From: Geothrix oryzae
GTDB taxonomy: Bacteria; Acidobacteriota; Holophagae; Holophagales; Holophagaceae
Reading direction: 5' to 3'
Length of the DNA stretch: 64,000 nt
Assembly: GCF_030295385.1 (NCBI RefSeq)
Contig: NZ_AP027079.1
Span: 1,426,001 to 1,490,000 of the forward strand
The translations under genes and the position numbers were made by a program. The notes under the pieces were generated by a model. The model searched no databases. It was given only the letters and a program-made list of their open reading frames with translations, and was not told the DNA's origin. This document shows, one piece after another, positions 1-64,000 of the stretch. Numbering within the stretch: the stretch's first letter is position 1; the number at the start of each line of letters is the position of its first letter.

Positions 1-698
1 ATCTCCAGCGCCCGGCGGTCGAGGGGGGGCAGCTCGTGGAGCCGGGCCCATCCCATCTCCCGCAAAAACAGCACGAAGGCGCCGAGCCGGAAGGGCTCCA
101 CCCCGGATTCGCGGCTGAGTTCCATGAGGGTCCGGCTGCCGTCCAGGAGGCCGGGGATGCGGACCAGGTCCGGTGGCAGGGTGAGTTCCTGGTGGCGCCG
201 GCCCTCAAGCACCACCACCTGATTCAGGGGGCCCAGCTCCTCAAGGAGGCGCTCCCGATCGCGCAGGTTCAGCACCCCCGCCAGCAGCATGGCCGGGGTG
301 TCGAAAGGCAGCCGAACCGTGTTGGTCTCCAGCTCTTTGGCTTCAAAGGTGGGAATTTCAACGCCTTCAGCCATACCGGCCCAGACCACCCGCTCTACCT
401 GGGCCCGGGCCACATCCAGCAAGTCGCGCTGGGTGATGAAGCCCATTTCGATGAGGTTCTTGCCGATGGACATGGCCGGGTTGAGGTTGGCCATGGCGTA
501 GTCGAGCTGGGCCTGGGTGATCTTCCCCCGTTCGACCAGCAGGTGGGTCAGACGATCCAGGGGGTGGGTGCTGACAGCGAAGACCACATCGCCCGATTCG
601 ATGAACACCGTGCGCTGGGGTTCCTGGCCCAGGCGCCACAGGCCCGTGGCCCGGCCACGATGCCGGGCGAAGAGATCCTTGAGGGCCGGAAGGCTCAT
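1..698 (-). CDS. DUF4388 (PATAN-like) domain protein, 3' end cut by window edge
   Basis: About 232 N-terminal residues are visible and the frame stays open to base 1. It begins [10 protein letters not shown]. Residues 15-75 resemble the DUF4388/PatA N-terminal (PATAN) family: a short beta-rich stretch ([14 protein letters not shown]), then a helical part with the typical D-R-L[15 protein letters not shown] pattern and a second similar repeat ([12 protein letters not shown]). Proteins of this family are usually cytoplasmic, occur near two-component and motility genes, and have no known enzymatic activity. The ATG at 698 overlaps the tyrS stop in an ATGA junction, so it is translationally coupled to tyrS and probably cotranscribed. 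Family assignment is from pattern recognition; the function is unknown. Confidence 0.7.
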
Positions 699-1894
699 GT
701 GACCACCCATCGCTCGAGCTTGAGTTTGCCCACCTTCACCAGCAGGGACTGGCCGGACTGCAGCGCCAGCCGGAGGGTGGCATCGCCGACCTTCTGCCCA
801 TCCAGGCTCACCGCACCCTGGCCGAGAAGGCGCTCAGCCTCCTTGCGGCTGGCGGCCAGGCCCCGGTCCACCAGCAGGCGGCTGAGGGGGACCTCCCCGT
901 CCGTGGGGGCCACGGTGACCTCGGGGGCCTCCTCCTGGCTGCGCTCGGAGAAGCGGCGCACCCAACGATCCTCGGCCTCGCGGCCGGCGGCGGCGCCGTG
1001 GAAATCCGACACGATCTGCCGGGCCAGGGCCTTCTTGGCATCCATGGGGTGACCCTGCTTGAGGGCCTCGATTTCCGCAGGCAGCTTGTCCGTCAGCAGC
1101 AGGTACCAGTCCCACATGAGGGCGTCGCTGGCGCTCATGGCCTTGCCGAACTGGGTGTCGGCGTCTTCCATGAAGCCGATGTAGTTGCCCAGGGACTTGG
1201 ACATCTTCTCGACGCCATCCAGGCCCAGCAGCAGGGGGACCGTGAGCACCACCTGGGGCTTCTGGCCGGACGCCTCCTGGAGGATGCGGCCCTGCATGAG
1301 GTTGAACAGCTGATCGTTACCGCCCAGCTCCACATCGGCCTGGAGGGCCACGGAATCATAGGCCTGGGTCAGGGGGTAGAGCAGTTCGTGGAGGGAGATG
1401 GGCTCGCGGGCCTCCATGCGCTTGGCGAAATCATTGCGTTCAAGCATCTGGGCCACGGTGAACCGGGAGGCCAGGCGGATCCACTGCTCGCCATGGAGTG
1501 GCTCCAGCCACTCGCTGTTGAAGCGGATCTTCGTCTTCTCCGGATCCAGGATCTTGAAGACCTGGGCTTTGTAGGTCTCGGCGTTGGCCAGCACTTCCTC
1601 TCGGGACAAGGGCGGCCGCGTGGCCTTCTTGCCCGTGGGGTCGCCGATGAGGCCGGTGAAATCGCCGATGAGGAAGGTGACCTCGTGCCCCAGCTTCTGG
1701 AACTGGGCCATCTTGCGGATGAGCACGCCGTGACCCAGGTGCAGGTCCGGCGCCGTGGGATCGAAGCCCGCCTTGATCCGAAGGGGCCGGCCCTCCTTCA
1801 GCTTCGCCTCCAGCTGTTCCACCTTGTGGCAGGTCACAGTGCCCTTCATGAGCAAGGCGAGGGCGTCAGATACGGATCCGGAAGCTGCGGTCAT
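695..1894 (-). CDS. tyrS: Tyrosyl-tRNA synthetase
   Basis: Charges tRNA-Tyr with tyrosine in the cytoplasm. The class I signatures are clear: HLGH (the HIGH box) in the Rossmann fold about 55 residues in, and KMSKS after the VPLLLGLDG segment. The [18 protein letters not shown] region carries the tyrosine and adenylate contacts. The last ~65 residues form an S4-like RNA-binding domain ([22 protein letters not shown]). At about 399 residues it matches the TyrZ-type enzyme. I chose the ATG at 1894 (MTAASG) because the longer frame to 1966 adds an unconserved N-terminus. Its stop overlaps the start of the downstream DUF4388 gene. Confidence 0.95.
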
Positions 1895-1983
1895 GCTTGA
1901 ATCTTGGCGGAAAAACCCCGCGGGCTCAATGCGGATCGGCGTGGATCGGCGCGGATCCTGCCACAAGTCCGCGGAGGCCGTCT

Positions 1984-2535
1984 TCAGCGGACATCAAGCC
2001 CCGTGACGCGCCGCGGACCGGTATCACCGGCTTTCCGGGCCCCCTCGAAGGTGACATAGACGGCCCGGCCCGACTTCGGACTCCAGCCCACCTCCACCTT
2101 GCCGCCGAAATCATGATTGATGCGGAGCCCCTGGTGATCCATCAGCTCCGGGGTGAGATCGGGGACGGGAGCCAGGTCCTTCTGCCACTTGGAGGACGCC
2201 TGCAGGAAATCGGATTCCGTCGGCCAGGTCTTCGCCAGCCCCGGGTTGGCGGCGTAGAGGGCACGGCAACCCTCGGGGGTGCGCAGCTGTTCCACCACGG
2301 TGCGGAAATCCTCCCAGTCCGGGCGCACCTTGTCGGCCACGAGATTCATGGCCTTCTGCTTGAAGCCTTCAGGGTCCTTCTTGACCTTGTTGGCGATGAA
2401 CGCCACCCCGCCCACGCAGGTCACCAGGGCGACGAGGAAGGCGATGCCGCAGCCCAGGGCGATCTTGCCCCAGAGAGGCAGGCCCGTCTTGAGCGGAACG
2501 CCGTGGCCGCCGTTGTCCCAGGAAGAGTCAGCCAT
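1984..2535 (-). CDS. Hypothetical single-pass membrane protein
   Basis: 183 residues. A short hydrophilic N-terminus leads to one strong transmembrane helix (about residues 24-50: [22 protein letters not shown]), followed by a soluble domain of about 130 residues with no motif I recognise. The helix is preceded by K/W and followed by KVKK, which suggests the soluble part is either cytoplasmic or a membrane-anchored periplasmic domain; the sequence does not decide this. A GGAGG ribosome-binding site sits directly before the ATG. It lies 9 bases downstream of the phoH stop, so it is probably cotranscribed with phoH. I cannot assign a function. Confidence 0.75.
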
Positions 2536-2544
2536 GGCGGCCTC

Positions 2545-3900
2545 CTACAGCAGGTTGCTCGCGAGCTCGGCCAGCTTGCTGCGCTCGCCCTTCATCAGGG
2601 TGACATGGCCGGAAACATCAAGGTGCTTGAAGTGCTCCGCCAGGAAGCTCAGGCCGTTGGTGCTGGCATCCACATAGGGGTTGTCGATCTGGTGCGGATC
2701 GCCCGTGAAGATGACCTTGGTGCCTTCGCCAGCCCGGGTGAGGATGGTCTTGACCTCGTGGGGCGTGAGGTTCTGGGCCTCGTCCACCACCAGATACTGC
2801 TTGGGGATGCTGCGGCCCCGGATGTAGGTGAGGGGTTCCACGCTGAGGTAGCCCGCCTCCTCCAGCTGGCCTGCCGTCATGGTGGTGCGCTTCCGGGCCT
2901 CGGTGTTGGCGCCCACGATGAACTCGAGGTTGTCGTAGATGGGCTGCATGTAGGGCCGCAGCTTTTCGCTGATGTCGCCGGGCAGGTAACCCAGGTCCCG
3001 GCCCATGGGCATGACCGGGCGGCTCACGAGGATCTTGTCGTAGGACTCGTCGTCCACCACCTGCTGGAGGCCCGCGGCGATAGCCAGCAGGGTCTTGCCG
3101 GTGCCTGCCTTGCCCAGGAGGGTGACCACCTGGACATTGGGATCCAGGAGCAGCTCCATGGCGAACTGCTGCTCGCGGTTCCTGGGCTTGATGCCCCAGG
3201 GCCAGGCCTCCATGCGCTTCAGGGGGCGCAGGAGCCCCTCGCCGGCCATGAACCGGGCCAGGGCCGTGTGGCTGGGGTTGGTCTGGTCCACCAGGGTGAG
3301 GAACTGGTTGGGTTCGAGTTGCAGCTCGGGTTCGGGCTGGAGGCCGCCGTCATAGAGCAGGTCCACCTTGGCGGGGTCCACTTCCCAGGATTTGTGGCCG
3401 GTGTAGAGTTCGTCCATCTCCACCCGGTCGGTGGTGTAGTCCTCGGCCAGGATGCCGATGGCGTCGGCCTTGATGCGGAGGTTGGTGTCCTTGGTGACCA
3501 GGACCACCTTCTCTTTGCAGGTGGTGAGGAGCTGCTTGGCACAGGCCAGGATCTGGTTGTCGGCTTTGTGCTTGTCCGCGGACAGGATGCCGATGTCCAG
3601 GGGGTGGTTCTCCACATCCACCTTGAGGGACCCGCCGCCTTCCAGGGGCACGCCCCGGCTGAGACTCCCGCTGGCCCGAAGCTTGTCCAGCATGCGGGAA
3701 ACCGTGCGGGCGTTGCGCCCGATTTCAGTCTGATCCTTCTTGAAGTGATCCACCTCCTCGATCACCACGATGGGCAGTACCACATCGTGTTCTTGGAAAT
3801 GGAGGATGGAGTTCGGATCGTGCAGGAGGACATTCGTATCCAGGACGAAGACTTTCTTGCTGGATGGCGGGACCAAAGAGACCTCCAGGGCTGCACGCAC
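2545..3900 (-). CDS. PhoH family ATPase with N-terminal PIN domain
   Basis: Two-domain protein like Bacillus YlaK/PhoH2: an N-terminal PIN-type nuclease domain (VLDTNVLLHDP, conserved acidic residues, then VVIEEVDHFK) and a C-terminal PhoH P-loop ATPase (LLGKAGTGKT Walker A, YLVVDEAQNLT Walker B, GDPHQIDNPYVD). PhoH2 proteins act as ATP-dependent RNA helicase/RNases in the cytoplasm. I placed the start at a GTG at 3900 (M-RAALEVSL, 451 residues). Upstream ATG starts at 3987-4020 would add a basic, unconserved leader and overlap the divergently transcribed peptidase gene. The 85-bp divergent gap 3901-3985 must hold both promoters. Despite the name, direct phosphate regulation cannot be inferred from the sequence. 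Confidence 0.92.
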   Translation of the reverse strand: MRAALEVSLVPPSSKKVFVLDTNVLLHDPNSILHFQEHDVVLPIVVIEEVDHFKKDQTEIGRNARTVSRMLDKLRASGSLSRGVPLEGGGSLKVDVENHPLDIGILSADKHKADNQILACAKQLLTTCKEKVVLVTKDTNLRIKADAIGILAEDYTTDRVEMDELYTGHKSWEVDPAKVDLLYDGGLQPEPELQLEPNQFLTLVDQTNPSHTALARFMAGEGLLRPLKRMEAWPWGIKPRNREQQFAMELLLDPNVQVVTLLGKAGTGKTLLAIAAGLQQVVDDESYDKILVSRPVMPMGRDLGYLPGDISEKLRPYMQPIYDNLEFIVGANTEARKRTTMTAGQLEEAGYLSVEPLTYIRGRSIPKQYLVVDEAQNLTPHEVKTILTRAGEGTKVIFTGDPHQIDNPYVDASTNGLSFLAEHFKHLDVSGHVTLMKGERSKLAELASNLL

Positions 3901-3985
3901 CCTACCACCAAGCGGCCGGGCTTGCACGGCTGGGATTCGGGTTCGGATTGGTGTGAAAATGGCTGCCCGCTCGGAGGCTCGTCGC

Positions 3986-6097
3986 ATGAGGATTCTTCCC
4001 ATGGCCCTCGCCATCACCACCGCCCTGTCCGCCCAGACCCCCCTGACCTACCCGGCCACCCGCAAGGCCGAAGTCGTGGAGGATTTCTTCGGCACGAAAG
4101 TGGCCGATCCCTACCGCTGGCTTGAGGATGACAACAGCGCCGAGACCAAAGCCTGGGTGGAGGCCCAGAACAAGGTGACCTTCGGCTACCTGGAGCAGAT
4201 CCCCGCGCGGGCGAAGATCCAGGAGCGCATCACCCGCCTCTGGGACTTCGAGAAATTCAGCGCGCCCTTCAAGCGGGGTAAGCGGTACTTCTACTCCTAC
4301 AACACGGGGCTCCAGAACCAGTCCGTCCTGTTCGTCACCGAGGATCCCAAGGCCAAGGGCCGGGTGCTGCTCGATCCCAACGGCCTGAGCAAGGACGGCA
4401 CCGTGGCCCTCAGCGGCGCGAGCTTCACGGAGGATGGCCGCCTCATGGCGTATTCCATCTCCGTGGCCGGCTCCGACTGGCAGACTTGGAAGGTCCGCGA
4501 TGTGGCCACGGGCCAGGACCTGGCCGACGACATCCGCTGGTCCAAGGCCAGCGGGGCCTCTTGGCTGAAGGATGGCAGCGGCTTCTTCTACAGCCGCTAC
4601 GAGGCTCCCAAGGACGGTGGGGCGCTGACCGGGGTCAACAACAACCACATGCTCTGCTTCCACAAGCTGGGCACCCCCCAGAGCGAGGATGTCCTCGTCT
4701 ACCAGCGCCCCGACCAGCCCGAGTGGTACCTGGGCGGGTCCGTGACGGAGGATGGCCGCTGGCTGGTCATCTATGGCAGCAAGGGCACGAACCCCGAGAC
4801 CAGCGTGTTCCTCAAGGATCTGACGAAGCCCGGCAGCCCCGTGGAGCCCTTCCTGGACCGCATGGACGCATCCTATGGCGTGGTGGACAACGAGGGCGAC
4901 CGCTTCTTCGTGACCACCAACCAGGGCGCGCCGCGCAACCGCCTGGTGGCCATCCGGAAGGGCCAGGCCGATCCCTCCCATTGGACCGAGATCATCCCCC
5001 AGGCCAAGGGCAAGGATGTGCTGGAAGCCGTGTCGCTGGTGGGGGGCCGCTTCGTGGCCACCTGGATGCGGGATGCCCACTCCGCCGTGGAGTTCTACGA
5101 CCTCAAGGGCAAGAAGACCGGCACCCTGGCCCTGCCGGCGCTGGGCACGGCGGGCGGTTTCGGCGGACGCCGCGAGGACACCGAGACCTTCTACACCTTC
5201 GGCAGCTTCGCCTATCCCGGAACCATCTACCGCCTGGACCTCAAGACGGGGAAGAGCGCCATCTTCCGCACGCCGAAGGTGGCCTTCAAGCCCGCGGACT
5301 ATGAGGTGAAGCAGGTCTTCTACCCCAGCAAGGACGGCACGAAGATCCCCATGTTCCTGGTGCACAAGAAGGGCCTCAAGCTCGACGGCCAGAACCCGAC
5401 CCTGCTCTACGGCTACGGTGGCTTCAACATCTCGCTGACCCCGGCCTTCTCCGTGTCCCGCATGGTCTGGCTGGAGATGGGCGGGGTCTTTGCCATGCCC
5501 AACCTGCGCGGCGGCGGCGAGTACGGCCTGGAGTGGTACGACGCCGGACGGAAGGACAAGAAGCAGAATGTCTTCGATGACTTCATCGCGGCGGCCGAGT
5601 GGCTCATCGCCCACAAAGTCACTTCCACGCCGAAGCTGGCCATCAATGGCGGGAGCAACGGTGGCCTGCTGGTGGGCGCCTGCCTCACCCAGCGGCCGGA
5701 CCTCTTCGGCGCGGCCGTGCCCGAGGTGGGCGTCATGGACATGCTTCGCTTCCACAAGTTCACCCTGGGCTGGGGCTGGAAGAGCGACTACGGCAGCAGC
5801 GAGACGAAGGAGGGCTTCGACACCCTCATGAAGTATTCGCCCCTGCACACCATCAAGCCGGGCGTGAAGTATCCGCCGACGCTGGTGACCACCGGTGATC
5901 ACGATGACCGGGTGGTGCCCGCCCACAGCCACAAGTTCACGGCCACCCTCCAGGCGGCCCAGGCTGGCCCGGTCCCCATCCTCACCCGCATCGAAACGAG
6001 CGCGGGGCACGGGGCTGGCAAGCCCACCGCCAAGGCCATCGCCGAGCGGGCCGATGTCTATGCCTTCCTCGTGAAGAACCTGGGCATGAAGCCCTGA
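3986..6097 (+). CDS. Secreted prolyl oligopeptidase (S9A), copy 1
   Basis: 703-residue serine peptidase that cleaves peptides after proline. A signal peptide (MRILPMALAITTALSAQ) points to export to the periplasm or outside. The N-terminal part contains the PREP beta-propeller hallmarks (DPYRWLEDD, VEAQNKVT). The C-terminal alpha/beta hydrolase has the nucleophile in NGGSNGGLL (about Ser557), the acidic residue in TGDHDDRVVP and the catalytic His in GHGAGKP (about His675). Start chosen at 3986, directly before the signal peptide. It is followed after 71 bp by a close paralogue in the same direction, a tandem duplication. It is transcribed divergently from phoH. Confidence 0.95.
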   Translation: MRILPMALAITTALSAQTPLTYPATRKAEVVEDFFGTKVADPYRWLEDDNSAETKAWVEAQNKVTFGYLEQIPARAKIQERITRLWDFEKFSAPFKRGKRYFYSYNTGLQNQSVLFVTEDPKAKGRVLLDPNGLSKDGTVALSGASFTEDGRLMAYSISVAGSDWQTWKVRDVATGQDLADDIRWSKASGASWLKDGSGFFYSRYEAPKDGGALTGVNNNHMLCFHKLGTPQSEDVLVYQRPDQPEWYLGGSVTEDGRWLVIYGSKGTNPETSVFLKDLTKPGSPVEPFLDRMDASYGVVDNEGDRFFVTTNQGAPRNRLVAIRKGQADPSHWTEIIPQAKGKDVLEAVSLVGGRFVATWMRDAHSAVEFYDLKGKKTGTLALPALGTAGGFGGRREDTETFYTFGSFAYPGTIYRLDLKTGKSAIFRTPKVAFKPADYEVKQVFYPSKDGTKIPMFLVHKKGLKLDGQNPTLLYGYGGFNISLTPAFSVSRMVWLEMGGVFAMPNLRGGGEYGLEWYDAGRKDKKQNVFDDFIAAAEWLIAHKVTSTPKLAINGGSNGGLLVGACLTQRPDLFGAAVPEVGVMDMLRFHKFTLGWGWKSDYGSSETKEGFDTLMKYSPLHTIKPGVKYPPTLVTTGDHDDRVVPAHSHKFTATLQAAQAGPVPILTRIETSAGHGAGKPTAKAIAERADVYAFLVKNLGMKP

Positions 6098-6130
6098 AGG
6101 GCTGTTCCAACCTTGTGTTACGAGGTATTC

Positions 6131-6156
6131 TGAAGGGCATCCCCCCATGCCCTTCA
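6131..6156 (+). terminator. Hairpin between the two prolyl oligopeptidase genes
   Basis: Perfect 10-bp inverted repeat (TGAAGGGCAT and ATGCCCTTCA) around a CCCCCC loop. Its right arm runs into the ribosome-binding site of copy 2 (AGGAG at 6156-6160). There is no T-run, so it may be a weak terminator or an mRNA structure that limits translation or separates expression of the two copies. Confidence 0.5.
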
Positions 6157-6168
6157 GGAGGCCCCTTC

Positions 6169-8328
6169 ATGCCGCGATCCCTGTCCCGAACCTGCCTGCT
6201 GCTGGCCCTCGCCGCCACGGCTCTGGTGGGTCAGATGCCCTTGTCTCAGCCGCCGTTGACCTATCCCGCCACCCGCAAGGGCGATGTGGTCGACGACTAC
6301 CACGGAACCAAGGTGGCCGACCCCTACCGCTGGCTGGAGGATGACCACTCCGCCGAGACCGCGGCCTGGGTGGAGGCCCAGAACAAGGTGACCCAGGCCT
6401 ACCTCGCGCAGATTCCGGAACGGAAGGCCATCGAGACCCGGATGACGCACCTCTGGAACTACGAGAAGTACGGCGCGCCCAGCAAGCACGGAAAGTACTA
6501 CATCTATTCCTACAACTCGGGGCTCCAGAACCAGGCCGTCGTCTACCTCACGGAACGCCTGGAGGAGAAGGGCCGGGTGTTCTTCGATCCCAATGCCCTG
6601 AGCAAGGACGGCACCGTCTCCCTCGGGGGCATGCGCTTCAGCGAGGATGGCGCTTTCGTGGCCTACAGCCTGTCCAAGGGCGGCTCCGATGTGAGCACCT
6701 GGAAGGTGCGCAAGGTGGCCACGGGGGAGGATCTGCCGGACACCTTCCCGGCCGGGCGGCTGGGCGTGAATGCCTGGGCGAAGGATGGCAGCGGCTTCTA
6801 CTACACCGATTATCCGAAGGTGGAGGCCGGCAAGGCCCTCACTGCCGTCTACAAGAACCAGAAGCTGTTCTTCCACAAGCTGGGGGATCCCGTCGAGAAG
6901 GATGCGGTGATCTACGAGCGGCCCGATCAGCCGGACTGGGGGTTCGGCGCCGCCGTGACCGACGACGGCCACTGGCTGGTGATCTCCCAGCGCCAGGGCA
7001 CCGAGCGGAAGAACCGTGTCTTCCTGAAGGACCTCCGGAAGGCCGGCAGCCCCGTCGTTCCCCTGTTCAACCAGTACGACGGCGCCTACGCCATCCTGGG
7101 CAATGACGGCGACACCTTCTATGTGCACACCGATGCCGGTGCGCCGCGCCATCGGATCGTGGCCGTGGACCTCAAGGACCCGCAGCCGAAGGCCTGGAAG
7201 GATCTCATCCCCGAAGGGAAGGGGCGGGATGTCCTCGCAGCGGCCGACCTCTTCGGAGACACCTTCGCCGTCACCTGGAAGATCGATGCCCTCAACATCG
7301 TGAAGCTCTATGACCTGAAGGGGCGCTTCCTCAAGGAGATCAAGGCCGGAGGCCTGGGCAACCTCAGCGGCTTCAACGGCCGCCGCCAGGACACCGAGAC
7401 CTTCTACACCTTCACCTCGTACAACCAGCCGCCCACCCTCTACCGCTACGACCTGAAGACGGGGACGAGCAGCGTGTTCCGCCAGCCCAAGGTGGACATC
7501 AAGCCCACGGACTTCGAGGTCAAGGAGGTTTTCTACCCCAGCAAGGACGGGACGAAGGTGCCCATGTTCCTGGCCTACAAGAAGGGGCTGAAGCTGGACG
7601 GTGCCAACCCCACGCTGCTCTACGCCTATGGTGGCTTCAACATCGCCCAGTCCCCCAACTACTCCCCCGTGGCCCAGGTCTGGATGGAGATGGGCGGCGT
7701 CTACGCCGTGGCCTGCCTGCGGGGCGGCAGCGAATACGGGAAGACCTGGTGGGAAGCGGGCCGGCGGGAGACGAAACAGAATGTCTTCGACGACTTCATC
7801 GCCGCGGGCGAGTGGCTCATCAAGGAGAAATACACCAGCACCCCCAAGCTCGCCATCCACGGCGGCTCCAATGGCGGCCTGCTGGTGGGCGCCTGCATGA
7901 CCCAGCGCCCGGATCTCTTCGGCGCGGCGCTGCCGGCCGTGGGCGTGATGGACATGCTGCGGTACCACACCTTCACCATCGGGTGGATGTGGAAGAGCGA
8001 CTACATGTCCAGCGACACCCCCGAGGGCTTCGCCAACCTCATCAAATACTCGCCGCTGCACAACCTGAAGCCCGGCGTGAAATACCCCCCGACGCTCGTC
8101 ACCACGGGCGACCATGACGACCGCGTGGTGCCTGCCCACAGCCACAAGTTCATCGCCACCCTGCAGGCCGACCAGGCCGGCTCCGCCCCCGTGCTCACCC
8201 GCATCGAGACCAACGCGGGCCACGGCGCCGGCAAGCCCACCGCCAAGCAGATCGCCGAACGCGCCGACCAGTGGGCCTTCCTCGTCAAGAACCTGGGCAT
8301 GAAGCTGCCCGCCGGCTTCGGCCGGTAG
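6169..8328 (+). CDS. Secreted prolyl oligopeptidase (S9A), copy 2
   Basis: 719 residues, closely similar to the preceding gene along its whole length: same LTYPATRKG entry, DPYRWLEDD motif, IHGGSNGGLL nucleophile (about Ser567), GDHDDRVVP acid and GHGAGKP histidine (about His685). The signal peptide is hydrophobic (LLLALAATALVGQ). The ATG at 6169 follows AGGAG by 8 bases; an upstream in-frame ATG at 6115 lacks a site and overlaps the hairpin. Expected role: exported proline-specific peptidase for peptide scavenging. Because both copies keep all catalytic residues, both should be active; they may differ in substrate or expression. Confidence 0.95.
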   Translation: MPRSLSRTCLLLALAATALVGQMPLSQPPLTYPATRKGDVVDDYHGTKVADPYRWLEDDHSAETAAWVEAQNKVTQAYLAQIPERKAIETRMTHLWNYEKYGAPSKHGKYYIYSYNSGLQNQAVVYLTERLEEKGRVFFDPNALSKDGTVSLGGMRFSEDGAFVAYSLSKGGSDVSTWKVRKVATGEDLPDTFPAGRLGVNAWAKDGSGFYYTDYPKVEAGKALTAVYKNQKLFFHKLGDPVEKDAVIYERPDQPDWGFGAAVTDDGHWLVISQRQGTERKNRVFLKDLRKAGSPVVPLFNQYDGAYAILGNDGDTFYVHTDAGAPRHRIVAVDLKDPQPKAWKDLIPEGKGRDVLAAADLFGDTFAVTWKIDALNIVKLYDLKGRFLKEIKAGGLGNLSGFNGRRQDTETFYTFTSYNQPPTLYRYDLKTGTSSVFRQPKVDIKPTDFEVKEVFYPSKDGTKVPMFLAYKKGLKLDGANPTLLYAYGGFNIAQSPNYSPVAQVWMEMGGVYAVACLRGGSEYGKTWWEAGRRETKQNVFDDFIAAGEWLIKEKYTSTPKLAIHGGSNGGLLVGACMTQRPDLFGAALPAVGVMDMLRYHTFTIGWMWKSDYMSSDTPEGFANLIKYSPLHNLKPGVKYPPTLVTTGDHDDRVVPAHSHKFIATLQADQAGSAPVLTRIETNAGHGAGKPTAKQIAERADQWAFLVKNLGMKLPAGFGR

Positions 8329-8339
8329 TTGATTCCCAC

Positions 8340-8365
8340 GGCCTCCCAGGGCAAACTGGGAGGCC
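8340..8365 (+). terminator. Hairpin after prolyl oligopeptidase copy 2
   Basis: Perfect 10-bp stem (GGCCTCCCAG / CTGGGAGGCC) with loop GGCAAA, 11 bases after the stop and 3 bases before the tRNA. There is no T-tract, so it may be a terminator or a processing signal between mRNA and tRNA. Confidence 0.5.
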
Positions 8366-8368
8366 AGC

Positions 8369-8441
8369 GCCAACTTAGCTCAGCTGGTAGAGCAGCTGAT
8401 TCGTAATCAGCAGGTCGCAGGTTCGAATCCTGTAGTTGGCT
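8369..8441 (+). tRNA. tRNA-Thr (anticodon CGT)
   Basis: Full cloverleaf: acceptor GCCAACT pairs with AGTTGGC, D-arm TAGCTCAGCTGGTAGAGCA, anticodon stem GCTGA/TCAGC with anticodon CGT at 8402-8404, T-arm GCAGG-TTCGAAT-CCTGT. Discriminator T at 8441 and an encoded CCA at 8442-8444. It decodes ACG threonine codons. Confidence 0.96.
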
Positions 8442-8446
8442 CCACA

Positions 8447-8472
8447 CTTAGGCCCCTTTCGAGGGGCCTAAG
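8447..8472 (+). terminator. Terminator after tRNA-Thr
   Basis: Perfect 10-bp inverted repeat CTTAGGCCCC / GGGGCCTAAG with a 6-base loop, 3 bases after the encoded CCA. It is followed by CTTTGAGTTT, only moderately T-rich. Confidence 0.75.
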
Positions 8473-8787
8473 CTTTGAGTTTCACGGGAATTTTACGGAC
8501 TGCTTGAATACCACCTTCATGCGCCCGGTAACTCCCTTTTGGAAATGGAGACCGAGTCGTGCACCAGGAGAGTGACGAATCTTCGCTCTTCCGCCCCGGT
8601 TGGGGTGGCTACATGCCTCGATTGTTCGGCTGATGCGAACGCAACGGAGTATGAGGGCGGGCGGTCCGGCGTATCTTATGAGCATGTCTGCGGATGCCCT
8701 GGCTCAGACGCCGCGCCCTGTCTGTTCCTGGGCCTGCCGGGGGCACTGCCCGACTTGCCAGGCGCAGGGCCTGCGATCACGGGCGGT
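8473..8787. other. 315 bp without a convincing gene
   Basis: Open frames here on either strand have poor ribosome-binding sites and no recognisable protein pattern. I see no repeat or attachment-site duplication of the tRNA 3' end. Base composition is slightly less GC-rich than the neighbours. Confidence 0.5.
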
Positions 8788-9087
8788 TCAGGGGGTACGC
8801 CTGAAAGGCACGACATTGCCGGCAGACTCGCCATCTGGTTCGGCGGAGGACCCGGCGGCTTCGATGTCTTCGATCCGGTAGCTGTTCTCCACGCCATTGT
8901 CCCAGCGAATGTAGTACGGCCGGGGAGCGGCGCCGGGCTTGTGGGGGCGGTCCTCAGCGGCCAGCACGGTGCCGGGGGCCCCTCCACCCTGGCCCTGCGG
9001 GACGAAGTGCGGCCAGGCGCCTCCATAAAAGGTCACGCCCGCGCGGGTGAGGCGTACCCGGTCACCGGGTTTGAATTCGAAGGCCAT
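8788..9087 (-). CDS. Hypothetical protein, SH3-like basic region
   Basis: 99 residues from ATG at 9087 (a TTG four codons upstream is a less likely start). The N-terminal half reads like a small beta-barrel of the KOW/SH3 type: FKPGDRVRLTRAGVTFYGG, then PGTVLAAEDRP and YYIRWDNGVENSYRIEDIE. That pattern is common in small bacterial proteins that bind nucleic acid or are translation-associated, but I cannot name the family. The C-terminal 20 residues are disordered-looking. It is transcribed away from the small gene at 9203; the 115-bp gap between them would carry both promoters. Confidence 0.7.
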   Translation of the reverse strand: MAFEFKPGDRVRLTRAGVTFYGGAWPHFVPQGQGGGAPGTVLAAEDRPHKPGAAPRPYYIRWDNGVENSYRIEDIEAAGSSAEPDGESAGNVVPFRRTP

Positions 9088-9202
9088 GGGCAGGTCCAAG
9101 TGAGGTGAGGAGGCTAAGCGATATTTCCGGCAATGTACTGTGAAACGAATTCTTTGAATCTGCTAACCTGCTCCCCAACACCCCCACAGCTCCGGAGGAC
9201 CC

Positions 9203-9388
9203 ATGCCGCCCGGAAACATGCGTACCAAGGCACCCGCCAAAGTGATCGAGCGATCGACCGCCGAGGCCTGCATTTCCATCGCCCGTCGGGTGCAGCAGGC
9301 CCAGCAGCTTTCGGGCGACGAGGCTGGTTCCACGGCGGCGAAGCAGATTGCGGAGGTCATCCGCCAGGAGTTGCTGCGCGAAAGCTAG
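9203..9388 (+). CDS. Small hypothetical protein, 61 residues
   Basis: A good ribosome-binding site (CCGGAGGACCC) lies just before the ATG. The peptide is mostly helical and charged (VIERSTAEACISIARRVQQAQQL, then AAKQIAEVIRQELLRES), with no membrane segment or cysteine motif. Function unknown. It ends 13 bases before the convergent DUF6526 gene. Support is the start context and coding-like composition only. Confidence 0.6.
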   Translation: MPPGNMRTKAPAKVIERSTAEACISIARRVQQAQQLSGDEAGSTAAKQIAEVIRQELLRES

Positions 9389-9401
9389 GCGGAGAGGCGC
9401 T

Positions 9402-9833
9402 TCAGACCCGGAACGAATCCGGCCGCCAGGTCAGGATGCGCTTCTTGACGGCCTCTCCGCTCAGGTTCTGGTCGAGGACCTCCTGGACGCGATCCGCCAG
9501 TTCAGCGTCCGAGGCGAAGCGGAGGCCCACCATCTGCCTGACGGTGAGTTCGTGGATGCGGGCCTGCAACTCCGGGGGGAGCAGGCGCTGCATCCTGAGG
9601 GTCTCCTCCAGGCGGATCAGCCGATCCTGCACCTTCAGCGCGTACCCGCGCACCTGCAGGGCCAGCAGCAGGATGGCGATGGCCAGGACGGCCACCCAGG
9701 TGGCGTGGAGGCTCGGGAATTTGAAGAGATGCCGGATGGTCGCGACGACCGTGACCAGGAAGACCGGGATCAGGATGAAATGCATGAGGGGATCGAAGCG
9801 ACGGTGGTTCGCGTAGGTCTGAGGCGCGGACAT
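9402..9833 (-). CDS. DUF6526 family membrane protein
   Basis: 143 residues. The N-terminus QTYANHRRFDPLMHF is the family hallmark. Two transmembrane helices follow (about residues 18-35 and 44-62), then a cytoplasmic helical tail of about 80 residues rich in L, R and E (RLIRLEETLRMQRLLPPELQARIHEL). No function is known for the family. The ATG at 9833 has GGAG 9 bases upstream. It lies 25 bases downstream of arfB, so the two may share a transcript. Confidence 0.8.
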   Translation of the reverse strand: MSAPQTYANHRRFDPLMHFILIPVFLVTVVATIRHLFKFPSLHATWVAVLAIAILLLALQVRGYALKVQDRLIRLEETLRMQRLLPPELQARIHELTVRQMVGLRFASDAELADRVQEVLDQNLSGEAVKKRILTWRPDSFRV

Positions 9834-9858
9834 GGGGTCTCCGGAGGGAAATCCCAGC

Positions 9859-10284
9859 TTACTCCAGCGGGCCGCTGCGGTGCCGCTTGAGGTGCGAGGC
9901 CCGCTTCTTGGCGTCCAGCCGCCGCTCCTTCGAGGCCTTCGTGGGGCGGGTGGCGCGCCTTGGAATGGGCCGCACCAGAGCTGCCCGGATGGCGTCGGCG
10001 GCCTTCTCCCGGGCGTCCTCGAGATTCTTCAGCTGATCGCGGGTGCGGTCGCTGATCACGATCCACAGGCCCTCCGCATCCAGCCGGTTGCGCTGGGAGG
10101 CCCGGAGCCGGAGCAGCGCGTCCTCGGGCAGACCCTCGATGGCGGCAAGGTCGATGCGCAGCTCCACCTTGGAAGACACCTTGTTCACATTCTGCCCGCC
10201 GGCGCCGCCGGCACGCACCGCCTTGAAGCGGATCGCGTCGCCGGGAACGCGGACGGAGGCGGTGACTTGGATGGGATCGGCCAT
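9859..10284 (-). CDS. arfB: Alternative ribosome-rescue factor / peptidyl-tRNA hydrolase ArfB
   Basis: 141-residue release-factor-like protein that frees stalled ribosomes by hydrolysing peptidyl-tRNA. The catalytic GGQ motif sits in RAGGAGGQNVNKV near residue 30. The C-terminal tail is strongly basic (RRATRPTKASKERRLDAKKRASHLKRHR), which in ArfB/YaeJ threads into the empty mRNA channel. Length and architecture fit the family, and no stop-codon recognition domain is present. It ends the leftward run that includes the MacAB-like transporter but is probably separate from it. Confidence 0.93.
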   Translation of the reverse strand: MADPIQVTASVRVPGDAIRFKAVRAGGAGGQNVNKVSSKVELRIDLAAIEGLPEDALLRLRASQRNRLDAEGLWIVISDRTRDQLKNLEDAREKAADAIRAALVRPIPRRATRPTKASKERRLDAKKRASHLKRHRSGPLE

Positions 10285-10305
10285 GAAGCGATCCTAACGC
10301 CCCTT

Positions 10306-11619
10306 TCAGCGCATCGCCTCCATGGGGCTGAGGCGCATGGCGCGGAAGGCGGGATAGAGGCCGAATACCAGGGCCAGGGCCAGGGCCACGATCCAGGCGG
10401 TGATCAGGCCGATGGGGTTCACCACCAGGCCGTAGGGGAAGTTGGCGGAAAGCGCCTGGCAGAGCAGGCCGCCGGAGAGGGTCCCGAGCAGGGCGCCGAT
10501 GGCGGCCAGCACCACGGCCTCCAGGAGGAACTGGATGAAGATCTCGTGATCAGAGGCCCCCAGGGCCTTGCGGAGGCCGATCTCGAAGCGGCGGTCGCTG
10601 AAGCTGATGAGCATCACCGACAGCACCCCCACGCCGCCCACCAGGAGGACGGTCCCGGCCAGGCTCAGCAGCACCACCTGCCAGCCATGCATCTGCTCCA
10701 GGAAGTTCTGGTAGGCCTTGGCGGCCTCGGCGTCCAGGTCCACGATTTCCGCGTCCTCGATGCCGTGGTGCGCCTGGCGGACCCGGCCCAGCAGCATGGC
10801 GGAGACCTCCCCCATGTCCTCGGTGCGGCGCAGCTTCACGGTGACCTGGGCCAGCTTGTGGGCCGGGTCCATGCGGTCCATGTAGGTCTCGAGGGGAATC
10901 AGGATGCCGTTGGCATCGGTGTAGTTCTCCTCGTTGAAGATCTGGCCCGGAGCCTGCACGCCCACGATGCGGAAGGGCACACCCTCCACCACCAGGTCGC
11001 GGCCCACGGGATCCCCGCCGCCGAAGAGCTTGGAGGCGAGCGTGGCGCCCACCACGGCGACGGTGGACCGGCGGCGCTGGTCGTCCTCGGTGAGACCGCG
11101 GCCGAGGCCGATGGGGCGGTTCATCCAGGTGGCGTAGTCCGGGGAGACGCCCGTGACGAAGATGCGTTCCGTGTCTCCGGTGATGCGCACGGACGAGGTG
11201 CGCTGGGCCCGGGGCAGGAAGGCCAGCACCTTGGGATGCGGGGTCGTGAGGCGGGGGACATCCTCGTAGCGCAACCCGGGGCTCATGTTGAAGCGCTTGC
11301 GCTCTTCTCCGGTCTCGGGGGTCTTCTGGGTGATGCGCACGGTCCCGTCCCAGCTCATGCCGGCGAAACCCGTGCTGATCTTGTCCATGATGCCGTCCAG
11401 CACGGAGGTCATCACCACCAGGGCGAAGACGCCGAGCATGAGCAGGGTCAGGGTGAGCAGGCTGCGGACTTTATGGGCCCAGAGCTCCACCAGGCCCGTG
11501 CGGACCACCTCCCAGAGCATGCCCGCACTGAAGCCGCGGGTGCGCGCCGCCGGGGCGGGCGCCTCGCCATCCAGCAGGGAAGGGCCGGGGGAACGGAGGA
11601 TGAAGGTCTCGTCACTCAT
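10306..11619 (-). CDS. MacB-like ABC transporter permease 2
   Basis: 437 residues with the MacB/FtsX-type layout: a cytoplasmic N-terminal ~45 residues, TM1 (about 50-75, VRSLLTLTLLMLGVFALVVM), a large periplasmic domain (MacB_PCD, about 75-310) and three C-terminal helices in the FtsX region ending in the signature LYPAFRAMRLSPMEAMR. It works in the inner membrane as a mechanotransmission permease, not a classical pore. The start overlaps the end of the upstream permease by 8 bases, so it is translationally coupled. The substrate cannot be read from sequence; macrolide-type drugs, lipoproteins or peptides are all known for this family. Confidence 0.92.
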   Translation of the reverse strand: MSDETFILRSPGPSLLDGEAPAPAARTRGFSAGMLWEVVRTGLVELWAHKVRSLLTLTLLMLGVFALVVMTSVLDGIMDKISTGFAGMSWDGTVRITQKTPETGEERKRFNMSPGLRYEDVPRLTTPHPKVLAFLPRAQRTSSVRITGDTERIFVTGVSPDYATWMNRPIGLGRGLTEDDQRRRSTVAVVGATLASKLFGGGDPVGRDLVVEGVPFRIVGVQAPGQIFNEENYTDANGILIPLETYMDRMDPAHKLAQVTVKLRRTEDMGEVSAMLLGRVRQAHHGIEDAEIVDLDAEAAKAYQNFLEQMHGWQVVLLSLAGTVLLVGGVGVLSVMLISFSDRRFEIGLRKALGASDHEIFIQFLLEAVVLAAIGALLGTLSGGLLCQALSANFPYGLVVNPIGLITAWIVALALALVFGLYPAFRAMRLSPMEAMR

Positions 11620-12862
11620 AACGGAGGGCCTCCATGGGGGACAGCCGCGAGGCCTTCCAGGCAGGGTAGAGCGCGAACAGGAAGCCGAAGACGGCCGCCA
11701 GCCCGTAGGCCCAGAGGAAGCTGGCCGGAGTCATGTAGAGCGGGATCCCGATGCTCTTGGTGATGACCCAGGAGAAGCCGACACCGAGCACCAGGCCGGC
11801 CAGCCCGCCCAGGGCGGTGAGCAGCAGGGCCTCGGTCATGAAGCCCTTGAAGATCTCGCGGCCCGAGGCCCCGATGGCCATCTTCACGCCCACTTCGCGC
11901 ACGCGCTCCTTGAGGCCGGCCATCTGGATGTTCACATTGACGATGCCGCCGCCGATCAGGGCCAGCACGCCCGAGAGCATGAAGATGATGTCGTAGACGC
12001 TCTCCTGGCTGTCGCGGCGCCGGATGCGGGCGGCCACATCGTCCAGGCGGAAGTCCTCCTGGAGGCGGTGGTTGGCCTTCACCAGGTTGGAGAGCTGCTT
12101 GGAGAAGGCGCCCATGACATTGAGGTCGGGGATGCGGAAGGTGACCCGGTCCACGCGGCGATAGGCGTCTCCGTTCATGCGGCGCTGCACCAGATTGGCG
12201 GGGACGGCGATGATGCGGTTCCGCCACCAGAACTGGTTGCGCTGGTTTTCACGGAAGCGGAAGACGCGCTCCCGGAAGGTGCCAATGACGGTGACGGGAA
12301 TGTCCCCGATGCGCAGGGTCTGTCCCAGGGCATCGCCCTTGGGGAAGAAGATGTTGGCGGCCTCGGTGCCGAGGATGACGACCGGGGCGCCCACTTCCAT
12401 CTCGGCATTGGAAAAGCCGCGCCCCTGGGCCACCTCGTAGCCATTGGTCGGAACGAAGTCGCCGGCGATGCCGCTGATCTGCCGGTCCTGGTCCGCATAG
12501 GCCGAGACCACCCGCGAACGGGCGTTCTTCTGCCGGCTCACGCCCTGGATGGCATCGGCCCTCAGGGCTTCGCCGCCGATGGCGTCCGCGTCGCGCAGGC
12601 CCAGGTTGGCCTGCTGCATCGCCGTGGGGCGCCCGTCGCGCACGGCCGCCTTGGGCTGGACATTCAGTTTGTCGAGGCCGCCCATTTTGATGTACATCTG
12701 GTCGGCGCGCTTGCGCTGGCTGTCGGAGATGGAGAAGCCGCCCAGCACCGAGGCCACGCCCAGGAGCACGCCCAGGGCCTGCAGGATCGAGCGGCCGAGG
12801 TTCTCCCGGATCTCGACCCAGGCCCCGAGCAGCCGCTCGCGGAAGGCGCCGGTGGTCGCCAT
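11612..12862 (-). CDS. MacB-like ABC transporter permease 1
   Basis: 416 residues, same fold as the following permease: TM1 near residues 20-45 (LQALGVLLGVASVLGGFSI), a periplasmic MacB_PCD domain and three C-terminal helices, ending ALYPAWKASRLSPMEALRYE. Two different permeases suggest a heterodimeric membrane unit rather than the homodimer of E. coli MacB, whose ATPase is fused. The start directly abuts the stop of the ATPase gene upstream (TAG at 12863), and its stop overlaps the second permease. Confidence 0.92.
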   Translation of the reverse strand: MATTGAFRERLLGAWVEIRENLGRSILQALGVLLGVASVLGGFSISDSQRKRADQMYIKMGGLDKLNVQPKAAVRDGRPTAMQQANLGLRDADAIGGEALRADAIQGVSRQKNARSRVVSAYADQDRQISGIAGDFVPTNGYEVAQGRGFSNAEMEVGAPVVILGTEAANIFFPKGDALGQTLRIGDIPVTVIGTFRERVFRFRENQRNQFWWRNRIIAVPANLVQRRMNGDAYRRVDRVTFRIPDLNVMGAFSKQLSNLVKANHRLQEDFRLDDVAARIRRRDSQESVYDIIFMLSGVLALIGGGIVNVNIQMAGLKERVREVGVKMAIGASGREIFKGFMTEALLLTALGGLAGLVLGVGFSWVITKSIGIPLYMTPASFLWAYGLAAVFGFLFALYPAWKASRLSPMEALRYE

Positions 12863-13549
12863 CTAGGCCACTCCCTCGGCTAGGGCGATCAGTCCGTCCC
12901 GGATCTCCACGCGGCGTTCGGCCTGGGCGGCGATGGAGGGGTCATGGGTGACGAGCAGCAGCGTGTTCCCCTGTCGGTGGAGCTCCCGGAAGAGATCGAG
13001 CACTTCTGCACCGGTCTTGGAGTCCAGTGCCCCCGTGGGTTCGTCCGCCAGCAGGAGGGCGGGTTCGTTGGCCAGCGCGCGGGCCACGGCCACGCGCTGC
13101 TTCTGCCCGCCGGAGAGGGTGCCCGGCAACTTGTCGGCCTTGTCCGCGATGCCCACTTTCTCGAGCAGCGCGAGGGCCCGCTCCCGGCGCTCCCTGCGGC
13201 CCACGCCGGCGTAGAGCATGGGGAGTTCCACATTGCGGGCGATGCTCGCCTTGGGGAGGAGGTTGTAGCTCTGGAAGACGAAGCCGACCTTCTCGTTGCG
13301 GATCCGGGCCAGGTCGCCGCCGGAGAGCCCCTGGACCTGGCGTCCATCCAGGGTGTAGCTGCCTCCAGTGGGCAGGTCCAGGCAGCCTAGGATGGCCATG
13401 AGGGTGGATTTGCCCGAGCCCGAGGGGCCGATGAGGGCCACGAACTCGCCCTTCTCCACGGTGAGGTCGATGCCGCGCAGGGCGTGCACCGCCGTGCCGT
13501 TGGCGCCGTAGACCTTGGTGAGGCCTTCTGTCTGGATGATCGTGGACAT
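12863..13549 (-). CDS. ABC transporter ATP-binding protein (MacB/LolD type)
   Basis: 228-residue ATPase that powers the two adjoining permeases. Walker A is GPSGSGKST, the Q-loop is in [10 protein letters not shown], the signature [15 protein letters not shown], Walker [13 protein letters not shown], and the H-loop LLVTHDPS. The length and the insertion-free shape match the LolD/MacB N-terminal group. AGGAA lies 7 bases before the ATG. It is downstream of the adaptor gene across a 108-bp gap that contains a GC-rich hairpin, so expression of the adaptor and transporter parts may be partly uncoupled. Confidence 0.95.
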
Positions 13550-13608
13550 GCGATTCCTCAGTGGAGCAGGGTCCCGAGGGAGGCGGAGGCCGACCGAAGG
13601 GCGGGGGT

Positions 13609-13651
13609 GCGGGGGGACATCACGAGCGAAGCGAGCAGGCGGTCCCCCCGC
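13609..13651 (-). terminator. GC-rich hairpin between adaptor and ABC ATPase genes
   Basis: 10-bp stem GCGGGGGGAC / GTCCCCCCGC with a 23-base loop that itself contains the near-dyad GAGCGAAGCGAGC. No T-run follows on the minus strand. It could be an attenuator or intercistronic stabilising element. Confidence 0.45.
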
Positions 13652-13657
13652 GGAGCA

Positions 13658-14878
13658 TCAGTTGTTCTCATCGTCCTTCTCGACCTTCTTCTTGCTGGGG
13701 TCTTCCAGGCTCACCTGGTCGTTGGCTTTGAGGCCCGAGAGGATCTCCACGCGCTCGAGGGTGGCGATGCCGGCCTTCACGGGCACCACCTCGAAGTAGT
13801 CCTTCCAGTGGTCGGAGAGCCAGATGAACTTGCCGCGGCCGCTGAGGCCCTCCTTGGCCTTGGCGAGGTCCTGGGGCGAGAGATTCTCCTTCAGGCGGTA
13901 GACCACGGTCTGGCCATCCCGGCGCTGCAGAGCCTCGAGTGGCACGCTGACGGCCTTGTCGCGCTTCTCGCCGAGGATCTCCACATTGGCGCTCATGCCG
14001 GTCTTGAAGGCCTCGGTCAGCTCATCCAGGGCCACCTCGACCTTGAAGACCTTGATCTTCTCCACCAGATCCGCGGCCGGGGCCACGAAGCGCACCTTGC
14101 CGGTGAAGGCCCGCTGAGGATAGGCGTCCAGCGTGATGCGGACGGGCTGGCCCACCTTCACTTTGGCGATGTCCACCTCGTTGAGGTTCACCTTCACGAT
14201 GAGCGAGCCCAGGTCCGCCACGGTGAACACGACGGTCCCCGCGTTGAAGGAGCTGACGCCGGAGGTGATGGTGTCGCCCAGCTCCACACCCTTCTTGATG
14301 ACCACGCCGTTCATGGGAGCCGTGACCCGGGCCTTCTGGGTGGAGGCGTTGCCGCTGATGGGGATGCCCCGGTCCTCCACGATCTGATAGCGGGTCTGGG
14401 CGCTCTTGTAGGTCTCCTCCGCGAGGTCCCGCGTGGTGCGGGCGGACCGGAAGACCTGATCCGAGATGAGGCCTTCCTTGAAGAGGGCCGACTGCTGGGC
14501 GAAATCGCGCTCCGCATTCTTGAAGCTCACCCGGGCCTGGGAGACGCTGCCCTGCACATCGGACAGGGTCTGGGCCTGGTTCACATCGGGCTCGACTTCC
14601 GCCAGCACCTCGCCGGCCTTCACGGTGGCGCCCTCGCGGACCTTCAGGCCCACGATGCGGCCCGACACGGTGGATTTCACATCCACCTTGGTGAGGGGGT
14701 CCACCATGCCGACCTCGCGGACGCTCACCTGGAGATCCTCGGCCTGGACCTTCCCCAACCGGAACGGAGTGCTCGCCTCGGCCTTCTTGCCCTTGCCGTC
14801 GCTGCCCTTGAGGGTGAAGAACATGCCGGCCGCCAAGGCGGCTCCGGCCACGGTTACGATGACCCATCGCTTCTGCAT
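13658..14878 (-). CDS. Periplasmic adaptor (membrane fusion) protein, MacA/HlyD type
   Basis: 406 residues. It links the inner-membrane ABC unit to an outer-membrane channel. One N-terminal membrane anchor (WVIVTVAGAALAAGMFF) is followed by a lipoyl half-motif (VSGRIVGLKVREGATVKAGEVLAEV), an alpha-hairpin of about 90 residues, the second lipoyl half (ARVTAPMNGVVIKKGVELGD) and a beta-barrel. The ATG at 14878 (MQKRW) was chosen because the anchor begins there; the longer frame adds 60 unconserved residues. No outer-membrane TolC-like gene is adjacent, so a channel encoded elsewhere is presumably used. Confidence 0.92.
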   Translation of the reverse strand: MQKRWVIVTVAGAALAAGMFFTLKGSDGKGKKAEASTPFRLGKVQAEDLQVSVREVGMVDPLTKVDVKSTVSGRIVGLKVREGATVKAGEVLAEVEPDVNQAQTLSDVQGSVSQARVSFKNAERDFAQQSALFKEGLISDQVFRSARTTRDLAEETYKSAQTRYQIVEDRGIPISGNASTQKARVTAPMNGVVIKKGVELGDTITSGVSSFNAGTVVFTVADLGSLIVKVNLNEVDIAKVKVGQPVRITLDAYPQRAFTGKVRFVAPAADLVEKIKVFKVEVALDELTEAFKTGMSANVEILGEKRDKAVSVPLEALQRRDGQTVVYRLKENLSPQDLAKAKEGLSGRGKFIWLSDHWKDYFEVVPVKAGIATLERVEILSGLKANDQVSLEDPSKKKVEKDDENN

Positions 14879-15067
14879 GGAACCCCCAGATGGGAAAGAC
14901 GCCGGACCTGCCGGGATGATGGAATGCCTACGGCCCAGAGTCTGGGGCCGTTTAGGGGCGGTCTTCGGCGGGCTGTCGGAGGGCGCCGGCCAGGGGTCGG
15001 GACCTCCGGGGAAGGGCCTGTGTGGCGTCTCGCCACGCGCGATGTGGCAACGATCCACAAAATGGGC

Positions 15068-15084
15068 GTTAAACCTTATTTAAC
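15068..15084. promoter_or_regulatory. AT-rich palindrome in divergent region
   Basis: GTTAAA-CCTTA-TTTAAC, a perfect 6-bp dyad, within an AT-rich stretch (about 15060-15110). The 301-bp intergenic region 14879-15179 separates the divergent adaptor operon and the repeat-protein gene. It is a candidate operator or part of a promoter; I see nothing else in this gap. Confidence 0.4.
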
Positions 15085-15179
15085 TTGTATTGGATGAATT
15101 ATTTGCAAAATGGCACGAGGGCGGCATGAAGGACTGCGGGACGATTCCCCATCGCGGCCAGGCCGCATCGGAGCACACC

Positions 15180-15632
15180 ATGTCCAACACCTCGAAGCGC
15201 GTGGCTCTCCTCGTGGCGGCCGGCCTCATCGGCGCCTCCCTCATGGCCCAGACCCCCGCCCTTCCGCCGACGGGCCAGCAGGTGGAGCGGAAGGGCGAGC
15301 GCATCGAGCGCCGGGGCGAAGCCCAGGAGCGCAAGGGCGAGCGTCAGGAGCGGCGCGGCGAACGGAACGAGCGCCAGGGCGAGCGCAAGGAACGGCAGGG
15401 CGCCCGCCTGGAGAAGAAGGGCGAGGCCCTCGAGGCCCAGGGCAGGGTGAAGGCCGGCGAGGCTCTCGAGCGCAAGGGCGAACGCCGTGAAACCGTGGGC
15501 GCCGCCCAGGAAGCCAAGGGCGCGCGGCAGCAGGTCCGCGGCGAGCGGAACCAGCGGCAGGGCGAGCGCAAGGAGCGCCGGGGCGAGCGGGTGCAGCGCA
15601 AGGGCGAGGCCCTGGAGGCCAAGGGCAAGTAG
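15180..15632 (+). CDS. Secreted charged-repeat protein (ERKGER repeats)
   Basis: 150 residues. A signal peptide (residues 1-24, ending LMAQ) is followed by a mature region built almost entirely from imperfect 7-residue units of the form E-R-K/R/Q-G-E-R/A-x. Nearly every seventh residue is Gly and the rest are Glu, Arg, Gln, Lys or Ala. The composition predicts a highly charged, probably helical or disordered exported protein; there is no enzyme-like motif. It is monocistronic, ending at a strong hairpin. I do not know its function; scaffolding, envelope or stress-protective roles are guesses. Confidence 0.75.
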   Translation: MSNTSKRVALLVAAGLIGASLMAQTPALPPTGQQVERKGERIERRGEAQERKGERQERRGERNERQGERKERQGARLEKKGEALEAQGRVKAGEALERKGERRETVGAAQEAKGARQQVRGERNQRQGERKERRGERVQRKGEALEAKGK

Positions 15633-15645
15633 CGCTTCCGTCCCT

Positions 15646-15682
15646 CATGAAAGCGGCCCCCGGGAAGGGGGCCGCTTTCATG
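15646..15682. terminator. Bidirectional terminator
   Basis: Perfect 16-bp stem (CATGAAAGCGGCCCCC / GGGGGCCGCTTTCATG) with a 5-base loop, lying between the convergent repeat-protein gene and ackA. Confidence 0.85.
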
Positions 15683-15696
15683 AACCGGGAAACGGG

Positions 15697-16878
15697 CTAT
15701 CGCACGGTCTCACGCGCGATCATCAGCTCCTCGTTGGTGGGAACCACCGTGACGACCACGCGGGAATCCGGGGTGCTGATGATCCGTTCACCGGTGCCGT
15801 GCTCGTTGGCCTCAGGATCGAGCTTCACGCCCAGGAAGCCGAGCTTGCTGCAGACCTTGGCGCGGACATAGGTGCTGTGGGTGCCGATGCCGGCGGTGAA
15901 GGTGATGGCATCCACGCCGTCCAGGACGGTGGCGTAGGATCCGATGAACTGCCGCACATTGTAGGTCAGGAGGTCGCGGGCCAGGCGGGCGCGGTCATTG
16001 CCACTCTCGGCGGCCAGTTCGATCTCGCGGAAGTCGGAGGACACGCCGGAAATGCCCAGCAGCCCTGATTTCTTGTTCAGCAGGTCGGTGATGGCGGCGT
16101 AGTCCAGGTGCTCGTATTCCATGAGCATTTCCACCACGCTGGGATCGATGGTGCCGCAGCGGGTGCCCATGATGACCCCCTGGAGCGGCGTCATGCCCAT
16201 GCTGGTGTCCACGCTCTTGCCGTGGTCCACGGCGCAGATGCTGGTGCCGTTGCCAATGTGGCAGGTGATGATCTTCAGGGCCCGGAGGGGGCGGCAGAGC
16301 AGGATGGCGGTGCGGGCCGCCACGAAGGCGTGGCTGGTGCCGTGGAAGCCATAGCGTCGGATGCCGTATTTCTGGCTCAATTCGTAGGGGATGCCGTAAG
16401 TGCGGGCATGATCCGGGATGTTGTGGTGGAAGGCCGTGTCGAAGACCGCCACATGGGGCACATCCGGGAAGGTCTCCTTGGCCACTCGGATGCCCAGGGC
16501 GTTCGCGGGGTTGTGGAGCGGGGCGTACATCGCGAAGGCCTCGATGTCGTGCAGCACCTCGTCGGTCACCAGCACGGAGTCGCCGTACTTGGGACCGCCG
16601 TGCACCACCCGGTGGCCCACGGCGTGGACGGGCGTGTCGTGCAGCACGCCGGCATGGAGGCGCTCCAGGATGGCCTCCAGGGCCTCCCGGTGGGTCGGCA
16701 GGGCCAAGGTCTCCTTCCGCTTATCCCCGTCGATGGTGCAGGCGAGGATGGCGTCATTGAGGCCGATGCGCTCGGCCATGCCTTCGGCGATGGAGACTTC
16801 CTTCCCCATGTCGAACAGGTTGAACTTCAGACTCGACGAGCCGGCATTCAGAACGAGAACGAACACGGTATCCCCCAT
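15697..16878 (-). CDS. ackA: Acetate kinase
   Basis: 393 residues. Interconverts acetyl phosphate plus ADP with acetate plus ATP in the cytoplasm. The ASKHA-fold signatures are clear: LVLNAGSSSLKFNLF at the N-terminus, VGHRVVHGG, FDTAFHH, the RYGFHGTSHAFV motif and the adenosine-binding FTAGIGTHS near the C-terminus. No phosphotransacetylase gene is adjacent, so the pathway partner must be elsewhere. The ATG at 16878 has a weak ribosome-binding site; a GTG four codons downstream, preceded by GGGGGA, is an alternative start. The gene ends at the shared bidirectional hairpin. Confidence 0.96.
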   Translation of the reverse strand: MGDTVFVLVLNAGSSSLKFNLFDMGKEVSIAEGMAERIGLNDAILACTIDGDKRKETLALPTHREALEAILERLHAGVLHDTPVHAVGHRVVHGGPKYGDSVLVTDEVLHDIEAFAMYAPLHNPANALGIRVAKETFPDVPHVAVFDTAFHHNIPDHARTYGIPYELSQKYGIRRYGFHGTSHAFVAARTAILLCRPLRALKIITCHIGNGTSICAVDHGKSVDTSMGMTPLQGVIMGTRCGTIDPSVVEMLMEYEHLDYAAITDLLNKKSGLLGISGVSSDFREIELAAESGNDRARLARDLLTYNVRQFIGSYATVLDGVDAITFTAGIGTHSTYVRAKVCSKLGFLGVKLDPEANEHGTGERIISTPDSRVVVTVVPTNEELMIARETVR

Positions 16879-16939
16879 AGTCGGACCAGTCTACCGGTCT
16901 GACCATGTGACCAGAGCCGCATTGTCGATGAACCGGTCG

Positions 16940-18538
16940 TCATGAAAGCCGGAAGCGGTGGGTGAGGGTCTGCAGTTGCTGGGCGAGGTTGGCCAGCTCC
17001 TCGGTGGTCCGGGCCGTCTCCTGGACCGTTGCCGACAGCTCCGTGGCGGCGGAGGCATTGCGCTCCACCATCTGGGTGGCGGATCCCATGGCCTGCACCA
17101 CCTCCTCGCTGGCCCGGCCCTGCTCATCCATGGCGCTGGCGATCTCCTTCAGCTGGCCCGCGTTGTCCCGCACATTCCCTTCGATGCGTTCCAGGCTGCG
17201 GGCGGCTTCCTTCACGGAGGCGGCGCCATGCCCGACGCGCTCGCTGCTCTCCTGGATGAGGGCCGTGATCTCCTTGGCGGCGGCGCCGCTGCGCTCGGCC
17301 AGCTTCCGCACTTCCTCGGCCACCACGGCGAAGCCCTTGCCCATGGTCCCGGCCTTGGCCGCCTCGATGGCCGCGTTCAGGGAGAGCAGGTTCGTCTGGC
17401 GGGCGATGTCGGTGATGACGGTGGTGATCCGGCTGACCTTCGAGGAACTCTCCTCGATGGCCTCCATGGCCTTGCCGGTCTCCTGGACCGAGGTCAGGCC
17501 AAGGCGCCCCGCCTCCTGGGACCGGGAGGCCAGCTCCTCGGCGCGCTGGGTGCTCTGCTTGACCTGCTGGATGTTGGCGTTCATCTGCTCGAGGGCGGCG
17601 GAGGACCGCTCCATGGCCAGCCGCTCCTGTTCCGTGCTGCGCCGGAGTTCCTCGGTGGTGCGGTTCACCTGCTCGGTGGTGGCGGCCAGTTCCGTCGCGC
17701 TTGAGGCCGTCCCCTCGGCCGATTGGGCGATGGCCTGGATGTCGTGACGGAGGCCCTCGATGACATGGCGGAGCCCCGAGGCCACCTGGGCAAGTTCATC
17801 CTTGCCCGCGACCTGGGGCAGCTGGGTGAGATCCCCCTTGGCGAGACCGTCCATGACCGTCTCGATGGTCTGGGCCTTCTGGCCCACCTGGGATCCGATG
17901 GTGCGGCTCATGAAGGCGCCGATGAGGATGGCGGCGGCGCTGACGCCCAGAATCCAGGCTTTCCCGAGGGTGGAATGGCGGGCGTCCTCCTTGATGCCGA
18001 CCTCCGCGGCCACTTCCGAAGCCTTCTGGAGCTTGAGCATCCGGTCCCGGGAGGTGCGCATGATGTCCACATTGCCTTCCAGCAGGCTGGAAATGGTCTT
18101 GGGGTTCCGATCCGCGCGGGCCTGGGCCAGCAGGGCCGGGAAGGCCGCGTCGTACTTCTTGAAGGCCTGGACGGCTTCATCGAGGAGCGCGCGTTCATCA
18201 CCGGACCAAGAGAGGGTCTGAAGAGTGGCCATGTCCTTCTGGAGGGTGTCCGAATATTCCTTCAGCTTGCCCTCGCGGAGCGTGATGTAGTCGGCATCAG
18301 CGGCCCCGCCGATCATGCTGGTGTGGAGCGTCCTGAAGAGGTTCATGCCGTTCAGGACCCGGGAGAGGGTGGCGGTCTTCACCAGCTGGGTGGCCACATC
18401 CCGCTGCCCGGCCTGGAGCTCGTCCACGGTGAACCATCCGAGGCCGCCCACCAGGGCCAAGGCGAGGATCTGGATGCCGAGGAGAAGGTTGAATTTTCCC
18501 CGCATTTTCAGGCTGTCTGTGATTTTTCCGATGCCCAT
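16940..18538 (-). CDS. Methyl-accepting chemotaxis protein
   Basis: 532 residues. TM1 at about residues 15-35, a periplasmic four-helix-bundle sensor of about 150 residues, TM2 near 190-210 ([14 protein letters not shown]), a HAMP region, then a long cytoplasmic signalling domain. The hairpin tip core [18 protein letters not shown] and [12 protein letters not shown] are the canonical CheA/CheW contact and adaptation sequences. It transmits an unknown chemical signal to the flagellar or pilus system. Start ATG 18538 has a GAGGTGG site. No che genes are in the window, so it is an orphan receptor here. Confidence 0.95.
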
Positions 18539-18602
18539 GACCCACCTCGATGCTTCTTTATCGGGTGAGTCGCGCATCCGGTTGAATCAGGGCATGGCGA
18601 TT

Positions 18603-19541
18603 TCAGGCTGAAAAAAGGCCCGACTCCAGAGAGCTGGGATCCGGCCAGGGAGCCTCCAGCGCTGCCTCGGCGGCAGCCAGGAGCTCTGCTTCCAGTCGGG
18701 TGGTGAGATCGGGTTCGGGAATCCAGCCTTGCTGGTTCAGCCAGGCCACGAAGCGGGGCAGGGGATCCTTGGCTTCCCACTCCGCCAGGAGCTGCGGATC
18801 CACATAGCGCTGATCGTCATGCTCGGCGTGTCCCTTCATGCGGAAGGTCTCGCAGACGAGGAAGACCGGGCCGTCGCCCTCCAGGCAACGCTGCCGGGCC
18901 TGAACGGCGGCCTCGTAGACCGCCGAGGCGTCGTTGCCGTCCACGGTGAGGGTGAAGGCGCCCTGGGCGCGCAGCGACATGCCGCCGGCCATCTGGCGGT
19001 CGGGGGGCGTGGAAAAGGCGTAGCCATTGGCTTCACCCACCACGATCAGAGGCAGCTTCTGCACCACGGCGAAATTGAGCCCCTCGTAGAAGGCGCCGGT
19101 GGAGCTGCCGCCGTCGCCGATCCAGGTCATGGCCACGCGTCGCTCGCCCTTCTGCCGGAAGGACAGCGCCACGCCCGCCATCACGGGGATGAGGGCCCCG
19201 AGCATGGAGGTGGGGGCGATGATCCCCCGCGCCACCGAGCCGAAATGGTTGTTGTGCTCGCGGCCGCCCGAAGGGCTGGTGGCGCGGCCCAGGTACTGCA
19301 GGAAGATCTCCTCCGGCGTCACGCCGCGGACGAACATGGATCCCAGGTTGCGGATCATCGGGGCGATGACATCATCCGGGCCCAGGGCCATGGCCGTGGC
19401 GCAGGCCGTGGCTTCCTGGCCCAGGCTGCGGTAGACGCTCCCGAGGGTCTGGCCCTGGCGGAAGAGCTTCACCAGGCGCTCCTCCGTGAGCCGGGTGAGC
19501 AGCATGGCCTCGTGAAGGCGCAGGGCGGTGTCGCGGTCCAT
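18603..19541 (-). CDS. 2-oxoacid dehydrogenase E1 alpha subunit (TPP-dependent)
   Basis: 312 residues of the pyruvate/branched-chain 2-oxoacid dehydrogenase E1-alpha family. The thiamine-diphosphate motif runs from GDGGSSTGAFYEGLNFA to the Asn in EANGYAFS (GDG-x~28-N). The phosphorylation-loop-like region is FRMKGHAEHDD. The usual partners (E1 beta, E2, E3) are absent: the neighbours are a chemoreceptor and, divergently, a GNAT enzyme. Either the other subunits are encoded elsewhere or the protein pairs with a remote beta subunit. Which oxoacid it uses cannot be told from sequence. Confidence 0.88.
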   Translation of the reverse strand: MDRDTALRLHEAMLLTRLTEERLVKLFRQGQTLGSVYRSLGQEATACATAMALGPDDVIAPMIRNLGSMFVRGVTPEEIFLQYLGRATSPSGGREHNNHFGSVARGIIAPTSMLGALIPVMAGVALSFRQKGERRVAMTWIGDGGSSTGAFYEGLNFAVVQKLPLIVVGEANGYAFSTPPDRQMAGGMSLRAQGAFTLTVDGNDASAVYEAAVQARQRCLEGDGPVFLVCETFRMKGHAEHDDQRYVDPQLLAEWEAKDPLPRFVAWLNQQGWIPEPDLTTRLEAELLAAAEAALEAPWPDPSSLESGLFSA

Positions 19542-19558
19542 GAGGGTAGGATAATCGG

Positions 19559-20041
19559 ATGCTGACCCTCCGTCCCGCCGTTCCCGCCGACGCCCCGCTG
19601 ATCCTCCATTACATCCGCGAACTGGCGGAGTACGAGCGGGAACCGGAGGCGGCCGTGGCCACGGAGGCCGACCTCCACCGCTGGGCCTTCTCGGAGCATC
19701 CTCTGGTGAAGGTGACCATGGCCGAGTGGGCCGGCGAGCCTGCCGGATTCGCCCTCTGGTTCCTGAACTTCAGCACCTGGGAGGGCAAGCCCGGCATCTA
19801 CCTCGAGGATCTGTTCGTGCGCCCGGCCTTCCGGGGCAAGGGCATCGGCAAGGCCCTGTTGCAGCACCTCGCGGCCCTGGCGGTGAAGGAGGGCTGGACG
19901 CGCTTCGTCTGGCAGGTGCTGGACTGGAACACGCCGGCCATCGAGTTCTACGAAGCCCACGGGGCCAAAGTCATGCGGCCCTGGCTCACCTGTCGGGTCG
20001 AGGGTGAGGCCCTCGCCAGGCTGGCCGAAGGCGCCGGCTGA
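19559..20041 (+). CDS. GNAT family N-acetyltransferase (diamine acetyltransferase-like)
   Basis: 160 residues. Acetyl-CoA-dependent N-acetyltransferase fold: beta strand LTLRPAVPADAPLI, then DLFVRPAFRGKGIGKALLQHL with the R/Q-x-x-G-x-G/A acetyl-CoA loop, and the C-terminal NTPAIEFYEAHGA. The order FALWFLNFSTWEGKPGIYLEDLFV is typical of the spermidine/diamine acetyltransferase-like subgroup, suggesting a polyamine or amine substrate. The stop codon shares one base with the start of the downstream cca gene (TGATG), so translation is coupled. Confidence 0.88.
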   Translation: MLTLRPAVPADAPLILHYIRELAEYEREPEAAVATEADLHRWAFSEHPLVKVTMAEWAGEPAGFALWFLNFSTWEGKPGIYLEDLFVRPAFRGKGIGKALLQHLAALAVKEGWTRFVWQVLDWNTPAIEFYEAHGAKVMRPWLTCRVEGEALARLAEGAG

Positions 20042-21396
20042 TGTGGGAACCCCTGCTGCGCCTGAAGGCGGCCCTGGGCCCCGAGGCGGAGCTGGTGGTC
20101 GTGGGGGGCGCCGTCCGGGATGAGCTGCTGGGGCGCCCCCATGCCGACTGGGATCTGGCGACGAAGCTGCTGCCCCGGGCCGTGATGGCCCGGGCCCAGG
20201 CCGCGGGGCTCCGCGCCATCCCCACCGGCCTCCAGCACGGCACGGTGACGGTGCTGCTGGAGGACCGTCCCGTCGAGATCACGACCTTCCGCAGCGACGG
20301 CGACTACCTGGACGGGCGCCATCCCGATTCGGTGCGGCTGGGCGTCACCTTGAACGAGGATCTCTCCCGGCGCGATTTCACCATCAACGCCATGGCCCTT
20401 CCCGTGGGGGGCGGCGATCTGGTCGATCCCTTCGGCGGCCAGCGGGATCTCGAGTCCCGGATCATCCGGGCCGTGGGCGCGCCCCTGCAGCGGTTCGCGG
20501 AGGACGGCCTGCGCACGCTGCGGGCCTGCCGCTTTGCGGCCCAGCTGGGCTTCGATGTGGAGGTCGCCACCCTCGAGGCCATTTCCGAACGGCTGGCCGT
20601 GGCCCGAAAGGTATCCGTGGAGCGGGTCTGCACGGAGTTCACCAAGCTGCTCTGCGGCGCGGAACCCCATCGCGGGCTGGACCTCCTGGCCCGGACGGGG
20701 CTGCTGGACCTCTGGCTGCCCGAGCTCCGGCCCATGCTCGGGTGCGGTCAGAACCGCCATCACCGCTTCGATGTGTGGACCCACACCCTGGAGACGGCCC
20801 GCCTGGTTCCGGCGGAACCCGGACTGCGCTGGGCGGCCCTGCTGCACGATGTCGGCAAGCCCGGCGCGCGCGCGCTCGGGCCGGACGGCGAGATCCACTT
20901 CCATGATCACGAGCGCCAGTCGCTGGAGATCGCAGCGAGGATCCTGGGGCGCCTGAAGGTCGCCCAGGCTTTGCAGAAGGATGTGCTCGCCCTGGTGCGG
21001 CATCACGGCGCCCATCCCCTGGCGGAATGGAGCGATGCGGCCTGCCGGCGCTTCCTGCGGCGCCTGTCGGAGGATGGCCTCGACCTGGCGCGCTGGGCGG
21101 CCTTCCGCCTGGCCGATCAACGCGCCAAGGGGATGGATCTGGCGGCCCGGGAGCTAGACCACGCGGCCATCTTGAGCCGCCTGGAGGCGCTGGCCGCGGC
21201 TTCGCCGCCCCTGTCCGTGAAGGCGCTCGCCCTGGACGGCGCGGCCCTCATGCGCCTGGCGGGCCGGGGGGGCGGCCCTTGGCTGGGAGAGCTTCAGAGG
21301 CAGCTGCTCGAGGCCGTCGTCGAGGAGCCCGCCCTCAACGCGCCCGAAGCTTTGGCGGAGCTGGCGAAACAGAAGCTCATGGCGGGCGGGTTCTAA
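20041..21396 (+). CDS. cca: CCA-adding tRNA nucleotidyltransferase with HD domain
   Basis: 451 residues. Adds or repairs the 3' CCA of tRNAs. Class II nucleotidyltransferase signatures: GGAVRDELLGR, catalytic DWD, EITTFR, SRRDFTINAMA, and the ARFAAQLGF-type motif (here ACRFAAQLGF). A C-terminal HD phosphohydrolase domain is present (LLHDVGKPG, HDHERQS, VRHHG), as in E. coli-type enzymes that also have phosphatase activity. It could instead be a poly(A) polymerase; the two cannot be separated reliably by eye. Because tRNA-Thr in this window already encodes CCA, repair would be its main role for that tRNA. Confidence 0.92.
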   Translation: MWEPLLRLKAALGPEAELVVVGGAVRDELLGRPHADWDLATKLLPRAVMARAQAAGLRAIPTGLQHGTVTVLLEDRPVEITTFRSDGDYLDGRHPDSVRLGVTLNEDLSRRDFTINAMALPVGGGDLVDPFGGQRDLESRIIRAVGAPLQRFAEDGLRTLRACRFAAQLGFDVEVATLEAISERLAVARKVSVERVCTEFTKLLCGAEPHRGLDLLARTGLLDLWLPELRPMLGCGQNRHHRFDVWTHTLETARLVPAEPGLRWAALLHDVGKPGARALGPDGEIHFHDHERQSLEIAARILGRLKVAQALQKDVLALVRHHGAHPLAEWSDAACRRFLRRLSEDGLDLARWAAFRLADQRAKGMDLAARELDHAAILSRLEALAAASPPLSVKALALDGAALMRLAGRGGGPWLGELQRQLLEAVVEEPALNAPEALAELAKQKLMAGGF

Positions 21397-21407
21397 ATCA
21401 TCCGGAT

Positions 21408-21899
21408 TCAGATCCGCTCGATCAGCACCACGGCCTGGGCGGCCAGGCCCTCGCCCCGGCCGGTGAAGCCCAGCTTCTCCGTCGTGGTGGCCTTCACATT
21501 CAGGGCCTCGGCGGCAAGGCCGAGCAGTGGCGCGATGCGCCCGCGCATGCGCTCGCGGTGGGGGCCGATCTTGGGGCGTTCGCCGATGAGGCAGACATCG
21601 GCGTTCACGACGCGCCAGCCGCGTTCGGAGAGATCCCCCATCACGCGTCGGAGCAGCTGGGCGGAGTCTGCCCCCCGGTAGGCGGGATCGGTATCGGGGA
21701 AATGCTGGCCGATGTCGCCGAGGCCCGCCGCTCCGAGCAGGGCATCCATCAGCGCATGGATCATCACATCCGCGTCGCTGTGTCCCGCGAGGCCGCGGTC
21801 ATGGGGGACTTCGCAGCCCATGAGCACCAGGGGACGCCCGTCTTCCGGGGCGGCGAAGCGGTGGACATCGAAACCCTGGCCGATCCGGAGGCCGGTCAT
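21408..21899 (-). CDS. ispF: 2-C-methyl-D-erythritol 2,4-cyclodiphosphate synthase
   Basis: 163 residues. Fifth step of the MEP isoprenoid pathway; it cyclises CDP-ME 2-phosphate to MEcPP. The metal ligands are visible in GFDVHRF (Asp and His) and SDADVMIHALMDALLG (His). FPDTDPAY and the C-terminal ATTTEKLGFTGRGEGLAAQA are also canonical. The start overlaps the stop of the histidine kinase gene by 4 bases (ATGA). No ispD is adjacent; the pairing with a sensor kinase is unusual. Confidence 0.96.
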   Translation of the reverse strand: MTGLRIGQGFDVHRFAAPEDGRPLVLMGCEVPHDRGLAGHSDADVMIHALMDALLGAAGLGDIGQHFPDTDPAYRGADSAQLLRRVMGDLSERGWRVVNADVCLIGERPKIGPHRERMRGRIAPLLGLAAEALNVKATTTEKLGFTGRGEGLAAQAVVLIERI

Positions 21900-23422
21900 G
21901 CGGGCCCCGCGCCCAGGTTGCGGTGCTCGCCCGTGGATTGTTCGGAGATCTTGATCGCGCCGGTGATCGGGTGGTCGGGAAGCAGAATGATGACTTCGGT
22001 GCCCATGCCTTCCTCGCTGACGAACTCCAGGGTACCGCCATGCTCCTCGACGATCTTCTTCACGGTGGCCATGCCGAGTCCCGTCCCCTTCTTCTTCCCG
22101 TAGCTGAAGAAGGGCTCGAAGATCCGCTTGATCACACGCTTGGGGATGCCCTTGCCCCGATCACGCACGCGGATCTGGACACCGCCGGTGACCTGGGTCC
22201 AGGACACCAGCACCTCGCCCGTCATGTCGGTGGTGGCATCCAGCGCATTGGCCAGCAGGTTCTCCATCACCCGAGTGAAGCGGCTGGGATCGAGCTTGAT
22301 CAGGCAGGGCAGGCCTTCCGCGCGGAGGGCCACGCCCATCTCGGCGGCCCGCGACATCATCGGTTCGACGATCCCCTCGAAGAAGGGCAGCAGGTCCACC
22401 GTTTCCCGGTTGGGTTCCCGGATTTTCGCGAAGTCCAGCACATCCTGGCTGAGGTGGGTGAGGCGGTCCACGCACTCCAGGATCTTCCGGCAGTGGTGGC
22501 GGACCTTGGTGTCGTCGGTGGAGAGATCGAGGAGATCCGCGTGTCCGCGGAGCACGAACAGGCCGTTCTTGAAGTCGTGGACGATGGAGCTGGCCACCTG
22601 TCCGACGGTCGCCAGCACATGACTCCGCAGGTTCTCCTCGGAGAGCCGGGTGCGTTCGATGGCGATGGCGCAGAGCGAGACGATGGCCTCGAAGGTCTCC
22701 CGGTCCGGCGGTTCGGTGATGGGGCGGCGGCTGTCGAGGTAGACCACGCCGATGCGCTTGCCCTGGAGCACCAGCGGCAGACAGAGGATGGTCTTCAGCT
22801 CCAGCCGCTGGATCGAGTGCTGGCTGAGCAGGAACTGGTCCTCGGCGACATTCAGGATCCAGACCGGGTCGCCCGTCTCGAAGACCTTGTGGACGCTCGA
22901 CATGGACAGCTGGATGTGGCCTTCCAGCTCCTGGCCCAGGTTGCGCTGCACGCGGCTGGTCAGCTCACCGTTCTCGAGGAGCATGAGGAAGCCGCGATCC
23001 GTGCCGGAAATGGAGAGCAGGCGATCCAGGGACTGCTCCAGCAGGTCCTCGAGGTCGATCTCCTGGGCCAGGAGCTGGGCCGTCTCGAGAATGGCCTGGA
23101 GATGGAGCTCGGAACTGGTCTGGTCCGTCCGCATCAGGGTCAGGGTGTAGGCCCCGTCCGCCAGGCGCAGGGGCGTCCCCGGTTCCCAGGTCACGCGCCC
23201 CAGCTGCTGGTCCTTGTAGAAGCTGCCGTGGGTGGTCTGGAGATCCTCGGCCCACCAGGCGTCGTCCTTCAGCTCCAGCCGCAGGTGGTTCCGGCTGATC
23301 ATGTTGTCGGACAGCACCACATCGCAGAGGCTCTGGCGCCCGAGGGTGACGGAACGGGTGAGCGGCACGGTGCGCTCGAACCCATGGCGGTCTCGAATCA
23401 GGAGCTGGTAGCGCTGGGCCAC
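21896..23422 (-). CDS. Cytoplasmic FHA-GAF sensor histidine kinase
   Basis: 508 residues, with no membrane segment. N-terminal FHA phosphothreonine-binding domain (residues 15-95: [34 protein letters not shown]), a GAF domain (about 130-280, [17 protein letters not shown]), then a HisKA-like dimerisation helix with the phosphoacceptor in [21 protein letters not shown] and an HATPase domain ([34 protein letters not shown]). I set the start at GTG 23422, which has GGGAG 6 bases upstream. The longer frame to an ATG at 23539 would run into ruvB. It is transcribed divergently from ruvB and coupled to ispF. The cognate response regulator is not adjacent. Confidence 0.9.
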
Positions 23423-23537
23423 GGCATCTCCCGGGCGGGGGTCAGGGGGGAGGGACGATTGGAAATTCGGCTGCGAACCCAAGATTATCCGGCCATCGGC
23501 TGGACACAAGTGGAAGTCCCGTGAGGGAATAGAGGTC

Positions 23538-24551
23538 ATGCACCGGCACCCCGACCTCGATCCCTCCACCGGCCAGGAGGACCCCATTGAATACTCGCTG
23601 CGGCCGCAGCGACTTCAGGAATATATCGGCCAGGCTAAGGTAAAAGTCAGGTTGGAGATCGCGCTGCAGGCCGCGAAGAAGCGTGGGGATGTCCTCGACC
23701 ATGTGCTGTTGTTCGGGCCTCCGGGCTTGGGGAAGACCACCCTGGCCCATGTGCTGGCCAACGAGATGGGTGCGTCCTGCAAGGTGATCCAGGCTCCGGC
23801 GCTGGAGAAGAAGGGCGACCTGGCCGCCATCCTCACCAACCTGGAGGCCGGCGAGTTCCTCTTTATCGACGAGATCCACCGGCTGTCCGCCCCCATCGAG
23901 GAGATGCTCTACGCGGCCATGGAGGATCGCAAGCTGGACATCCTCATCGGCCAGGGTCCCAGCGCCCAGACGCTGAAAGTGGACCTCCGGCCCTTCACGA
24001 TGGTGGGGGCCACCACCCGGGCCGGGTTGATCTCGAAGCCCCTGCACGACCGCTTCGGCATGGTGCACCGCCTCGAGTTCTACACCCGCGCGGACCTGGC
24101 CATCATTGCCCGCCGGTCGGCGGACCTGCTGGGCATCCACCTCGCCACCGAAGGATCCGAGGCCATCGCCCGCCGCAGCCGGGGGACGCCCCGCATCTGC
24201 AACCGCCTACTGCGGCGCTGCCGGGACTACGCGGAAGTGAAGGGGGACGGCACCATCACCGCCGCCGCCGCGGAGGCCTGCCTAAAGCTGCACGAGGTGG
24301 ATGACCTGGGCCTCGACGCCCTGGACCGGGACTACCTCCAGGCCCTGTGCCACAAACACCGGGGCGGGCCCGTGGGCCTGCGGACGCTGGCCGCGGCTCT
24401 GGGCGAGGACGACGGCGCGCTGGAGGATCTGGTGGAGCCCTACCTCATGCAGGTGGGATTCCTGGACCGCACCCCCCAGGGCCGAAAGGCCACGGATGCA
24501 GCCTATGCCTACCTTGGCGTGAACACCGACCCGGGGCCCCTCTTCCGCTGA
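23538..24551 (+). CDS. ruvB: Holliday junction branch-migration ATPase RuvB
   Basis: 337 residues. Hexameric motor that, with RuvA, drives Holliday-junction migration in recombination repair. The N-terminal [13 protein letters not shown] is the classical opening; Walker [14 protein letters not shown], Walker [11 protein letters not shown], sensor 1 GATTRAG and arginine finger region [12 protein letters not shown] are all present. The C-terminal winged helix has [33 protein letters not shown] in outline. ruvA and ruvC are not adjacent, so it stands alone here. Confidence 0.97.
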
Positions 24552-24565
24552 TCGAGGCCTGCAGA

Positions 24566-25045
24566 TCAGTACTTGCTCTCGAGCTTCTTGAGGTCCTTGT
24601 CCCCGGGCTTGGAGAGGGGCAGCACCCCGCCCTTGGCCGCGCCGTTCACGCCGCTGCCGGTGTTGGCATCCAGATTCCGGGTCTGGTCCTTGCGGATGCA
24701 GACACCCTGGAGGGTGCCCCCCTCGTCGACGACGAGGGAGCCCACTTCCACATCGCCTTCGACGAAGCCCGTGCCGTGGATCTCCAGGCAATCCGTGATC
24801 TTCATGGTGCCTTCCGCGCGGCCCGTCACCACCAGGTGCTTCGCGAAGATGGTGCCCTTCACCAGGCCGTTGGGGGCGATGGACACTTCGCCGGTGGAGT
24901 GGATGATCCCGTCCACGACCCCTTCGATGCGGAGGCTGTGGGCGCCGGTATGGATCTCGCCGGTCAGGGTCACTTCCTTGCCCAGCAGGGAATGGATGGC
25001 GGGGGCGGCTTCGGATTTGGACTTGCTGCTACGGAAGACGGCCAT
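24566..25045 (-). CDS. Bactofilin (polymer-forming cytoskeletal protein)
   Basis: 159 residues. Bactofilins self-assemble into filaments from a right-handed beta-helix, usually at the inner membrane. The central core (about residues 20-120) shows the repeating hydrophobic/Gly pattern of that helix (LTGEIHTGAHSLRIEGVVDG, GEVSIAPNGLVKGTIFAKHLVV, GTGFVEGDVEVGSLVV); the ends look disordered. ATG 25045 has AAGGAG 8 bases upstream. It lies 11 bases after an M23 endopeptidase gene, the same pairing seen for bactofilins that position peptidoglycan hydrolases in shape control. Confidence 0.92.
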   Translation of the reverse strand: MAVFRSSKSKSEAAPAIHSLLGKEVTLTGEIHTGAHSLRIEGVVDGIIHSTGEVSIAPNGLVKGTIFAKHLVVTGRAEGTMKITDCLEIHGTGFVEGDVEVGSLVVDEGGTLQGVCIRKDQTRNLDANTGSGVNGAAKGGVLPLSKPGDKDLKKLESKY

Positions 25046-25056
25046 GGGGCGCTCCT

Positions 25057-26028
25057 TCAGGACGGCTTGCCGAGGGCCTTCAGCCACTGCCGCTGAAGGC
25101 GGAGGTAGGGTTGGGGATTGACGGCTTTCCCGTTCCGCCGGACCTCGTAATGAAGATGGACGCCGGTTGCATTGCCCGAGCGTCCCATGGCCCCAAGGAT
25201 ATCTCCCCGGGAGACCTGCTGCCCGACTTTCACATTCAGGTGGTTCATGTGGGCGTAGAGGGTTTCCTGGTCATCCGTGTGCCGCACGCGGACGCCCCAG
25301 CCATAGCGATCCATCCACCCCGCTTCCACCACTTCGCCGTCCGCCGTGGCCTGGATGGGTGTATCCAGGACATTGCTGATGTCGATGCCCGAGTGGTAGC
25401 CCAGCAGGCCGTCGCCCGTCTCGTTGCCCCGGGAGAAGGGGCTGACGCGGACGCCGAAGCCCGAGCTCATGTAGCCGGCCGTGGGCGGAATGGAGGGTGT
25501 GTGGCTCCAGGAGCGGAGCACGGGCGCCATGCGGGCACGCACCACGGCGGCCTGCTTGGCGGTGTAATCCAGATCCTGGCGCAGCCGGGAGAGCCGTTCC
25601 CGGGCTCCGGGGGGCGGCGGCGTGGAATCGGGCTGGTTCGGCGGGGCTGGGAGGGGCGAGGCTGCCGGGGCCTTGGGGTCCAGCAGCTTGAGCAGCTCCG
25701 TGTGCTGCTGGCGGAGGGTGGCGACCTCGGCCTCCAGGGCCTGGGCCTGGTCCAGGGAAGACCGGATCAGCTGCTGCTGTTCCTGGGTTTCCTGCTGGAG
25801 GCGGCCGAAGCTCATGATCTTCTTGGTGGCCCAGAACCCGTAGCCGGAGCCGATCATGGCCAGGGCCGAGAAGCCGGCCACGCAGCCGAGGACCCAGAGC
25901 ATCGTCCGGCGGGTCAGCGACCAGCGGAAGGTGCGGTGGCTGAAGACCACCATGACCGTGAGCCACCGCATGGAATCGGGGCGGCTGGAGCGGACAGCGC
26001 GGCGGCGTTCGGGCGGTTGGCTGGACAT
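25057..26028 (-). CDS. M23 family (LytM) peptidoglycan endopeptidase, membrane anchored
   Basis: 323 residues. A cytoplasmic N-terminus leads to one TM helix (about 44-66), a periplasmic coiled coil (about 70-115, QQETQEQQQLIRSSLDQ), a proline-rich linker and a C-terminal LytM domain. Zinc ligands are in YHSGIDI (H and D) and HLHYEVRRNG (H-x-H); YAHMNHL also fits. All expected ligands are present, so it should cleave peptide cross-links rather than act as a degenerate activator. The neighbouring bactofilin probably localises it. Confidence 0.92.
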   Translation of the reverse strand: MSSQPPERRRAVRSSRPDSMRWLTVMVVFSHRTFRWSLTRRTMLWVLGCVAGFSALAMIGSGYGFWATKKIMSFGRLQQETQEQQQLIRSSLDQAQALEAEVATLRQQHTELLKLLDPKAPAASPLPAPPNQPDSTPPPPGARERLSRLRQDLDYTAKQAAVVRARMAPVLRSWSHTPSIPPTAGYMSSGFGVRVSPFSRGNETGDGLLGYHSGIDISNVLDTPIQATADGEVVEAGWMDRYGWGVRVRHTDDQETLYAHMNHLNVKVGQQVSRGDILGAMGRSGNATGVHLHYEVRRNGKAVNPQPYLRLQRQWLKALGKPS

Positions 26029-26088
26029 GGAATCCCAGCATACCTGGGAAGCCGTCGAGGATCGAATCGTCTTCTTACAACGAACGAT

Positions 26089-26994
26089 CTAGATCGGGGC
26101 CAGCATCGACTTTGAAAGCCACCATTCCAAGGCATGGCCCAAGAAAAACACGAGCCCCACAAAACTGTTCAGCGTGAAGAAAGCCTGGTCGATGCGGGAC
26201 AGGTCTCCACCCCGGACCAGCCACTGCTCCCGGGCCAGCATGGCCGCGACCGCCGCCCAGCCGATCCAGGGCAAGGCGTGGCTGCCCATCTGGAGGTTGA
26301 ACAGGGCCCAGGCCACCAGGGCCAGCCCGTGGAGGGCGCGGGACAGCCCCAGCGCCCCCGGGGTCCCCAGCCGTGCGGGCACGGAGTGGAGGCCCTTCGT
26401 GCGGTCGTAACTCTCATCCTGCAGGGCATAGAGGATGTCGAACCCCGCGGTCCAGGCCAGCACGCCACCGGACAGCCACAGGGCCGGGGCCTCGATCCGA
26501 CCCGACACCGCGATCCAGGCGCCCAGCGGCGCCCCGGCCAGCGACAGCCCCAGCACCACATGGGCCCAGGTGGTGAAGCGCTTGCAGAGCGAATAACCGA
26601 GGATGATGATCAGCGCCAGCGGCGACAGGGCCCAGGTGAGGGGGCCGAGGGCGCCGGCCGCCAGGCCGAAGAGGACGATGCCGGCGCCCATCAGCGCCAT
26701 GGCCCCGGCCTTGGAGACCCGGCCGGCAGGAAGGGCCCGGCCCGCCGTCCGCGGGTTCTCCGCATCCAGGTCCGCGTCCACCAGCCGGTTGAAGGTCATG
26801 GCCGCCGTCCGGGCACCGACCATCGCCGCCAGGATCCAGAGAATGGTCCTCAGCGGCGGCAGTCCCTGGGCGGCCCCCAGCGCGCCCAGGAAAGCAAAGG
26901 GCAGGGCGAACACGGTGTGCTCGAACTTGATCATGTCGAGCAGCTCGATGCATTGGTTGTAAACAGATGATTTGTTTTCTTGGGATGAAAACAT
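26089..26994 (-). CDS. UbiA-family polyprenyltransferase (probably menaquinone pathway)
   Basis: Multi-pass membrane prenyltransferase with both Mg/diphosphate-binding motifs: NRLVDADLD in the first half and DESYD in the second, plus about eight hydrophobic helices. The opening IKFEHTVFALPFAFLGAL is typical of the UbiA-like enzymes of the futalosine (MqnP) group, so a menaquinone precursor is the likely acceptor. The start is uncertain: I use ATG 26994. An in-frame ATG at 27114 would add 40 residues, but their codons lack the GC-rich third positions of the rest, and no good ribosome-binding site is seen for either. It follows the phosphate-type operon at 27.17 kb and may be read from it or from its own promoter. 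Confidence 0.85.
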   Translation of the reverse strand: MFSSQENKSSVYNQCIELLDMIKFEHTVFALPFAFLGALGAAQGLPPLRTILWILAAMVGARTAAMTFNRLVDADLDAENPRTAGRALPAGRVSKAGAMALMGAGIVLFGLAAGALGPLTWALSPLALIIILGYSLCKRFTTWAHVVLGLSLAGAPLGAWIAVSGRIEAPALWLSGGVLAWTAGFDILYALQDESYDRTKGLHSVPARLGTPGALGLSRALHGLALVAWALFNLQMGSHALPWIGWAAVAAMLAREQWLVRGGDLSRIDQAFFTLNSFVGLVFFLGHALEWWLSKSMLAPI

Positions 26995-27168
26995 GCGAAG
27001 GCTGCGCGAACCCGCTTCAGGCTTTCCGGTTTCCTCATCCGAGTGAGCTTTCCCGGATGGAGCGGGATTCTGGGGGTGATTGGAGTGATCCGCCGGCTTA
27101 TCCATGGGAGACATGATCCAGTGAATCGGGAGCCGTGTCTCCGGTTGGATGAAGGGCCGTTCGTCGCC

Positions 27169-28242
27169 CTATCGGGGGATGCCCGTTCGGCGTGGCCCAT
27201 GGGATGAGAGGGTGCTTGTGGGTTCGCCAACGGAGAAGGACAGGCGGAGGTAGGTATAGGCGGGTGCCTCGCAGAGGGATCCACCCTCTTCGCTGAAGAG
27301 GTAGACCTCGTTCGTCCCGGGCACGGGCATGACGGCCTCAGGGCGGCACAACCCCTCGAATTCAGGGAACCGGATGCGCTCGGTCTCCCCTTTCAGCGAG
27401 CACAGCCAGAGGGAGTAGCCCGCGGCCTTGTCCACGGGGCCGCCGATCACCAGATAGGCGCCCAGGGCGGGCACATATTGAATGTCCCGGATGCCTTGGC
27501 CCTCCAGGTCGATCGGTTGCATCCGCACCTCAGGCCGATCCGAGAACGGCTTCGAGACGAAGGCGAGCAGGGCCTTGCCGCAGTTCAGGGCGAAGGCCTT
27601 GCCGAAGGTGGGATCCCCGAAGGCGGGGCCGTACAGCGGCGACCTCAGGCCGATCACCAGCGTCTCGGGCTGCCCGGGAACCCAGGAGAGGCCCTCGGTG
27701 TTGAGCCCGCCCCTCACGCCGAAGGTGGCGGCCACCCTCGAGTACCAGCGCTCGTCCGGGAGGCTCTTGAGGCCCTCCAGCAGCAGGTCGCGGATGACGG
27801 TGGCGCGTTCCTGGTGCACGAACCTCCGGGTGGGATCCAGGGTGAAGGAGGTCAGCAGCCGGTAGGACTCGGTATCCTCGTCCGCCTGGGCCAGGCTGGA
27901 GAGGACATAGAACTGCCCCCCATGGAAGGTGATGCCCTCCAGGTCCTTCTGCTGCACCACCCGGGGCAGGACGGCGCCCGCTTCCTCCAGGCGGTCCAAG
28001 CTCGCCACCCGGATCTCCGGGTGCTCCGAATTGAGCCCCCCGTCGTAGGCCAGGTAGGCCTTTCCCTCCACGCAGACGGCGCCGCTGAGATCCTGGCGCC
28101 GCGGGCCCTCCTTCGCGAAGGAAGGCGTCCTCCCCTTGGCGAGCACGCGGAACGAGGGGATGGCACTCCGGGCGACTCCCACCGACAGCAGCATGATCGC
28201 GATCTGGCGCACGAGGCGGGGCAAGGCATCTCCGTCAGGCAT
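27169..28242 (-). CDS. Secreted DUF3616-type protein
   Basis: 357 residues. A hydrophobic N-terminal segment (LVRQIAIMLLSVGVARSA) looks like a signal peptide. The rest is beta-rich with repeated blade-like strands (AYLAYDGGLNSEH, LEGITFHGGQFYVLSSL, GGLNTEGLSWVPGQPETLVIGLR), matching the DUF3616 family, probably a beta-propeller. No catalytic motif is evident and the role of the family is unknown. It starts 12 bases after the DUF4010 gene, the last clear member of the sigma-54-led operon A. A phytase-like activity is conceivable for a propeller in this context but is not supported by motif. Confidence 0.75.
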   Translation of the reverse strand: MPDGDALPRLVRQIAIMLLSVGVARSAIPSFRVLAKGRTPSFAKEGPRRQDLSGAVCVEGKAYLAYDGGLNSEHPEIRVASLDRLEEAGAVLPRVVQQKDLEGITFHGGQFYVLSSLAQADEDTESYRLLTSFTLDPTRRFVHQERATVIRDLLLEGLKSLPDERWYSRVAATFGVRGGLNTEGLSWVPGQPETLVIGLRSPLYGPAFGDPTFGKAFALNCGKALLAFVSKPFSDRPEVRMQPIDLEGQGIRDIQYVPALGAYLVIGGPVDKAAGYSLWLCSLKGETERIRFPEFEGLCRPEAVMPVPGTNEVYLFSEEGGSLCEAPAYTYLRLSFSVGEPTSTLSSHGPRRTGIPR

Positions 28243-28254
28243 GGGGTTGCAGCA

Positions 28255-29586
28255 TCACAGGAAGAAGATGGAATACAGGATCGAGAGCACCGCCAGCGGG
28301 ATCATCCCCATGGCGGCCAGGTTGGCGGTGCGTCGCGTGCCGAACAGGTAGGTGTAGGCCACCTTCAGCAGATTGTTGCTGGCGCTGGCGATGATGATGG
28401 CCTGCAGGATCTGGAATGTGCCGATGCCCAGGTTGCCTTGCAGCACGGAGACCACGAAGGGCGTGATGTCGGAACAGCCCACCAGGAAGGACAGCATACG
28501 CAGGCCCATGCCCTTGTAGTAGAGCAGGGTGTACTTCGTGGCCAGCGAGACCGCCACGAACATGACGGCGAAGAAGAGGGCGGAGTTGATCTCCAGGGGG
28601 TTCTTGTGCAGGGCCGGTTCTTCACCCTCCGTCGGTGGGATGCCTTCGGCAGGGGCTTCCGCCGGCACCGCCTCGGGGATGGGGGCGACCGCCACCGTCT
28701 GGTCGCGGCGGATCCAGAAGGCGTAGCCGGCGGCGAGGCCAGCCAGCACCAGCAGCGCCGGCCCGACCTGGAGGGCGGAGCTGATCCGGAAGATGGAGAC
28801 GAGCACCAGGAGGCGCAGGTACATCATGCAGACCGCCAGCAGGATCGCGGCGGCGGCCTCCTGGTCGTGCCCGGGGTGGCGCTTGGATTTCTTGGCCAGC
28901 ACCAGCACGGCCACCGTGCTGGAGTAGACCCCCCCGATCAGGCCCGTCAGCAGCATGCCCTTGCGGGGCACGAGGTAGGTCTGAAGCACATAGCCCAGGT
29001 ACGAGATGGTCGTGGTGATCACCACCGCCATCCAGATCTGCCGCGGGGTCACGGGCAGCACCGTGAAGATCTGGCCCATGGCCCCGGAGGTCGGCGGCAG
29101 GCTCGGGATCAGCGGCAGCACCACCCCGGCGATCGCCAGGAACTTGCAGGCCGTGACCACCTCGCCGGTCTCCAGCCGGTCGGTGAACTGGCGGATCCGT
29201 CCTTTCGAATGGAGGATGAACAGGATCGAGACGCCGAAGAGCACCAGGAACCAGTGGGGCTGGTGGAGCGCCACGGGCCCAGTGGTGTAGGTGAGCAAGG
29301 CGATGAGCACGCCGATGAGGCCGGGGCTCTTCTTCTGGCGCACCTTGTTGCTGTAGTAGACGAGCAGGAAGGGAACCACCGCGGCCATGCCCAGCAGGAA
29401 CGCGATCTGGCCGACCGCGGGGATCTGGTAGAGCATGAATCCCAGCATGCCGAGGAAGACGAAGGTCCGAACCGTGCCGAAGGTGTCGAACTTCTTTTCG
29501 CTCTCGTAGTAATCCCGCAGACCGATGCCGATCAGGGTGCTGATGGCGAGGGTCAGCAGGAAGGGCGCCACCTGGGGTGGAAGCAT
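28255..29586 (-). CDS. MgtC/DUF4010-type inner-membrane protein, copy 1
   Basis: 443 residues, about 12 hydrophobic segments. The N-terminal third resembles MgtC/SapB proteins (FLLTLAISTLIGIGLRDYYE, FGTVRTFVFLG), and the C-terminal two thirds match DUF4010 (KFLAIAGVVLPLIP, LTGLIGGVYSSTVAVLVLAKK, LGIGTFQILQAIIIASASNN). A charged, Pro/Ala/Glu-rich loop near residues 315-345 separates the halves. Start ATG 29586 (MLPPQ) aligns with the start of the paralogue at 31718. MgtC relatives are linked to Mg2+ and phosphate homeostasis, but DUF4010 has no proven transport substrate. It is part of operon A. Confidence 0.88.
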   Translation of the reverse strand: MLPPQVAPFLLTLAISTLIGIGLRDYYESEKKFDTFGTVRTFVFLGMLGFMLYQIPAVGQIAFLLGMAAVVPFLLVYYSNKVRQKKSPGLIGVLIALLTYTTGPVALHQPHWFLVLFGVSILFILHSKGRIRQFTDRLETGEVVTACKFLAIAGVVLPLIPSLPPTSGAMGQIFTVLPVTPRQIWMAVVITTTISYLGYVLQTYLVPRKGMLLTGLIGGVYSSTVAVLVLAKKSKRHPGHDQEAAAAILLAVCMMYLRLLVLVSIFRISSALQVGPALLVLAGLAAGYAFWIRRDQTVAVAPIPEAVPAEAPAEGIPPTEGEEPALHKNPLEINSALFFAVMFVAVSLATKYTLLYYKGMGLRMLSFLVGCSDITPFVVSVLQGNLGIGTFQILQAIIIASASNNLLKVAYTYLFGTRRTANLAAMGMIPLAVLSILYSIFFL

Positions 29587-29649
29587 GGGGACTCCGGGAC
29601 GGTGGAACAGGAGGAAGGGGCAATCATCAGGGAGGGGCCCCTTCGCAGG

Positions 29650-29683
29650 CCCCGGGGCGGCTCCCCCCGAAGCCGCCCCGGGG
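29650..29683 (-). terminator. Strong intercistronic hairpin
   Basis: Perfect 13-bp stem CCCCGGGGCGGCT / AGCCGCCCCGGGG with loop CCCCCCGA, between the CYTH-like gene and DUF4010 copy 1. There is no T-run, so it is more likely an mRNA-processing or stability element within the operon than a complete stop. Confidence 0.55.
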
Positions 29684-29706
29684 TGGGGCATGGATCCGGG
29701 AAGAAC

Positions 29707-30345
29707 CTATTCCATGCCCATGACGCCCTTGGCGGCCTTCAGGTAGTTGGTGTTCGGCATGGCGGCGATGCCGAGACCTTCGATCACCTGGCGCATGCCA
29801 TCGTAGTTCTCGCTCTCCGCGCAGGCGGATTCCAGCATGGCGCCGTTGAACCAGACCTGGGCGTACTCGCAGATGATGCCGTCAATGGTGAACCCGTAGC
29901 GCATCTTCTCGACGGCCACGGGAACCAGGTCGGGGTGCTTGCGGGCCATGGCGATGAATTCCTCGATGGTGTAGACATCCTTGTCCAGGGCCATCTCGGC
30001 CTTGAGGTGGGACAGGATGGTGGCCAGATCCTCCTTCTTCACGGGGAACTGGAACTTCCCGCGGGGCTGGAAGATCTCGTAGCCCTCGGGGGTCTCGCCC
30101 ACCTTGGTCTTGATGTCCAGCAGGCCGTCGCGCACTTTCACATTGGCCTCGTTCGTCTTCGCGCTCAGGAAGTAGGTCTCTTTGGGCATGCGGCGAGCCT
30201 GGAAGAGGACGGTCTTGCCGTTCCACATCTTCTCCTTCACTAGCTCGATGACGCCGTGGCCGAAGACTCGGAACTCGGCTCGGGGAATGAGCTTCAGGGC
30301 GTCTTCGGCGGAAGTGGCGGTGTTCTTGGCAAACACATCGGACAT
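29707..30345 (-). CDS. Diverged CYTH-like protein A, cytoplasmic
   Basis: 212 residues, no signal peptide or membrane segment. It looks like a distant CYTH/triphosphate-tunnel fold: an acidic-basic opening strand (RAEFRVFGHGVIELV), a strand pair TYFLSAKTNEANVKVRDGLLDIKT, and a C-terminal EYAQVWFNGAMLESACAE followed by the helix MRQVIEGLG and NTNYLKAAKGV. The canonical ExExK is not intact. It lines up by eye with the protein at 34606-35217 in all these blocks, so the two are paralogues within one operon. The ATG at 30345 was preferred over a much longer frame running upstream, which is antisense noise. Function unknown; binding of phosphate polymers is inference. Confidence 0.75.
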   Translation of the reverse strand: MSDVFAKNTATSAEDALKLIPRAEFRVFGHGVIELVKEKMWNGKTVLFQARRMPKETYFLSAKTNEANVKVRDGLLDIKTKVGETPEGYEIFQPRGKFQFPVKKEDLATILSHLKAEMALDKDVYTIEEFIAMARKHPDLVPVAVEKMRYGFTIDGIICEYAQVWFNGAMLESACAESENYDGMRQVIEGLGIAAMPNTNYLKAAKGVMGME

Positions 30346-30428
30346 GGGGTTGCTCCAGTGAGGGGTGGATGGGAGATCCATCCAGGGCGGGTGCCCCTGG
30401 GGGCAGGGGCGGGAAGATGCCACCGGGC

Positions 30429-31718
30429 CTAGAAAGCCACGGCGGCGTAGAGGAAGGAGAGGCCGACGATCCCCGCCATGCCGAGGGCCGTGAGGCGGGC
30501 GGTCTGGCGGTGGCCGAAGGCGAAGGTGTAGGCCGTCTTCATCACATTGTTCGAGGCGGTGGCGATGACGATGGCCTGAAGGATCTGGTGCGTGCCGATG
30601 CCGAGGTTGCCCTGCAGGACGGACACGATGAAGGGGACGATGTCGGAGGCGCCCACGAGGAAGGAGAGCATCCGGAGCCCCAGTTCCTGGAAGCGCAGCA
30701 GGACGAACTTGGTGACCAGGGACACGGTGACGAACATGAGGGCGAACAGCAGCGCGGCGTTCAGCTCGAGCGGGTTGCGCTCCTTGACCTCCACGACCTC
30801 GTCGCCCTCGGCCGGATCGGCGGCGGGCGCGCCGCCACGGCGCAGCCACCAGGCATAGGCCCCGGCCATCAGCGAGAAGAGCAGGAAGGGCGGAACGAGC
30901 CGGATGGCGCCCAGGGGCATGAAGGCTGCGACCAGAAAGAGGATCCGCAGGTACATCGTGGGGGTGGACAGCATGATGGCCGCGGCCGCCTCCCGGGCCT
31001 GGTGGCCGTGGGGGCGGGTCTTCTTGGAGATCACCAGGACCGTCATGGTGCTGGAGTAGAGTCCCCCGATCAGGCCCGTCAGCAGCAGGCCCTTCTTGGG
31101 GTAGAGGTAGGTCTGCAGCACATAACCGAAGTAGGAGATGGCGGTGGTCACCACCACGGCCATCCAGATCTGGTGCGGCCCGACGGGAAGCACGGCAAAG
31201 ATCTTCCCAGCCAGGCCATCCGCAGGCGGGACCGCCGGGATGAGGGGCAGGATGACGCCGGCGATCGCCAGGAATTTGCAGGCGGTCACCACCTCGCCGG
31301 TTTCCAGCCGATCCGTGAACTGTCGGATGCGGCCCTTGGAATGCAGCACGAAGAGGATGGTGACGGCAAAGGCGACGAGGTACCAGTGCGGTTCGTGGAT
31401 CACCACCGGGCCCACGCTGTAGGTGAGGAGGGCGATGAGCACGCCGATGAGCCCAGGGCTCTTCTGCTGGCTGACCTTGTGGTTGTAGTAGATCAGGAGG
31501 AAGGGCCCCACCACCACCATGCCCACCAGGAAGGCGTAGGCGCCGATGACCGGGATCCGGTAGAGCATGTGGCCCAGCAGCCCGAGGAAGATGAAGGTCC
31601 TGACCGTCCCGAAGGTGTCCCGCTTTCCTTCCTGCTCGTAGTATTCGCGCAGGCCGATGCCGATCAGCGAACTGATGGCGACGGTGAGGAGGAAAGGGGT
31701 GAACTGGGGTGGGAACAA
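30429..31718 (-). CDS. MgtC/DUF4010-type inner-membrane protein, copy 2
   Basis: 429 residues, strongly similar throughout to the protein at 28255-29586, including LTVAISSLIGIGLREYYEQ, LLLTGLIGGLYSSTMTVLV and LGIGTHQILQAIVIATASNN. About 12 transmembrane segments. I chose a TTG start at 31718 because it is preceded by GGAG at the right distance and gives MFPPQF, matching MLPPQV of copy 1; a second TTG lies four codons upstream. Two copies flanking a CYTH-like gene suggest a heteromeric membrane unit or subfunctionalised duplicates. Transport substrate unknown. Confidence 0.87.
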   Translation of the reverse strand: MFPPQFTPFLLTVAISSLIGIGLREYYEQEGKRDTFGTVRTFIFLGLLGHMLYRIPVIGAYAFLVGMVVVGPFLLIYYNHKVSQQKSPGLIGVLIALLTYSVGPVVIHEPHWYLVAFAVTILFVLHSKGRIRQFTDRLETGEVVTACKFLAIAGVILPLIPAVPPADGLAGKIFAVLPVGPHQIWMAVVVTTAISYFGYVLQTYLYPKKGLLLTGLIGGLYSSTMTVLVISKKTRPHGHQAREAAAAIMLSTPTMYLRILFLVAAFMPLGAIRLVPPFLLFSLMAGAYAWWLRRGGAPAADPAEGDEVVEVKERNPLELNAALLFALMFVTVSLVTKFVLLRFQELGLRMLSFLVGASDIVPFIVSVLQGNLGIGTHQILQAIVIATASNNVMKTAYTFAFGHRQTARLTALGMAGIVGLSFLYAAVAF

Positions 31719-31778
31719 ATGACGCTCCAAGGCGGCCGGGGCCGGCTGCGGGTTGATCGTGGTTGTGGGGTGGTCCGG

Positions 31779-32504
31779 CTAGGACCGCTTCCTGGACACG
31801 AGATCTTTGAAATAGACGAGGTAGAGCCCCGCGAGAACGACGCCGGCGACCAGCCAGCCGGAGGACCGGCGCCTCGGCACCACCTCCACGACCATGGAGG
31901 TGTCGTCGCCCTGGCGGAGGCCGGTGAACTGCAGGATGGCCGCCTGGTGGCCGTCGAGCCGGGTCAGCAGCACGCGGGGACCGATTTCTGATTTCTTCGG
32001 CTTCGGCAGCTGCTCGCGGATGGCCTGGGCCATCATGTCCTCCGGGAAGAGGAATTCGAACCGGTAGCTCCCGATGGCGGTTTCCTGGGTGTTCACGAAG
32101 GCGTGCCGGAAGAGGCGGCTGTTGGCCGGGAGGGTGCTCCGCTCGCCCGGTCCCAGCTGGACCTCCTGGATGGCCCGCTTCACCTCGAAGGCGATGCGGA
32201 GGGTGGCCGTGGCCGGCATGCCCTCGGGTAGGTGGAACCGGAGGGTGGTCATGCCGTTTCGCGGCCCGCACTCCAGGCCCACGCCGGCGGGCGCTTCCAC
32301 CAGCCGCGGATTTTCGGGGGAGGGAAAGCCGAGGGGCAGGCTGAGCGTGCCAGGCGTGGCGCTCGTGACGACCACGGTGGCCGTGGCCTGGCCCGACCCC
32401 TGTTCGTCGGCGTGGAGGCGAACCACATAGGACTGGATGTCCGTGGCCATCAGCAGGCTTGGCGCCAGGAAGGCCAGGAAGGAAAGAAGGCGGAGGATCC
32501 TCAT
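31779..32504 (-). CDS. Exported protein with C-terminal membrane anchor, unknown
   Basis: 241 residues. An N-terminal signal peptide (MRILRLLSFLAFLAPSLLMA) leads to a beta-rich extracytoplasmic domain of about 170 residues (repeated short V/T/S strands such as GQATATVVVTSATPGTLSLPL), then a single TM helix near the C-terminus (WLVAGVVLAGLYLVYF) and a basic cytoplasmic tail (KDLVSRKRS). The topology suggests a periplasmic sensor, receptor or accessory domain for the SLC13 carrier, with which it overlaps by 4 bases (ATGA). I do not recognise the family. Confidence 0.75.
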   Translation of the reverse strand: MRILRLLSFLAFLAPSLLMATDIQSYVVRLHADEQGSGQATATVVVTSATPGTLSLPLGFPSPENPRLVEAPAGVGLECGPRNGMTTLRFHLPEGMPATATLRIAFEVKRAIQEVQLGPGERSTLPANSRLFRHAFVNTQETAIGSYRFEFLFPEDMMAQAIREQLPKPKKSEIGPRVLLTRLDGHQAAILQFTGLRQGDDTSMVVEVVPRRRSSGWLVAGVVLAGLYLVYFKDLVSRKRS

Positions 32505-34066
32505 GGTGCCACCGCCCAGAATGCAGGTGTGATGCCCAGCCAGTGGAACCAGGTGGCCCCGGAGAGCACCAGGATCGCCACCCCGAGGGTGCAGGTGAGC
32601 ATGCCGTACTTGAAGTTGTCCGAAACCGTGAACTGGTTGGTGGAGAAGAGGATCACATTCGGCTTTCCGCTGATGGGCAGGCCCACCACCCAGTCGATGC
32701 AGAGGGCGGCGGGAAGCGCCAGCGACAGCGGATTCCAGCCCAGGGCCTTGGCCAGGGTGATGATGATCGGAATCATGATGAGGGTGCGGACGGTCTTCGA
32801 GGTGGTGAGCAGGTGACTGTACATCATCACGGAGATCACCACGGTGTAGGTGATTCCGAAGGGCACCCCCTTGAGGTTCATCCCCCCGAAGAGCATCCGG
32901 ACGCCCCATTCGGCGGCGCCGGTGTCGTCCAGGGCGAGGCCGCCCGCGTAGGCGCCCGCGCTGAAGATCAGCAGGTGCCAGGGAATGTCCGCCTCGGCCC
33001 AGGACAGGATGCCCCAGCGGGGGAAGAGGACGATCACGGCCCCCAGCAGCGCGGCGAAGGGCGCGCTGATCTCCACGCCGAACCACCGCATGTGGAAGAT
33101 GTCGGTCATCCACAGGAACAGCACCATGCCGAAGATGGCGATGGCCTTCTTCTCCTGGAAGCTCAGGGAGCCCATGGCCCGGTACTGCTCTCGGACCAGA
33201 TCGAGCCCGCCCTCCACCTGGGGAACCTGGTTCTCGGGCCGGATGCGGAACAGCAGTTTCTGCCCGAGGATCCACATGAGGAGGATGGTGACGATGGCCA
33301 CCGGCGCACCCAGACGCATCCAGTCCATGTAGTAGACCCGGTGCCCGCCCATGTTCTGGATGAGGCCCACCGCGATGAGGTTGGCCGAGCTGCCGGTCAT
33401 GGTGATGGACGAGAGCACCGAAATGCAGGCCAGGTTGAGCAGCATGAGGTTCTTGCCGAAGGCGTTCGGCGTGGCTTCCGTGGAGCCGTAGATGGTGGCG
33501 ACCACGATCATGAGCGGCAATGTCATCACGCACCGGGCCGCCGTGGCGGGGATGAGCGGCGCCAGGGCCAGCTGCAGGACCACGAAGGCCAGCAGGGCCC
33601 AGCTGGCCTTGTGGCCGAAGCGCAGCACCAGCCACAGGGCCATGCGCTTGGCGAGCCGGGTCTTCACCAGCATGGAGCTCAGGATGAAGGCCAGCAGGTT
33701 CAGCCAGATCACCTCCATCCCCAGGACATCCATGATGGCTTTGGCATTCGAGGTGCGCGTCACCAGCAGCAGGAACATGAGGACAAGGGAGGTGACATAG
33801 GTCGGGAAGGGTTCGGTTACCCACCAGACCAGGGCGAGCATGAAGCACGCGGCGCCGGACTGGGCCGACGCGCTCAGGCCCGCGCCGGCGGGCAGGTAGT
33901 AGATGAGGAGGAACAGCAGGATGCCGCCCGGGAATCCCAGGTAGCGCATCCACTGCTCGGTGGGGCTCTGTGCCTCCCTCACCTTCGAGGAGAGTGTCAT
34001 CTTCTCCATGTCCAGGAGTTCCTGGAGGGTGGGTGGGGCGTTGGCGGGTCGTGCTTCGGAATTCAT
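32501..34066 (-). CDS. SLC13/DASS family anion transporter
   Basis: 521 residues, about 11-12 TM segments. The divalent anion:sodium symporter family moves dicarboxylates, sulfate or phosphate. Key features: a first helix-hairpin SNT-like motif in TMTGSSANLIAVGL, a second one in ISGKPNVILFSTNQF, and the N-terminal LVWWVTEPFPTYVTSL. The N-terminus carries about 40 cytoplasmic residues. The carboxylate-type SNT motif is not intact (SSAN), so the substrate cannot be assumed; the phosphate-type porin and phosphatases in the cluster make phosphate, or another oxyanion, more likely. It lies within operon A and is coupled to the following membrane-anchored protein. Confidence 0.88.
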   Translation of the reverse strand: MNSEARPANAPPTLQELLDMEKMTLSSKVREAQSPTEQWMRYLGFPGGILLFLLIYYLPAGAGLSASAQSGAACFMLALVWWVTEPFPTYVTSLVLMFLLLVTRTSNAKAIMDVLGMEVIWLNLLAFILSSMLVKTRLAKRMALWLVLRFGHKASWALLAFVVLQLALAPLIPATAARCVMTLPLMIVVATIYGSTEATPNAFGKNLMLLNLACISVLSSITMTGSSANLIAVGLIQNMGGHRVYYMDWMRLGAPVAIVTILLMWILGQKLLFRIRPENQVPQVEGGLDLVREQYRAMGSLSFQEKKAIAIFGMVLFLWMTDIFHMRWFGVEISAPFAALLGAVIVLFPRWGILSWAEADIPWHLLIFSAGAYAGGLALDDTGAAEWGVRMLFGGMNLKGVPFGITYTVVISVMMYSHLLTTSKTVRTLIMIPIIITLAKALGWNPLSLALPAALCIDWVVGLPISGKPNVILFSTNQFTVSDNFKYGMLTCTLGVAILVLSGATWFHWLGITPAFWAVAP

Positions 34067-34082
34067 GCCGGAACCTGAAAGT

Positions 34083-34107
34083 GCGGGCCACCGGTGGGGT
34101 GGCCCGC
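34083..34107 (-). terminator. Intercistronic hairpin
   Basis: Perfect 10-bp stem GCGGGCCACC / GGTGGCCCGC with loop GGTGG between the CYTH gene and the SLC13 gene. It has no T-run; it is a candidate mRNA stabiliser or attenuator. Confidence 0.5.
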
Positions 34108-34117
34108 GGGAGAGGGA

Positions 34118-34591
34118 TTAGGCCTTGGTCCAGTTCTTGAAGGGGTGCTTCAGGAGGTTGGAGTTGAAGTAGCGCGGATCGCTGGAGACCTCTGCGCCGA
34201 CCCAGTCCGGCAGCGTGATCTTCTCACCTTCGGACGCCAGCTCCACCTCGGCCACCACCAGGCCTTCGTTTTCGCCATGGAAGACATCGATCTCCCAGGT
34301 CTTCCCGCCGTGGACTTCCTTGTGGCGGTGCTTGTCGATGAGGGGCTGCTCGCAGAGGTTGTCCAGGAGGATCGCGGCATCCTCCCCGGGAATCAGGTAC
34401 TCGAACTCGGCGCGGGTGACACCCGTGGTGATGCCCTTGATGGTGAGCTTGGCCTTCGTCCCCTCGATGCGCACGCGGACGACGCGTTCCTTCTGCGAGT
34501 TCAGGTAGCCCTGCTTGAAGTGCGTGCCTTCACTCTGGGGTTTCCAGGCGGCGAGGTTGACGAGGTACTTCCGTTCGATTTCCTTGGCCAT
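34118..34591 (-). CDS. CYTH-domain protein (triphosphate tunnel metalloenzyme)
   Basis: 157 residues, the size of single-domain bacterial triphosphatases such as the Nitrosomonas enzyme. The defining ExExK motif is intact at the N-terminus (KEIERKYLV). The tunnel strands follow with alternating basic and acidic residues: VVRVRIEGTKAKLTIKG, RAEFEYLIP, KHRHKEVHGGKTWEIDVF and GLVVAEVELASEGE. This fold binds a triphosphate inside a beta-barrel with Mg or Mn; members are tripolyphosphatases, thiamine-triphosphatases or adenylate cyclases. Without a tail or extra domain, short-chain polyphosphate hydrolysis is the likeliest activity. It is cytoplasmic and the third gene of operon A. Confidence 0.9.
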   Translation of the reverse strand: MAKEIERKYLVNLAAWKPQSEGTHFKQGYLNSQKERVVRVRIEGTKAKLTIKGITTGVTRAEFEYLIPGEDAAILLDNLCEQPLIDKHRHKEVHGGKTWEIDVFHGENEGLVVAEVELASEGEKITLPDWVGAEVSSDPRYFNSNLLKHPFKNWTKA

Positions 34592-34605
34592 GTCGAGGCT
34601 CCGAT

Positions 34606-35217
34606 TCAGTGTCTTGGGGTGGGATGGATTCGCAGGGCGTCTTTGAGTCCCTGCGGGTAGCTGGTGTTGCCTCGCGCTCGGAGTCCCAGGCGGGCGATGA
34701 CCTGGAGGGTCAGGTCAGGATCTTCGTGCTCCACGGAAAGGCACTCGACCCTGGCTCGGCGGATCGTAAGCCGGGCGAATTCGCCGCTGACGCCATCCAG
34801 TTCAAATATTTCGGATTGCTTCAAAATGCTGACGGCATGGACCTCGGGGGTATGCCGCAGGATGGTTTCCATGAACTGCGCTTGGGTGTACTCGGATCGG
34901 TCCAGCCTCGGGGCCGGGAGACCCCAGGCCTCGAAGAGTCGTGCCACCACCGAGGGCGGGCAGGGAAAGCCGGCGGAGAGGACCGGATCCCACAGTTCCA
35001 AGCCGCCGGGTCCCGTTTCCTTGCGCCACTTGAGCCGCACCGTGCCCTCCTGGATCTGGACATCGTGCATGCTCATCCGGCACAGGAGGCAGACATCCTG
35101 CGAAGTGACCGTTGGAGAGACCGACAACTCAGGGTGATCCTGTCGGAACGCGTCGAAGGACGGAGCGAAGGACCGCCATTCCCAACGGGGCATGTCTAGG
35201 GGAGCGGCCTTGCTCAT
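34606..35217 (-). CDS. Diverged CYTH-like protein B, cytoplasmic
   Basis: 203 residues, no signal or TM. Possible CYTH fold: opening PRWEWRSF (a W-E-W-R version of the ExExK strand), DVCLLCRMSMHDVQIQEGTVRLKWR, then helices and a closing GEFARLTIRRARVECLSVEHED, with the C-terminal LGLRARGNTSYPQGLKDAL. These blocks match, in order, those of the protein at 29707-30345, and the gene sits 14 bases upstream of the true CYTH gene. I infer a paralogous, diverged family specific to this system. Because metal-binding acidic residues are only partly conserved, it may bind rather than hydrolyse its ligand. Confidence 0.75.
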   Translation of the reverse strand: MSKAAPLDMPRWEWRSFAPSFDAFRQDHPELSVSPTVTSQDVCLLCRMSMHDVQIQEGTVRLKWRKETGPGGLELWDPVLSAGFPCPPSVVARLFEAWGLPAPRLDRSEYTQAQFMETILRHTPEVHAVSILKQSEIFELDGVSGEFARLTIRRARVECLSVEHEDPDLTLQVIARLGLRARGNTSYPQGLKDALRIHPTPRH

Positions 35218-35318
35218 GGATATCCCGGAGGCCAGAGGGTGATGGTTTGGGCTCGCGGCTCCCGGAGGCGGTCGGAGGAGTCACCGCGATGGGGGACCCC
35301 TCCGGACCGGATCCAGGG

Positions 35319-36644
35319 CTAGAAATTCACCTGCAGGCGGAGACTGGTGAAGGCGAAGTCATCGTTCACGATGCCGCCGTAGACCCCCTTGGGCTTGGCG
35401 TTCTCGTTGTTGTCCACCTTCGTGTAATCCATCATCCAGCGGATGTTCTTGTTCATGTAGTAGGTCAGGCCGAGGCTCATGTTCTTCGCCACGCCGCCCT
35501 TCACCGCATCCAGGGCCGTCAGATCGTCCTGGTCCATCTTGCTGTAGCGCGCCACCACTTCCCAGGCGCCGTTCTTGGAAGGCACCACCTTGCCGAAGAG
35601 GCCGTCGCTGACCTCGTAGGTGCGCTGGCCGCCGAAGACCCACGACACCTGGCCGTAGTAGGTGGCGAAGCTGTGATCCACCACGCTGGCCAGGGCGGCG
35701 GCGCCAGTGCCGACCGCGGCGCGGCGGTAGACCTTGGTCTGCTGGTACTCGCCCTGCCAGGAGAACGGACCCCAGACGCCCGCCAGCTCGGCGCCGTACT
35801 GCTTCCAGTTGTCCACATTCGAGATCTTCGCGTTCAGGAACTTCGCCTTGCTGATCTTCCCCGCCTCGGGTCGGCCGGAGAGATCCACCACATACTGCAG
35901 GCTCGCCAGGGGGGTGAGCGCCGTGGTGCTGTAGTCGGCGTTGGGCTTGCGGTAGGTGGTGGCCACGCCTAAGTGCACGGCCTTGGTTTCCGAGACGAGC
36001 ACGGGCGCGACGGTGAATCGGCCCGCGTAGCCCCAGCCCTGGTCCGAGCCGTTGGCGTCGAGGGAACCCGCGTTGTTCGTGTCGTCAATGGCCTGGCCGA
36101 AGAAGTTCAGCTTGGTCTGCCAGCGCTCGCCCCAGGTCTGGTAGGCGATGCCCACATGCCGGTCGGGCGTCCAGACATCGCTGTACGAGCGCTCTGTGAA
36201 CCAGATCGCGTTCGAGGAACTGAGTGTGTCAAAGCCGAAGGGGGCCTTGAACTGGCCCACCTGGATCAGCGTGTTCTTGAAGCCCTGGTAGCCCACCCAC
36301 ATGTCCTTGATAGAGGCGGTGCTGTCGGCGAAATCGTAGTCACCCTCGCCCAGCCAGTTCTTCCCGAAGGTGGCCTTGAAGCTGATGCGGGCGCGGCGCA
36401 GTTGGGTGCCGTTCGCCAGGCGGTTTTCGTTGCCGTTGAAGAAGACGGAATCCAGGTGGAAGCGGCCGCCGAACTTCACGGTGAATCCGCTGTCCTTGGC
36501 GTCGTCCTTCCTGGTCTCGAGCTTCGTCAACTTTTCGATCTTCTTCTCGAGATCGGACAGGCGCTGGTCCGTGTCCGCCGAGGTCTGGGCGAAGAGCGGG
36601 CCGGCCATCAGGGCCAGGGCCAGGGGGGAGATGAGAGCTTTCAT
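35319..36644 (-). CDS. OprO/OprP-type phosphate-selective porin
   Basis: 441 residues. A signal peptide (MKALISPLALALMAGPLFAQ) is followed by a short coiled coil (DQRLSDLEKKIEKLTKLE) and then a 16-strand-type barrel ending in the outer-membrane C-terminal aromatic LRLQVNF. Internal hallmarks of the phosphate/pyrophosphate-selective porins: FKATFGKNWLGEGDYDFAD, QVGQFKAPFGFDTLSSSNAIWFTERS and WEVVARYSKMD. It should let inorganic phosphate or pyrophosphate cross the outer membrane. Start ATG 36644 has AGGAG 8 bases upstream. It is the first gene of operon A, 101 bases from a sigma-54 promoter. Confidence 0.9.
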   Translation of the reverse strand: MKALISPLALALMAGPLFAQTSADTDQRLSDLEKKIEKLTKLETRKDDAKDSGFTVKFGGRFHLDSVFFNGNENRLANGTQLRRARISFKATFGKNWLGEGDYDFADSTASIKDMWVGYQGFKNTLIQVGQFKAPFGFDTLSSSNAIWFTERSYSDVWTPDRHVGIAYQTWGERWQTKLNFFGQAIDDTNNAGSLDANGSDQGWGYAGRFTVAPVLVSETKAVHLGVATTYRKPNADYSTTALTPLASLQYVVDLSGRPEAGKISKAKFLNAKISNVDNWKQYGAELAGVWGPFSWQGEYQQTKVYRRAAVGTGAAALASVVDHSFATYYGQVSWVFGGQRTYEVSDGLFGKVVPSKNGAWEVVARYSKMDQDDLTALDAVKGGVAKNMSLGLTYYMNKNIRWMMDYTKVDNNENAKPKGVYGGIVNDDFAFTSLRLQVNF

Positions 36645-36744
36645 GGGTTCGCTCCTAGGTGAGCTTGAACGCAGGTCACGCGGGCCTGCCGGTGGGGGAG
36701 TAGATGTGTCGCCCCTGGCGTGGACCCGGGGCCGTTTCTTCAAC

Positions 36745-36760
36745 AGCAAGCCCCGAGCCA
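36745..36760 (-). promoter_or_regulatory. Sigma-54 (-24/-12) promoter of operon A
   Basis: On the minus strand: TGGCTCGGGGCTTGCT, matching TGGCACG-N4-TTGCW with one mismatch and exact GG-N10-GC spacing. It lies 100 bases upstream of the porin ATG. Fourteen bases upstream is a GGTTAATTT box (36774-36782, plus-strand reading) that recurs at the same offset at the second promoter and may be a bending-protein site. Confidence 0.85.
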
Positions 36761-36836
36761 TTCTCTACCAGAAGGTTAATTTCTTTGATTGCCTTTAGAT
36801 AGGACATCGACATCCGTACTGCGGCAATGGCTTTGC

Positions 36837-36869
36837 GCGGAATCTCGCACACCCCATGCGGGGTTCCGC
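36837..36869. promoter_or_regulatory. 33-bp palindromic activator site of operon A
   Basis: Arms GCGGAATCTCGCA and TGCGGGGTTCCGC around a 7-base centre. It lies 77 bases upstream of the sigma-54 element, so its centre is near -120, where bacterial enhancer-binding proteins act. The same 33-bp element with the same spacing occurs at 41671-41703. Confidence 0.8.
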
Positions 36870-36901
36870 TCGCGGAAAGGGCGGGGGCCCCTGGGTCGGC
36901 A

Positions 36902-37705
36902 TCAGCGCGGCGAAGGGCGCCCAGCCTCCACCCAGGCCGCCAGCAGGAGGTCGCCGGTGCGTTCGGCGGATCGCCGGAGCTGCCGCTCAGCCACCGCCTT
37001 CTGCTCGTGCCATGGGCCTTCCTCCGCCGAAGGGGACCTTCGGAAGCCTTGTCGGAGGGGTGCCGAGTCCGCCGCCAGCAGGGCTGGCACGAGGGCATGA
37101 CTCTCGACCACCCAGCTGGACACAGCGCGGGGAAGATCCGCGGGCACCGCGGCCAGGCGGAGATCGGGGAGGCTCTCGACGCCCTGGCGCAATAGATCGA
37201 TCTCCCAGCGCCGGTGCACGCCCTTCTGCCCGGTCAGCTTGCCGTTCCGGTTCCGGGTGGTGTGGAGGGGCACCTGGGCATCGGCGACATAATGGCAAAG
37301 CCATCCGCTGGCCGTCACCACCGCCTCGGGCCGCCTCGACTGGAAGGCTTCCACGAGGAGGGCGTACCGCTCGGCGATCACCCAGGGGAGCTGACCGCTC
37401 TGCTCGAAGGCCCAGGCACTCACCTGGCTGCGGGCTTTCGCGGCGGTCAGCGGCACCTGGGCGGCGCCCCCATAGGTTTCACTGTAGATCCGGTGGCGGC
37501 CGACTTCAGCGGGATCCTGGTCCTTCCATAGGTCTGGCTCCAATGCGGCCAGGAGAAACTCCGGCTCCCGCCCGGCATACCAGCTCTGGAGGCCAGGCGG
37601 CAGGGTGGAGAGAGAGGCCTCCGCGGCCAACCGGTGGCCTTCCGGTCCCCAGGGCAGCAGAGGCAGGCCCGTGGCCAGCAGAAGGGCTGTGACCGACGGC
37701 CTCAC
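36902..37705 (-). CDS. Exported S1/P1-nuclease / zinc phospholipase C-like enzyme
   Basis: 267 residues. After a signal peptide (VTALLLATGLPLLP) the mature protein would begin with W-G-P-E-G-H-R, like the N-terminal Trp and His zinc ligands of S1/P1 nucleases. Other expected ligands: EPDLWKDQ, and HYVADAQVPLHTTRNRNG with HRRWE (H-x3-D plus H-x3-E). S1/P1 enzymes cleave single-stranded nucleic acids to 5' nucleotides; the related zinc phospholipase C cleaves phospholipid headgroups. Both release phosphate-containing products. Start is GTG 37705, overlapping the preceding stop (GTGA) and preceded by AGGAAG; a longer ATG frame to 37759 lacks support. Last gene of operon B. Confidence 0.8.
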   Translation of the reverse strand: MRPSVTALLLATGLPLLPWGPEGHRLAAEASLSTLPPGLQSWYAGREPEFLLAALEPDLWKDQDPAEVGRHRIYSETYGGAAQVPLTAAKARSQVSAWAFEQSGQLPWVIAERYALLVEAFQSRRPEAVVTASGWLCHYVADAQVPLHTTRNRNGKLTGQKGVHRRWEIDLLRQGVESLPDLRLAAVPADLPRAVSSWVVESHALVPALLAADSAPLRQGFRRSPSAEEGPWHEQKAVAERQLRRSAERTGDLLLAAWVEAGRPSPR

Positions 37706-38226
37706 GGCTTGGCTTCCTGGTCGGACGCCGGACCCGGGGGCAGGGGCCGCTGGCGACATTCCTCCAGGCCCGGCGTTCCGCCGCCGGGCTTGACCCGGAG
37801 CACCCAGAAGCGATCGAACCCCGCAACTTCCGGAAAGGCGTCCGGGTGCCCCAGGGCGCCCACCAGATCCGCGAGGGTGTCCGAGTGGCCGCAGACCACC
37901 ACGACCTGACCCGCATGCTGGATGAGAAGGTGTCGACCGAGCGCGCCCTCGCTTCCCCGTTCGTAGACTCGGATCGGAAGACCGAGCTGCTGCGACAGGG
38001 GCGTCAATGTCTGCTGGGTGCGGATCAGGTTCGAGGCGAACAGCGCCGTCGGATGGTAGGCCGCCAGATCGCAGGGAAGTGCGTCCGCTCGGCGACGGCC
38101 CTGGGCTGACAGCAGGGCGGTATCGCCCCGGTGGGCCTTCTCCGCGTGCCGGAGGAACACGACCACCGTGTCTTGGGCCCCAAGGGCGAGGCTCAGGATC
38201 AAGGAGAGCAGCAGGGACCGGAGCAT
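37702..38226 (-). CDS. Exported histidine phosphatase (SixA/RHG type)
   Basis: 174 residues. Signal peptide MLRSLLLSLILSLALGAQ, then the phosphoacceptor FLRHAEK (R-H-A instead of R-H-G, as in the SixA subgroup), the second Arg in SNLIRTQQT and the second catalytic His in VVCGHSDTLADL. The mature domain is short, as in SixA-like phosphohistidine phosphatases, but export suggests a periplasmic phosphomonoesterase. AGGAGG lies 6 bases before the ATG. It is coupled to the following nuclease-like gene by a 4-base overlap. Confidence 0.88.
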   Translation of the reverse strand: MLRSLLLSLILSLALGAQDTVVVFLRHAEKAHRGDTALLSAQGRRRADALPCDLAAYHPTALFASNLIRTQQTLTPLSQQLGLPIRVYERGSEGALGRHLLIQHAGQVVVVCGHSDTLADLVGALGHPDAFPEVAGFDRFWVLRVKPGGGTPGLEECRQRPLPPGPASDQEAKP

Positions 38227-38244
38227 GGGGGCCTCCTACTGGAA

Positions 38245-38271
38245 GGGGGGAGCGATAAACTCGCTCCCCCC
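38245..38271 (-). terminator. Intercistronic hairpin
   Basis: Perfect 11-bp stem GGGGGGAGCGA / TCGCTCCCCCC with loop TAAAC, between the Cache-domain gene and the histidine phosphatase gene of operon B. It has no T-run. Confidence 0.5.
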
Positions 38272-38298
38272 GGGGATCAGCCTGGCTGGAGGACCCGG

Positions 38299-38748
38299 CT
38301 AACCTTCGTACATGCCGCAGCAGATGACCATGCCGCCCTGGAAAGCGACCAAGGTCCGTTTCACCTGGGTCTGCATGTTGGCGGGATTGATCTTCGTCTC
38401 CTCGACCCAGCCGCCACCCTTCTTGCGGGCGAGGCCGATCCGCTCCTGGATGTAGAGCTTTCCGGATTTGTCCTTGGCGGCGAACTGGTTGCCGCCCACT
38501 TCCTGGGTCTTCTTGCCGTGGCCGATGACCTTGCCGTCGAGATCGTAGACCGTGAGGTAGAGCCGCTTGGTCTTCTGGACATTGAACCGCCCGATGGGGC
38601 GCGAGACCTCGTTCAGGAAGGCATCACGGGAATTCGCCTTGACGAAGCTGACGGCCTCCTTCACGAAGGCCTCGACCTCCCGGGTGTCCTGGGCCACCAG
38701 GACGGGACTGACCAGGGCGATGGGCATGAGCCAATGGGTGACTGACAT
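38299..38748 (-). CDS. Exported single-Cache domain protein
   Basis: 149 residues. Signal peptide (HWLMPIALVSPVLVAQ), then one Cache-type domain: an N-terminal helix VEAFVKEAVSFVKAN, LYLTVYDLDGKVIGHGKKTQEVGGNQFAAKDKSGK, and GGGWVEETKINPANMQTQVKRTLVAF, all typical of single Cache ligand-binding modules. Here the domain stands alone, with no membrane anchor or signalling module, so it may be a soluble periplasmic binding protein that reports ligand to a sensor. ATG 38748 has AGGAG 8 bases upstream. Confidence 0.82.
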   Translation of the reverse strand: MSVTHWLMPIALVSPVLVAQDTREVEAFVKEAVSFVKANSRDAFLNEVSRPIGRFNVQKTKRLYLTVYDLDGKVIGHGKKTQEVGGNQFAAKDKSGKLYIQERIGLARKKGGGWVEETKINPANMQTQVKRTLVAFQGGMVICCGMYEG

Positions 38749-38771
38749 GGGCACTCCTGATGACGCGGCGA

Positions 38772-39569
38772 TCACTCGCCCAGGTTCTTGGCGCCGGCCC
38801 AGCGGTACAGGCGGGGGTTGCCCTTCTCGTCCAGGGCCCGCTTGTCGGCCTCGGTGACCACGGACCGCTCGTAGTCGAGGGCCGCATCCCCGATGAGCCG
38901 GATAGCCTCGGCGCGCCCCTTGAATCCGGGGGAACTCAGGATCAGGTTGCCCTTCTTGTCCCGCCCCTTGTACGAGGTGAACCAGGTCTTCAGGATCGTG
39001 GTCGCCCCGGGGAACTTCGCGTCCAGTTCGTCCACACTCTTGCAGCTGGCGAAGGGGCTGCCTTCCAGGACGAGAATGACCTTGTCGTCAATCTCGCCGC
39101 CATCCACGAGGCTGAGGATCCCGATGGGCCGGGTCTTCACCACGGATCCGGTGGGAATCGCGGAGCCAAGCACCAGGACATCCACGGGATCGCCATCGCC
39201 GCCCTTTTCCTTGGAGAGGATGGTGCGGGGGATGTTGCCGTAGTTGCAGGGATAGCCCAAATACTGGACGAACCGGGGCGCGCCGTTCTTCTGCTCCAGC
39301 TCGATGAGGCCGGTCTTGATGCTGACTTCGTACTTGGCTGTGCTGCCCGCGGGGATCTCGATCACGGCGTTGACCGTACCATCCACATTGTGGGTGTCAT
39401 AGCCCGTGAAGAAGTTCTTCTCCCCCTTGAGCACGGAAACCTGCGGGGTTACCCCGGGCCCAGGTTCGGCGCCGGATAGAGGAAGGGCGCTCAGTCCCCA
39501 GGTCGCGGAAAGGGCCAGGCTCAGTCCGAACAGGGTGGCAACGGTCTTTTCTAGCGGTGTCTTTCTCAT
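38772..39569 (-). CDS. ppa: Exported family I inorganic pyrophosphatase
   Basis: 265 residues. The core matches soluble family I pyrophosphatase: AVIEIPAGSTAKYEVSIKTG, YPCNYGNIPRT and the metal-binding signature DGDPVDVLVLG, followed by GGEIDDKVILV. All catalytic aspartates of the signature are present. Unlike the usual cytoplasmic enzyme of about 175 residues, it starts with a clear signal peptide (VATLFGLSLALSATWGLSA) and has extra residues at both ends, so it should hydrolyse pyrophosphate in the periplasm. It is the third gene of operon B. Confidence 0.9.
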   Translation of the reverse strand: MRKTPLEKTVATLFGLSLALSATWGLSALPLSGAEPGPGVTPQVSVLKGEKNFFTGYDTHNVDGTVNAVIEIPAGSTAKYEVSIKTGLIELEQKNGAPRFVQYLGYPCNYGNIPRTILSKEKGGDGDPVDVLVLGSAIPTGSVVKTRPIGILSLVDGGEIDDKVILVLEGSPFASCKSVDELDAKFPGATTILKTWFTSYKGRDKKGNLILSSPGFKGRAEAIRLIGDAALDYERSVVTEADKRALDEKGNPRLYRWAGAKNLGE

Positions 39570-39617
39570 CTCTGCTCAACTCCTTGGAATGGTTGGAAGG
39601 CGCGGTCCAGACATGCC

Positions 39618-40475
39618 TCAGGACGGATCGTCGTTGTTGGCCGCCTTGGGCTTCTTGGCCTTCTTCCCCTTCACGGGCTCGGCCTTGGGAGCGCGAGCCT
39701 GAGCCTTCGGTGCGGCGACGGCGGGCTTGGCTTCGGCCTCTTCGACCTTGGCCGCGGGCTTGGCGGCCTTGGGGGTCGCCGGTGCCGCGGGCATCACGAT
39801 GAGGTGCGGCCGGCTCTTCTTGGCCGCATCGTCATAGGCCACATCAGGTCGCTTCAGACTCTCTTCCCGGATATCCTCGGGCGCGTATTCGAGCAGGTAG
39901 AACACCGGGCCCCAGGTGGCGGAACCCGGATCCACAACCTCGCGGATCAGCGCGGCGGCATTCACCAGCTGCTCGGGGGTGCGGTCCGCGTTGTTCTTGG
40001 AATACCGGCCGGACTTGTTGTTCACGGTGAAGGTGTTCGTGCCCTTGTCGTAGAGGATCTCGCCGCTGATGCGGCCCATGCCGCCCGCCAGGGCCGAGAC
40101 ATGCCCGTAGTTCTCCGTGGTGCCGGGCTTGCGCTTGGACTTGTCCTCGGGTCGGTAGAACCCCTTTTCGTAGGTGCGACCTAGGGGATGGGCGGCTTCC
40201 TGGATGATGCCCACGCGGCCTTCCGCATCAATCACCCAGTTGTACGGCGCGTGCTTGGGATTCAGGATGCCGGGGTGATCCTTCGTGGCCACCTGGAGGT
40301 AGGGGTTCAGCAGGACCTTTCCGCCCTTGTCGGCCTCGTAGTGCTTGATGTAGGCGGGCTGCTGGAGGGTGCCGTACTGCTTGTCCAGAAGGTCGGGATC
40401 CTGGCCGCCGAAGGCGGGGAGGAAGGTGCAGACCAGGGCTGTCCGCAGCAGGGATGGGGTGAGCGACATTCGCAT
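39618..40475 (-). CDS. Exported protein of unknown function with Ala/Lys/Pro tail
   Basis: 285 residues. Short signal peptide (LLRTALVCTFLPAFGG), then a globular domain of about 190 residues with distinctive blocks: YIKHYEADKGGKVLLNP, NWVIDAEGRVGIIQEAAHPLG, YEKGFYRPED and ENYGHVSALAGG. No cysteine or metal motif is obvious. The last 65 residues are a repetitive A/K/P/E-rich tail (PKAAKPAAKVEEAEAK and similar), which could bind cell wall or polyanions such as polyphosphate. I do not recognise the family. It sits between the secreted CYTH-like gene and the pyrophosphatase. Confidence 0.75.
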   Translation of the reverse strand: MRMSLTPSLLRTALVCTFLPAFGGQDPDLLDKQYGTLQQPAYIKHYEADKGGKVLLNPYLQVATKDHPGILNPKHAPYNWVIDAEGRVGIIQEAAHPLGRTYEKGFYRPEDKSKRKPGTTENYGHVSALAGGMGRISGEILYDKGTNTFTVNNKSGRYSKNNADRTPEQLVNAAALIREVVDPGSATWGPVFYLLEYAPEDIREESLKRPDVAYDDAAKKSRPHLIVMPAAPATPKAAKPAAKVEEAEAKPAVAAPKAQARAPKAEPVKGKKAKKPKAANNDDPS

Positions 40476-40517
40476 CGCGGGGGTTCTCCTTCGAAAGGGG
40501 TGAATGGGGGCCCTTGG

Positions 40518-41471
40518 CTACTGACCGATGGGCCGCTTCATGAAGACGCGCACCTTGGATCCGCCCCACTTGCCGTCATCGGCGAGCGCCAGGCCGGCCA
40601 GGTCGCCGCGCAGGACCTTGCTCAGGAACCGTTCGCCCTGGAGGTGGGTCTCAGGGCTCTCGTAGAGCGTCAAGTCTTCGTATCCGTAGGAAAAGTCGTA
40701 GAGGAAGATCGGGCCGTCTTCCTTCATCGCCCAGCCTTCCATGGAGACGCCGCAGGGCTCGGTGCCCGGCAGCACCACATAGCCCGGGCGGACTCGGTAG
40801 GAGTAGGCCTTGCTCGAAACCAGGCGCGTCTGCGCCGGCAGGCCGAGCTTCAGCAGCTCGGGCATGTACTTCCCGAAGTCGCCCAGGGTGAGGCTCCCGA
40901 GGTCGTCCAGTGGCACCGAGAAACTGGCGCCCTTCTCGATGTAGCCCACGAGCTGGCCCTTGGGGCCGGGCCCGACATTGTCCTGGCACTCCTGCTCGCC
41001 CTTGACGCCCACCACTTCCAGGGGCGCGGCCAAGGTCTTGGCCAGTTCCTCGTGGATGGCCTTCACGGTCACCTTGCCGTTCGCGTCGGCGATGCCGGCC
41101 TTGTATTTGGTGGTGATGCGGATGAGGTAGCCCCGCTTCCAGAGGGCCTGGTCCGCCGTGTCCAGATACTCTTTGGTGGTCATCTCGACCTTGAGCGGAG
41201 CCTTCTCCTTCTCGGTGACCGTGAAGCCCTCCTTGGCGGCGGCGGCCTTCACCTGGGTCCAGACGGCCTTGAAGGCCTCCGCGGGTGTGCCCTTGGCCTT
41301 GGCGGGATCCACGAGGAATTTGTATTCCCGGCCGCTCACTTCCTCGAGCTTGGGGGCGGGGTTGGCGGCGATCTTCTGCTTGAAGAGCGGCGCGGGGTCG
41401 TCCCCGGCCGTGACCAGGGCGCCGGTCGCGGCCACCAGGGCCAGAAGCAGGTTCCTGAATGGCTTGATCAT
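40518..41471 (-). CDS. Exported CYTH-like protein
   Basis: 317 residues. Signal peptide (LLLALVATGALVTA in outline) followed by a domain resembling CYTH: REYKFLVDP as the opening strand, KVEMTTKEYLDTADQALWKRGYLIRITTKYK (the Y-x-D-T-x-D-x-x-L-x-x-x-G-Y-x-x-R pattern), GKVTVKAI, and a closing SMEGWAMKEDGPIFLYDFSYG. The first Glu of ExExK is not present. Being exported, it could bind or cleave extracellular triphosphate or polyphosphate. GGGAGG precedes ATG 41471; a longer frame to 41573 overlaps the promoter. First gene of operon B, 108 bases from its sigma-54 promoter. Confidence 0.75.
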   Translation of the reverse strand: MIKPFRNLLLALVAATGALVTAGDDPAPLFKQKIAANPAPKLEEVSGREYKFLVDPAKAKGTPAEAFKAVWTQVKAAAAKEGFTVTEKEKAPLKVEMTTKEYLDTADQALWKRGYLIRITTKYKAGIADANGKVTVKAIHEELAKTLAAPLEVVGVKGEQECQDNVGPGPKGQLVGYIEKGASFSVPLDDLGSLTLGDFGKYMPELLKLGLPAQTRLVSSKAYSYRVRPGYVVLPGTEPCGVSMEGWAMKEDGPIFLYDFSYGYEDLTLYESPETHLQGERFLSKVLRGDLAGLALADDGKWGGSKVRVFMKRPIGQ

Positions 41472-41578
41472 GGCGCGTGCCTCCCTATGGCTGGGTCGCC
41501 CCGGGGCCAGCCCAGGGCGCATTCCGGATGGATTGAGCACCATCCGCCCCCGGACGGGCCGAGGATCAGACAAGGTCG

Positions 41579-41594
41579 AGCAAGGGTCGAGCCA
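41579..41594 (-). promoter_or_regulatory. Sigma-54 (-24/-12) promoter of operon B
   Basis: On the minus strand: TGGCTCGACCCTTGCT, with exact GG-N10-GC spacing and one mismatch to the consensus. It is nearly identical to the operon A promoter. The GGTTAATTT box is at 41608-41616, again 14 bases upstream of the promoter. Confidence 0.85.
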
Positions 41595-41670
41595 TTCCCG
41601 ACCTTGTGGTTAATTTATAGCAATTCACCCAATTACGCAGGCCGGCGTGGGCGGCCTGCGGTGCACCTGA

Positions 41671-41703
41671 GCGGAATCCCGCACCCTCAGTGCGGGGTTC
41701 CGC
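41671..41703. promoter_or_regulatory. 33-bp palindromic activator site of operon B
   Basis: Arms GCGGAATCCCGCA and TGCGGGGTTCCGC, 12 of 13 positions paired, 77 bases upstream of the sigma-54 element. It directly abuts the stop codon of the sigma-54 activator gene. It could also fold as an RNA hairpin after that gene, but it has no T-run. Confidence 0.8.
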
Positions 41704-43065
41704 TCAGTCCTTCCCGGTGGCGATGCCCAGGGCCTTGAGGCGGTCGTAGAGGGTCCGGCGGGCCAGCCCGAGGATCTGGGCCGCGTCCGTGACATTCCCG
41801 CCGCTGCGCTGCAGCACCTTCTCGATGTGGAGGCGTTCCATCTCCTTGAGCGTCACCAGACCTGCCTCCGTGGCGACATGGCTCGGACGCCGCCCGCCCA
41901 GGCCCAGGTCGGCCGCTTCCAGGCATTCCCCCTTCTGGAGGATCATGGCCCGCTCCAGCACATTGGCGAGCTCGCGGATGTTGCCGGGCCAGGCGTATTC
42001 CTTCAGGGCCTCCAAGGCTCGGGCGCTGAACTGGACCTCGGGGCGACCCATGCGGCTGCAGACGCTCCTGAGGATGGTCATGGCGAGGACGGGGATGTCC
42101 TCGGCGCGTTCCCGCAGGGGCGGAATCCGGAGGGTGAGGGTGCTCACACGGTAGTAGAGGTCGTCCCGGAATTTCTTCGCCCGGACCATCTCCTCCAGAT
42201 CGAGGTTGGTGCTGGCGATGAGGCGGATGTCCACCTGGCGGTCCCGCACATCCCCCAGGCGCCGGAAGGTCTTCTCCTCCAGGGCCTTCAGCAGCTTCGG
42301 CTGGATGGCGGGATCCATGTCGCCGATCTCATCCAGGAACACGATGCCCCGGTGGCCCACCTCCAGCAGACCCGGCTTGGCGGCGACGGCACCCGTGAAG
42401 GCGCCGCGCTCATGGCCGAACAGTTCGGATTCCAGGAGCTCCCGCGTCAGTCCGGCGCAGTTGAGGTTCACGAAGGTTTCTTCCCGCCTTGGCCCCTGGG
42501 CGTGGATCCAGCGGGCGAGCACGCCCTTGCCGGAACCGGTCTCGCCGAGGATCAGGACCGGGCTGTCCCACTCGATCATCAGCCGCGCCTGCTCCTCCAG
42601 GCGCCGGATGGAGGCGCTCACGCCCTGGAAGGGGTTCATGGGGCCGGGCTGCTCGCGGCTGGCCACCTCCTGGCGCTTGCGCAGGCGCTGCTGCTGCAGG
42701 AGGCGCTTCACGAGCACCAGGAGGGTCTTGGATTCCACGGGCTTGGTGAGGAACTGCTCGGCCCCCTCCTTGATGGCGCGGACCGCCAGGTCAATGGAGC
42801 CATGGGCCGTGAGGATGATGAAGGGGGTGTCCTCGCTCAGCCGCTTGAACTGCGGCAGCAGGTCGAGGGAGGTCCCGTCCGGCAGGCTGTAGTCCGCCAC
42901 CACCACGTCGTAGCCGCCGCCGCGGAAGAGCTCGGTGGCCTTCTGGCAGGTGTCCGATTCATCCACGTCCATCTCGTTGGCGCGCAGAAAGGCGGTCATG
43001 CCGTGGCGCACCGCGGGGTCGTCCTCGATGATCAGGATCTTCGGCTTAGCCACGGGGCTCTCCAA
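41704..43065 (-). CDS. NtrC-type sigma-54-dependent response regulator
   Basis: 453 residues in the classical three-domain order. Receiver (about 8-120): IIEDDPAV acidic pocket, phosphoacceptor in VVADYSLPDG, T in ILTAHGS, K in FLTKPVE. AAA+ domain (about 145-370): Walker A GETGSGKG, the sigma-54-contact loop GAFTGA in ERGAFTGAV, Walker B GIVFLDEIGD. C-terminal Fis-type helix-turn-helix: GGNVTDAAQILGLARRTLYDRLKALG. It should bind the two 33-bp palindromes next to it and open the sigma-54 promoters. Its start lies within the end of the kinase gene (20-base overlap), so the pair is cotranslated. Confidence 0.95.
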   Translation of the reverse strand: MESPVAKPKILIIEDDPAVRHGMTAFLRANEMDVDESDTCQKATELFRGGGYDVVVADYSLPDGTSLDLLPQFKRLSEDTPFIILTAHGSIDLAVRAIKEGAEQFLTKPVESKTLLVLVKRLLQQQRLRKRQEVASREQPGPMNPFQGVSASIRRLEEQARLMIEWDSPVLILGETGSGKGVLARWIHAQGPRREETFVNLNCAGLTRELLESELFGHERGAFTGAVAAKPGLLEVGHRGIVFLDEIGDMDPAIQPKLLKALEEKTFRRLGDVRDRQVDIRLIASTNLDLEEMVRAKKFRDDLYYRVSTLTLRIPPLRERAEDIPVLAMTILRSVCSRMGRPEVQFSARALEALKEYAWPGNIRELANVLERAMILQKGECLEAADLGLGGRRPSHVATEAGLVTLKEMERLHIEKVLQRSGGNVTDAAQILGLARRTLYDRLKALGIATGKD

Positions 43066-44947
43066 TCAGTTCCATGCGGCGGCGGGGAGCGGGGACCCTG
43101 AGGGTCACCCGGGCGCCGCCGCCGGCGGCGTTCTCCACGGCCACGGTCCCGCCGTGCTCCTCCACGACCCGCTTCACGATGGACAGGCCGAGGCCGGTGC
43201 CGCCCTTCCGCCGCGTGAAGAAGGGTTCAAAGGCCCTGGCCAGGCTCTCGGGGTCGAAGCCGGAACCTTCGTCTTCCACCGAGAAGGCCCACCAGTCGTG
43301 GCCCTCGTCGCGGAGGTGCCGCCCGCGCACCGACACGGTCCCGTTCGGGGGTGAGTGATGCAGGGCATTCTCGATGAGGTTCCGGAACACCTGGTGCATG
43401 CGCCGGGCGTTCAAGGGCAGCACCAGCGCCTCATCCTCCAGGGCCAGCCGCACCTTGCAATCGCGGCTGACCTGCAGGGTCTCGCAGGAGCGGAGGGCAT
43501 CTTCCAGCAGGGTGCGGACGCGGCAGGGCTCGGGATTGAGCGTCCTCGGCTCGCCGTAGTCCCGGAGGTCGTTCATCAGTCCCTGGATGCGGTCGGAGCT
43601 CTCGCGCAGGGCCAGGAGGAAGGGACGGTAGCGGGGTTCCTCGCCGAAGGTGGCCTCCAGGGCGTCGAGGTTGATGGAGATGCCGTAGACCGGATTGCGG
43701 ATCTCGTGGACCACGCCCCCCACCAGGGCCCGCAGGGACTCTTCGGCGCGGCGCCGCTCCGTAATGTCCGTGCACATGCCCGCCATCCGGGCCGGCCGGC
43801 CATCGCCGCGCCAGGCGACCACCTTGCCCGCGTCGAAGACCCAGAGCCAGTCGCCGGACTGCGTGCGAAGCCGGTATTCCGCCTGGAGGCCCGGAAGCCG
43901 GCCCTCCAGGTGGGCGTTCAGGGCGGCTTCGGTCTGCAGGCGGTCCTCGGGATGGATGAGGTCGAAGCCCGCCTGCAGGGTGGAGGCGATGGCCCCCGGC
44001 TCGTAGCCCAGCATCCCGAACCAGCGCGGGCTGCGGTAGATGTTCCCGGTTTCCAGGTCCAGATCCCAGAGGCCCTGCTGGGTGCCGTCCAGGGCATGGT
44101 TCAGCCGCTCCTCGCTGGCCCGCAGCTCCGCCTGGGCCACCTTGAGGGCGGTGATGTCGCGGGAGATCCCGGCGATGCGGTGGATGCGCCCCCACTTGTT
44201 CCGGACGGGGGTCAGGATGGTCTGGAAGGTGCGGACCTCCCGGGCGATGGGGTGCTCCTCCTCGAACTGGAGAGGCGTGCCGCCCTGGAGGACCCGCTGG
44301 AAGTGGGCGATGAGCTGGGCGGCGCTGCTGCTGGTGAGGCAGGACTCCGGCGAGCGGCCGGCGAAATCGGGATTGAGGAAACTGCCCGAGGCGTGGAGCG
44401 GCGGGTTCACGGTCTCGAAGGTCATCTCCCCCTGCTCGGAAATGCCCACGACGTAGATCCAGTCGTACAGGTTCTGGAAGAGCCCGTCGAACCGGTAGGG
44501 ATCCTCTCCCCGGGCCGGACCTGAACCGCTCTGGGCTTGGCCCCTTGGCCCCATCAACCTCGCCCTGCCGCGGCGGAGCGCTTCGGGGGCCTGGGCGGCG
44601 GTCACATAGATTTCGTGGAAGCCCTCCCGCAGCATGGCCTCACCGATGACTGGATCGCCCTTGGGAATCCGCACCAGGGTGGGAAGGTCGGGATGATGGG
44701 TCCGGAAGGTCCGGATCCGGATGTGCCAGGCCTCCGTCGCCGAAGGCCCCCAGAGCAGCAGCGCATCGCCAGGGCCGCAGACGAACGAGTCCAGCTCCGC
44801 TTCGGACCAGCCGCTGATGTCAATGCAGTTCGGGACAGGTTCCCCAACCGCCCTGAAGGCCCGGCCAAGGGCCCGCCGCACAGCCGCAGGCACGCCCACC
44901 GTCAGCAGCTGGAAGGAGGTGGGGGCTGGACTTGAAGGGCTTTCCAT
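43046..44947 (-). CDS. PAS sensor histidine kinase, partner of the sigma-54 activator
   Basis: 633 residues, no transmembrane segment. N-terminal ~130 residues look like a receiver-type fold lacking the normal phosphorylation site (LLLWGPSATEAWHIRIRTFR, LPTLVRIPKGDPVIGEAMLREG). Two PAS domains follow (about 175-290 and 300-420; HRIAGISRDITALKVAQAE, MAGMCTDITERRRAEESL). HisKA acceptor is in GGVVHEIRNPVYGI, and the ATPase domain has NLIENALHHSP, DEGSGFD and GGTGLGLSIVKRVVEEHGG. I use ATG 44947 (GAGG upstream) rather than a TTG at 44968. It presumably senses a cytoplasmic signal of phosphate or energy status. Confidence 0.92.
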   Translation of the reverse strand: MESPSSPAPTSFQLLTVGVPAAVRRALGRAFRAVGEPVPNCIDISGWSEAELDSFVCGPGDALLLWGPSATEAWHIRIRTFRTHHPDLPTLVRIPKGDPVIGEAMLREGFHEIYVTAAQAPEALRRGRARLMGPRGQAQSGSGPARGEDPYRFDGLFQNLYDWIYVVGISEQGEMTFETVNPPLHASGSFLNPDFAGRSPESCLTSSSAAQLIAHFQRVLQGGTPLQFEEEHPIAREVRTFQTILTPVRNKWGRIHRIAGISRDITALKVAQAELRASEERLNHALDGTQQGLWDLDLETGNIYRSPRWFGMLGYEPGAIASTLQAGFDLIHPEDRLQTEAALNAHLEGRLPGLQAEYRLRTQSGDWLWVFDAGKVVAWRGDGRPARMAGMCTDITERRRAEESLRALVGGVVHEIRNPVYGISINLDALEATFGEEPRYRPFLLALRESSDRIQGLMNDLRDYGEPRTLNPEPCRVRTLLEDALRSCETLQVSRDCKVRLALEDEALVLPLNARRMHQVFRNLIENALHHSPPNGTVSVRGRHLRDEGHDWWAFSVEDEGSGFDPESLARAFEPFFTRRKGGTGLGLSIVKRVVEEHGGTVAVENAAGGGARVTLRVPAPRRRMELIGEPRG

Positions 44948-44968
44948 CTCAATGACCTCGTACTCCAA

Positions 44969-45360
44969 CCGATCATCGCATCATCTTTGCGGCAGCGGGG
45001 TGGACGCCCAAGGCGCCTTCTCCTGCGCTCATGGATCCATACCAAGCGAGAACGAGCTGTTGAGGCTTACTCCTCAAAACAATTTTATGAATCGATAAAT
45101 AGAACACAGTGGAGGCAAAATAGGAGAAAATCACACGTAAATCAGGCAACAACATTTATCGTGGTAACCATAAAGCTCGTCTGGCTTCTATTTGTTTTCA
45201 TGTTGATTTTACTTTTATGATCGATATTGTTTCGTTATTCGTAAATTATAATAATTTATTTCACGAGTAACTGCTTAAAGTTCTATGAGGTATCCTTACT
45301 ATTTTTTGGGGATGAGCATGTGTACGCATCCTGGAGTGGATGCTGGTTTGTGGGACTAAA
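44969..45360. other. AT-rich gene-free region upstream of the sensor kinase
   Basis: About 390 bp without a credible gene, including roughly 45050-45300 where the sequence becomes very A/T-rich compared with the rest of the window. It contains runs such as AATTATAATAATTTATTT. I see no DnaA-box cluster, insertion-sequence ends or repeats. The small open frame at 44987-45220 has no ribosome-binding site. It may hold the kinase promoter or be a horizontally acquired scar. Confidence 0.5.
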
Positions 45361-45392
45361 GCGGATTTCATCGACCTGACTCCAAAAACAAA

Positions 45393-45414
45393 ACGCCCGG
45401 CGGATGCCGGGCGT
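45393..45414 (-). terminator. Rho-independent terminator of sdhCAB
   Basis: Nine-base-pair stem ACGCCCGGC / GCCGGGCGT with loop GGAT. On the minus strand it is followed by TTTGTTTTTGG, a clear U-rich tail, 22 bases after the sdhB stop. Confidence 0.9.
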
Positions 45415-45436
45415 CTGAGGCGGATGAAGCGGGCGA

Positions 45437-46222
45437 TCAACCGGCGCCACCACTCGTGGTGGCGGGACGGTAGGTGAGGCTGGCCTTGATGAAGTCGCGG
45501 TTCATGCGCGCGATGTTTTCCATCTTGATGCCCTTGGGGCAGGCGGCCTCGCACTCGCCGTGGTTGGTGCAGGTGCCGAACTGCTCGGCATCCATCTGGG
45601 CGACCATGTCGCGGACGCGGATGTAGCGCTCGGGCTGGCCCTGGGGCAGCAGGCCCAGGTGGGTGACCTTGGCGGACAGGAACAGCATGGCGCTGGCGTT
45701 GGGGCAGGCGGCCACGCAGGCGCCGCACCCGATGCAGGCGGCGGCGTCCATGGAGAGCTCGGCCTTCTCCTTGGGGATCGGCAGGGCGTTGGCGTCCTGG
45801 GGCGAACCCGTGGGCACGCTGATGAAGCCACCGGCGGCGATGATGCGGTCGAAGGCGCCGCGGTCCACCATCAGATCCTTGATGACCGGGAAGGCTTCGG
45901 CGCGCCAGGGCTCGATGGTGACGCTATCGCCGTCCTTGAAGCTGCGCATGTGCAGCTGGCAGGTGGTGGTGCGCTCGCGGGGGCCGTGGGGGCGTCCGTT
46001 GATCACCATGCTGCAGGTCCCGCAGATGCCCTCGCGGCAGTCGTGGTCGAAGGTGATGGGCTCCTCGCCCTTGCGGATGAGGCCCTCGTTCACGATGTCG
46101 AGCATCTCCAGGAAGGACATGTCGGGGCTGATGTTCTCGGCGGGGTACTCGACGAACTTTCCGTCGCACTTGGCGTTCTTCTGCCGCCACACATGGAGGG
46201 TGAGATTGAGGTGCTTGGACAT
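45437..46222 (-). CDS. sdhB: Succinate dehydrogenase / fumarate reductase iron-sulfur subunit
   Basis: 261 residues. Electron conduit between flavin and quinone site. The [2Fe-2S] ligands are in [19 protein letters not shown] with a distal Cys in [11 protein letters not shown]. The [4Fe-4S] motif is [12 protein letters not shown] and the [3Fe-4S] ligands are in [15 protein letters not shown]. All ligand positions are filled. The sequence style is that of the type-B (diheme, single cytochrome subunit) complexes. It is the last gene of sdhCAB and is followed by a terminator. Direction (succinate oxidation or fumarate reduction) is not decided by sequence. Confidence 0.96.
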
Positions 46223-46233
46223 GGCTCAGTTCC

Positions 46234-48153
<1,920 letters not shown>

Positions 48154-48169
48154 GGAGCGCTCCCTGGGA

Positions 48170-48865
48170 TCAGTGGATGAAGCCGGTCAGGACGGCGATG
48201 GGATAGGAGATGTTCACGCCCACGACGAGGACGGTCAGGCCGGTGGCGAAGTTCCGCCGGAGGCCGTCGTAGCGGGGATGCGCCAGGCCCAGCGACTGGG
48301 TGAAGCTCCAGACGCCGTGCCACATGTGGAGGCCGAGGCAGAGCTGGGCCACGATGTAGAAGCCAGCGGCCGCCGGAACCTTGAACCCGTTCACGAAGTT
48401 GGCGTAGGGGTTCGCGTGATCGAAGTTGGGATGGACGGTGCCGGTGGTGAGGTGGAGCAGATGGTAGACGATGAACGCAGCGAGGATGAAGCCGCTCCAG
48501 CGCATGGTGCGCGAGGCCCAGGTGGAGGCCTGCGTGTGCTGGTTGCGGTAGCCCAGGGGGCGGGCGGCGCGGTTGTCGAGGGTGAGGGTCACGGCGGCCC
48601 AGATGTGCAGGCCGACCGCGCTGAGCAGCACCGCCCGGAACACCCAGATGCCCATGCCGTGGATCATCGTGTGCAGGAACTCGGCGTAGTGGTTCATCGC
48701 CGTGGCCCCCATGTAGGAGGTCAGGTTCCCCAGCATGTGGACGGTGACGAATCCGAAGAGGAGGACGCCGGTGACGGCCATCAGGACCTTGCGTCCGACC
48801 GAGGACGCCATGAAACCGCGGCCGCGCGCTTCCGCGCCCGCGATGCTCTGTTCAGCAACGGACAT
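48170..48865 (-). CDS. sdhC: Succinate dehydrogenase cytochrome b subunit (type B)
   Basis: 231 residues with five predicted TM helices. Conserved histidines for two hemes lie in [36 protein letters not shown] and [10 protein letters not shown], which fits the diheme, single-subunit membrane anchor. It passes electrons from sdhB to (mena)quinone. I set the start at ATG 48865 (MSVAEQ), preceded by AAGGAG; the longer frame to 48985 adds an unconserved leader. First gene of the sdhCAB operon. Confidence 0.95.
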
Positions 48866-49258
48866 AGGGGACTCCTTGTGAAATCGGGGAGGTGGGTCCG
48901 GGCGCCCGCAGCTGACGGCGGGGCCCGCTTTCAATGACGGGGCCATATCTGACCCAAGTATCCTCGGAGGCGTCTCGAATCCCAAGCCCTAAAGGAGCCT
49001 CCCAGGTTCCAGGGGGCTGGCCGCTGGGGTCCGGCGGAAAGGCTGTTCCAAGAGCAATCCATCACACCCGGGCGGCCCGCTCTTGCAGTCGGAGCCTGTT
49101 CCCAGCTATCTTTGGTCACGATCTAGAGATGATCAAGCGTGGTTTGCCTCCGGGTGGGGGCTCAGGCCGCATCAAGGCCAGCCATCGAGAGCCGTATGAC
49201 TTCCATCACTAATTCGAGTGCCCGACTGACCCTTTCTTGAGTCCATATGGAGGAAACC
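48866..49258. other. Divergent region between sdhC and hppA
   Basis: 393 bp with no gene. A weak sigma-70-like match on the plus strand (TTGCAG at 49083-49088, 18-base spacer, TATCTT at 49107-49112) could serve hppA. I see no convincing minus-strand promoter, riboswitch or repeat. Confidence 0.45.
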
Positions 49259-51718
<2,460 letters not shown>

Positions 51719-51749
51719 ACCTCCGAAAACCTGACAAACAATTAACAGC

Positions 51750-51773
51750 CGGGCCCCTCAACCGAGGGGCCCG
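51750..51773 (+). terminator. Rho-independent terminator of hppA
   Basis: Perfect 10-bp stem CGGGCCCCTC / GAGGGGCCCG with loop AACC, followed by TTCTTTC, 32 bases after the hppA stop. Confidence 0.88.
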
Positions 51774-51817
51774 TTCTTTCGTGGTACGGTAGACACCGTG
51801 TTTTCCAGGAGCCCATC

Positions 51818-53947
51818 ATGCCCTCTCGTTCCTTCCGCCCCTTGGGTCTGGCGGCCCTGGTGAGTGCCGCCCTGAGCCTTGCCGCCCAAGGCCCCGTCCC
51901 GCCCCTGGCCAAGCAGGTCGAACACCTCTCCGTCTGGCACGGCGAGAAGGTCAATGACCCCTGGTTCTGGCTGCGCGAAAAGGCCAACCCCGAGGTGGTG
52001 GCCTACCTGAACGCGGAGAACGCCTACACCGAGGCCATGACCGCGGATCTCAAGCCGTTCTCGGAGGCCCTGTACAAGGAGATGCTGGGCCGCATCAAGC
52101 AGACGGACCTGAGCGTCCCCGTGCGCCGGGGCGCCTTCTACTACTACTCCCGCACGGAGGAGGGGAAGCAGTACCCGATCCAGTGCCGCCGGAAGGCCGC
52201 CAAGGGTGGGGCCTATGACGAGAAGGCTCCCGAGGAGGTGCTGCTGGACCAGAACGAGCTGGCCAAGGGGCTGAAGTTCCTGGGGCTGGGCGGCATGTCC
52301 GTCAGCAATGACGACCGCACGCTGCTCTTCAGCACGGATACGACGGGGTTCCGGCAGTACAAGCTCTTCACCAAGGACCTGGCCACGGGGAAGGTGAGTG
52401 CCGCCCTCGCGGAGCGGGTGACCTCGTCCACCTGGGCGTCGGATTCCCGCCACATCTTCTTCGTGACCGAGGACGATGTCACCAAGCGCTCGAACCAGCT
52501 CTGGCGGCTGGACCTCGCCTCGGGGAAGCCGGAACTGGTCTTCGAGGAGAAGGACGAGCTCTACGGCATTCATGTCAACCGGACCAAGGACCGCAAGTTC
52601 CTCGTGATGGAGAGCCGGTCCACGGATACCTGGGAGACCCGGTATCTTTCCGCCGCCAAGCCCGGTGGCGCGTTCAAGGTGCTCCTGCCCCGGGAGAAGG
52701 GCCACAAGTACGACATCGAGCATCGTGAAGGCACCTTCTACATCCGGACCAACAAGGACGCGAAGAACTTCCGCCTGGTCACGGCTCCCGTGGCCACCCC
52801 GGATCCGAAGCATTGGAAGGCCTTCCTCCCCCACCGGCCGGAGGTGCTGCTGGAAGGCATGGAGCCCTTCCAGAATTTCCTGGTGGTGGCCGAGAAGAGC
52901 CAGGGACTGTCGCAGTTCCGCTTTCAGGATCTCAAGACCGGCCGCTGGCAGGATGTCCGCTTTCCCGAAAGCGTCTACGCCGCCTTCCCGGGAGGAACGC
53001 CGGAATACACCTCGAAGACCTTCCGCTTCGTCTACCAGTCCATGGTCACCCCCCAGAGCATCTACGACTGCGACATGGGCTCGGGCAAGCAGACCCTGCT
53101 GAAGCAGATCGAGGTCCTGGGAGGCTACGACAAGTCCCAGTACGCCACCGAGCGCCTGTGGGCTCCGGCCCGGGATGGCGTCAAGGTGCCGCTGTCCGTG
53201 GTCTACAAGAAGGGGATCAAGCGGGACGGCACGGCGCCGCTCTTCCTCTACGCCTACGGGTCCTACGGCTACGGCCAGTCCGCCACCTTCTCCATCCCGC
53301 GCCTGAGCCTGCTGGATCGCGGCATGGTCTATGTCATCGCCCACATCCGCGGCGGCAACGAGATGGGCGAGGCCTGGCACGACGACGGCATGCTCATGAA
53401 GAAGATGAACACCTTCACGGATTTCATCGACTCCGCCGAGTTCCTGGTGAAGGACAAGTGGACCAGCAAGGACCGTCTGGTGATCGAGGGCGGCAGTGCG
53501 GGTGGCCTGCTCATGGGCGCTGTCACCAACCTGCGGCCCGACCTCTTCAAGGCCGTGCACAGCGCCGTGCCCTTCGTGGATGTGATGAACACCATGATGG
53601 ATGCCAGCCTGCCCCTGACCGTCGGCGAATACCTGGAGTGGGGCAACCCCAACGAGAAGGCGGCCTTCGACTACATGCGGGCCTACAGCCCCTACGACAA
53701 CCTGAAGAAGGGCGCCTATCCGGCCATCCTCGTCACCACGAGTTTCAACGACAGCCAGGTGATGTACTGGGAACCCGCCAAGTACATCGCCAAGCTGCGC
53801 ACCCTCAAGACCGACCCAAACCCCCTGCTGCTGAGGATCAAGATGGATCCCGCCGGGCACGGAGGCGCCTCCGGCCGCTACGACGCCCTGAAGGACAAGG
53901 CCTTCGAGACGGCGTGGATGCTGAAGCAGGTGGGCATCACCAAGTAG
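51818..53947 (+). CDS. ptrB: Secreted oligopeptidase B-like S9 peptidase
   Basis: 709 residues. Signal peptide (LGLAALVSAALSLAAQ). Beta-propeller domain opens with VNDPWFWLREKANPEVVAYLNAEN. The hydrolase domain has the nucleophile in EGGSAGGLLMGAV (about Ser560), acid near TTSFNDSQVMYWEP and His in GHGGASGRYDAL. This order and AYGSYGYGQ are typical of oligopeptidase B, which cuts after Arg or Lys in short peptides. It is more distant from the two prolyl oligopeptidases at 4-8.3 kb. CAGGAG precedes ATG 51818. It is monocistronic, followed by a long hairpin. Confidence 0.92.
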   Translation: MPSRSFRPLGLAALVSAALSLAAQGPVPPLAKQVEHLSVWHGEKVNDPWFWLREKANPEVVAYLNAENAYTEAMTADLKPFSEALYKEMLGRIKQTDLSVPVRRGAFYYYSRTEEGKQYPIQCRRKAAKGGAYDEKAPEEVLLDQNELAKGLKFLGLGGMSVSNDDRTLLFSTDTTGFRQYKLFTKDLATGKVSAALAERVTSSTWASDSRHIFFVTEDDVTKRSNQLWRLDLASGKPELVFEEKDELYGIHVNRTKDRKFLVMESRSTDTWETRYLSAAKPGGAFKVLLPREKGHKYDIEHREGTFYIRTNKDAKNFRLVTAPVATPDPKHWKAFLPHRPEVLLEGMEPFQNFLVVAEKSQGLSQFRFQDLKTGRWQDVRFPESVYAAFPGGTPEYTSKTFRFVYQSMVTPQSIYDCDMGSGKQTLLKQIEVLGGYDKSQYATERLWAPARDGVKVPLSVVYKKGIKRDGTAPLFLYAYGSYGYGQSATFSIPRLSLLDRGMVYVIAHIRGGNEMGEAWHDDGMLMKKMNTFTDFIDSAEFLVKDKWTSKDRLVIEGGSAGGLLMGAVTNLRPDLFKAVHSAVPFVDVMNTMMDASLPLTVGEYLEWGNPNEKAAFDYMRAYSPYDNLKKGAYPAILVTTSFNDSQVMYWEPAKYIAKLRTLKTDPNPLLLRIKMDPAGHGGASGRYDALKDKAFETAWMLKQVGITK

Positions 53948-53954
53948 CCGTTCC

Positions 53955-53990
53955 GTGCGCCAGAGGGCGCATGGGCGCCCTCTGGCGCAC
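53955..53990 (+). terminator. Hairpin after oligopeptidase B gene
   Basis: Perfect 16-bp stem GTGCGCCAGAGGGCGC / GCGCCCTCTGGCGCAC with loop ATGG. There is no T-tract; it ends 15 bases before the VOC gene start. Confidence 0.6.
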
Positions 53991-54005
53991 ATGAAGGAGG
54001 AAAAG

Positions 54006-54434
54006 ATGGTTGCACCCGTTCCTGCCGGCTACCACACCGTCACGCCCTATCTCGTTGTGCCCAATGGCCTGGCCTTCCTGGCCTTCGTTGAAAAGGCCTT
54101 CGGGGCGGTGGAGGAGAGTCGCACCCTCCGCCCCGATGGCACCATCGCCAACGCGGAAGTGCGCATCGGCGATTCCATGGTGATGGTGGCCCAGGCCCGG
54201 GACCCCTGGAAGCCCATGCCGACGGGCTTCTACCTCTATGTGCCCGACACCGACGCCACCTACCAGGCCGCCCTCGCGGCGGGCGGGGCCTCCCTGATGG
54301 AGCCCTCCGACCAGTTCTACGGCGACCGCAACGCCGGGGTCCAGGATCCCTGGGGCAACAACTGGTGGATCGCCACCCACATCGAGGATGTGGACGACGC
54401 GGAGATCCAGCGGCGGATGGCGACCCGGGGTTGA
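54006..54434 (+). CDS. VOC family protein (glyoxalase/PhnB-like)
   Basis: 142 residues. Two beta-alpha-beta-beta-beta modules of the vicinal-oxygen-chelate fold: YHTVTPYLVVPNGLAFLAFVEKAFGA in the first, and VQDPWGNNWWIATHIEDV in the second. The pattern matches the PhnB/YdhR-like subgroup, whose role is poorly defined. Metal-binding residues are only partly evident. ATG 54006 has AAGGAGG 9 bases upstream. It is followed by prfC after 70 bases, so possibly cotranscribed. Confidence 0.85.
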   Translation: MVAPVPAGYHTVTPYLVVPNGLAFLAFVEKAFGAVEESRTLRPDGTIANAEVRIGDSMVMVAQARDPWKPMPTGFYLYVPDTDATYQAALAAGGASLMEPSDQFYGDRNAGVQDPWGNNWWIATHIEDVDDAEIQRRMATRG

Positions 54435-54504
54435 GTCCACGCCGTTCTCGCGGGACAATGGAGGGGCGCGGCGAACGCCGCGCCTTTCTATGTCCAGGGG
54501 AACC

Positions 54505-56073
54505 ATGTCCCTCTCTGAGGAAATCCAGCGGCGGCGCACCTTCGCCATCATCAGCCACCCCGACGCGGGCAAGACCACGCTGACGGAGAAGCTGCTGCTC
54601 TACGGCGGCGCCATCGACCGGGCGGGCAGCGTCAAGGCCCGGGAGGGAGGGGCTGCGGCTCACTCCGACTGGATGAGCATCGAGCAGGAGCGCGGCATCA
54701 GCGTCACCTCGGCGGCCATGCAGTTCGAGTACCAGGGCCGGGCCATCAACCTGCTGGACACCCCGGGTCACCAGGATTTCAGCGAGGACACCTACCGGGC
54801 CCTCACGGCCGCGGATGCCGTGGTGATGCTCCTGGATTGCGCCAAGGGCGTGGAGGAGCAGACCAAGAAGCTGTTCCGGGTGGCCAGTGAACGCAAGCTC
54901 CCCATCTTCACTTTCGTGAACAAGCTGGACCGCCCCGGCCGCGAACCGGTGGAACTCATCGACGAGGTGGAGGAACTGTTCGGTCTCCACGCGGTGCCCA
55001 TGACCTGGCCCATCGGTTCGGGCACGGACTTCAAGGGCGTCTATGTGCGCGCCACCGGCCAGATTCAGGTCTTCGAGCGGGCCAAGGCGGGCCAGAAGGC
55101 CCGCGTGGCCGGGAAGGGCGGCCTGGACGATCCCGAGATCGCCGCGCTGCTGACCCCCGCCGAACTGCAGCAGCTGAAAGACGATGTGGACCTCATGGAC
55201 CATGTGCTGCCCGCCTTCGACCGGGAGGCCTTCCTGCGGGGGGAGCAGTCCCCCATGTTCTTCGGTTCGGCCGTGAACAATTTCGGCGTCTCGGAATTCC
55301 TGGAAGAGTTTTTGGAACTGGCGCCGGCGCCCGGGGCCAGGCCCCTCATGAACGGCGGCGAGGTGCAGCCGGAACAGCCCTTCACGGCCTTTGTCTTCAA
55401 GGTGCAGGCCAACATGAACAAGGCCCACCGCGACCGCGTGGCCTTCGCCCGCATCGTGTCTGGCCGGTTCGAGCGCGGCATGGATGCGCTCCATGTGCGC
55501 GAGAAGAAGTCCATCAAGCTGAACTACCCCCACATGTTCTTCGGGCGCGAGCGGCAGATTGTGGACGAGGCCTACCCGGGCGACATCCTGGGCCTCATCA
55601 ACCCCGGCCTCTTCCGCATCGGTGATGTGCTCAGTGCCCAGGGCGCCGTGGAATTCCATGCGGTGCCACGCTTCTCGCCGGAGCAGTTCGCCTCCGTGCG
55701 GCTGGCGGATCCCGGGGCCCGCAAGGGCTTCCTGAAGGGCCTGGGCCAGATCGCGGAAGAGGGCGTGGTGCAGGTCTTCTGGCCCAAGGGCGGCGCGCCC
55801 CTGCCCATCCTCGGCGCCATCGGCCGCCTCCAGTTCGAGGTGCTTCAGCACCGCCTCAAGGAGGAGTACGCCTGCCCGGTGCTGCTGGAATCCAGGGGCT
55901 TCCAGATGGCCCGCTGGATCGAGGGCGGCTGGCCCGAGCCCAGCCGGTTCTGGGGCGAGCTGGTGGAGGACGCCGAGGGCAATCCCGCCATCCTCTTCGA
56001 GAACGACTGGCAGCGGAGGACCACCGCTGAAAAATGCCCTGGCTTGACCTTCCTGGAGCATCCGCCCAAGTAG
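54505..56073 (+). CDS. prfC: Peptide chain release factor 3
   Basis: 522-residue translational GTPase that removes RF1/RF2 from the ribosome after peptide release. G1 is SHPDAGKTT, the switch region has ERGISVTSAAMQFEY, G3 is DTPGHQDF, and G4 is FVNKLDRPGR. The C-terminal domains contain FFGSAVNNFGV, VFKVQANMNKAHRDR and PILGAIGRLQFEV, which separate RF3 from EF-G. ATG 54505 has AGGGG 6 bases upstream. It is followed by a bidirectional terminator. Confidence 0.96.
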   Translation: MSLSEEIQRRRTFAIISHPDAGKTTLTEKLLLYGGAIDRAGSVKAREGGAAAHSDWMSIEQERGISVTSAAMQFEYQGRAINLLDTPGHQDFSEDTYRALTAADAVVMLLDCAKGVEEQTKKLFRVASERKLPIFTFVNKLDRPGREPVELIDEVEELFGLHAVPMTWPIGSGTDFKGVYVRATGQIQVFERAKAGQKARVAGKGGLDDPEIAALLTPAELQQLKDDVDLMDHVLPAFDREAFLRGEQSPMFFGSAVNNFGVSEFLEEFLELAPAPGARPLMNGGEVQPEQPFTAFVFKVQANMNKAHRDRVAFARIVSGRFERGMDALHVREKKSIKLNYPHMFFGRERQIVDEAYPGDILGLINPGLFRIGDVLSAQGAVEFHAVPRFSPEQFASVRLADPGARKGFLKGLGQIAEEGVVQVFWPKGGAPLPILGAIGRLQFEVLQHRLKEEYACPVLLESRGFQMARWIEGGWPEPSRFWGELVEDAEGNPAILFENDWQRRTTAEKCPGLTFLEHPPK

Positions 56074-56094
56074 GCTCGTCGAAAGGACAAAATC

Positions 56095-56122
56095 GAAGAG
56101 CGGCGCATTCGCGCCGCTCTTC
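56095..56122. terminator. Bidirectional terminator between prfC and aldolase genes
   Basis: Perfect 12-bp stem GAAGAGCGGCGC / GCGCCGCTCTTC with loop ATTC, located between two convergent genes. It is flanked by an A-rich stretch (GGACAAAATC) on the left, which would give a U-rich tail for the minus strand. Confidence 0.8.
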
Positions 56123-56153
56123 ACCGATTCGGAACGCTGCGTGTTCCGGATCG

Positions 56154-57077
56154 CTATTTGGCCTTCGCGAAGGCATCCATGACCGAGTGCAGCAGCTGGA
56201 TGGCCTCGGCCTTGGGGCGCTGGAAGGCGTTGCGGCCCATGATGGAACCGAACGCGCCGCCGGCGGCGATCTCGGCCACTTCCTTCAGGACCTCGTCGGT
56301 GCCCTTGGCCTCACCGCCGCTGAAGATCACGATGCGGCGGCCGTTGAAAGCGCTCTGTACCACATGCGCGATGCGGTCCTTCAGGCTGGCGGTGGGGATG
56401 CCGAACTTCTCGTAGACCTTCTTGGCTTCGGCCTGTTCCACATGATCCTTGGGCGGCTTCACCTTGATGATGTGGGCGCCGAGCTGGGCGGCGATCTGGG
56501 CGGCATAGGCCACCACATCCACGGCGGTCTCGCCTTCCTTGGAAAGGCCCGCGCCGCGGGGATAGGCCCACAGGACGGTGGGCAGACCCACGGCCTTGGC
56601 CTCGAGGATCAGGTCGCGGAGGTCCTGGTACTGCTCGTTGCGGGCGCCGCTGCCGGGGTAGATGGTGTAGCCGATGGCGGCGCAGCCCAGGCGCAGGGCA
56701 TCCTCCACGCTGCCGGTGATGGCGCTGCAGGGCTCGTGGCCCTTGCTGAGGCTGTCGCTGTTGTTGAGTTTGAGGATGAGCGGGATGTCCCCGGCGTAGT
56801 CCGAAGCCACATGCTCGATGAAGCCCAAGGGCGCAGCGTAGGCGTTGCAGCCGGCTTCGATGGCCAGCTCGATGTGGTAGCGGGGGTCGTAGCCGCCGGG
56901 ATTGGGTGCGAAGCTGCGGGCAGGTCCATGCTCGAAGCCCTGATCCACGGGCAGGATCACGAACTTGCCGGTGCCGGCGAGCCGGCCCGTGTTCATGAGG
57001 CGGGCCAGGTTGGCCTTCACGCCGGGGTTTTCGGAGCTGTACCAGGACAGGATCTCGCGGACTTTCGCCGTGGCCAT
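56154..57077 (-). CDS. Class I fructose-bisphosphate aldolase (DhnA/FbaB type)
   Basis: 307 residues. Cleaves fructose 1,6-bisphosphate by a Schiff-base mechanism in glycolysis or gluconeogenesis. It belongs to the archaeal/DhnA-type group: LPVDQGFEHGP near residue 45, LILKLNNSD, AIGYTIYPGS, VLWAYPRGAG, IIKVKPP with the Schiff-base-region Lys, and VIFSGGEAKGTDEVL. The ATG at 57077 is preceded by GAGGTGA. The much longer in-frame extension to 58019 is antisense noise over the next gene. It is probably expressed independently of hbd, with a 62-base gap. Confidence 0.92.
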   Translation of the reverse strand: MATAKVREILSWYSSENPGVKANLARLMNTGRLAGTGKFVILPVDQGFEHGPARSFAPNPGGYDPRYHIELAIEAGCNAYAAPLGFIEHVASDYAGDIPLILKLNNSDSLSKGHEPCSAITGSVEDALRLGCAAIGYTIYPGSGARNEQYQDLRDLILEAKAVGLPTVLWAYPRGAGLSKEGETAVDVVAYAAQIAAQLGAHIIKVKPPKDHVEQAEAKKVYEKFGIPTASLKDRIAHVVQSAFNGRRIVIFSGGEAKGTDEVLKEVAEIAAGGAFGSIMGRNAFQRPKAEAIQLLHSVMDAFAKAK

Positions 57078-57139
57078 GATGTCACCTCGCATGAATTCAA
57101 ACGGCCATTCTACCTGTAAAAAGGCCCATTTGGCTCGTC

Positions 57140-57997
57140 TCAGGCCTTGCCGTAGTCGTAGAACCCGCGGCCGCTCTTCTTGCCGAGCCAGCCGGCATCC
57201 ACATATTTGATGAGCAGGGGGCAGGGGCGGTACTTGGGATCGCCCAGGCCCTCGTGCAGCACATTGAGGATGAAGAGGCAGGTGTCCAGGCCGATGAAGT
57301 CCGCCAGGGTCAGCGGGCCCATGGGGTGGTTCATGCCGAGCTTCATGATCCCGTCGATGCTCTCCACCGTGGCCACGCCTTCGTAGAGGGCGTAGATGGC
57401 CTCGTTGATCATGGGCAGCAGCACGCGGTTGCTGACAAACCCGGGGAAGTCGTTGCAGTGGATGGGGGTCTTGCCGAGCTGCTTCGAGAGGCCCATGACC
57501 GCGTCGAAGGCGGCATCGCCGGTGGCCAGGCCGCGGATGACCTCGATGAGCTGCATGACCGGCACGGGGTTCATGAAGTGCATGCCGATGAAGGCCTCGG
57601 GGCGCTTCGTGACCGCCGCCAGCTTGGTGATGGAGATGCTGCTGGTGTTGCTGGCCAGGATCGCGCCGGGCTTGCAGACCTTGTCGAGGGTCTCGAAGAT
57701 CTGCTTCTTGACCTCCCACTTCTCGGTGGCGGCCTCGATGACGATGTCGCAGGGGGCCAGATCCTCGAGCTTGGTGGTGGTGCGGATTCGGCCCAGGACG
57801 GCGGCCTTCTCGTCGGCCGTCATCTTGCCTTTGTCCACGCCCCGCTGCAGGTTCTTGTCGATGGTGGCCACGCCCTTGGCGGCGAAGGCTTCGCTGATGT
57901 CCTGCATCAGCACGCTGAAGCCCGCCTGCGCGAAGACATGCGCGATGCCGTTGCCCATCTGGCCTGCGCCGATAACGCCGATGTTCTGGATGCTCAT
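57140..57997 (-). CDS. hbd: 3-hydroxybutyryl-CoA dehydrogenase
   Basis: 285 residues. NAD(P)-dependent interconversion of acetoacetyl-CoA and 3-hydroxybutyryl-CoA, used in beta-oxidation or butyrate-type metabolism. Dinucleotide-binding [18 protein letters not shown], the second-strand acidic residue in [27 protein letters not shown], catalytic His in [11 protein letters not shown], and [20 protein letters not shown] are all present. It ends [10 protein letters not shown], typical of the short single-domain-type enzyme. There are no other fatty-acid genes adjacent. Confidence 0.96.
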
Positions 57998-58037
57998 AGG
58001 GATCTCTCCTGGCTTTCAAGCATAGCGGAGGATGCGG

Positions 58038-58724
58038 TCACCAGCCGGCGAGCAGAGCGGGCAGGTCCCGGATGGACTCGAGGACGGGGAAGGGGGACTC
58101 TCCGGATCCGGCCACCACTTCGTGCGCCCAGGTCAGGTGGTAGGGGATGTGGATGGCGCGGGCCCCCAGGGCCAGGACGGGGAGGATGTCGGATTTCACG
58201 GAGTTGCCCACCATGGTGAAGGAGGCGGGGGCGATCCCGTGGCGCCGGAGGAGGGTCGCGTAGGTGGCCTCGTCCTTCTCCGACACGATCTCGACCTTCG
58301 AAAAGTGGCCGCCCAGGCCCGATTTCGCCAGCTTGGTCTCCTGGTCGAAGAGGTCGCCCTTGGTGATCACCATCAGCTCGAAGGTGCCGGCCAGCTCCGC
58401 CAGGACTTCGGCGACGCCCGGCAAGGGTTCCACCGGCTTGTCCAGCATGGCCTTGCCCAGATCGAGCACCCGCCGCAGCCCCGTGCCGTCGAGACGGTTC
58501 TCCGTGAGTTCCAGGGCCGTCTCGATCATGGAGAGGGTGAATCCCTTGATGCCGTATCCGTATTGGCCCAGGTTCCGCATCTCGGTGTCATGCAGGCGGG
58601 CGTCGATCCAGGCATCGTCGTGGAAAGGCCGCAGCAAGGCGCGGAAGGCCTCCTGGGTCTCAGCGTAGTGGGTCTCGTTGTGCCAGAGGGTGTCGTCGGC
58701 GTCGAAGGCGAGGGTGCGGAGCAT
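58038..58724 (-). CDS. HAD-family hydrolase
   Basis: 228 residues. The haloacid-dehalogenase superfamily nucleophile motif is FDADDTLWHNE (D-x-D). Motif II is in MVITKGD, motif III in KSGLGGHFSKVEIVSEKDE, and motif IV is MVGNSVKSDILP. The large helical cap is of the C1 type, suggesting a small phosphorylated metabolite as substrate, as in YjjG or phosphoglycolate phosphatases. Start ATG 58724 has only a weak upstream site. It lies 40 bases downstream of hbd's start side, same strand, divergent from DoxX. Confidence 0.88.
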   Translation of the reverse strand: MLRTLAFDADDTLWHNETHYAETQEAFRALLRPFHDDAWIDARLHDTEMRNLGQYGYGIKGFTLSMIETALELTENRLDGTGLRRVLDLGKAMLDKPVEPLPGVAEVLAELAGTFELMVITKGDLFDQETKLAKSGLGGHFSKVEIVSEKDEATYATLLRRHGIAPASFTMVGNSVKSDILPVLALGARAIHIPYHLTWAHEVVAGSGESPFPVLESIRDLPALLAGW

Positions 58725-58777
58725 GGTGGTCCCGTGGAAGAACTCCCAGCCTACAATGATGGATTCCCGGGGATTCC

Positions 58778-59134
58778 ATGGCCGCTTCCAAGACCCGCAC
58801 CGACTGGGCCCTCCTGCTGCTCCGCCTGGCCGTGGGTGGCATGGCGGTGGTGCAGGGGTTCGAGGTCCTCCGCCGCGCCCACGGGGCCATCTCGTTCGCT
58901 CATGCCTCCACCTGGGGACTGGCCCTCGGGGAGCTGGTCTGCGGCGCGCTGATCCTCCTGGGCCTGTGGGTTCCCCTGGCGGGCGGCCTGCTGGTGGCGG
59001 TGCTGGGCTGGCCCCTGGTGCATGGCTGGATGCACGGGGCGGGGGTGCTCGCGAATCTCGGCGGCCTCTTCCGCCTGCTGGTGGGACTGGCCTGCGCCGT
59101 GGGCGGCGGGGGCAAGTGGGCCCTGGGCCGTTAG
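58778..59134 (+). CDS. DoxX family membrane protein
   Basis: 118 residues, four predicted TM helices. The opening LLLLRLAVGGMAVVQGFEVL and the third-helix LGELVCGALILLGLWVPLAGGLL match the DoxX/SURF4-like family, whose members are linked to quinone or redox processes without a settled function. A 53-base divergent gap separates it from the HAD gene. Possibly cotranscribed with the exonuclease gene 42 bases downstream. Confidence 0.88.
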   Translation: MAASKTRTDWALLLLRLAVGGMAVVQGFEVLRRAHGAISFAHASTWGLALGELVCGALILLGLWVPLAGGLLVAVLGWPLVHGWMHGAGVLANLGGLFRLLVGLACAVGGGGKWALGR

Positions 59135-59176
59135 GATCGCTAGGAATCGAAGGCAAGCATACGCGGAGGTTGAAGG

Positions 59177-59992
59177 ATGTTGCGACCCCCCCATCACCAG
59201 ATCTTTGCCTTCGACGCCGAATGGGTGCCGGATCCGGCCACCGGGCGCCGGGTGCTGGACCTGCCCGGGGACATGCCGGATGACGAGGTGATCACCCGCC
59301 TCTGGGCCTACGGCGGCGCCACCGAGGCCGACCCCCGACCCTACCTGAAGACCATCCTCTGCCGCGTGGTGTCCATCGCCGCGGTGATCCGGACCGTGAA
59401 GCACGGCGAGGTGCAGCACCGCCTCTACGCGCTGCCGGAGGGGCCCGAGGCGCTGCCGGAGGACGAGCTGCTCCGCCGCTTCCTGCTGGCCATCGGGGAC
59501 AAGAAGCCGCAGCTGGTGGGCTTCAACTCAAGGGACTCGGACCTGCCCATCCTGGTGCAGCGGGCCATGGTCCACCGGCTGTCGATCCCCGGGCTGGGGC
59601 GCAGCGCCGAGAAGTGGGCCGCGGGCGATTTCTTCGACCGCTACGGCAACCAGCACATCGACCTGCGCGAGATCACCGGCGCCTGGGGCAAGGCTTCCTC
59701 CACCCTCCACGAGCTGGCGACGGCCTGCGGCATTCCCGGCAAGCTGGGCACGGACGGCAAGAGCGTCATCGACCTGTGGCGCGCCGGGGACCTGGCCGGC
59801 ATCGTCCGCTACAACCAGTTCGACGCCCTCACGACCTTCCTGGTCTGGCTGCGGGCCATGACCCTCTCCGGCCACCTGTCTCCGGAACAGATGGAGGCCG
59901 AGGAGGCCCAGATCCGGGCCCTCGTTCAACAGAAGGCCACCGCCGATCCTGGCTTCAACCTGTATCTGGAAGGCTGGACCCGCCTTTCCTGA
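59177..59992 (+). CDS. DEDDy 3'-5' exonuclease domain protein (PolB-exo-like)
   Basis: 271 residues. The DEDD exonuclease motifs are FAFDAEWVP (Exo I, D-x-E), GFNSRDSDLPIL (Exo II) and YNQFDALTT (Exo III, with Tyr as in the DEDDy class). IDLREITGAWGKASSTLHEL is typical of the stand-alone predicted PolB-like exonucleases. It should degrade single-stranded DNA or RNA ends in the cytoplasm; there is no polymerase domain. GGAGG sits 11 bases upstream of the ATG. Confidence 0.88.
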   Translation: MLRPPHHQIFAFDAEWVPDPATGRRVLDLPGDMPDDEVITRLWAYGGATEADPRPYLKTILCRVVSIAAVIRTVKHGEVQHRLYALPEGPEALPEDELLRRFLLAIGDKKPQLVGFNSRDSDLPILVQRAMVHRLSIPGLGRSAEKWAAGDFFDRYGNQHIDLREITGAWGKASSTLHELATACGIPGKLGTDGKSVIDLWRAGDLAGIVRYNQFDALTTFLVWLRAMTLSGHLSPEQMEAEEAQIRALVQQKATADPGFNLYLEGWTRLS

Positions 59993-60075
59993 CCCCTACT
60001 GCTTGAATCCCTCCTGAAGGCCGCTAGACTGGCCGCAACATTCCAGTCGTTGCGTTTTCTTCCAAGGGAGGATGT

Positions 60076-60753
60076 GTGAACAAGCGACTTGCGGCGGAAT
60101 TCTTCGGGACCCTCTGGCTGGTGCTGGGCGGGTGCGGGAGCGCGGTGCTGGCCGCGGCCTTCCCCGGCGTGGGGATCGGGCTCCACGGCGTCAGCCTGGC
60201 CTTCGGCCTCACGGTGCTCACCATGGCCTTCGCCATCGGACCCATCTCCGGCTGCCACCTGAACCCCGCTGTGACCCTGGGGCTGGCCGTGGGCGGGCGC
60301 TTCCCCTTCAAGGACCTTGCGGGTTACTGGGTCGCCCAGGTGCTGGGGGCCGTGGCGGCCTCGGCCATCCTCTATGTGATCGCCACGGGCGATGGCTCCG
60401 CCATCGGCGGGTTCGCCAGCAACGGATTCGGGGAGCACTCCCCCGGGAAGTACGGGCTCGGCGCGGCCCTCCTCACGGAAGTCGTGATGACCTTCTTCTT
60501 CCTCATGGTGATCCTGGGCAGCACGGCCAAGAAGGCGGCGCCGGGTTTCGCCCCCATCGCCATCGGCCTCTGCCTGACCCTCATCCACCTCATCAGCATT
60601 CCCGTCACGAACACCTCCGTGAACCCGGCCCGCAGCACGGGCCCGGCCCTGTTCGTGGGCGGGTGGGCCCTGTCCCAGCTCTGGCTCTTCTGGGTGGCCC
60701 CCCTGATCGGAGCGGCGCTGGCCGGTTTCGTGTTCCCGAAACTCGAGGATTGA
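60076..60753 (+). CDS. aqpZ: Aquaporin Z-type water channel
   Basis: 225 residues, six TM helices and two half-helices. Both NPA motifs are present, in [17 protein letters not shown] and [16 protein letters not shown]. The Arg after the second NPA and the His of the selectivity filter (in [10 protein letters not shown]) indicate a narrow water-selective pore of the AqpZ group rather than a glycerol facilitator. GTG start at 60076 is supported by AGGGAGG 8 bases upstream. Confidence 0.95.
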
Positions 60754-60822
60754 GGGGTCTGGAGACCCTGGCTACAGCAAACCCCCCTTCGGGCCGATAC
60801 ACTCTTGACCCGAGGAGCCGCC

Positions 60823-61125
60823 ATGACCCAGGAGATCCGCCCCGAGGACCTCATCGTCACCGAACAAGACGGTACCCGCCGCATCAACCACGATGTGATC
60901 GAGAGCTATGGCCTCTTCAACCTGCCCCGCGCCACCATGCGCCAGGCCCTGATGGTGTATTACGACAACGCCAGCCGGCAGGGCCGGGGCCCGGCCCAGA
61001 CGGTGCGCGTCTTCATCACCCTGGCCAGTTCCATCACCCGCTTCCCCCGGCAGGTGGCCATCAACTTCACCCGCGGGGTGGCGTACCGGCGGAACATGCG
61101 GATGCTCAGGCGCTTCAGCCGCTAA
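60823..61125 (+). CDS. Hypothetical small basic protein
   Basis: 100 residues. Good GAGGAG site 7 bases before ATG 60823. No membrane segment or known motif. It has an acidic N-terminus (TQEIRPEDLIVTEQDG) and a strongly basic C-terminus (RFPRQVAINFTRGVAYRRNMRMLRRFSR), suggesting contact with nucleic acid or membrane. It ends 34 bases from the convergent ymdB. I do not recognise the family. Confidence 0.7.
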   Translation: MTQEIRPEDLIVTEQDGTRRINHDVIESYGLFNLPRATMRQALMVYYDNASRQGRGPAQTVRVFITLASSITRFPRQVAINFTRGVAYRRNMRMLRRFSR

Positions 61126-61159
61126 CCGCTCCAGGATTCCCGGAAGGGAAAGGCGTACC

Positions 61160-61930
61160 TCAAAGCCGCCGGAGGAGCCTCTCGATGGCCGTCGCCTTGC
61201 GGCCCTCGGTGGTGACGAGGACCGCATGAAGCTGGAGATCGCCTTCGGCGACTTCGTACCGGGGGCGCTGCACTTTCAGGAAGCGGCCCAGGCTGGCCTC
61301 CTTCTTCATGCCGATGACGCCTTCGTAGGGGCCGGTCATGCCGATGTCAGTCACATAGGCGACGCCGCCGGGCAGCACCTTGGCATCCAGGGTGGGGACA
61401 TGGGTGTGGGTGCCCAGGACGGCGGCGGCGCGGCCATCCAGGTGGTGGCCCATGGCCTGGGCCTCGCTGGTGGCCTCGGCGTGCATGTCCACGAGCACCA
61501 GGTCGGCCCGCTCTTTCTGGAGGATGGCGTCGACGCAGCGGAAGGGGCACTCGCAGGGGGGCATGTGCACCCGGCCCATGAGGTTGATGATCAGCACCTC
61601 GGCGCCGGAAGGCGTGTGGAGCTTCACCCAGCCGTTTCCGGCCGTGTCCGGGGGGTGGTTGGCGGGCCGAAGGAGGCGGGGCTCCTGCCGGAAATAGCCA
61701 TCGATGCCCTTCACATCGAACGCGTGGTTGCCCGTGGTGATGACATCCACGCCGTACCGATCGAACCATTCCCGGGCGATGGTCTCCGTGATGCCGTGGC
61801 CGTGGGCGGCGTTCTCGCCGTTCACGACCACCAGGTCCGCCCCGGTCTCCCGCCGCAGGTCGGGCAGGAAGGCCTCCACCAGCCGCCGTCCCGGCTCCCC
61901 CACCACATCGCCCAAGGCCAGGATTCGCAT
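61160..61930 (-). CDS. ymdB: YmdB-type metallophosphoesterase
   Basis: 256 residues of the calcineurin-like TIGR00282/YmdB family. Metal ligands are in LALGDVVGEPGR (D), VVNGENAAHGHGI (N-G-E-N), TTGNHAFD (G-N-H) and GTHTHVPT (H-x-H). Bacillus YmdB hydrolyses 2',3'- and 3',5'-cyclic nucleotides and affects biofilm and motility choices. All ligands are conserved here, so it should be active, in the cytoplasm. Its upstream neighbour, a TonB receptor gene, is separated by a strong hairpin. Confidence 0.93.
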   Translation of the reverse strand: MRILALGDVVGEPGRRLVEAFLPDLRRETGADLVVVNGENAAHGHGITETIAREWFDRYGVDVITTGNHAFDVKGIDGYFRQEPRLLRPANHPPDTAGNGWVKLHTPSGAEVLIINLMGRVHMPPCECPFRCVDAILQKERADLVLVDMHAEATSEAQAMGHHLDGRAAAVLGTHTHVPTLDAKVLPGGVAYVTDIGMTGPYEGVIGMKKEASLGRFLKVQRPRYEVAEGDLQLHAVLVTTEGRKATAIERLLRRL

Positions 61931-61947
61931 GCCTCCAGACTAACGAA

Positions 61948-61975
61948 AAAGGGCGGCGCATGTGCGCCGCCCTTT
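61948..61975 (-). terminator. Terminator after the TonB receptor gene
   Basis: 13-bp stem AAAGGGCGGCGCA / TGCGCCGCCCTTT. On the minus strand the hairpin ends in TTTTTCG, 17 bases after the receptor stop and before ymdB. Confidence 0.85.
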
Positions 61976-61991
61976 CGTGGTGCGGTTGGAA

Positions 61992-64000
61992 CTAGAAGGC
62001 GAAGCGGGCGCCGATCTGGATCTGGCGGGCAGCGCCGATCCAGGTCTGCTGGGGAGTGGGCGCCGGGTTGACCGCATCGATCGTGGAGGCGTTGCCAACC
62101 GAGGGGGCGCGGTAGGACAGATAAGTGTCCTGGCGGTTGAGCAGGTTGAACACATCGGCGGACAGGGTCATCTTGATCCGCTTCGTGAAGAAAAAGTCGC
62201 GGCGCAGGCCGAGGTCGAAGGTCAGGTTGGAACCTCCGCGCAGGGTGTTGCGGCCGGGATCGACGCCATTCTGGAAGACGCGGTCGTTGGTGCTGTTGGC
62301 ATCGCCGTTCACATCGGTGCCGTAGGTCAGGGTGTAGGGCGTGCCCGTCTGGTAGCGGATGGAGACGGAGGTCAGGATGCCCGTCACTTCCTTGTCGAGG
62401 AAGCTGAAGTAGCCGGTGAGCACCTCGCGGCGGTCGGTATCGGCATAGCCCCACTGGGCGCCCAGCCGACCCTGGTCCTGGATGCCGATGCCGGAGTAGT
62501 TACGCTCGTTGGAGTCGCTGTCCTTGTTGATGGCGTAGGTGTAGTACAGCTGGGCATCGAAGGGGCTGCCGTCCTTGTGGTACTTCATGCTGGCCGTGTA
62601 GGCGTGGTACTGGCTGGTGGCATCGGACAGATACAGGCCCATGGTGCCGTAGGCCGCGTTGGGGCGGACCGCCGTGTAGGCGCCGGAGGCGCTGATGGTG
62701 CTGGGGTAGATGAGGCGGCCCGAGGCATTCGGGGTGGGGTTGCCGAGGTTCAGGTCCGCCGTGCGCTCAAGCTGCTGAGCCTTGGCGTAGGTCGCGGACA
62801 GGCCCAGCACCAGATCGCCGAAGAAGGGGCGCTCGGCGCCGATGTTCACGCGGTCGGTGTAGGGGTTCTTGAAGTCGGGGCTGAAGCTCCAGATGTTGAA
62901 CCCGGAGAGGGTCACGCCCGTGGGCATGGCCGAGATCCAGTAGGGATTCGAGGCATTGAAGGACGCGCCGCGGGGGATGCCGTAGGTGGCGGCTTCACCA
63001 GGCTGGAAGTCCTTGGAGCCCGTGCGGATCCCGTTGGCCGCGAAGGCCTGGTAGAGGAACACGGCGGGCGTGGTGCTCACATAGCGGCCCACGCTGCCGC
63101 GGACCACCGTCTTGCCCTGGTCGAAGGCGGGGGTCCAGGTGAAGGACACCCGGGGGGAGAACTGGCTGTCCGTGGGGATCTTGGCCGTCACGGGCATGGT
63201 GGTGGCGAGCCGGTTGCTCATGTCCAGGATCGGGAAGTCGGGGTTCTCCTGGCGGTCCCAGCGGACGCCGACGCCCAGCTTGAAGGTGTCGGTGAGGCGC
63301 CAGTCGGTCTGGATGAACGCGGCCAGCTGCTTGTAGCTGGTGTCGAAGAGGCCCGCCTGCTGCACGGGGCTGTTGAGGCCGAAGTTCTGGCGGTAGTAGG
63401 ACCAGTTGCCCGCCCGGAAGTTGGCGAGGGAGCTGAACTGGTAGACGCCCTGCCAGTTGCCGGCGAAGAACTCGGACACATTGATGTCGTTGTAGTCCAC
63501 GCCCGCCTTCACCTGGAAGGTCGGCGTCACATAGCTGATGTTTTCCTGGAACTGGGTGCGCTTCGTGCTGTAGGTGCGGTCGAAGGGATAGGCGCCGTAG
63601 TAGCCCACATTGGAGATGCTGACTTCGGGGATCTTGGAGTAGGTCGACCGGGGCATGTCGTCCTTGGTGTGGCTGATCCGGAACTCGTTCATCCAGTTGC
63701 CGTTGATCACCCAGTTCCACTGGAGGACATAGGCGTCGGTCTTCACATCGTCCGAGGCCAGGTTCTCGTAGGCCGCCATGCTGCTGGCGCCGGTGACGCC
63801 CTTGAAGCTGGAGTGGTTGACCCGGAACTGGATGTTCTGGTCGATGGTGGGGTTCCAGTCGAAGCGGATGAAGTAGACATCCGAATCGAGCTTGTTGGAG
63901 TAGCTGCCGCCCTTGGCGAGCAGCACCGCATCATTGGCCTGGCCCGCGACCGTGGGGTCGAGAGCGACGGGTGTGTTGCCGCCCCAGACCTGGTTGATGG
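61992..64000 (-). CDS. TonB-dependent outer-membrane receptor, 5' end beyond window
   Basis: At least 669 residues of the C-terminal part; the frame is open to the window edge, so signal peptide, TonB box and plug are not visible. The visible part is a 22-strand-type barrel with repeated aromatic-ended strands, ending in the C-terminal outer-membrane motif IQIGARFAF. The CarboxypepD-regulated, Cna-like TonB receptors of Acidobacteriota share the pattern of FSPRVSFTWTP, TYAKAQQLERTADLNLG and FDLGLRRDFFF. It imports a large ligand (sugar, peptide or iron complex) that sequence does not identify. Confidence 0.9.
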   Translation of the reverse strand, partial: INQVWGGNTPVALDPTVAGQANDAVLLAKGGSYSNKLDSDVYFIRFDWNPTIDQNIQFRVNHSSFKGVTGASSMAAYENLASDDVKTDAYVLQWNWVINGNWMNEFRISHTKDDMPRSTYSKIPEVSISNVGYYGAYPFDRTYSTKRTQFQENISYVTPTFQVKAGVDYNDINVSEFFAGNWQGVYQFSSLANFRAGNWSYYRQNFGLNSPVQQAGLFDTSYKQLAAFIQTDWRLTDTFKLGVGVRWDRQENPDFPILDMSNRLATTMPVTAKIPTDSQFSPRVSFTWTPAFDQGKTVVRGSVGRYVSTTPAVFLYQAFAANGIRTGSKDFQPGEAATYGIPRGASFNASNPYWISAMPTGVTLSGFNIWSFSPDFKNPYTDRVNIGAERPFFGDLVLGLSATYAKAQQLERTADLNLGNPTPNASGRLIYPSTISASGAYTAVRPNAAYGTMGLYLSDATSQYHAYTASMKYHKDGSPFDAQLYYTYAINKDSDSNERNYSGIGIQDQGRLGAQWGYADTDRREVLTGYFSFLDKEVTGILTSVSIRYQTGTPYTLTYGTDVNGDANSTNDRVFQNGVDPGRNTLRGGSNLTFDLGLRRDFFFTKRIKMTLSADVFNLLNRQDTYLSYRAPSVGNASTIDAVNPAPTPQQTWIGAARQIQIGARFAF

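Follow-up and report, generated by a model that had tools for sequence, protein, structure and literature searches.

Among the triphosphate-tunnel (TTM) enzymes are several triphosphatases as well as the polyphosphate polymerase of eukaryotes. Their CYTH members have ExExK as a hallmark motif (PMC8233210), and one of them, NeuTTM of N. europaea, is described as a specific tripolyphosphatase for which a Tyr-Lys dyad has been proposed; what tripolyphosphatases do in bacterial physiology is unclear (PMC3440374). CHAD is a polyphosphate (polyP)-binding module that is found fused to TTM enzymes (PMC6537752), mutation of the tunnel domain of yeast Vtc3 has little effect on polyP synthesis (PMC9911596), and the C-terminal part with which the E. 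coli PPX binds long chains is missing from the short Ppx proteins (PMC3411833). The proteins analysed here belong to a large and unnamed family, widespread across bacterial phyla, which, judging from predicted structures, forms a so far undescribed branch within the triphosphate-tunnel (CYTH-like) fold.

The stretch of DNA studied (64,000 nucleotides of the Geothrix oryzae contig NZ_AP027079.1, positions 1,426,001 to 1,490,000; hereafter the window) contains two members of this family, A (212 aa) and C (203 aa), within one apparent operon. Both ORFs were found on the minus strand where the preliminary description had placed them, at 29707–30345 (A) and 34606–35217 (C), and the kinship that it had argued block by block was confirmed by BLASTP (E = 4e-15, 26% identity over 152 residues). 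Neither protein matched a Pfam family up to E = 1 or an NCBIfam model, in agreement with the earlier suggestion of a candidate new family, and a search of the 3.27-Mb genome with A retrieved A and C only. On a quick tree A groups with PRFEFR-type members and C is found elsewhere, both on long branches, and a tree forced to hold A and C together is not rejected (p-AU 0.264). We therefore refer to A and C as two family members in one operon; a recent duplication was considered and found no support on the quick tree.

On the minus strand the genes are arranged in the order porin O/P (PF07396; 35319–36761, the true start being probably near 36644), C, a CYTH protein (34118–34591), a DASS-family sodium-coupled anion symporter (PF00939, TIGR00785; 32501–34066), an exported-looking protein of no recognized family with a C-terminal membrane anchor, as judged by eye (31779–32504), a DUF4010 membrane protein (30429–31730), A, and another DUF4010 membrane protein (28255–29691, start codon uncertain). 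The stop codon of C is separated from the CYTH start by 14 nt and the stop codon of the DASS gene overlaps the following gene, so that these genes have the appearance of an operon. A search of 28000–37000 for sigma-70-type promoter-like sites yielded none, which speaks neither for nor against it. The minus strand also encodes, at 38772–39569, an inorganic pyrophosphatase (PF00719) with a likely signal peptide, again by eye.

The structural models support a CYTH-type (eight-stranded triphosphate-tunnel) fold for A and C. AlphaFold2 predictions from the family alignment had pLDDT 90.7 and pTM 0.85 for A and pLDDT 94.4 and pTM 0.87 for C, and the best PDB matches of both models were CYTH/TTM proteins (Foldseek E-values down to 1e-7). 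In VIA-align, the A model matched 1yem_B with Z 13.3 and rmsd 3.4 (152 aligned) and the C model matched 1yem_A with Z 12.4 and rmsd 3.5 (149 aligned); the lower-Z matches, Mediator Med18/20 and RNA triphosphatases, are other tunnel-fold proteins. The CYTH-like beta-tunnel that the preliminary description had expected of both proteins was thus recovered by structure prediction, with top Z-scores of 12–13, but profile–profile comparison with CYTH did not bear it out: hhalign aligned the expected K-x-R and the strands that follow it at a score that was not significant. The hhalign comparison of the family with VTC was likewise not significant (P = 0.16), and searching PDB sequences with the family profile (hmmsearch) produced chance matches only. 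Accordingly, we did not retain CYTH or VTC kinship from sequence alone, and the fold assignment is based on the predicted structures.

When GTDB species genomes were scanned with a profile of 12 sequences, at least 551 relatives were confirmed. The public loci analysed are the best-scoring 80 of these and so do not sample the family at random; many of them are from MAGs, and ORFs were called by simple rules. One member (L139) was excluded because of an in-frame stop. These best 80 of at least 551 come from Acidobacteriota, Bacteroidota, Ignavibacteriota, Spirochaetota, Synergistota, Bacillota, Pseudomonadota, Cloacimonadota and others. Among 297 sampled genomes of Acidobacteriota, the phylum of the window, 16 had a family match. 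No description of the family or of its pairing with Ppx was found in the searched literature.

Gene context offers the best clue to function. Analysis of 94 loci, the public ones being the 80 mentioned above, showed that the family gene has a polyphosphatase nearby in 92 of them. The partner is Ppx in 52 loci and CYTH in 40, and the two were found together in none of the 94. One of the two partnerless loci is a 7.3-kb contig and the other holds the most divergent member. The Ppx partner is a short exopolyphosphatase of the Ppx/GppA type (PF02541, TIGR03706 and similarity to solved exopolyphosphatases), encoded on the same strand in all cases and within 150 nt in 49 of them (median gap 23 nt); nine of these 52 loci encode single-ORF fusions with the tunnel domain N-terminal to Ppx (seven in Pseudomonadota and two in Acidobacteriota). 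CYTH partners lie within 150 nt in 29 of the 40 cases. By our rough estimate, a Ppx gene would occur by chance within 10 kb at ∼ 1% of loci. On the tree of the family, a quick one with long branches, a minimum of six changes of partner type is required, compared with 27 on average in shuffles. Thus, the unrelated Ppx and CYTH phosphatases appear to substitute for each other, which suggests that they can do the same job. Many of the neighbours are phosphate-related and could form one regulon, so that the gene association might reflect shared phosphate regulation of proteins that do not cooperate. We regard this as very improbable, given the short median distance to Ppx, the fusions, the strict rule of one partner out of two and the repeated partner swaps.

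TctABC and DASS transporters usually carry carboxylates or sulfate. In the 94 loci, TctABC was found in ∼ 40, DUF47 with PiT in 35, DASS in 28 and a Na/Pi cotransporter in nine, and porin O/P, a porin of the phosphate type, was present in 31; a histidine kinase and a response regulator together with a phosphonate-binding-protein-like component were seen in 17 loci, and the proteobacterial fusion loci contain PPK2 and SulP. The inorganic pyrophosphatase with a likely signal peptide is encoded just upstream in Acidobacteriota loci, including those (L063–L066) outside Holophagaceae, the family to which the organism of the window belongs; within Holophagaceae, two DUF4010 proteins flank A in place of the PiT pair. 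The variety of unrelated transporters (DASS, TctABC, PiT with the PhoU-like DUF47, Na/Pi and SulP) and the position of A between two DUF4010 membrane proteins would suit a sensor of cytoplasmic phosphate chains or nucleotides that gates the adjoining anion or phosphate transporters, like eukaryotic SPX domains. However, the constant partner is a phosphatase and not any single transporter, with which a sensor is less consistent, and in these loci the fusion partner was Ppx and never a transporter; we therefore consider a sensor quite unlikely.

The 98 members outside the C group share R22, E24, R26, F28, Y58, K70, R72, K79, K97, K147, R149, E160, E177, N198 and Y201 as invariant or near-invariant residues, including 11 charged residues and Tyr58. 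With residues placed by strand pattern and motif order, not by coordinates, the invariant residues that line the tunnel would be about eight basic and three acidic ones. The first strand has R-x-E-x-R in 97–98 of the 98 members, and the CYTH ExExK is absent. The preliminary description correctly noted that neither A (RAEFR, ∼ 30268–30282, minus strand) nor C (RWEWR, ∼ 35173–35187, minus strand) has an intact ExExK, but its view of this as a loss in these two proteins did not hold, since R-x-E-x-R is near-invariant family-wide and is a family signature rather than a sign of decay.

The family resembles the CYTH/TTM proteins (PF01928; NeuTTM, YgiF, SaTTM and ThTPase) in its predicted beta-tunnel fold and, by motif order, in the basic x-x-R, Lys and K-x-R strands, the acidic final strands and the C-terminal helix. 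It differs from them in having R-x-E-x-R for ExExK and a single near-invariant Glu in the last strand (E177, whose register relative to the CYTH ExE is uncertain), in the absence of a Pfam match and in being paired with another polyphosphatase. With the VTC polymerase domain (PF09359, Vtc4) it shares the predicted tunnel fold and an acidic-x-K strand, and its first strand, R-x-E-x-R-x-F, is similar but not identical to R-x-E-x-K-Y of VTC; the lack of a Pfam match, the non-significant profile comparison and a lower structural Z-score (7.9) set it apart. A VTC search of the window's genome gave no match, and no SPX or VTC membrane parts were found in the window operon.

The invariance of the tunnel charges raises the possibility that the family is itself a condensed-phosphate enzyme, that is, a hydrolase, a phosphotransferase or a VTC-like synthase, with Ppx or CYTH finishing or reversing its reaction. 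Tyr58 and Lys79 correspond in motif order to the dyad of NeuTTM, R-x-E-x-R resembles the R-x-E-x-K of bacterial VTC proteins, and in 14 of the 33 family-bearing genomes neither PPK1 nor PPK2 was found. Nevertheless, we find an enzymatic function somewhat unlikely. The first Glu of ExExK is replaced by Arg and the last strand has only one invariant Glu, which leaves the usual two-metal site apparently incomplete; the match to the VTC profile is not significant; and in Acidobacteriota the presence of PPK1 is unrelated to that of the family (11 of the 16 genomes with the family and 155 of the 281 without it), and many genomes are incomplete MAGs. In the absence of such an association, we do not lean on the idea that the family replaces PPK.

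We put at about even the chances that members of the family are tunnel subunits that handle inorganic polyphosphate together with a partner phosphatase inside a phosphate-uptake module. This role is built on common ancestry, the predicted fold, conserved residues and the linkage and fusion of genes, from which we infer the ligand, the complex with separately encoded partners and the direction of the pathway. The binding or regulatory subunits of the preliminary description are likewise a hypothesis, to which the polyphosphatase context, outside the view of that description, gives meaning. The family tunnel would bind an inorganic phosphate chain and hold, thread or present it to a dedicated polyphosphatase, either a short Ppx, sometimes in the same polypeptide, or a CYTH tripolyphosphatase. 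Because members are nearly always found beside or fused to a polyphosphatase, the family probably supplies a component that was missing from the picture of polyphosphate use in bacteria, and the location of the module within phosphate and anion uptake operons (porin, DASS or TctABC, DUF47-PiT, Na/Pi) indicates that its overall task is probably to acquire condensed phosphates and break them down. Points against this role are that the Tyr, Lys and Glu residues kept by the family would be compatible with catalysis as well, that profile comparisons with CYTH and VTC are not significant, that TctABC and DASS have other usual substrates, that A and the CYTH gene are not adjacent in the window, and that the public loci were chosen by score. 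As an accessory module that goes with TTM enzymes and occurs in polyP operons, CHAD is comparable, but it is all-helical, whereas the A/C family is a predicted beta tunnel. The C-terminal polyP-binding region of the E. coli PPX offers a parallel to the proposed addition of ∼ 190 chain-handling residues to a short Ppx core, although its fold is unrelated and the family domain is fused at the opposite end of the protein.

A bolder proposal, which we consider unlikely, is that the family forms the core of an undescribed bacterial system for the uptake and use of condensed inorganic phosphates. Pyro-, tri- or oligophosphate would enter through the porin and a DASS or TctABC transporter. The tunnel protein would then hand the chains over to Ppx or CYTH or, where a genome has no known polyphosphate kinase, process them on its own. 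A tunnel family that goes with either of two unrelated polyphosphatases provides a handle on how bacteria process phosphate chains and on the transporters that feed this process. If confirmed, the family merits a Pfam entry and would help in assigning substrates to orphan TctABC and DASS transporters.

In the window, the partner is of the CYTH type. The protein encoded at 34118–34591 is, as had been proposed, a true CYTH protein (PF01928, E = 1.7e-14), with 3TYP and 2FBL (N. europaea NE1496) as its closest solved relatives. An alignment of 13 operon relatives showed conservation of ExExK, Tyr29 and Lys52, the latter two matching the Tyr28/Lys52-type dyad proposed for NeuTTM, and on sequence grounds it is a predicted tripolyphosphatase (PPPase). 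A lies four genes away from this CYTH gene. In operons of this type a catalytic tunnel protein would be paired with a non-canonical one, as Vtc4 is with Vtc3 in yeast. The TTM domain of Vtc3 is similarly a second tunnel domain beside a catalytic one; however, Vtc3 is eukaryotic, has SPX and membrane domains and serves synthesis rather than breakdown.

The shared conserved pocket envisaged in the preliminary description holds only in part. A keeps the full tunnel set (R22, E24, R26, Y58, K70, R72, K79, K97, K147, R149, E160 and E177), and all of its Holophagaceae orthologues examined keep every residue that is invariant or nearly so family-wide, but C has lost about half of the tunnel set. In C, Tyr is replaced by Cys, K/R by Q/Q and K by S, and K-x-R reads K-x-S. 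Its orthologues keep R-x-E-x-R (with His as the first residue in one of them), a single Lys and most of the acidic residues, and progressively lose Tyr58, K70, R72, K97 and R149. The operons of genomes G087 and G328 have A and no C. C looks like a decaying or specialized copy; it is drifting, is encoded directly upstream of the CYTH gene and might act as a non-binding or structural partner. Against the nearest relative, C has a dN/dS of 0.48, compared with 0.14 in A and 0.05 in the CYTH protein; the intact ORF and the value for C indicate that C is relaxed yet constrained, and its classification as a pseudogene was rejected for now. Two C fragments in genome G297 still carry the canonical residues where covered, so that the loss of residues has been gradual across the family.

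Upstream of the porin gene in the window lies the gene for an inorganic pyrophosphatase that probably carries a signal peptide (38772-39569, minus strand); this gene is kept in Acidobacteriota next to the module of tunnel-family gene, partner polyphosphatase (Ppx or CYTH), anion/phosphate transporters and porin. Between this gene and the porin, the minus strand encodes three more proteins (36902-38775): one resembling phospholipase C, a histidine phosphatase that looks exported, and one with a Cache domain. This group is possibly a phosphate-scavenging cluster. An exported-looking protein without a family (39618-40475, minus strand) is kept next to the module in the window's taxonomic family and in loci L063-L066.

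In six Cloacimonadota loci (L082, L105, L110, L115, L121 and L126), an ArsR-type regulator precedes adjoining genes for the tunnel-family protein and the short exopolyphosphatase Ppx; in other loci its position is taken by a LysR or by a phosphonate-binding-like protein accompanied by a histidine kinase and a response regulator. In Pseudomonadota, the fused tunnel-Ppx gene is followed by one for a second, unnamed tunnel-like protein (L097:11563-12396, L109:11540-12391, L111:10254-11108 and L116:10265-11152) with the sequence pattern VELK, FFFDTP, VRARR, KLRP and only a weak match to the Pfam CYTH family (E 0.03-0.08). Some of the tunnel-family loci also hold proteins with a similar SEYK / FxDT / LLR pattern (L075:8291-9196, L113:17666-18601 and L102:3840-4796); these three have no Pfam family and two of them are lipoprotein-like.

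The source genome encodes a second CYTH protein of a different type, starting with TELKLRIP, at another site (237647-238060, minus strand; locus L055). One tunnel-family member, from an Oscillospiraceae MAG (L139:7175-7759), is interrupted by a single in-frame stop codon.
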